A stretch of DNA of 34,895 nt from IMG/VR virus record IMGVR_UViG_3300034198_015348, positions 1 through 34,895 of that record; one strand, written 5' to 3'. This document shows positions 1-34,895 of the stretch, piece after piece. How positions within the stretch are numbered: the stretch's first letter is position 1; every line of letters starts with the position of its first letter. Under the pieces are notes generated by a model, which searched no databases, had not been told where the DNA came from, and worked only from the letters and a program-made list of their open reading frames with translations. Source of the DNA: a virus. Position numbers and translations under genes: made by a program.

Positions 1-24
1 TACATCTTAGCGCTTGAGAGTTAA
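1..24 (+). CDS. 3' end of an upstream gene (partial)
   Basis: Reading from base 1 gives seven codons (YILALES) and then TAA at 22-24. The next gene starts three bases later, which is the tight spacing seen throughout this window, so this is probably the C-terminus of a gene starting outside the window. Nothing about function can be read from seven residues. Confidence 0.35.
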   Translation, partial: YILALES

Positions 25-26
25 TA

Positions 27-326
27 ATGAAAAAATTTGACCCAGCAACTATGCCAGAAACTACTTCACCCACTGTAAGGGCGCTTAGAACTTTTGTTGA
101 AAGATCTATTGAAAATGAAGTAGATAAAATTACTTTACTTCATGAAGACAAAACAGCAGAAATTGTAGAAAAATCTTTACGTGCAGTTACTTTTCAAATT
201 TTTCACAAAAATCCAAAAGTCCATACTGAAGCTCTAGAAGACCCTTGCGCCTTTGATGAGGCAATTCAAAAGTTGTTTAATATTACTTCAGATGAGCTTT
301 TAATAAACCTAGATGTTAAGGAATAA
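27..326 (+). CDS. hypothetical phage protein, 99 aa
   Basis: Acidic, probably largely helical 99-aa protein with no signal peptide, membrane segment or motif I recognise. A purine-rich GAGAG lies about 6 bases before the ATG and supports this start. The stop is followed two bases later by the next ATG, so it is probably co-transcribed with the fibre genes downstream. The position at the head of the adhesion cluster allows a virion or fibre-related role, but that is inference. The function is unknown. Confidence 0.7.
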   Translation: MKKFDPATMPETTSPTVRALRTFVERSIENEVDKITLLHEDKTAEIVEKSLRAVTFQIFHKNPKVHTEALEDPCAFDEAIQKLFNITSDELLINLDVKE

Positions 327-328
327 CT

Positions 329-647
329 ATGGCACTAAATACATTTAAGACTAGAACCGCAGAGTTAACAACATCTGATGTAGAAATTTATATTGCTCCT
401 GCCGGCTTTACTTCCATTGTTATTATGGCGCAAATTAGCAATATAACTGCTACTGCGGTTAGTGCAACTGTTTCTCACCGTGCTAATGGAATTAATACTC
501 AACTAATAAATAATTTTAGTATTCCAGGGAATGATTCGGCATCTGCCATAACAGGTAAATTAGTACTAGAAACAGGACAATCTGTAAGGGCATCAGCAAG
601 CGCAAACGGCTCTGCAAAAATAATTCTTAGCATATTGGAAACCCTCA

Positions 648-655
<8 letters not shown>
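329..655 (+). CDS. small beta-rich fibre-associated protein, 108 aa
   Basis: Ser/Thr/Ala-rich 108-aa protein with alternating hydrophobic residues typical of a beta-sandwich. It resembles the 111-aa protein at 9283-9618 in length, in its early segment on an N-terminal strand leading into a hydrophobic I-V-x-x-x-I stretch, and in an Asn/Ser-rich middle. Proteins of this type commonly sit next to tail-fibre genes in myophages. The last 8 bases overlap the start of the collagen-like fibre gene, so the two are likely translationally coupled. The probable role is a small virion or fibre accessory protein; no biochemical activity can be assigned. Confidence 0.65.
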
Positions 656-3653
<2,998 letters not shown>

Positions 3654-3655
3654 CA

Positions 3656-3940
3656 ATGTTACAGATTTTTTATTGCAAAACTTGTTACAATCCACACACA
3701 GAGTACCTGTGCCATTCATACAATGGTTTATGCTGCACCAATTGTTGCCCTTGCACCGATAAAATTAACGGTGATGGTAAAGTAACCTTTAATGACAATG
3801 GCGATATTTGGATTTTAACTCATGAAATTGCATCAAATATTTTTACTCCTGTTGAATTTCCAGATCCATCAGATGAAGTTGTTTTAGAAGATATTGTTAA
3901 TGACCCAACATCACCAAATTATATTGGAGATGATTTGTAG
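3656..3940 (+). CDS. small Cys-rich protein, 94 aa
   Basis: The first 33 residues contain eight cysteines (7, 10, 19, 26, 27, 30, 31, 33) plus His14 and His20, including C-x2-C pairs at 7/10 and 27/30. This looks like a compact metal-binding or disulphide-rich head. The C-terminal 55 residues are acidic, with a DGDG-like stretch near residues 38-43 (N-G-D-G-K-V) that might bind calcium. The ATG follows the fibre stop by two bases, and the TAG overlaps the GTG of the Fn3 gene, so all three genes are probably coupled. I do not recognise the family. A structural or assembly role in the fibre is inferred from position only. Confidence 0.6.
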   Translation: MLQIFYCKTCYNPHTEYLCHSYNGLCCTNCCPCTDKINGDGKVTFNDNGDIWILTHEIASNIFTPVEFPDPSDEVVLEDIVNDPTSPNYIGDDL

Positions 3941-6393
3941 TGGCAGTAATAACTCTTGGTACTGCTAGTGGTGGGTTTTTTAATTCTCGTGCAGCTAATC
4001 AATCGCCATATGCAATGGGTTCGTCTATTGTTTTACAAAATAGTTCTGGAAACGTAAATGAAGTTATTGATACAAGTGGTGGATATGAAGGTGTAATTTT
4101 TACATCATTAACAATTCAATGCTCTGGCAACACTACCACTTCAAGTCTCTTTGGAAACATATGGAATAGCATTGGTAACTCAATAACTTCATCTGGAACA
4201 ACAGCTACAGGAGCAGATCAGTCTCCTCCTTTTAGTGCAAGAACTTTTGACATCTCAGACAGATATGTTGCTACTGGTCAAACTGTATATGTTGGTTACT
4301 CAAGAAATCTATCAGCCCCAACTGCTTGGGATGTTGTAGAAGGAAATAATACAACTAGAACTGGAAATACTTTTGGATCTGCGCCAAATAATTTGACTAA
4401 CTCTGGTACTGCAGGATTTTTTAGAAGATTAGTTGGAACAGCAACATATGACTTGTATGAGGCTGGAAATATCTCCCGTTCTGTTGACTCACCAAACACC
4501 TCCCAACCTAGAATTACTTTTGCTGGTCAAAATGGAACGCTTGCTAAAACCATAACTATTAACTGGGGAGATGGTTCTACTAATCAAACTGCAACTATTG
4601 CAGCTTCTAGAAACTTTGCAACGTCTGCTTTACAAATAACAAAAACTGCAGCGTACGCCAATCCAGGAACATATACAATAACAGTAACAATATCTTTTGC
4701 TGCAACCTCCGTAGGTATTCCAGATATTGTTTTTACAAGTACTTTTTACACACCCCCAACTGCCCCTCAAAACTTAGCTGCAACTGCATTTTCAGGTTAT
4801 ATTTATTTAACATGGGACGCTCCATCTTCTGCTCCAGGCAATGTAACCTATTACAGAATTTTTAGAAATGATATTGGTCTTATTGGCGACACTTCTGACG
4901 GTAGCACTAGATATTTTTCTGATTCTAGTGTATCTCCTGGAGCTAATTATACATATAGTGTTCGCGCTGTAGCACCTGGTGGAGATGGCCCAACAGCTAC
5001 TGTAAATGTAACAGCTCAAGCTACTGCTCCTAGCAATGTTTACTCAAGTACATACGCTATATCAACTTTTTCTTCAAAATCAAGTTCTACATTCAGTGTA
5101 ATTTTATATGTAGGAGCTACTGCAAATGGAAGTGCAATTACTAGATACGAGTATTCTTTAAATAGTACATCAAACTGGGTTTCAGCTGGTCTACCTGTAA
5201 GTGGACAACTTACGATATCTGGATTAACCAAAACTACTTATTACACCGTCTACGTAAGAGCAGTTAACGAAATTGGAACTAGTCCTTTTACAACAACAAC
5301 TTGGTATTCGTATGACCCAGTTGCTGGGGGTCCCAATCAATTTAGTACAACCTCATTTACTCACGGGGGTAGGTATAAACTTCGCATTGACTCAGAATCT
5401 TATGGACAAGAGTGGGCTCCATTTTACGCAAAAAGATACAATGGAACTGCGTGGGTTGACGCACCAATGAGAATTTACAGTGGAGCTGTCTGGGATTACA
5501 CAGAAGATGTTGTATCAGTTGCTACTGCTCCACAGTCATTTACTGCTACCGCAGCAAGTTCTACGCAAATTAACTTAAGTTGGGCAGCGCCTGTAAGTAA
5601 TGGTGGCGCAACTATTACAAGTTATACATTAAAACGCGGTGCTACAACAATCTACACAGGGCCTAATACATCTTTTAATGATACTGGATTGTCTTTTGCT
5701 ACAAGTTATTCGTATACCGTCTTAGCAACTAACTCAATTGGTGATGGGCCTACTGCTTCAATAAGCAGAACAACTCTTGCAAATGTGCCTTCTGCACCAC
5801 AGTCATTTACTGCAACTGCAACCAGCTCCAGTGCTATTACTCTAAGTTGGAGTGCGCCATCTAGCAATGGTGGTGCTTCAATTAGCAGTTACACAGTTAG
5901 AAGAAATGGATCAATAATTTACACTACTTATCCTCCAAATACTTCATTTAGCGATAGTGGATTGGCTGGTTCTACAAACTATTCATACACAGTTGCTGCT
6001 AATAACTCTGCTGGTGAGGGTCCAACTGCATCTGCAAGTGCAACAACTCCTTCTTCTGCCTCTGTTCCAGACGCTCCAACTATTAGTTCTTCTGGCGGAT
6101 ACACAGAATACACATATGATGAAAATGATAACATTAATGGCGTATATACAGTATGGTTTATATCTTCTCCGTATACCAATAATAATGGAAGTCCAATTAC
6201 AAGCAGTACATTAGTAAGAACCGATGGTCCGTACGTTTCTACTTCTACACAATCCTATCCTAATGGTGAGAGTTGGGGACCAATTTATATGGTTGTAGAT
6301 TATGAAAATAATGATACTACTTATTTTAATGTCTACCATACAAACGCTATTGGAAATTCAGCTTATAGCAACACTATCGGTCTTTCAACATAA
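3940..6393 (+). CDS. fibronectin type III / PKD-domain virion protein, 817 aa
   Basis: Secreted-style, Ser/Thr/Asn-rich protein without Cys clusters. Residues 1-180 form an unassigned beta-rich domain. About 190-265 is PKD-like (NWGDGST followed by a PGTYTITVT strand). Fn3 domains follow at about 270-355 and 356-455. An inserted unit near 455-525 carries a YNGTAWV motif common in phage fibre tails. Two closely similar Fn3 domains start near 530 and 618 (both open with APQSFTATA), and a last divergent one spans about 707-817. Fn3 domains on phage structural proteins are thought to help weak surface or carbohydrate binding. It starts at a GTG overlapping the preceding TAG (TAGTG), and no in-frame ATG lies close by. 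The architecture parallels the 632-aa protein at 10166-12064. Likely a fibre or decoration protein on the virion. Confidence 0.8.
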   Translation: MAVITLGTASGGFFNSRAANQSPYAMGSSIVLQNSSGNVNEVIDTSGGYEGVIFTSLTIQCSGNTTTSSLFGNIWNSIGNSITSSGTTATGADQSPPFSARTFDISDRYVATGQTVYVGYSRNLSAPTAWDVVEGNNTTRTGNTFGSAPNNLTNSGTAGFFRRLVGTATYDLYEAGNISRSVDSPNTSQPRITFAGQNGTLAKTITINWGDGSTNQTATIAASRNFATSALQITKTAAYANPGTYTITVTISFAATSVGIPDIVFTSTFYTPPTAPQNLAATAFSGYIYLTWDAPSSAPGNVTYYRIFRNDIGLIGDTSDGSTRYFSDSSVSPGANYTYSVRAVAPGGDGPTATVNVTAQATAPSNVYSSTYAISTFSSKSSSTFSVILYVGATANGSAITRYEYSLNSTSNWVSAGLPVSGQLTISGLTKTTYYTVYVRAVNEIGTSPFTTTTWYSYDPVAGGPNQFSTTSFTHGGRYKLRIDSESYGQEWAPFYAKRYNGTAWVDAPMRIYSGAVWDYTEDVVSVATAPQSFTATAASSTQINLSWAAPVSNGGATITSYTLKRGATTIYTGPNTSFNDTGLSFATSYSYTVLATNSIGDGPTASISRTTLANVPSAPQSFTATATSSSAITLSWSAPSSNGGASISSYTVRRNGSIIYTTYPPNTSFSDSGLAGSTNYSYTVAANNSAGEGPTASASATTPSSASVPDAPTISSSGGYTEYTYDENDNINGVYTVWFISSPYTNNNGSPITSSTLVRTDGPYVSTSTQSYPNGESWGPIYMVVDYENNDTTYFNVYHTNAIGNSAYSNTIGLST

Positions 6394-6431
6394 GGATGAA
6401 TTAACAATGACAAGTAAAACAAGAGACAATA

Positions 6432-6523
6432 ATGGCTAGAATAAGGTGCAAATTTCAAGATTATAGGCGTATAATGAGTAAAACTATTATCTTTAAAAAA
6501 CTACTAAATAGAGGTATAAAGTA

Positions 6524-6524
<1 letters not shown>
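6432..6524 (+). CDS. possible 30-aa basic peptide in the fibre intergenic gap
   Basis: The 130-base gap before the second collagen fibre contains an ATG-started 30-codon frame encoding a basic peptide (starts MARIRCKF, ends LLNRGIK). Its TAA overlaps the ATG of the fibre gene as TAATG, the same junction used by many sure genes here. That junction is the main support. There is no strong ribosome site before the ATG, and the peptide matches nothing I know. It could be a leader peptide that couples translation into the fibre gene, or chance. Confidence 0.3.
6470..6475 (+). promoter_or_regulatory. weak -10-like hexamer TATAAT
   Basis: A perfect TATAAT lies about 50 bases before the second collagen fibre start, in one of the few gaps of over 100 bases. 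At a 17-base spacing the upstream hexamer is TGCAAA, a poor -35. It may be an internal promoter for the fibre/glycosyltransferase block, or chance in AT-rich DNA. Confidence 0.2.
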
Positions 6525-8167
<1,643 letters not shown>

Positions 8168-8175
8168 GAGTAACT

Positions 8176-9222
8176 ATGAGGGTAGCAGTTTATACAATTG
8201 CATTAAATGAGGAACAATTTGTTGAAAAATGGTACAACTCAGCCAAAGAAGCTGATTATCTCCTTATTGCTGATACTGGTTCTAATGATCGTACTGTTGA
8301 GCTTGCTAAGTCTCTTGGCATACATGTTGTTTGTGTTGGAATTAAACCATGGCGTTTTGACGACGCTCGTAATTCTGCTCTTGCAGCTATTCCATTAGAC
8401 ATTGATTACTGTATTGCTTTAGACATGGACGAAATTCTTTTGCCGGGATGGCGAGAAGAATTAGAAAAAGTTCCAGAAGGAACTACTCGTCCGCGATATA
8501 AGTACACTTGGTCCTGGAAGCCTGATGGCTCACCGGGCCTTCAGTACGGTGGCGATAAGATCCATGCCCGTACTGGATACCGGTGGAAACACCCAGTACA
8601 TGAAGTAATTATGGCTTACTCAATACCCGAAGTTCAACACTGGACGGGTCTTGAGATCCACCACCACCCAGATGAAACTAAAAGCCGAGCTCAGTACTAC
8701 CCCATGCTTAAGATGGCTGTGGATGAAGATCCAAGTGATGATCGTAATACTTATTATTACGCTAGAGAGTTATTCTTTAACCAAATGAATCAAGAAGCTG
8801 CGGAAGAATTTAAACGTCATTTAAGTTTGCCCCGAGCTGTTTGGCCTCCAGAGCGTGCTTCATCAATGAGGTATCTTGCTAAATGTGAGCCTGAAAATGC
8901 TGAAGAATGGTTATTAAAAGCTAATAAAGAATCGCATCGTAGGGAAAATTTAGTAGCTTTGTCTCAGTATTACTATGAGAATAAAGAATGGCAAAAGTGT
9001 CTTGAAGCTAGTTTAAAAGCTCTAGAGGTTACAGATAAACCTTTAGACTATCTATGTGAAGAGAATGCTTGGGGCGAAATTCCTTGGGATCTCGCAGCTA
9101 TAGCTAGCTGGAACTTAGGTAGTTTTACAGATGCCGTTACCTATGGAAAAAAGGCTGTTGAACTTAGCCCCACAAACCAACGGTTAATAGATAATCTTAG
9201 ATACTACGAGGGTTCAGCCTGA
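8176..9222 (+). CDS. family 2 glycosyltransferase with C-terminal TPR-like helices, 348 aa
   Basis: The N-terminal half has GT-A hallmarks: an opening beta strand (VAVYTIALNEE), then ADTGSNDRT at about residues 32-40, and a metal/nucleotide-binding D-x-D in ALDMDE (Asp83, Asp85). The C-terminal part from about residue 185 is helical with a TPR-like pattern (Tyr/Ala-rich, W-P-P, WLLKA), as in many two-domain GT2 enzymes that act on protein or surface glycans. It is cytoplasmic, with no signal or membrane segment. It lies between the collagen-like fibre and a second fibre cassette, with an 8-base gap upstream, so an attractive role is glycosylation of virion fibre proteins (the collagen is rich in Thr). 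Modification of host surface glycans to block superinfection is the alternative. Donor and acceptor cannot be told from sequence. Confidence 0.85.
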   Translation: MRVAVYTIALNEEQFVEKWYNSAKEADYLLIADTGSNDRTVELAKSLGIHVVCVGIKPWRFDDARNSALAAIPLDIDYCIALDMDEILLPGWREELEKVPEGTTRPRYKYTWSWKPDGSPGLQYGGDKIHARTGYRWKHPVHEVIMAYSIPEVQHWTGLEIHHHPDETKSRAQYYPMLKMAVDEDPSDDRNTYYYARELFFNQMNQEAAEEFKRHLSLPRAVWPPERASSMRYLAKCEPENAEEWLLKANKESHRRENLVALSQYYYENKEWQKCLEASLKALEVTDKPLDYLCEENAWGEIPWDLAAIASWNLGSFTDAVTYGKKAVELSPTNQRLIDNLRYYEGSA

Positions 9223-9282
9223 CCAAAGGCTGTTAAACAAGTACATTTTAACTAGACCAATTTATGAAAGGCCAACTTAAAT

Positions 9283-9618
9283 ATGGCTACAAGCTACAAA
9301 ATTCTAGGTCAAGTTGCTACTGCTGACTCAAGCTCAATTGATGTGTACAAGCCAGGTACCAGCTTGCAGGCAATTGTGTCCACAATTACTGTATGCAACA
9401 CCACAACTTCTGACCGTACATTTAGTATCTCAGTAAGAAATGCTGATGGTGACGCTATTGCTGCTAAAAACTACCTTGTTAGAAACACTACCTCACCTGC
9501 TAATAGCACTATCTCTTACACACTTGGAATTACCCTTGCTGCAGGCAACAGAATTGCCGTATCAGCAGATGGCGCAGGAGTAGCGTTTGGCCTTTTTGGC
9601 ACCGAATTGGATGCCTAA
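9283..9618 (+). CDS. small beta-rich fibre-associated protein, 111 aa
   Basis: It has the pattern of a widespread phage virion family: YKILGQ, then a long hydrophobic strand with STITVCNTTTSDRTF, then a SYTLGITLAAGNRIAVSAD-like segment ending in FGLFGTE. It looks like a single jelly-roll-type domain and is a distant match in size and layout to 329-655. A 60-base gap separates it from the glycosyltransferase. Its TAA overlaps the ATG of the short fibre (TAATG), so translation is coupled. Likely a small virion protein at a fibre base; the function is not proven. Confidence 0.7.
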   Translation: MATSYKILGQVATADSSSIDVYKPGTSLQAIVSTITVCNTTTSDRTFSISVRNADGDAIAAKNYLVRNTTSPANSTISYTLGITLAAGNRIAVSADGAGVAFGLFGTELDA

Positions 9619-10163
9619 TGAGTATTCGTTACAATGGTGAAAGTGTTCCAAAAATAACCTTAAATGGTATTGATCTATACATTGGTGGTAAGTACGTACT
9701 AACTGGTAGTACTGTTTTTGGTTTAGGTACAGCATCAACTAAAGACGCCCCTACTTCTGGTAACGCATCTTCTACTCAAGTAGTACTAGGAAATGATAGT
9801 CGCCTTGGAGACTCACGTAATCCAACAGGTCCAGCCGGTGGAGATTTAACTGGAACTTATCCTAATCCAACCCTTGCAGCTGCTGGTACTGCCGGAACTT
9901 ACACAAAAGTAACTACTGATGCTAAAGGCCGTGTTACTTCCGGAACTAATTTAGCAGCCGGAGATGTACCTACATTACTTCAGTCGCAGGTTACTAACCT
10001 TACAACTGATTTAGCTGCTAAAGCCGCGCTTGCAGGTGCAACTTTTACCGGAAATGTTTTAGTAGATAGCGGTGCTTTAAGAATTAATAACCGTAAAGTG
10101 TACGTAGATACAACCGCACCCTCCGGTGCTGCAGCCGGAGACATCTGGATTAACGTAACGTAG
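9618..10163 (+). CDS. short tail fibre protein, 181 aa
   Basis: Contains the classic phage tail-fibre repeat motifs: GLGTASTKDAP, VVLGNDSRL, then GPAGGDLTGTYPNPTL and AKGRVTSGT. These trimerising beta-structured segments occur in many distal fibres. The C-terminus (NRKVYVDTTAPSG, then GDIWINVT) is clearly related to the end of the 1001-aa collagen fibre, so the two share a tip or chaperone-like module. It starts in a TAATG overlap with the 111-aa gene and is followed two bases later by the Fn3 gene. Confidence 0.85.
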   Translation: MSIRYNGESVPKITLNGIDLYIGGKYVLTGSTVFGLGTASTKDAPTSGNASSTQVVLGNDSRLGDSRNPTGPAGGDLTGTYPNPTLAAAGTAGTYTKVTTDAKGRVTSGTNLAAGDVPTLLQSQVTNLTTDLAAKAALAGATFTGNVLVDSGALRINNRKVYVDTTAPSGAAAGDIWINVT

Positions 10164-10165
10164 TC

Positions 10166-12064
10166 ATGGCTATTTCATGGGGTACATGGAGATACGGTAA
10201 CATTGGGCAAGCCAGCGAAAATGGTATGCGCGTTGGCATTGAAGTAACTTGGGCAACACCTACTCACACTTCTTCAGCAGTATCAGCAAGTATAGATATT
10301 TGGACAGAAAATCAGTTCAAACACACTGGTGATACCCAAACATTAACTTATAGCGCAAATCTTGGTGCTGCTACAAATTATACAAATAATGAAGGAACTG
10401 GAACACAAACACGACGATTTAACAATAAAACGTATACACACACTTATGCCGCTGATTCATACCACACAAGTCCAGGAAACGTAGTTTTTACTGCAGAATT
10501 AACTGGGCATTATTGGGATGACGGAACCAATCCTACTGTTTCTGTAACTTCTGCTATTCCAGCACGACCGGCTACTATACCTAACGCACCAACTGGCTTG
10601 AGCGCTACTGCTTCTACAACTGTTGCTGGAAGAATTGATCTTTCATGGACGGCTTCAACTGACGATGGTGGTATTACTACAAACTACAGAATTTACCGTG
10701 ACGGCAGTGCATTAACTACTAGATCAGCCACTACTTACGCAGATACCGGGCTTGCAAACAATACAGCTTATTCGTATGCTATTGAAGCCTACAACGCCGT
10801 TGGTAATAGCACTTCAAAATCTAGTGCAGCCTCTGCTACTACTATGACTACCCCAACAGTTGATGTTACTGCTTCAGCTGGCATTCGTAGCGTAACAGCT
10901 AGCTATACCACTACAAATGGTCGCGGAACTATTACTTCCGTAGATTTATATTTGTACGATTATGCTGTTGGAGACTATAGAGCCCCAGAAAACAAAACTA
11001 CAGCAACAGGTTCTCACACATGGACTGGCCTGGCTAATGGGGGGGCTTACTTTGTTGGAGCATATTCTTACAACGCTGCGGGTAATAGCGCTTTTGATAC
11101 AACTGGCACCCTATATGTTCCTACAGTTCCTAATACTCCGAGTGTATCTGTAACACCGCTTAATGCGTCAATTTCTGTAACGTATTCTACACCGTACGAC
11201 GGTGGGTCTAGTATTACTGGTTATCAATACCAAGTTAACTCAACAGCTGGCGCTTGGACAGCTGCCCCTGCTAGTCCATTTACAATTACAGGGCTTACAA
11301 ATGGCACATCTTACACAGTTTATGTAAGAGCAGTAAACGACGTTGGTGCTGGAACACCTGGGTCTGCATCGACTACCCCACGCGCTGTGCCTAGCGCACC
11401 AACCGTATCTCTTGTTAGAGGTAGCGGGTCTGTTACAGTAACTTGGTCAGCGGGATCAAATGGTGGAAGTACTATTCTTGCTACGTATTACAGAGTTAAC
11501 GGTGGAACCTTAATTGCAGCTCCTGCTAGTCCATTTACAATTACAAATTTAACAAACGGCACCCCAGTTACAGTTACTATGTATCAAACAAATGCTGCCG
11601 GTGAAGGCGCTACAGGAACATCTAATACAGTTACGCCATTTGGCATACCTTTTGCCCCAACAATTAATTCAATTACCCCAACAGTAAACTCTTTAAGTGT
11701 TGCTTTTACTCCTGGCTCTAATAACGGCGACAACATTACAAATTATAAGTATTCTGTAAATGGCGGATCTACATTTACTACTCGCAGCCCTGCTGCTGCT
11801 ACAAGTCCACTTGTAATACCAGGACTATCGCCTAATACGTCGTACGGGGTGCAAATTAGGGCAATAAATGCTGCCGGAGACGGTACTCAAACCGCTACTA
11901 CCGCAGCTACTACTTTAGGCGGTCGAGTAGGTATTTCTGACGGCAATGGTAACTGGAAATCTGTGCAGATTGCTAAACACACAGGTAATCAATGGGAACC
12001 TGTTCCCAGTGTTTTGGTGTACATTTCTAATGGTGACAATACCTGGCATTTGGCCAACGGTTAG
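10166..12064 (+). CDS. fibronectin type III repeat virion protein, 632 aa
   Basis: Residues 1-135 are a beta-rich N-terminal domain with several Trp/Tyr residues. From about residue 140 to 588 there are about five Fn3-like domains, each with the W-(T/S)-x5-G-G core and the Y-x-(V/I)-x-(A/V)-x-N-x-x-G strand. The neighbouring domains near 320-410 and 415-495 share an AAPASPFTITxLTNGT segment, so they arose by internal duplication. The C-terminus (about 590-632) is a Trp-containing unit (GNQWEP, NTWHLANG) like the inserted unit in 3940-6393. It is likely a fibre or decoration protein, the third member of a cassette that repeats the order seen at 329-6393. Confidence 0.8.
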   Translation: MAISWGTWRYGNIGQASENGMRVGIEVTWATPTHTSSAVSASIDIWTENQFKHTGDTQTLTYSANLGAATNYTNNEGTGTQTRRFNNKTYTHTYAADSYHTSPGNVVFTAELTGHYWDDGTNPTVSVTSAIPARPATIPNAPTGLSATASTTVAGRIDLSWTASTDDGGITTNYRIYRDGSALTTRSATTYADTGLANNTAYSYAIEAYNAVGNSTSKSSAASATTMTTPTVDVTASAGIRSVTASYTTTNGRGTITSVDLYLYDYAVGDYRAPENKTTATGSHTWTGLANGGAYFVGAYSYNAAGNSAFDTTGTLYVPTVPNTPSVSVTPLNASISVTYSTPYDGGSSITGYQYQVNSTAGAWTAAPASPFTITGLTNGTSYTVYVRAVNDVGAGTPGSASTTPRAVPSAPTVSLVRGSGSVTVTWSAGSNGGSTILATYYRVNGGTLIAAPASPFTITNLTNGTPVTVTMYQTNAAGEGATGTSNTVTPFGIPFAPTINSITPTVNSLSVAFTPGSNNGDNITNYKYSVNGGSTFTTRSPAAATSPLVIPGLSPNTSYGVQIRAINAAGDGTQTATTAATTLGGRVGISDGNGNWKSVQIAKHTGNQWEPVPSVLVYISNGDNTWHLANG

Positions 12065-12072
12065 GATTTAAT

Positions 12073-12582
12073 ATGAAAGCTAAAGAACCGGGTGGCCGAT
12101 TTGACTTGGCATACGAACGTCGTTCAATTCTGTCTGGAATTACAGAGGATTTAAGAAGACCCGTAGGCCAGGTAATTGATTGGTGGCGTTGGGATCCAAC
12201 GGATACTGAAGTAGACGACGTTTATGATGTGGGTTCTGTAGATGGTGGACGCTTGTGGTTCCCTCCATTTGAACTTCCTTGCGTAAATGCCGTGATTTTC
12301 CAAGGTGTTTCTATGCAGAATGAGCGTGGTTTCTACAACACAGACGTTCTGAGAGTTACCATAAACATGGAGGATGTAGAGAAATTACTTCCTACTTTAC
12401 CTACAGGCACTGACGGTTTTCTTAAAGATCGAATTGTTTACCGCGGGGAGGTTTTTAGGCCTACACATTTCTACCCACGTGGTTTAATGAATGGTAAATA
12501 CACTCTATTTACATTAGATGCTTCTCAGATTAACCCTGAAGAACTTATCAATGATAGTCAGTTTGCTGAATACGCAAATTAA
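12073..12582 (+). CDS. conserved phage protein, possibly neck/connector, 169 aa
   Basis: 169-aa soluble protein with a WWRWDP motif near residues 37-42 and a mixed alpha/beta pattern. There is no membrane segment and no recognised enzyme motif. It lies between the adhesion cluster and the mini-genes that precede the neck and sheath genes, so a head-tail connector or other structural role is possible. That is inference from gene order. AGGATTTAAT precedes the ATG, giving a weak ribosome site. Confidence 0.6.
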   Translation: MKAKEPGGRFDLAYERRSILSGITEDLRRPVGQVIDWWRWDPTDTEVDDVYDVGSVDGGRLWFPPFELPCVNAVIFQGVSMQNERGFYNTDVLRVTINMEDVEKLLPTLPTGTDGFLKDRIVYRGEVFRPTHFYPRGLMNGKYTLFTLDASQINPEELINDSQFAEYAN

Positions 12583-12592
12583 GGAGCAATAA

Positions 12593-12772
12593 ATGGCTGA
12601 AAAGAAAAAAGCACATCCTGGTTTTAAAGCTGTGCAGAAAAAAATTGCAGCTAAAGAAGGCATATCTGAAAAAGCTGCGGGGGCTATTTTGGCATCATCT
12701 TCAAGAAAAGCTTCAGCTTCAGCTAAAGCAAAAAACCCTAATCTTAATAAAGTAAAGGGTAAGAAAAAGTAA
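12593..12772 (+). CDS. Lys-rich mini-protein, 59 aa
   Basis: Strongly basic 59-aa protein with a pattern I have seen in several phages: HPGFKAVQKKIA, then an EGISEKAAGAILASSSRKAS segment, then a Lys-rich tail. The AAGGAG six bases upstream (12581-12586) is a good ribosome site and fixes the start. The TAA overlaps the next ATG (TAATG), so it begins a chain of five coupled small genes. Charge and composition suggest nucleic-acid binding; the specific function is unknown. Confidence 0.75.
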   Translation: MAEKKKAHPGFKAVQKKIAAKEGISEKAAGAILASSSRKASASAKAKNPNLNKVKGKKK

Positions 12773-12933
12773 TGGCTAAAAAAGAAGTTTGGGATACTCC
12801 CGACCCATCTAAAAAAGATAAGAAACTTACCCCTAAGAAAAAATCAATGGCTAAAGCAAAAGCTAAAGCTGCTGGTCGTCCCTACCCTAATCTGGTAGAT
12901 AACATGAATGCTGCCAAGAAAAAGAAGAAGTAA
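12772..12933 (+). CDS. Lys-rich mini-protein, 53 aa
   Basis: Basic 53-aa protein with a Pro/Asp/Lys N-terminus, a KAKAKAAGRPYPNLVDNM core and a terminal run of lysines. The GRPYPNLVDN core looks conserved among small phage proteins I have seen, but no function is known to me. It starts and ends in TAATG overlaps, so its translation should depend on its neighbours. Confidence 0.7.
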   Translation: MAKKEVWDTPDPSKKDKKLTPKKKSMAKAKAKAAGRPYPNLVDNMNAAKKKKK

Positions 12934-13166
12934 TGGCTGCTAAAAAAAGGGAAACTCCTGCCACTCTTAAGGTTTCTGGCAAAGTTCACCGCGTCTACAA
13001 AGAAAAAGACGGTGACGTTGTAGTAAACCATGCTGGATCTGCTAAGGAAAATGGCAAGTACGACAAGATTAATTTAACTAAAAAAGCTGGAGCCAAAACC
13101 GTTAAGGCTGGGGTTAAAGCTACTAAGAACTGGCATAAAGACAACCCTCATAAGAAAGGCAAGTAA
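12933..13166 (+). CDS. Lys-rich small protein, 77 aa
   Basis: 77-aa basic protein with a more ordered core (KVHRVYKEKDGDVVVNH, then KYDKINL, then NWHKDNPHKKGK) that predicts a small beta domain with a helical basic tail. Third in the coupled chain: it starts in a TAATG overlap and is followed directly by the next ATG. It is probably a nucleic-acid-associated or virion-internal protein; this is inferred from charge only. Confidence 0.75.
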   Translation: MAAKKRETPATLKVSGKVHRVYKEKDGDVVVNHAGSAKENGKYDKINLTKKAGAKTVKAGVKATKNWHKDNPHKKGK

Positions 13167-20373: not shown

Positions 20374-21453
20374 ATGTCAGACCCATTAGATCCTTTAGTA
20401 CCGTTTCCAGAAGGTGGTTGGACCTCATACGTAGATGATGGGGGATACGTAAGATTTGGCGCATCAAAACCTTCTGATACTGTTAGCGAAAGAAGTGAAG
20501 GTAACGCCAGACGAGGCGTTAACTCAACAAAGTATAGTGAACTTGGCGTAGGCAGAGACCAGCCGGCTACTATAGCCATCCCTCCTCAATCAATTCTTAC
20601 TCTTCAAGAAGTTACCAATGGGTTTGGTAAATTTAATCCGCCACCGCATAACATTACTAGATCTGTTTCACCAATAGCTTTTGCAAACTATCAAGTAAGT
20701 AAGTCTGCCGATAGTGCAAAAATTTTGAGTATGCAAAAAGCAAACAGACGTGGCTATTTCTATCAAGATTTAGATACAGCTTTTGAAGGTACTAAGAAAA
20801 AACTTAGAAAAAACCTTTGGGGATTTCAATTTATGTTTAACCCTAATTCAATTTCTCATCAAAATACTGCAGATGCTAATACTGACTGGACTAACCTTAA
20901 TGACATATCTAACGCGTTAATAGGTACTCAAACATTTTCAATTAACTTATTTTTAAATAGAACTGTAGATGTTGCACAGTTAGCCCCTCTTGTTAGGAAT
21001 GCACAGGGGTCCGCCTCAGTAATTTCTACTAGCGGTGTAAATAAAGGGTACACGGGAAGAGCTTTGACTAAGGACGATATCTTAGGAATTGTTACACGAG
21101 GCACAGAATATGACTTAGAATTTTTATACAGAGTTATAAACGGAGAACCTTCAAAAAGCCCAACCATGGACTTTGCTACAGCAGATTTTGGCTACTTAAG
21201 TGGAATTCCTGTGTGGGTTAGGTTAAATAATCAAATGAGATACAAAGGTATTATCTCAGGCCTTGGAGTTAATCACCTAATGTTTACTCCTGATATGGTG
21301 CCTGTTGTTACCGAAGTTAGCATTTCGTTTATGCGTATTCCTGCTCCTTCATACTCAACGGATGACTCGTGGTACAAGGATAGATACGGAGATGGAAAGG
21401 TACCTCTATACAAGGGTGCACCAACAGACACGGCGCCGGGAGCGAACCCATAA
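20374..21453 (+). CDS. baseplate hub / tube-initiator protein, 359 aa
   Basis: It contains a GFQFMFNPNSISHQ segment near residues 150-163, then a TFSINLFLNRT strand. The F-x-x-NP-x-S-I pattern is typical of contractile injection system tube/hub-associated proteins that pair with a LysM-like protein. Residues 1-60 are Pro/Gly-rich and probably extended. A C-terminal strand set with GVNHLMFTPDMVPVVTEVSISF completes the fold. The following gene (LysM/gp53-like) overlaps by one base, as expected for this pair. It probably connects tube and hub. The exact T4 counterpart is not certain. Confidence 0.7.
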   Translation: MSDPLDPLVPFPEGGWTSYVDDGGYVRFGASKPSDTVSERSEGNARRGVNSTKYSELGVGRDQPATIAIPPQSILTLQEVTNGFGKFNPPPHNITRSVSPIAFANYQVSKSADSAKILSMQKANRRGYFYQDLDTAFEGTKKKLRKNLWGFQFMFNPNSISHQNTADANTDWTNLNDISNALIGTQTFSINLFLNRTVDVAQLAPLVRNAQGSASVISTSGVNKGYTGRALTKDDILGIVTRGTEYDLEFLYRVINGEPSKSPTMDFATADFGYLSGIPVWVRLNNQMRYKGIISGLGVNHLMFTPDMVPVVTEVSISFMRIPAPSYSTDDSWYKDRYGDGKVPLYKGAPTDTAPGANP

Positions 21454-21731
21454 TGATTTCTTCAGGATCAAGATACTCAGATGGAAGATTTGGTCAAGTA
21501 ACTGATGGGCATTACAAATCTCCTACAACATTTGTATTAAGAAAATTTTCCGGACCTGTTTTTAATAGCTACACTATGTACTCATTTAGTGACGCTGATC
21601 GTATTGATAACTTAGGTTTTATATTTTTTGGATACCCTCAAGCTTGGTCATTAATCATGGACATTAACCCTGAAATTGCTGATCCATTTAATATCCCTGC
21701 AGGCACTCTTATTAGGATCCCTAATGGTTAG
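21453..21731 (+). CDS. baseplate wedge gp53-like / LysM-type protein, 92 aa
   Basis: Short protein with the pattern Y-S-F-S-D-x-D-R-I-D-N-L, FFGYPQAWSLIMDINPEI, then IPAGTLIRIPN. This is the LysM-like core found in T4 gp53 and related baseplate proteins (low initial match, then a Gly-Tyr/Trp turn, and a closing hydrophobic P-x-G-x-x-L-x-I-P). It fits a baseplate wedge or hub joint rather than peptidoglycan binding. The start ATG overlaps the previous TAA, and its 3' end overlaps the next gene by 8 bases. Confidence 0.78.
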   Translation: MISSGSRYSDGRFGQVTDGHYKSPTTFVLRKFSGPVFNSYTMYSFSDADRIDNLGFIFFGYPQAWSLIMDINPEIADPFNIPAGTLIRIPNG

Positions 21732-22650
21732 TGAACTTGGAACTGGGTACAGTAGCCCCGGAATAGCTGGGTCTTTAGAGCGCCCAATAACTTTTAGAGT
21801 TAGTTACCCAAAAACACCTAAATTTAACATATTTGAAGCAGGTGTTGAGTTAGTTCAAAGTGCAGCTAACCATGACATGCTCATTATTGTATATAAAGGT
21901 GCTTTACAAAGGCACATACCTGTAGGTGCAAGAAGACCTCCTCTTAAAAATGACCCAGTTAAATTTACATGGACAGATGGAAAACGTACTAGAACCTTTG
22001 TTGGAAACATACACACCATTGAAAACAACACTACAACTGCTAATAATTTCACAAGAATAACCTGTATTGGAGTATCTTCTAAACTAAAAGGTACAAGTAA
22101 AACAGTGTATAAAAATTTAACTGCTGACAAAATTGTCAAAAGAATTGGGAAAAAATTTAAATTTAAAGTTCTTGCAACACCTAGTGGTAAGAAATATAAA
22201 AACCTTTCCCAAGGCGGAAAAACTTATTGGCAGATACTTAGACAATTAGCAAACGATACTGGATTTGCTCTTAGAGCCGAAAATTCAACTATTATTTTTC
22301 AAGATCAAGATAAAATAATTGAAAAGAAAAAGGCTTCTGCCCCTACGTTTGTACATTACGACTTAGCTCCAATGGGTATTGCCTCTAAACAAACACTTGT
22401 TAGCTTTACCTCTTCAGTTTCTAGACATTCTCCAGAAACATCTCAAGGGGATTCATCCGTATCTGTAGATGTACCAGATGATGGCACTGCAGAAGGTTCT
22501 GGATTTATTGAGCAAGAATTTGGCGTTAATGATTTTGAAATAGAGAGCTACTCTGACGAAACTACAAACACTGTGTTGGTACCAGATGACTGGCAAGAAA
22601 CTTATGGCGTAGTAGACGCAACTACTGTGGATGGTTTTATAAATGAGTAA
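21724..22650 (+). CDS. gpD-like baseplate hub protein, N-terminal part, 308 aa
   Basis: Resembles the late-control gpD/T4 gp27 hub family: a first domain with FVGNIHTIENN and an ITCIGVSSKLKGTSKT strand, followed by LTADKIVKRIGKKFKFKV and YWQILRQLANDTGFALRAEN, the typical gpD middle motif, then a strand reading out ...STIIFQDQDK. The usual C-terminal gpD domain is missing here and is found in the next gene. The last about 70 residues are an acidic Ser/Asp-rich linker. I chose the ATG at 21724 over the upstream frame-open ATG at 21676, because the intervening 16 residues overlap the wedge gene and look unlike a real N-terminus. Confidence 0.8.
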   Translation: MVSELGTGYSSPGIAGSLERPITFRVSYPKTPKFNIFEAGVELVQSAANHDMLIIVYKGALQRHIPVGARRPPLKNDPVKFTWTDGKRTRTFVGNIHTIENNTTTANNFTRITCIGVSSKLKGTSKTVYKNLTADKIVKRIGKKFKFKVLATPSGKKYKNLSQGGKTYWQILRQLANDTGFALRAENSTIIFQDQDKIIEKKKASAPTFVHYDLAPMGIASKQTLVSFTSSVSRHSPETSQGDSSVSVDVPDDGTAEGSGFIEQEFGVNDFEIESYSDETTNTVLVPDDWQETYGVVDATTVDGFINE

Positions 22651-23314
22651 AAGGGGTAAAGTAAGAAGTAAAAAAAAGAAAGTCGCCACAACAAAAGTTG
22701 TTCATAAAGTAGTTGCCGACAAGTCTGGCGCAAAAGAACTTGCAACTGCACTAACTATTGCGGCAAAGTACCCTTATAAAGCAACCGCTTTACTCATGGG
22801 GTTTATACCCCTTAGTCCCTACGACCCAATAAGATTAGTAGGACTTACTGACAATATGGATGGCGTTTGGGTTGTAATGGCAGTTACCCACACTTTTAAA
22901 AAGGAATTTCCTTACAGTATGAGAGTTTCTTTAGGATCTAATGAAAAACTTTTAAACACGCCTGTAAGTTCTCCTGTAAAAGACATAGCTAATGCTGATT
23001 TTATAGTAGATTCTGAAGTTATTTCTGAAATGTTTTCTGAAAATGATATGTTTCTTGAAGTTACTAACGACAACACGGGTGATTTTTTTGTAGAATCTAT
23101 TGAATTTGATGTAGTAACTCCAGAACAATATGAAATTTTAGATAGTAATAACCCTGTGTTTCAATTTATAGAAGCTTTAGATGCAGAAACATATGAGGCT
23201 TCTTTAGATCCTTTTGAAGGAGTTGTCTACAATAGAGATCCTTTTGAAATTACAATCCCCGATTTTACAGGTGCCGATCTTGAGGACAATTGGGTTCAGG
23301 AGTCGTATAACTAA
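22643..23314 (+). CDS. gpD-like hub C-terminal part fused to an acidic tail, 223 aa
   Basis: Very basic start (SKRGKVRSKKKK), then AKELATALTIAAKYPYKATALLMGFIPLSPYDPIRL and GVWVVMAVTHTF. The last pair (hydrophobic strand, then x-V-x-H-x-F) is the typical end of gpD-type hub proteins. This suggests the gpD gene is split between this gene and the preceding one. From about residue 110 to the end, the protein is an extra, strongly acidic segment with no recognised domain. The in-frame TAA directly before the ATG (22640-22642) shows that it must be started separately, by coupling through the 8-base overlap. I see no good ribosome site. Confidence 0.7.
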   Translation: MSKRGKVRSKKKKVATTKVVHKVVADKSGAKELATALTIAAKYPYKATALLMGFIPLSPYDPIRLVGLTDNMDGVWVVMAVTHTFKKEFPYSMRVSLGSNEKLLNTPVSSPVKDIANADFIVDSEVISEMFSENDMFLEVTNDNTGDFFVESIEFDVVTPEQYEILDSNNPVFQFIEALDAETYEASLDPFEGVVYNRDPFEITIPDFTGADLEDNWVQESYN

Positions 23315-23607
23315 TGAACAATAACTATACAGATTTTAATATGGACCCTGAGGGAAATACTAGATTTTACGGAATATACCGAGCTACGGTTGTAGGTAAT
23401 GTAGATACAGAACGTAAAGGTAGACTTTCATTAGTTATCCCTCAAATAAATGGATCGAGCGCTATTGACGCTGTTCCGGGGATATTTCCAGCAAATGTTG
23501 CAGCGCCCGTGTCTGCAACATTAATACCAGCTCTTGGTAAAAATGTATGGGTAATGTTTGAAAATGGGGAAACTGAGTACCCGGTTTGGATAGGAATAAA
23601 ACTATGA
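23314..23607 (+). CDS. baseplate spike / gpV-like OB-fold protein, 97 aa
   Basis: Contains FYGIYRATVVGNVD, then GRLSLVIPQI, ATLIPALGKNVWVMFENGE and YPVWIGIKL. This is the classic OB-fold signature of gpV/T4 gp5 N-terminal domains (Y-x-G-x-V, GRLKV-x-x-P, P-x-x-G-x-x-V-x-V-x-F-E-x-G-D-x-x-x-P-V-x-x-G). It has no beta-helix or lysozyme domain, so the spike tip must be completed by another protein. It starts in a TAATG overlap with the split hub gene and ends in ATGA overlap with gp25. Confidence 0.9.
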   Translation: MNNNYTDFNMDPEGNTRFYGIYRATVVGNVDTERKGRLSLVIPQINGSSAIDAVPGIFPANVAAPVSATLIPALGKNVWVMFENGETEYPVWIGIKL

Positions 23608-23999
23608 TAGCTGTTGAACACCCGTTTAGATTCGATCCACTAGGAAGAATCATAACTACTTCAGATACAAATAAAATCTATTTAGATAGATTAATGACAA
23701 TACTTTCAACGCAGGTTTATCAAAGAGTAATGAGGCCTACTTATGGAACAGATATATCTAGAGCTCTGTATGAAAGTGGACAAATTTATTCAGATTCCGT
23801 AAAAGAATCCATAAATAGAGCAGTTGCCCAATTTTTACCTACATTAAGCATTGTTTCCGTAACTGTTGGAGATATAGACTATAGTGGTTCCTCTGTTGTA
23901 GAAATCCTGGTTTCTTTCCCAGATGGAACAATTAATACTGTCGCTGTAAACAGCAAAAACCTACTAAACGACGGAACTGTAATAGGAGACATTATCTAA
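23604..23999 (+). CDS. baseplate wedge gp25-like protein, 131 aa
   Basis: T4 gp25/gpW-like family: HPFRFDPLGRIITTSD at the start, then the ILSTQVYQRVMRPTYGTDISRALYE core, where the E-P-x-R-x-x-R-P-x-F-G-x-x-L pattern is modified, and a following I-x-x-A-V-x-x-F-x-P stretch (INRAVAQFLPTL). It forms part of the wedge that contacts the sheath. The ATG at 23604, in an ATGA overlap with the previous stop, is preferred over an upstream TTG. The last base overlaps the next ATG (TAATG). Confidence 0.92.
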   Translation: MIAVEHPFRFDPLGRIITTSDTNKIYLDRLMTILSTQVYQRVMRPTYGTDISRALYESGQIYSDSVKESINRAVAQFLPTLSIVSVTVGDIDYSGSSVVEILVSFPDGTINTVAVNSKNLLNDGTVIGDII

Positions 24000-25525
24000 T
24001 GGTACAAGTTAATTACACAGCTAGAGATTACGACAGTTTAAGAACTGAATTAATTAAAGTTGTACAAGCAAGAGTGCCTCAGTGGAACGCTGATGATACT
24101 GCTGATTTTACCCTAGCTCTTGTAGAGTCTTTTGCATATATGGGAGACCTAACCTCTTATTACATTGATCGTGCGGCAAACGAAGCTACTATTAGAACTG
24201 CTACTCAAAAGAGAAGCCTTTTAAATTTTGCAGAAACCATTGGATACAAGCCTTCAGGCCCAACTCCAGCAAGAGTATTGTTAACGTTTAAAAATAATTC
24301 TACTACGCAGTACGTAGATATCCCTGTAGGAACGCAAGCAGTTGGGTACCTAGCCCAAGGACTTTTTACTGAAGCTTATTACGAAACTCTTCAATCAGTA
24401 TCTCAACTTGCTCCGGGAGCATCCATAGATATTCCAGCAATTGAAGGAAGCACTTCTACTGCAGATAATAGAGATCCTTTAACCTATAAAGTTCTTCCAG
24501 TCAGTTTAGGTACTTCAAATGGATTTGCTTACCTTGAAAAAACTATATCTGCAGGCGGTGTAGTTGATGGATCAGTATTTGTTTATGTTGGGCAAGGCGC
24601 TTCTTTTAGAAAATGGAATTACGTACCTAACATGGCTCCGTATGGACCTAATGATAAAATTTTTTCAACAAGGCTTAATGCTGATAACTCCACTACTATT
24701 TTGTTTGGAGATGGCATTAATGGCCAGATACCTGAAAGTGGCGAACCTATTTCAGTAGTATATCGGTCAAGTACGGGCTCTTACGGAAACATTCCAGCAA
24801 AGCAAATTACCACTATTGAGTTTATTCCTGGCCTTGCTAGTCCTCCTTCATATTTAGCTGTTACTAATGACGACCCAGCTTTTGGTGGAGCTGACGGCGA
24901 AAATTTAGAAATGATTAGAAGAAACTTAACTAGGGCTTTAAATACTAGAAACCGCTGTGTGACTTTATCTGATTATGAACAACTTGCATTGACTGTTCCA
25001 GGAACTTATAGAACTTCTGCTAGTTCATCCGTATATACAAGTGTAAATCTTTATTTACAGCCAGACAATGATTATTCAGCAACTCCTGGTCTTGTACTAG
25101 GTCAACCTACAGCCGCATGGTCTCTACTTGCAAGTAACGTACGCAGTGTTTTACAGGAAAGATCTCCTGCAAATACAACAATAACTATTTCACCTCCTGA
25201 GTATGTAGGACTTGAGTTAGAAGTAGATTTGGTAATTGATGAAGCTTATAAACAAAGAGACATTAAAATTGCCGCTGCTAGAGCAATATTAGATATAAAT
25301 ACTGGACTTTTTTCTTTTGCTAGTTATGGGTTTGGAAGCAATGTAACTCAGTCTGAAATTATTGCCACTCTTATGGCAATTCCTGGGGTATTACAGGTAG
25401 ATATAGACAAACTTTACCGTGAGGGTGGGACACCTGCAGTTAATAACATAACTATGGATATTGATGAAATACCATATTTAGAAGCAACCAATTTAGTTAT
25501 TAATGTAACTGGCGGCATTGTTTAG
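23999..25525 (+). CDS. baseplate J-like protein (gp6-type wedge), 508 aa
   Basis: It belongs to the baseplate J family. Early helices read YTARDYDSLRTELIKVVQARVPQW with ALVESFAYMGDLTSYYIDRAANEATI, then PARVLLTFKN and VDIPVGTQ. A central GDGINGQIPESGEPISVVYR motif is typical. GADGENLEMIRRNLTRALNTRNRCVTLSDYEQLALTVPG follows, with a C-terminal EIIATLMAIPGVLQVD region. It dimerises to form the inner ring of the wedges. It directly follows gp25 through a TAATG overlap, as in other contractile tails. The next gene lies 83 bases downstream. Confidence 0.95.
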   Translation: MVQVNYTARDYDSLRTELIKVVQARVPQWNADDTADFTLALVESFAYMGDLTSYYIDRAANEATIRTATQKRSLLNFAETIGYKPSGPTPARVLLTFKNNSTTQYVDIPVGTQAVGYLAQGLFTEAYYETLQSVSQLAPGASIDIPAIEGSTSTADNRDPLTYKVLPVSLGTSNGFAYLEKTISAGGVVDGSVFVYVGQGASFRKWNYVPNMAPYGPNDKIFSTRLNADNSTTILFGDGINGQIPESGEPISVVYRSSTGSYGNIPAKQITTIEFIPGLASPPSYLAVTNDDPAFGGADGENLEMIRRNLTRALNTRNRCVTLSDYEQLALTVPGTYRTSASSSVYTSVNLYLQPDNDYSATPGLVLGQPTAAWSLLASNVRSVLQERSPANTTITISPPEYVGLELEVDLVIDEAYKQRDIKIAAARAILDINTGLFSFASYGFGSNVTQSEIIATLMAIPGVLQVDIDKLYREGGTPAVNNITMDIDEIPYLEATNLVINVTGGIV

Positions 25526-25608
25526 TAAGCCTTGTTTTAAAGGGACTTATACTTAATTATCATAGATCATATAAATGAGGGTTTTAATTACATTATGGAG
25601 ATAGATAG

Positions 25609-26160
25609 ATGCCTGCTGCATACCCCGGTAGTTTAGCTAGTTTTACAGACAAAGTTGATCTTTTTACAACAATTTTTGCAAATGACGTAAATAGTTTGCA
25701 AACTGAGCTTTTATCAGTACAAACAGTTTTGTCAGGATCTCCAACTTTAGGAATAACCCCTCAAATTTTAAGCACTTCCTATGATGCTACGGCGCATTCG
25801 TTAGCTTCTACTCAAACTAGCGTTAATGAAAGACTTAAGAATATTGAACGCGGTTTACTTAATGGCGTAACTGGCGCTCCCTATGTTCGTAAAGACCTTA
25901 GCAGCGTTATATCTGTATCTTCTGGAGTTCCACTAACACTAACAAAAGCTTCGGGCAATAACTCAAATCTGCTTGAAACTACAAACGGTACAACTCCAGG
26001 CTTTAAGCTAACAAAAGACGGCATACCTTTTGTAAATACCGATCAAGTTCTATACGCATCTTCGTCTAATACAGCGTATCAAGGACTGGTAACTGCAACC
26101 TCAGCAGTGGCGCAGTCGGTAGCTAACCTTGTTAGCCCTCTACTTCTTGCTGGGATGTAG
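25609..26160 (+). CDS. tail/baseplate-associated protein, 183 aa
   Basis: The first 45 residues form a helical coiled-coil-like start (FTDKVDLFTTIFANDVNSLQTEL) of a type found at the N-termini of phage fibre or baseplate proteins. A Ser/Thr-rich beta part follows with a GFKLTKDG turn. The C-terminal end is helical (AVAQSVANLVSPLL). GGAG lies about 12 bases before the ATG. An 83-base gap precedes it and contains no clear signal. It is likely a fibre-attachment or short-fibre subunit; the family is not certain. Confidence 0.6.
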   Translation: MPAAYPGSLASFTDKVDLFTTIFANDVNSLQTELLSVQTVLSGSPTLGITPQILSTSYDATAHSLASTQTSVNERLKNIERGLLNGVTGAPYVRKDLSSVISVSSGVPLTLTKASGNNSNLLETTNGTTPGFKLTKDGIPFVNTDQVLYASSSNTAYQGLVTATSAVAQSVANLVSPLLLAGM

Positions 26161-26164
26161 TATC

Positions 26165-26476
26165 ATGGACATCAATACAAGTAGCGCACTAGTACAGATT
26201 ATATCAGCATTTGCGGCGGCCTCTTTTGGAATTTACAAAATTTGGAAAAAAATAGACGCAAGACAAGAAGAACTATGTACAAAGACTATGCTTTTAGATA
26301 GTAAGTTGAACCGTATTGAAAATCAATTTGGTCCAAATGGTGGCGGCATACGTGAAGCTGTTAATAATGTATCTAAAACTGTGCTGAAAATTGAAGATAG
26401 AGTCACTAAGATTGGTGACGACGTGGCAAAGTTGTCTGGTGAATTTAACCAACACATCCGCGAGGGAAATAAATAG
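26165..26476 (+). CDS. small membrane protein with coiled coil, holin-like or DUF2746-like, 103 aa
   Basis: One transmembrane segment near residues 8-25 (ALVQIISAFAAASFGIYKI), a basic boundary (WKK), then a charged coiled coil to the end. The middle carries FGPNGGGIREAVN, like the NGG-(S/G)-x-R-(D/E)-A-V motif of DUF2746-type proteins in actinophages, which are often annotated as membrane or holin-related. It follows tail genes and may act in lysis or at the membrane during injection. I use the ATG at 26165, not the open frame at 26129, because that part overlaps the previous gene. Confidence 0.6.
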   Translation: MDINTSSALVQIISAFAAASFGIYKIWKKIDARQEELCTKTMLLDSKLNRIENQFGPNGGGIREAVNNVSKTVLKIEDRVTKIGDDVAKLSGEFNQHIREGNK

Positions 26477-26498
26477 TTTAATAGGGTTGGAGTAACAT

Positions 26499-29400
26499 AT
26501 GGCCAAGTACGGCTTTGCCAAGTACGGCACTAGAAAATACGGTGAAGTAGAAGCTAACAGAGTTATCTACAACTCAAACATATCCGTATTCCAACCCGAC
26601 TACAGAACTCATAATCTTTCTTGGGAAGTTGTAACCCCTACTGTTGGGGACAGTGCTCTTACGTATTGGAAAATTGTAAAAACAATTGGCGGAGCCCCAG
26701 ATAATCCAAACGAGGGTGTAGTAGTAACTGGTCAAGCTTTTCCAATGGGCGCAAAACTAACACATGTTGATATAGAAAATATTTTTCCAGCCGGAGTAGA
26801 AGTTACATATTCTTTTTGGGTATTTAATGACACTGACTGGCTTTTCTGTGGTTCAGCCGACGCTATAGTTGTTGACAGAAATAATGATGCTACTACTTTA
26901 AAACTTGCAAGATCTCTTCCAGGTGTATGGACTAACTCAACCGGTTCATTTGGAGATGCTGCTGGAGAACCTGATACTGATACAGATCTTTGGTATTTCT
27001 TACAAGGATTAGGGTATCACTACGACTTTTTAAGACAAAGAGTTTCTGTAATTAACAACATGAGTGATTACAGATTTTTTCCTCACTCTTTCTTACCAGA
27101 AGCTGTTGTTGGCTTAGGATTTGAGTACGAACCAAGCCTTGGTGACAGCTACCACAGAGCTCTGTATCGTTCAGGAAACATTATAAATTCCCTAAAAGGA
27201 TCTTCTTTAGGTTTAAAAATCTATACGACTGCTCTTACCCATTATGGGTCAAGAGTACTGCAAGGCAACAATTTAATGCTTGACTACAATGACTCTTCGT
27301 TTGAAGAATCAGTAGGTAGATGGACTACCACAAGAACTATATCTGCTCGTAAATATGCAAATTCATTAGCTGATTTTTCTTTAACTCTTACACCACCTAC
27401 AGAAGTTCTTGCAGATACTACATTTCCTGTTAGAGGTATTGGGTTTGCCGCGTTGTCCGGTAATAATTCAATTCCAGTAGTTATGTCAGGAAATGTAACT
27501 ACTATTGGAATACCTGTAGAGGCTGGAACGGTGTACTCATTTACAGGGTACGCACAAGCTTTATCATCTGGCACTAACACTGTTTCTGTAGATGCTGTAA
27601 TTTCTTGGTACAACAAATCTGGTACTTTAATTTCTTCATCAACAAGCAAAAACACAGTTATTGCATCTACAACAGTAACTCCAAGAACATGGTATCGTTT
27701 TTCATCAGCGACAGCTCTTGATAAAAACATAACTGCACCATCAAATGCAGTGTACGCTCTTCCGTCATTTACAATAAACGGGCAAACTACGTCTGGCAGC
27801 CCTGTAATTGTAGATTACCTATCCTTTAACGTATTTCCTGGACTTGTTGGAAATTCTAACTACGGAGCCGGTTTAGGAACTTATGAAGACTCTAGAACTA
27901 TAAAAGTTGAGCTAGATGGACTTAGAACAAATTACCTTCCAAATCCTGGATTTGATGACGGACTTGGTGGCTGGTTTCCAACCAATGCTTCAGTAATTTC
28001 CGACAGTTCTACGTCTTATTTTGGAGGCGTAAGTTGCAAGCTAACAGCTACTGCTACATCTGCTGGTTTAGCATCTGACTGGATTCCTCTTAAAGCTAGC
28101 ACCGACTATATTTTTAGCGCCTATGTAAAATCCTCTACCGCCGGTAAAAAAGCTAAACTATACATAGAATTTTCTTCTCCTTTAAACGCTACAGATCAAA
28201 TATCTATAGCTAAAGACGGTTTAGAATTTTACTATAACGATCAAGGTACTTCGGCTCCTCATACTGCGTATAGTCAAGAAATTACGCTAAGTAGTACCGG
28301 CTTTACAAGAATCTCAGTTACAACACAATCACCTGAGCTTGTACGTGATGGCGGAGTGCCTATTGCAAAAATGGCAATAATTTTTACAGACCCAGCAATT
28401 GGTAGTCAGTTTTGGGTTGATGCTTGCCTGCTTGAGCAAGGAGACTCATTACGTCCGTATTTTCAAGGAAATGGTGCACCTTACCCAGCAAATCCAATTT
28501 TGGATGAGCACGCAACTTCTGTTGATCTTGGTTGGGAAACTAAAGAGCATTCAAACTTTATATCTAATCCAAGTTTTGCTTCCGCAAGCACTACAGGATG
28601 GACAGGTACTACGGCAACATTGTCTTCAGTAACTGCTTCGTCTGAATCAATACCTTCAAAGTTTGGCACTTACGTTTTAAAAGTTGTTCCTTCAGGAATA
28701 AATAACAGCGCAAGAACTACTTTTTACTACCCTTCACGTTTAACACCAGACTCCGGAGCAACAGTTGCTGCTTTTCCATATGGCGGTGAAGACATAGTGG
28801 CATCCGCTTACGTATACGGAAGCGCGGGAACTTACACGATTTCTATAGGAAATTATAGCAATTCTTTTGTTCTTCCAGCCATGACCGCTTGGAATAGAAT
28901 TCACGTAGTAGGGGTAGTAAGTAAGCCAACAACTACAACTCCAAACAGTACTGTAACTATTTCCTATTCAGGAGCTAGCAGCAACTGGTATGTAGATGGA
29001 GTTCAGGCAGAATTTGGTAGGACACCCTCTCCATTTGTTGACCCTTCAGATACATACACACTGCAGTTAGTAAACCCAACAAATACTTCAGACAATTTTT
29101 ACGCTTCACGGCGTGAGTTAATAGGTGGCGGTAGAAGCTACTACTTCTCTAGAAGAGCAACTAAGATTAATAGATTAGCAAAAACAATTACTAACTATAT
29201 TCCTTTAGGATCTAGCTGGTCTATACAAATTGGTGAGCCTACTCCTGAAGTACCTGAAATTTTCTCATCATTATTAAAGTCTTCTTCCTTTGAAAATAGC
29301 CTTTTTGGTTGGAAGTCCTATGGAAATAGTGCTAACACGGTTCTTACAAGAGCCATTGTTGGCAATGGCTTAGCTATTGCAGCTGATACTCCTTCTTTGG

Positions 29401-29777
29401 GCACCAGTTGGGTAAAAGTTGAAAATTCAACTGTTTCTGAAACTAACTTTGGAATTTATCAAGAAAACGTTTCTGTATTTGGATCTACCCCGTATTTGTT
29501 ATCTGCAGCCGCAAGTATTACTGCATTGGCAGATGCAGGAACTATAGCTCTTCAGATAAATTGGACTAAATTAAATGGAGCACCAACTGAGGCTGACAGT
29601 TCGTTTTCTCAATCTTTCCCAATAACTAAACGTGATAGATGGAACTACTGCGCAGTTCCTGAAGTAGTTTCTCCAGTAGATGCTGCGTATGCTACTATCA
29701 GTTTAAGGTACACGCCAACTAGTAGAACTACTACAAATACAATCTTGTTTGACCGTGTAATTTTCCGTCAAGTTTAG
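26499..29777 (+). CDS. gpI-like baseplate protein fused to carbohydrate-binding modules, 1092 aa
   Basis: N-terminus (MAKYGFAKYGTRKYG) is the peculiar start of many phage tail proteins. The first about 250 residues include LWYFLQGLGYHYDFLRQRV and HRALYRSGNIINSLKGSSLGL, typical of tail protein I (gpI-like baseplate/fibre connector). Four carbohydrate-binding jelly-roll units follow, each beginning with a N-x-(S/G)-F-(D/E)-x-x-x-x-G-W-type motif, near residues 256, 477, 684 and 924. Such modules (CBM_4_9-like) on tail tips bind cell-wall polysaccharides. The protein probably recognises host sugars near the baseplate. GGAG about 7 bases before the ATG is present. Confidence 0.8.
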   Translation: MAKYGFAKYGTRKYGEVEANRVIYNSNISVFQPDYRTHNLSWEVVTPTVGDSALTYWKIVKTIGGAPDNPNEGVVVTGQAFPMGAKLTHVDIENIFPAGVEVTYSFWVFNDTDWLFCGSADAIVVDRNNDATTLKLARSLPGVWTNSTGSFGDAAGEPDTDTDLWYFLQGLGYHYDFLRQRVSVINNMSDYRFFPHSFLPEAVVGLGFEYEPSLGDSYHRALYRSGNIINSLKGSSLGLKIYTTALTHYGSRVLQGNNLMLDYNDSSFEESVGRWTTTRTISARKYANSLADFSLTLTPPTEVLADTTFPVRGIGFAALSGNNSIPVVMSGNVTTIGIPVEAGTVYSFTGYAQALSSGTNTVSVDAVISWYNKSGTLISSSTSKNTVIASTTVTPRTWYRFSSATALDKNITAPSNAVYALPSFTINGQTTSGSPVIVDYLSFNVFPGLVGNSNYGAGLGTYEDSRTIKVELDGLRTNYLPNPGFDDGLGGWFPTNASVISDSSTSYFGGVSCKLTATATSAGLASDWIPLKASTDYIFSAYVKSSTAGKKAKLYIEFSSPLNATDQISIAKDGLEFYYNDQGTSAPHTAYSQEITLSSTGFTRISVTTQSPELVRDGGVPIAKMAIIFTDPAIGSQFWVDACLLEQGDSLRPYFQGNGAPYPANPILDEHATSVDLGWETKEHSNFISNPSFASASTTGWTGTTATLSSVTASSESIPSKFGTYVLKVVPSGINNSARTTFYYPSRLTPDSGATVAAFPYGGEDIVASAYVYGSAGTYTISIGNYSNSFVLPAMTAWNRIHVVGVVSKPTTTTPNSTVTISYSGASSNWYVDGVQAEFGRTPSPFVDPSDTYTLQLVNPTNTSDNFYASRRELIGGGRSYYFSRRATKINRLAKTITNYIPLGSSWSIQIGEPTPEVPEIFSSLLKSSSFENSLFGWKSYGNSANTVLTRAIVGNGLAIAADTPSLGTSWVKVENSTVSETNFGIYQENVSVFGSTPYLLSAAASITALADAGTIALQINWTKLNGAPTEADSSFSQSFPITKRDRWNYCAVPEVVSPVDAAYATISLRYTPTSRTTTNTILFDRVIFRQV

Positions 29778-29791
29778 TGTAAGGTTTGGGC

Positions 29792-30070
29792 ATGACAGCA
29801 TTACTTATTACCTCTTTGGCTACTGCATTTGCGCTAACAGTCGTAGAGGAGTTACTATTCTCACTTAGAAAGTGGCGCGGACTTTTTGCGTTTACAGTGT
29901 CCATGTTGGGAGCGTATTTTACAGTCCAACATGATTTGGGACTGATAGTATTTACTGCCTTAGGCAGTGCATTTGCAGGAACTGCTGCTTCTATGTCTAT
30001 ACTAAATTTGGTAGAAAGTCGTGACCCACGTATTGTAAGGGGTCTACCTAGGCGGATACCGCCACTGTAA
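29792..30070 (+). CDS. small membrane protein, holin candidate, 92 aa
   Basis: Two or three hydrophobic segments: about residues 2-20, 30-46 and 49-72, with a basic tail (RDPRIVRGLPRR) facing the cytoplasm by the positive-inside rule. Size and layout match small multi-span holins, and it ends the late region before the replication genes. The ATG at 29792 is preferred over a TTG at 29786; AAGG lies 7 bases before it. No lysis enzyme is adjacent, so the holin function is inferred. Confidence 0.6.
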   Translation: MTALLITSLATAFALTVVEELLFSLRKWRGLFAFTVSMLGAYFTVQHDLGLIVFTALGSAFAGTAASMSILNLVESRDPRIVRGLPRRIPPL

Positions 30071-30096
30071 GAACTATTGGAGGGCTGTGATGAGGG

Positions 30097-31032
30097 TTGA
30101 TAGATCCCACACCGTTAACTGACGCGAACTTATCTCTTCGCGCCAGGGGTCTTTATGGCCTATTTGTTGCACATGGCAAAGTTCTGCCTGCTTCTGAAGT
30201 GTACTCACTTGTTCCCGAGGGACGTGACGCTATACGCACAGCCATGAATGAATTGATTTCTGCTGGATACATAACCAAGACCCGTTTTCGTACGAGTGCT
30301 GGACAATATGCTATTGATTATGCAACCGTCAGTGAACCAGTAACGGTAAACCAGGGCCTGGTTAACCGCGGCGGGTTTCCAGGCGATCTATATAGAGGAA
30401 CCGACTATATAGCTAATAGCTCTAAAGTATTAATAGGACTTAATAAATTAAGTCCTATTAACACCTCGGGCAAGCCCGAAATTGAAGAGGAGTATGTAAT
30501 TATGCCTTGGCCAGGATTAGATGAGCCAGAACAACCAAAGGTTAAACGCCAACGTATAGACGACTCAGACTCAGGTGCCGTAGGCAAGATTGATGATCCT
30601 GTGGATAAGCGCGAACTACGTAAGGCCAAGTACAAAAAAGCCCAGTTTGCAGCAGTACCGGAAACCATGCTCCGCAAAGAGAAGCCAGAAGAATCTTGGT
30701 CTACCCCTGACCTAGTGGCCGAGTTCTATGATTTATTCAAGGAATTAGATGACTATGCCCCTAGCCAAGTCAACGCCAAGAGCCTAGCTTCCTGGATTAA
30801 CAAGATGGTAGGCGACGGAGTAGCCAGGAATGCCCTTTTAAGGGCCATGAGGGCCTTTTTCAGCGATCCTCGCTTGACACGTGAGGTTGGCATAGGGCAG
30901 CCTATGTGGCGTAGGTTTATAGCCTATTATCCGACCGTCCACGGGATCTATTCTAAAGACGTTGAAGTAGAGTACGAAGACGACGCATTTCTAGCCCATC
31001 AGGCTAAGATGCTGAAATTATTGGAGGACTAG
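30097..31032 (+). CDS. winged-helix replication initiator-like protein, 311 aa
   Basis: Residues 8-75 form a winged helix-turn-helix: LSLRARGLYGLFVAHGKVLPASEVYSLVPEGRD, then an AIRTAMNELISAGYITKTR recognition helix and wing, as in phage replication initiator/DnaD-like proteins. A linker at about 80-150 follows and encodes the hairpins described under the origin candidate. The C-terminal part, from about 195, is helical (WSTPDLVAEFYDLFKEL, SLASWINKMVGDGVARNALLRAMRAFF), like a protein-interaction domain. It precedes the DnaC-like and DnaB-like genes, so loading the helicase at the origin fits. It starts at TTG because an in-frame TGA lies at 30091-30093 and no other start is nearby; GGAGGG is 12 bases upstream. 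Confidence 0.75.
   Translation: MIDPTPLTDANLSLRARGLYGLFVAHGKVLPASEVYSLVPEGRDAIRTAMNELISAGYITKTRFRTSAGQYAIDYATVSEPVTVNQGLVNRGGFPGDLYRGTDYIANSSKVLIGLNKLSPINTSGKPEIEEEYVIMPWPGLDEPEQPKVKRQRIDDSDSGAVGKIDDPVDKRELRKAKYKKAQFAAVPETMLRKEKPEESWSTPDLVAEFYDLFKELDDYAPSQVNAKSLASWINKMVGDGVARNALLRAMRAFFSDPRLTREVGIGQPMWRRFIAYYPTVHGIYSKDVEVEYEDDAFLAHQAKMLKLLED
30344..30479 (+). other. palindrome cluster inside the initiator gene, candidate origin of replication
   Basis: Within codons for the initiator's linker: a 25-base dyad at 30344-30368 (11 of 12 base pairs match); two CTATATAG palindromes at 30388-30395 and 30405-30412; a perfect 14-bp inverted repeat, 30430-30443 with 30448-30461, around the 4-base loop TAAA; and TCGGG-CAAG-CCCGA at 30466-30479. 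The middle is AT-rich. Direct copies of AACCAG at 30335-30340 and 30349-30354, plus the inverted CTGGTT at 30358-30363, precede them. Phage lambda ori also lies inside its initiator gene O. Origin function is inferred; a regulatory RNA hairpin is possible. Confidence 0.45.
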
Positions 31033-31709
31033 TGTACGACTTACAGGATTTGCGTCCATCTATACGCAGTCAAATAAACGCTGCCAGTATACCCGAGCGG
31101 TTTATAGGTAAAACCTTAGATGACCTAGGTTCCTACCAAGGAGAGGTAAAAGAGTCTGTAGAGACTTGGCTAGATTTAGTGCTTTCCGGCAAGATACTTA
31201 AAGCCAGGGGATCAGCAAAGTGTGGGCTAGGACTTCTACTCGTAGGCAAGCCAGGACACGGGAAGACCACTCTTGCTAGTGTGGTACTGCAGGAAGTCAT
31301 GCGGAAAGCGGACCCAGCACTTTGGGGTTCAACCGAGTCGTTTGCAAAACGTCCAGGTCTTTTTGTAGACTACCCAAAGTTGCTTCGTATTCAACAACGC
31401 TCTTGGAAAGAAGACGGCCCAGAAGCTAGTCTTATGGAAGGAGTTTTTGGGGATGCAGGAAACAACAGCGTAAATATTTTAGTGATAGATGATTTAGGCA
31501 AAGAACATAGGACAGCAACAGGGTGGGCTGAAAACACCTTTGACGCTGTGCTACGCTCACGGTACAACGCAGGTTTACCAACAATCGTTACAACAAATGT
31601 TCCACTAAAAAATTGGGGCGAGGTGTATGGTGAAGCAATGGAAAGTTTTGCTCACGAAGCATTCTTACCAATAAATGTAATATCTATGGAGGGAGATCGT
31701 CGGAAATGA
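31032..31709 (+). CDS. DnaC-like helicase loader ATPase, 225 aa
   Basis: AAA+ ATPase of the DnaC/IstB type: Walker A GKPGHGKT at residues 72-79, Walker B ILVIDDLGKE with Asp153/Asp154, and a sensor-like TTNVPLKNW near residues 188-196. The expected job is loading the DnaB-like helicase encoded downstream, possibly at the palindrome cluster. It starts at GTG in a TAGTG overlap with the initiator; GGAGG at 31023-31027 is 4 bases before the GTG. The stop overlaps the ATG of a 5-codon-longer form of the next gene (ATGA). Length is normal for this family. Confidence 0.88.
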   Translation: MYDLQDLRPSIRSQINAASIPERFIGKTLDDLGSYQGEVKESVETWLDLVLSGKILKARGSAKCGLGLLLVGKPGHGKTTLASVVLQEVMRKADPALWGSTESFAKRPGLFVDYPKLLRIQQRSWKEDGPEASLMEGVFGDAGNNSVNILVIDDLGKEHRTATGWAENTFDAVLRSRYNAGLPTIVTTNVPLKNWGEVYGEAMESFAHEAFLPINVISMEGDRRK

Positions 31710-31720
31710 AGGAGAAATTA

Positions 31721-32008
31721 ATGTTAGATGCTGAATGGCGCACAATACAATTCTTCTTGTCCCCACGCGGGGTTTTTGAAGTTCAAGTAAACACTAATGA
31801 AGAGGGTATTCGCTGTAATTGCCCAGGGTATGAAACACGTAAGATGTGCAAGCATGTACGTCTTGTTGAAACCCGTGCAGATGAAAACAATGGTACTTAC
31901 CCACTTAAAGTTTCTTCTCGCGCAACTTCTAAAGAAACAGAGGCCGCTACTGAGTCTCCAGAATCTTTTAGGAATTTTGTAGTTAAATACGGATACATAG
32001 AGGTTTAG
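31721..32008 (+). CDS. SWIM zinc-finger protein, 95 aa
   Basis: Residues 32-45 contain the SWIM motif C-x-C-x8-C-x-H (Cys32, Cys34, Cys43, His45), a zinc site used for DNA or protein binding, as in SWI2/SNF2, MuDR and Sws1 proteins and small actinophage proteins. The rest is short, with an acidic C-terminus. I choose ATG 31721: AAGGAG at 31709-31714 is spaced 6 bases from it, better than the ATG at 31706 that would overlap the loader stop. Its place between loader and helicase suggests a role in replication or recombination. Confidence 0.78.
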   Translation: MLDAEWRTIQFFLSPRGVFEVQVNTNEEGIRCNCPGYETRKMCKHVRLVETRADENNGTYPLKVSSRATSKETEAATESPESFRNFVVKYGYIEV

Positions 32009-32012
32009 CAAC

Positions 32013-32420
32013 TTGCAGGGAGGGGATTTAAGTAACGAGACGCCAAGGCGTGTTGCAGTATCTGTTGATTGTTTTTTAGATAGAGAGCCCGTATTTAAAA
32101 AAGTATTTGGATTAATCCCACATACTTCTGAAAACGTTACGTACAACCGGGCCATGTTGTCTAGGTTTTGGCGTTATTCAAATGATAATGGTTTAACGCT
32201 TGAGCTAGTAGGTTTTGGGTATTCACAAAAAGAGATGGACGAGATCATGGAAGATCTTGACAACTTGGGTACCAATCCGTTTAGATATGCTAAAGCACAT
32301 AGAGTTGTTGCAGATTTGGTTGCAGAACTTCCTTACAGGAATGAACTACTATGTGTTATTGATATACCGACTCGCGCACTGAGATACGGTAGTAGGTACT
32401 TTGACCTTGGGAGGGTTTAA
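32013..32420 (+). CDS. conserved phage protein of unknown function, 135 aa
   Basis: 135-aa alpha/beta protein: an early VAVSVDCFLD strand, a helical middle rich in acidic residues, and LLCVIDIPTRALRYG near the C-terminus. Paired beta strands ending in Asp could form a nucleotidase- or phosphatase-like site, but I do not recognise a complete motif. TTG start at 32013, with AGAGG about 9 bases upstream; no ATG or GTG start follows soon in frame. Its TAA overlaps the helicase ATG (TAATG), so it is coupled to the replication genes. Confidence 0.6.
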   Translation: MQGGDLSNETPRRVAVSVDCFLDREPVFKKVFGLIPHTSENVTYNRAMLSRFWRYSNDNGLTLELVGFGYSQKEMDEIMEDLDNLGTNPFRYAKAHRVVADLVAELPYRNELLCVIDIPTRALRYGSRYFDLGRV

Positions 32421-33637
32421 TGGCTGCTGATAATGAAGTACGGTTAATTAGCCGGGCTATTCGCACACGCGACATTGCACCTATTCTTGAATATGGACTG
32501 CAAGACGACTGGTTCTACGTAGATGAAAATCGTGCTGTCTGGAAATTTATTCGCCAACACTTTTCAAAGTACAGCGAAGTACCTACTGCAGTAACTGTTA
32601 AAGATAACTTTCCAACATATCGATTACTTAACGTAGAAGATTCTGTTGAGTACCTTCTTGACCAACTTGTTGAGTATCGTCGTCGTCAAAAAGCAATTGA
32701 GATAGTGCAAGATGCTGCTGACGCTATCTCGTCTGGCGATCACCTAACTGCTATCGAATCAATGTCAGCCGGCATTGCTAAGATTATGGACGAGGGCGTA
32801 GGTCAGTCTCACGACATTGACCTAAGTAAAAACCCTATGTCTCGTTTTGATGAGTATGAAGCTGTAAAGACCAGGCCTAATGGTTTGATTGGTATGGCTA
32901 CCGGATTCTCTTTGATTGACCAAGCAACTGCAGGATTACAACCGGGACAAATTATTGTAATCATTGCTCCACCTAAAACGGGTAAGTCTGTAATTGCTTT
33001 ACAGACTGCAGTTAACCTGCATGAAGATGGGTTTGTACCTATGTTTCAATCTTTTGAGATGAGTAGTCGTGAACAGCAAACTCGTCACGATGCAATGCGT
33101 GCAAACATTTCTCATGCCCGGTTAACGCGTGGTGCTCTTAAGACTGATGAAGAAGTTCGTTATGCAAAGTCACTTAAGAGGATGGAAACAATGCACAATT
33201 TTTATCTTACAGATGGTGTTGCTTCTGGAACTTTGTCAGGACTACAGGCTAAGATTGAAAAACTACAGCCTGACGTAGTGTTCGTTGACGGTGTGTACCT
33301 AATGACTGATGAGGTTACGGGAGAGTTAGGAATTTCATTTCTTGCTTTGACTAATATCACTCGTGGGCTTAAGCGCCTTGCTCAGAAAGTGCAAAAGCCA
33401 ATTGTAGTTACCACTCAGGTATTGGAGTCAAAGATGAAAGGCGGCCGTGTTTCGGCTTCATCTATTGGCTACTCTTCATCGTTCTTCCAAGATGCGGATG
33501 TTATTTTGGCTCTTGAACGGCAAGATGCCGAAGACGATTCTTCTCGGTTATTTAGAATTGAAGCAAGTCGTAACTGCGGAAAAGTTGAAGTAGAACTACT
33601 TTGGGATTGGGAAAACGGAAAGTTTCAAGAATACTAG
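32420..33637 (+). CDS. dnaB: DnaB-like replicative helicase, 405 aa
   Basis: RecA-fold, 5'-3' replicative helicase. Residues about 1-120 give the helical N-terminal domain. Walker A APPKTGKS is at 183-190. A FQSFEMSSREQQTRHDAMRA segment follows (H1a-type, with EM typical of DnaB). Walker B is VVFVDGVYLM with Asp290. The helicase motif near TTQVLE (positions about 335-340) and the arginine-containing C-terminal strands are present. It is shorter than bacterial DnaB (about 470 aa), as is usual for phage forms. It probably assembles as a hexamer, loaded by the DnaC-like protein and cooperating with the primase two genes downstream. Confidence 0.9.
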   Translation: MAADNEVRLISRAIRTRDIAPILEYGLQDDWFYVDENRAVWKFIRQHFSKYSEVPTAVTVKDNFPTYRLLNVEDSVEYLLDQLVEYRRRQKAIEIVQDAADAISSGDHLTAIESMSAGIAKIMDEGVGQSHDIDLSKNPMSRFDEYEAVKTRPNGLIGMATGFSLIDQATAGLQPGQIIVIIAPPKTGKSVIALQTAVNLHEDGFVPMFQSFEMSSREQQTRHDAMRANISHARLTRGALKTDEEVRYAKSLKRMETMHNFYLTDGVASGTLSGLQAKIEKLQPDVVFVDGVYLMTDEVTGELGISFLALTNITRGLKRLAQKVQKPIVVTTQVLESKMKGGRVSASSIGYSSSFFQDADVILALERQDAEDDSSRLFRIEASRNCGKVEVELLWDWENGKFQEY

Positions 33638-33646
33638 GAGGGGAAC

Positions 33647-33895
33647 ATGGACTTTGGTCCAAATTTTGAGGGAAAGCAAGCTTGCTTAAAAGTTGATGCG
33701 GATATCTTTTTTCCAAATAACGCAGATCGTGCAGGACTTGTTAATGCAAAAGCTATTTGTGCAAGCTGTGAGGTTAGTATTCCTTGTTTAGAATACGCTG
33801 TGCGCCACCCAAGTCTTGATGGCATTTGGGGAGGAACAACTCCTCGTCAACGGGAATCTATACGTTCACGTATGCGCAAGGAAAAGGTATACTAA
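33647..33895 (+). CDS. whiB: WhiB-family iron-sulphur regulator, 82 aa
   Basis: Four cysteines with WhiB spacing: Cys13, Cys38, Cys41, Cys47 (C-x24-C-x2-C-x5-C), which bind a 4Fe-4S cluster. The GIWGG turn is at 59-63, followed by a basic C-terminal helix (RQRESIRSRMRKEK) that contacts DNA. WhiB proteins bind the sigma factor region 4 and reprogramme transcription; phage copies such as WhiB of TM4 inhibit host WhiB2. It lies between helicase and primase genes, so it is expressed with the replication operon. GGAGGGG 6 bases upstream is a strong ribosome site, and the stop overlaps the primase ATG. Confidence 0.93.
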   Translation: MDFGPNFEGKQACLKVDADIFFPNNADRAGLVNAKAICASCEVSIPCLEYAVRHPSLDGIWGGTTPRQRESIRSRMRKEKVY

Positions 33896-34875
33896 TGATT
33901 TTTAAAGACGGTGAAGTAGATCAAGTACTACTTAAATTAGATGTTTATGTAGAACGCGAACGTGGATCAGAGCGTATTGCTTTGTGTCCAGGTCACGAGT
34001 TACGTACAGGTCGTAAAGATGAAAACCCTTCTTGGTCAATCAACATTGACACAGGTGTGCATCATTGTTTTTCCTGTAACTACAAAGGCAACATCCTTAC
34101 CCTTATTGCAGAACAACTAGAGTTTCTTACAGATTGGGGTCGTTTAGACCTTGATGCTGCAAAACATTGGCTACGCACCAACTCAGAGGTTGATTTAGAG
34201 TTAATCTCTAAGCAAATGTCAGAGGTACGTGACTCCTACATCTCTATACCTAAACCAGTAGAAATGAGCGAAGCACGCTTAGCTTTGTATGTAGACCCAC
34301 CAGACTGGGCATTAAAAGCTAGAGACATATCTATTCCTTCGGCACTTAAGTACGGGGTTCGTTGGGATAAGGATCTTAATTCTTGGATTCTTCCTATTCG
34401 TAATCCAGATACTAAAAAACTAATTGGTTGGCAAGAAAAAGGACAGTTAAGCCGTCACTTTAAAAACCGCCCTACCGGTGTTCAAAAAAGTTCTACGTTG
34501 TTTGGCATAGACGCTTGGAATGGTGGGCAGATGATTCTGGTAGAAAGCCCACTAGACGCCGTACGCCTCGACTCATTAGGATTTAAGGGAGCAGTGGCTT
34601 GCTACGGGGCGCATTTAAGTCCGGCACAACTTGAGTTATTGTGCTCAGCAGATTCTCTCATCATTGCTTTTGATAATCCAAGCATAGACACAGCAGGGTG
34701 TGCTGGAGCAATGCATATGCTGGAGTCTAGTCGTCGTCGTGGAGTTGAGTGCTGGTTCTTTAACTACAGCAATACCTCCGCAAAAGATATTGGCGATATG
34801 TCGTCAGATGAGGTAACGTTTGGTATATCAAACGCGCGTCATTGTGTTTTGGGTAAAGCCGCTATTCTTTCGTGA
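33895..34875 (+). CDS. dnaG: DnaG-type primase with CHC2 zinc finger and TOPRIM domain, 326 aa
   Basis: Makes RNA primers at the fork. N-terminal zinc-binding motif: Cys31-x2-His34 ... Cys58-x2-Cys61. A TOPRIM domain follows: Glu217 in ILVESPLDA, then AFDNPSIDTAG with Asp260 and Asp265, a DNP-x-x-D variant of the usual D-x-D. The middle has SILPIRNP and IGWQEKG-type motifs typical of phage primases. It lacks the bacterial DnaG helicase-binding domain, being only 326 aa. I choose the ATG at 33895, which overlaps the WhiB stop (TAATG), over the frame-open ATG at 33826 inside the whiB gene. Confidence 0.88.
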   Translation: MIFKDGEVDQVLLKLDVYVERERGSERIALCPGHELRTGRKDENPSWSINIDTGVHHCFSCNYKGNILTLIAEQLEFLTDWGRLDLDAAKHWLRTNSEVDLELISKQMSEVRDSYISIPKPVEMSEARLALYVDPPDWALKARDISIPSALKYGVRWDKDLNSWILPIRNPDTKKLIGWQEKGQLSRHFKNRPTGVQKSSTLFGIDAWNGGQMILVESPLDAVRLDSLGFKGAVACYGAHLSPAQLELLCSADSLIIAFDNPSIDTAGCAGAMHMLESSRRRGVECWFFNYSNTSAKDIGDMSSDEVTFGISNARHCVLGKAAILS

Positions 34876-34881
34876 GGGTAA

Positions 34882-34895
34882 ATGTTTACAGGTAA
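34882..34895 (+). CDS. start of the next gene (partial)
   Basis: ATG at 34882 follows GAGGG (34874-34878) at a suitable distance and starts six bases after the primase stop. Only four codons (MFTG) are in the window, so nothing can be said about the product except that the replication operon continues. Confidence 0.4.

Follow-up and report, generated by a model that had tools for sequence, protein, structure and literature searches.

In a few model phages the replication origin is known to lie within the initiator gene, and such origins have been described by their iterons. In SPP1, oriL is found within gene 38, and the gp38 replisome organizer is followed by the gp39 loader and the gp40 DnaB-type helicase (PMC6316719). 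In lambdoid and Stx phages, ori occupies the middle of gene O and combines an AT-rich tract with iterons, each of which is an inverted repeat (PMC7466680). Work with other replicons has shown that initiators can also be made in shorter, in-frame forms, including R6K pi30.5, pIGRK RepR', phiX174 A* and M13 pX, which usually modulate initiation (PMC6854812). Outside of replication, the attC sites of integrons are recognised in a folded form, as single-stranded or cruciform DNA (PMC8946536).

The locus described here shares with SPP1 (PMC6316719) the placement of a candidate origin within the initiator gene, the initiator, loader and helicase order (38-39-40) and an AT-rich unwinding region, but SPP1 has direct repeats where this locus has, as its main conserved feature, a long DNA hairpin and a GC-rich hairpin. 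As in lambda ori (PMC7466680), the element is found mid-gene together with an AT-rich tract, which bears out the likeness in position that the initial annotation had drawn to gene O. Lambdoids, however, carry four to six 19-bp iterons, whereas here there is one palindrome with variable arms of 13-18 bp and a fixed loop, and the locus also differs from lambda ori in having a further hairpin as well as an internal start. Given the gene order and oriL of SPP1 and the gene O of lambdoids, an origin in the initiator gene would be the simplest account of the element. Much like R6K, pIGRK, phiX174 and M13, the locus is predicted to encode a shorter Rep-type protein in the same frame from an internal start (PMC6854812); RepR' still binds origin DNA, whereas the predicted short form here would be entirely without the winged-helix DNA-binding domain. 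With attC it would share the recognition of folded DNA and the keeping of structure over sequence, although attC serves recombination and has extrahelical bases, and no integrase or cassette occurs here.

The Replication Module and Its Initiator

The sequence analyzed (the window) is a whole IMG/VR record, linear and 34,895 bases long, with collagen-like and tail genes on its left side and a replication module on its right. The module runs from an initiator-like gene through a DnaC-like loader, a SWIM protein, a DnaB-like helicase and WhiB to a primase, and profile matches agree with the earlier naming of the genes downstream of the initiator as a helicase loader and then a DnaB helicase. Its principal genes are:

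30097..31032, plus strand, replication initiator-like gene, 311 aa (winged helix, linker, helical domain; weak PHROG matches)
31032..31709, plus strand, DnaC-like helicase loader (phrog_50, E 1.4e-29)
32420..33637, plus strand, DnaB-like replicative helicase (PF03796, E 1.3e-29)
33826..34875, plus strand, DnaG-like primase (open frame from 33826; true start possibly further in)

The small protein between the loader and helicase genes (31706-32008) contains a SWIM zinc finger, and the WhiB-like gene at 33647-33895 marks an actinobacterium as the host. The tail genes include long proteins of collagen-like Gly-Pro-Thr repeats, at 648-3653 and 6524-8167.

The 311-aa protein probably starts DNA copying, a call based on gene order and on weak profile matches (PHROG replication initiation, O-like and DnaD-like families), and the placement of the element inside an initiator gene depends on that same assignment. 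AlphaFold predicts a winged helix at residues 1-79 and a helical C-terminal domain at 171-311, joined by a disordered linker (80-167) with a pLDDT of ~31-46 across most of its length. The element region falls in this linker, where the initial annotation had located the dyads. A fold search of the PDB with the initiator gave no match below E 0.1, the weak ones being winged helices and the DnaD N-terminus.

No relative was found when viral contigs were searched directly with the window initiator. Relatives were recovered via the loader and helicase genes, and an initiator alignment built from those matches then recovered relatives in its turn; others came from a loader alignment led by a distant sequence, L112. 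In the genome contigs database, the initiator alignment found no relative. In the relatives, the loader is preceded by a gene homologous to the window initiator, with 37-60% identity, while isolated phages reach just ~30-40% identity, mostly in the N-terminal part, and a different gene precedes the loader of Streptomyces phage BRock. The element occurs in a large group of uncultivated lake (freshwater) phages. Because these relatives are uncultivated contigs, many with overlapping content, de-duplicated sets and a tree were used against pseudo-replication.

Dyads, Repeats and DNA-Level Constraint

All five dyads that had been placed at 30335-30480 are present in the sequence, and two of them (dyads 4 and 5, here hairpins A and B) are conserved as structures across relatives. 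The features of the element and of the internal start that follows it are:

30344-30368, no strand, 25-base palindrome CGGTAAACCAGGGCCTGGTTAACCG (11/12 pairs)
30352..30513, no strand, synonymous-codon conservation island, codons 86-139 (candidate origin, DNA-level constrained element)
30370..30395, no strand, box counterpart, conserved GACGGATTTTCAGGC..CTATACAT, with the first CTATATAG (from the element listing and enriched hexamers)
30388-30395 and 30405-30412, no strand, two CTATATAG sites (dyads 2 and 3)
30396..30429, no strand, AT-rich repeat tract with the second CTATATAG (iteron-like ACTAGT/TACTAGT/CTAATAG repeats here in relatives)
30430..30461, no strand, hairpin A, TTAATAGGACTTAA-TAAA-TTAAGTCCTATTAA (14 bp and a 4-nt loop, or 15 bp and a 2-nt loop)
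30466..30479, no strand, hairpin B, TCGGGCAAGCCCGA, GC-rich, 5-6 bp (other complementary stems in relatives)
30487..30492, plus strand, Shine-Dalgarno GAGGAG of the internal start (9-nt spacing; -8.5 kcal/mol)
30502..31032, plus strand, predicted second in-frame protein, 176 aa, C-terminal domain alone (internal ATG, residue 136)

The CAGGCCTG core of the 25-base palindrome is retained only in the nearest clade, while both CTATATAG sites correspond to a conserved CTATAYA box and AT-rich repeat tract in relatives. No other perfect stem in the window is as long as hairpin A, which can be extended to 30427-30464 at the cost of one mismatch; the next longest has 10 bp. In 60 dinucleotide shuffles of the whole window, the longest stem was at most 11 bp in 59 and 13 bp in one, so that none reached 14 bp, in line with the earlier claim of a stem unlikely to arise by chance. 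The DNA fold of 30420-30482 has a predicted energy of -15.0 kcal/mol (z = -7.5).

Constraint at the DNA level, independent of the protein sequence, is seen in both synonymous conservation and covariation. The ratio of observed to expected codon identity is ~1.6-2.3 in codons 86-139 vs ~1.0-1.4 elsewhere in the gene, and, since synonymous constraint is confined to these codons, the element is taken to span ~30350-30515. Both the constraint and the AT-rich repeats reach ~75 nt upstream of the hairpins. In the relatives, ACTAGT is enriched 173-fold and CTAATA 117-fold upstream of hairpin A, and AT content climbs to ~0.7 over the repeat tract and hairpin A, giving an AT-rich tract of the kind unwound in lambda or SPP1 type origins. 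ACTAGT-type repeats also occur elsewhere in six near-complete relatives (12-29 copies), and the short ACTAGT/CTAATAG repeats, though enriched, do not form a regular array like the 23-bp repeats of L115 and L116 described below. No unambiguous iteron array or DnaA boxes were recognised at the element, internal promoters and terminators were at chance level, and nothing like an intrinsic terminator (a GC-rich stem with a T run) lies at the hairpins.

Conservation of the Hairpins as DNA

Hairpin A is found in the same place, ~540-620 bp before the loader start, in 64 distinct full-length initiator genes; some members have one or two mismatches, and all tabulated full-length genes retain the hairpin. 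At least 27 different stem sequences occur among the relatives. Across the inner 13 bp of 27 distinct stems, 96.6% of cells pair, vs 64% in shuffles and 30-39% in slid-partner controls; 12 of the 13 pairs change on both sides, with 108 cells double-changed, and no cell shows a one-sided (G.U) change. Parsimony on a tree built without the linker gave 58 pair changes, 9 of them with mismatch states, and therefore at least 49 that went directly from one Watson-Crick pair to another. Compensatory changes of this kind had been proposed as a check on the origin, and phages that kept the protein but lost the stems as the case against it; what emerged was the reverse, with stems retained and sequence altered.

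RNA helices evolve via G.U pairs, while a DNA palindrome or hairpin does not. Among 832 cells of hairpin A, there are 0 G.T pairs and 5 A.C pairs, and the lack of G.T among many compensatory changes points to conservation of hairpin A as a DNA palindrome or hairpin rather than as plus-strand RNA. The covariation with G-U pairs that would denote a structured RNA element was likewise lacking in the 27 stems and 832 cells, and no Rfam family matches the element.

The same pattern bears on two other explanations. One is that the palindrome is a double-stranded operator or other dimeric protein site, serving autoregulation by the initiator or a separate regulator, rather than an origin. A perfectly symmetric double-stranded site also covaries without G.T pairs, and the initiator does have a winged-helix domain; however, the site lies ~330 bp inside the gene with no nearby promoter above chance, its arms of 13-18 bp vary freely while the central loop bases stay (dimer sites usually keep their arms), and it travels with hairpin B, all of which makes this account quite unlikely. 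The other is that perfect stems are maintained by a mutational process, with little function. In template switching, which corrects quasi-palindromes, arms become identical without selection and no G.T pairs are left. Conservation of the loop and position, of hairpin B and of wider synonymous sites, along with a single copy per genome, runs against such a process, as does the retention of the hairpin in all tabulated full-length genes where loss by drift would be expected to be common, and we consider it very improbable.

The loop of hairpin A is TAAC in 45 and TAC in 18 of the 64 genes, closed by C-G (C[TAAC]G or C[TAC]G), and that of the window, A[TAAA]T, is exceptional. Outlying members follow the same plan with other loops or stems, including 17 bp with a TAGC loop in L328 and 10 bp with TAC in L355. 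The triloop class corresponds to GTACTACGTAC, which contains the TACTACG found in the hairpin loop of the pMV158 rolling-circle nick site, and a nick site of that type was therefore considered. TACTACG is missing from the TAAC class (45/64) and from the window, though, and the phages encode a loader, DnaB helicase and primase. As for a HUH endonuclease, the Rep_OBD profile (PF01719) was unmatched in six near-complete relatives and an HxH motif was absent among the conserved initiator residues. A rolling-circle origin was consequently rejected as having hardly any likelihood.

Hairpin B follows at 13-18 nt past the loop of hairpin A in the relatives, where 17 distinct complementary stems occur among 36 representatives and TGC is the commonest loop. 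An exact-motif search blind to gene context returned 84 hairpin-B stretches, of which 82 follow hairpin A in the initiator gene and the two exceptions lack hairpin A. A hairpin with a C[TNAC/TNC]G loop and at least 7 bp in its arms occurs once and only once in each of the six near-complete relatives (94-102 kb), always at the initiator site. Compensatory change, the synonymous island and one copy per genome together argue that the stems are under selection as DNA.

A Predicted Internal Translation Start

Directly past the hairpins is a conserved in-frame start that the initial annotation had missed and that would make the C-terminal domain alone, since residue 136 falls within the disordered linker of the AlphaFold model. 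In 57 of the 64 genes this start is ATG and in the other 7 it is GTG, with a conserved Trp after it. The median Shine-Dalgarno energy in the relatives is -8.85 kcal/mol vs -1.9 at other codons and -10.9 at the genes' own starts, and when the other long genes of the phages were surveyed, 1.1% of their internal in-frame ATG/GTG codons (n = 1,866) reached -8 or better. A conserved internal start with a ribosome-binding site is the arrangement of an initiator gene with two products.

This start raises the chief rival to an origin, namely that the hairpins act in the mRNA to insulate or regulate the internal ribosome-binding site for the C-terminal protein. Hairpins A and B do end ~8-40 nt upstream of the conserved Shine-Dalgarno and in-frame ATG/GTG, the predicted RNA fold is strong (z -7.7), and the 28%-identical, GC-rich L112 repeats the order of two tandem hairpins, Shine-Dalgarno and ATG. 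Nevertheless, this role is weakened by the complete lack of G.U pairs amid so many compensatory changes, unlike RNA helices, by constraint and AT-rich repeats that extend well upstream of the hairpins and by the absence of an Rfam match, and we regard it as unlikely.

Distant Relatives

L112 (6737-8017) is from a GC-rich phage, with an initiator ~28% identical to that of the window. Its linker contains a pair of hairpins in tandem, GGAAGAAGAG..CTCTTCTTCC and CTCGCCG-CAGG-CGGCGAG, and past them come GAAGGAG and an ATG in frame. The layout matches that of the window despite the great distance, but it is seen in a single sequence; a search with its own initiator returns L112 alone, with no close relatives. 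In L115 (3419-3510) and L116 (8225-8316), the linker of the gene before the loader has 23-bp palindromic iterons of the GAAGGGACACCCGTGTCCCC type, followed by an internal GTG with a Shine-Dalgarno, an arrangement that resembles, in these distant relatives, an iteron origin of the classical kind. The strong internal start thus recurs past the hairpins or iterons of L112 and L115/L116, and this suggests that the pairing of element and internal start may be old. Two perfect 10-bp hairpins, CCGGCGCCGG.. and CCGTAACTGC.., also occur in the linker part of the HTH (initiator) gene of Arthrobacter phage Wheelbite (gene 84; L301, locus 2438-3316), while no stems of at least 9 bp were found in the initiator genes of Cinna, TPELB_ph1, Clawz and REQ2.

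GC Skew

A switch in GC skew had been put forward as a check on the origin. Raw skew does rise sharply at the initiator gene in six of six near-complete relatives, and the detrended cumulative minimum falls -335, +30 and +268 bp from the gene start in three circular relatives with terminal overlaps. At four-fold degenerate sites of co-oriented genes, however, there is no switch (pooled -0.12 before, and -0.10 to -0.25 from 1 kb after), so the raw switch reflects gene content or coding composition, and skew counts neither for an origin nor against one. The vanishing switch in these six ~100-kb relatives (G001-G011) calls for caution wherever phage origins are assigned from skew. G010 has a perfect 20-bp stem, CAAACAATCCTTAACTTAAA..TTTAAGTTAAGGATTGTTTG, at 88654-88702 (numbered in the initiator-forward orientation), beside the point where its cumulative raw skew is highest.

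A Candidate Origin Built on Folded DNA

Considering these results, we think it fairly probable that the element at ~30350-30515 is an origin of theta-type replication that lies within the initiator gene. The earlier proposal of an origin here keeps the parts that concern stems under selection as DNA, a single copy and gene order, and loses the part that concerned GC skew. The best reading would have the origin built on folded DNA rather than on classical iterons. Integron attC sites offer a parallel in that their structure is retained while their sequence varies.

Origin function, initiator binding, hairpin extrusion and a role for the short protein are what we infer from sequence. Under the mechanism we propose, the initiator would use its N-terminal winged helix to bind the GGNTTTTCAGGC/CTATA box as well as the AT-rich repeats, and the bound protein would help melt a tract of ~80 bp. 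In the unwound or supercoiled DNA, hairpin A, with its conserved loop, and the GC-rich hairpin B could then fold, marking or holding open a loading place for the loader and DnaB-like helicase and perhaps a start for primase too. The internal start just past the hairpins would yield the C-terminal domain without the winged helix, and this short protein could limit initiation by competing for the loader or helicase, or it could help loading. It is conceivable, and we propose it only tentatively, that the locus represents a folded-DNA class of phage origin, in which a tailed phage that replicates by the theta mode joins a loop-specific hairpin with a nearly free stem, and a GC-rich hairpin beside it, to an internal start for a short initiator devoid of DNA binding, such that origin and copy control share ~165 bp of a single gene.

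What a widespread group of uncultivated freshwater actinophages keeps here is a fold of the DNA and not its sequence, and dozens of compensatory changes have been accommodated within a coding gene. If the element is a true origin, it would provide a sequence signature for locating origins in such genomes, a plain example of a replication site that is recognised in its folded form, and a two-protein control circuit open to direct testing.
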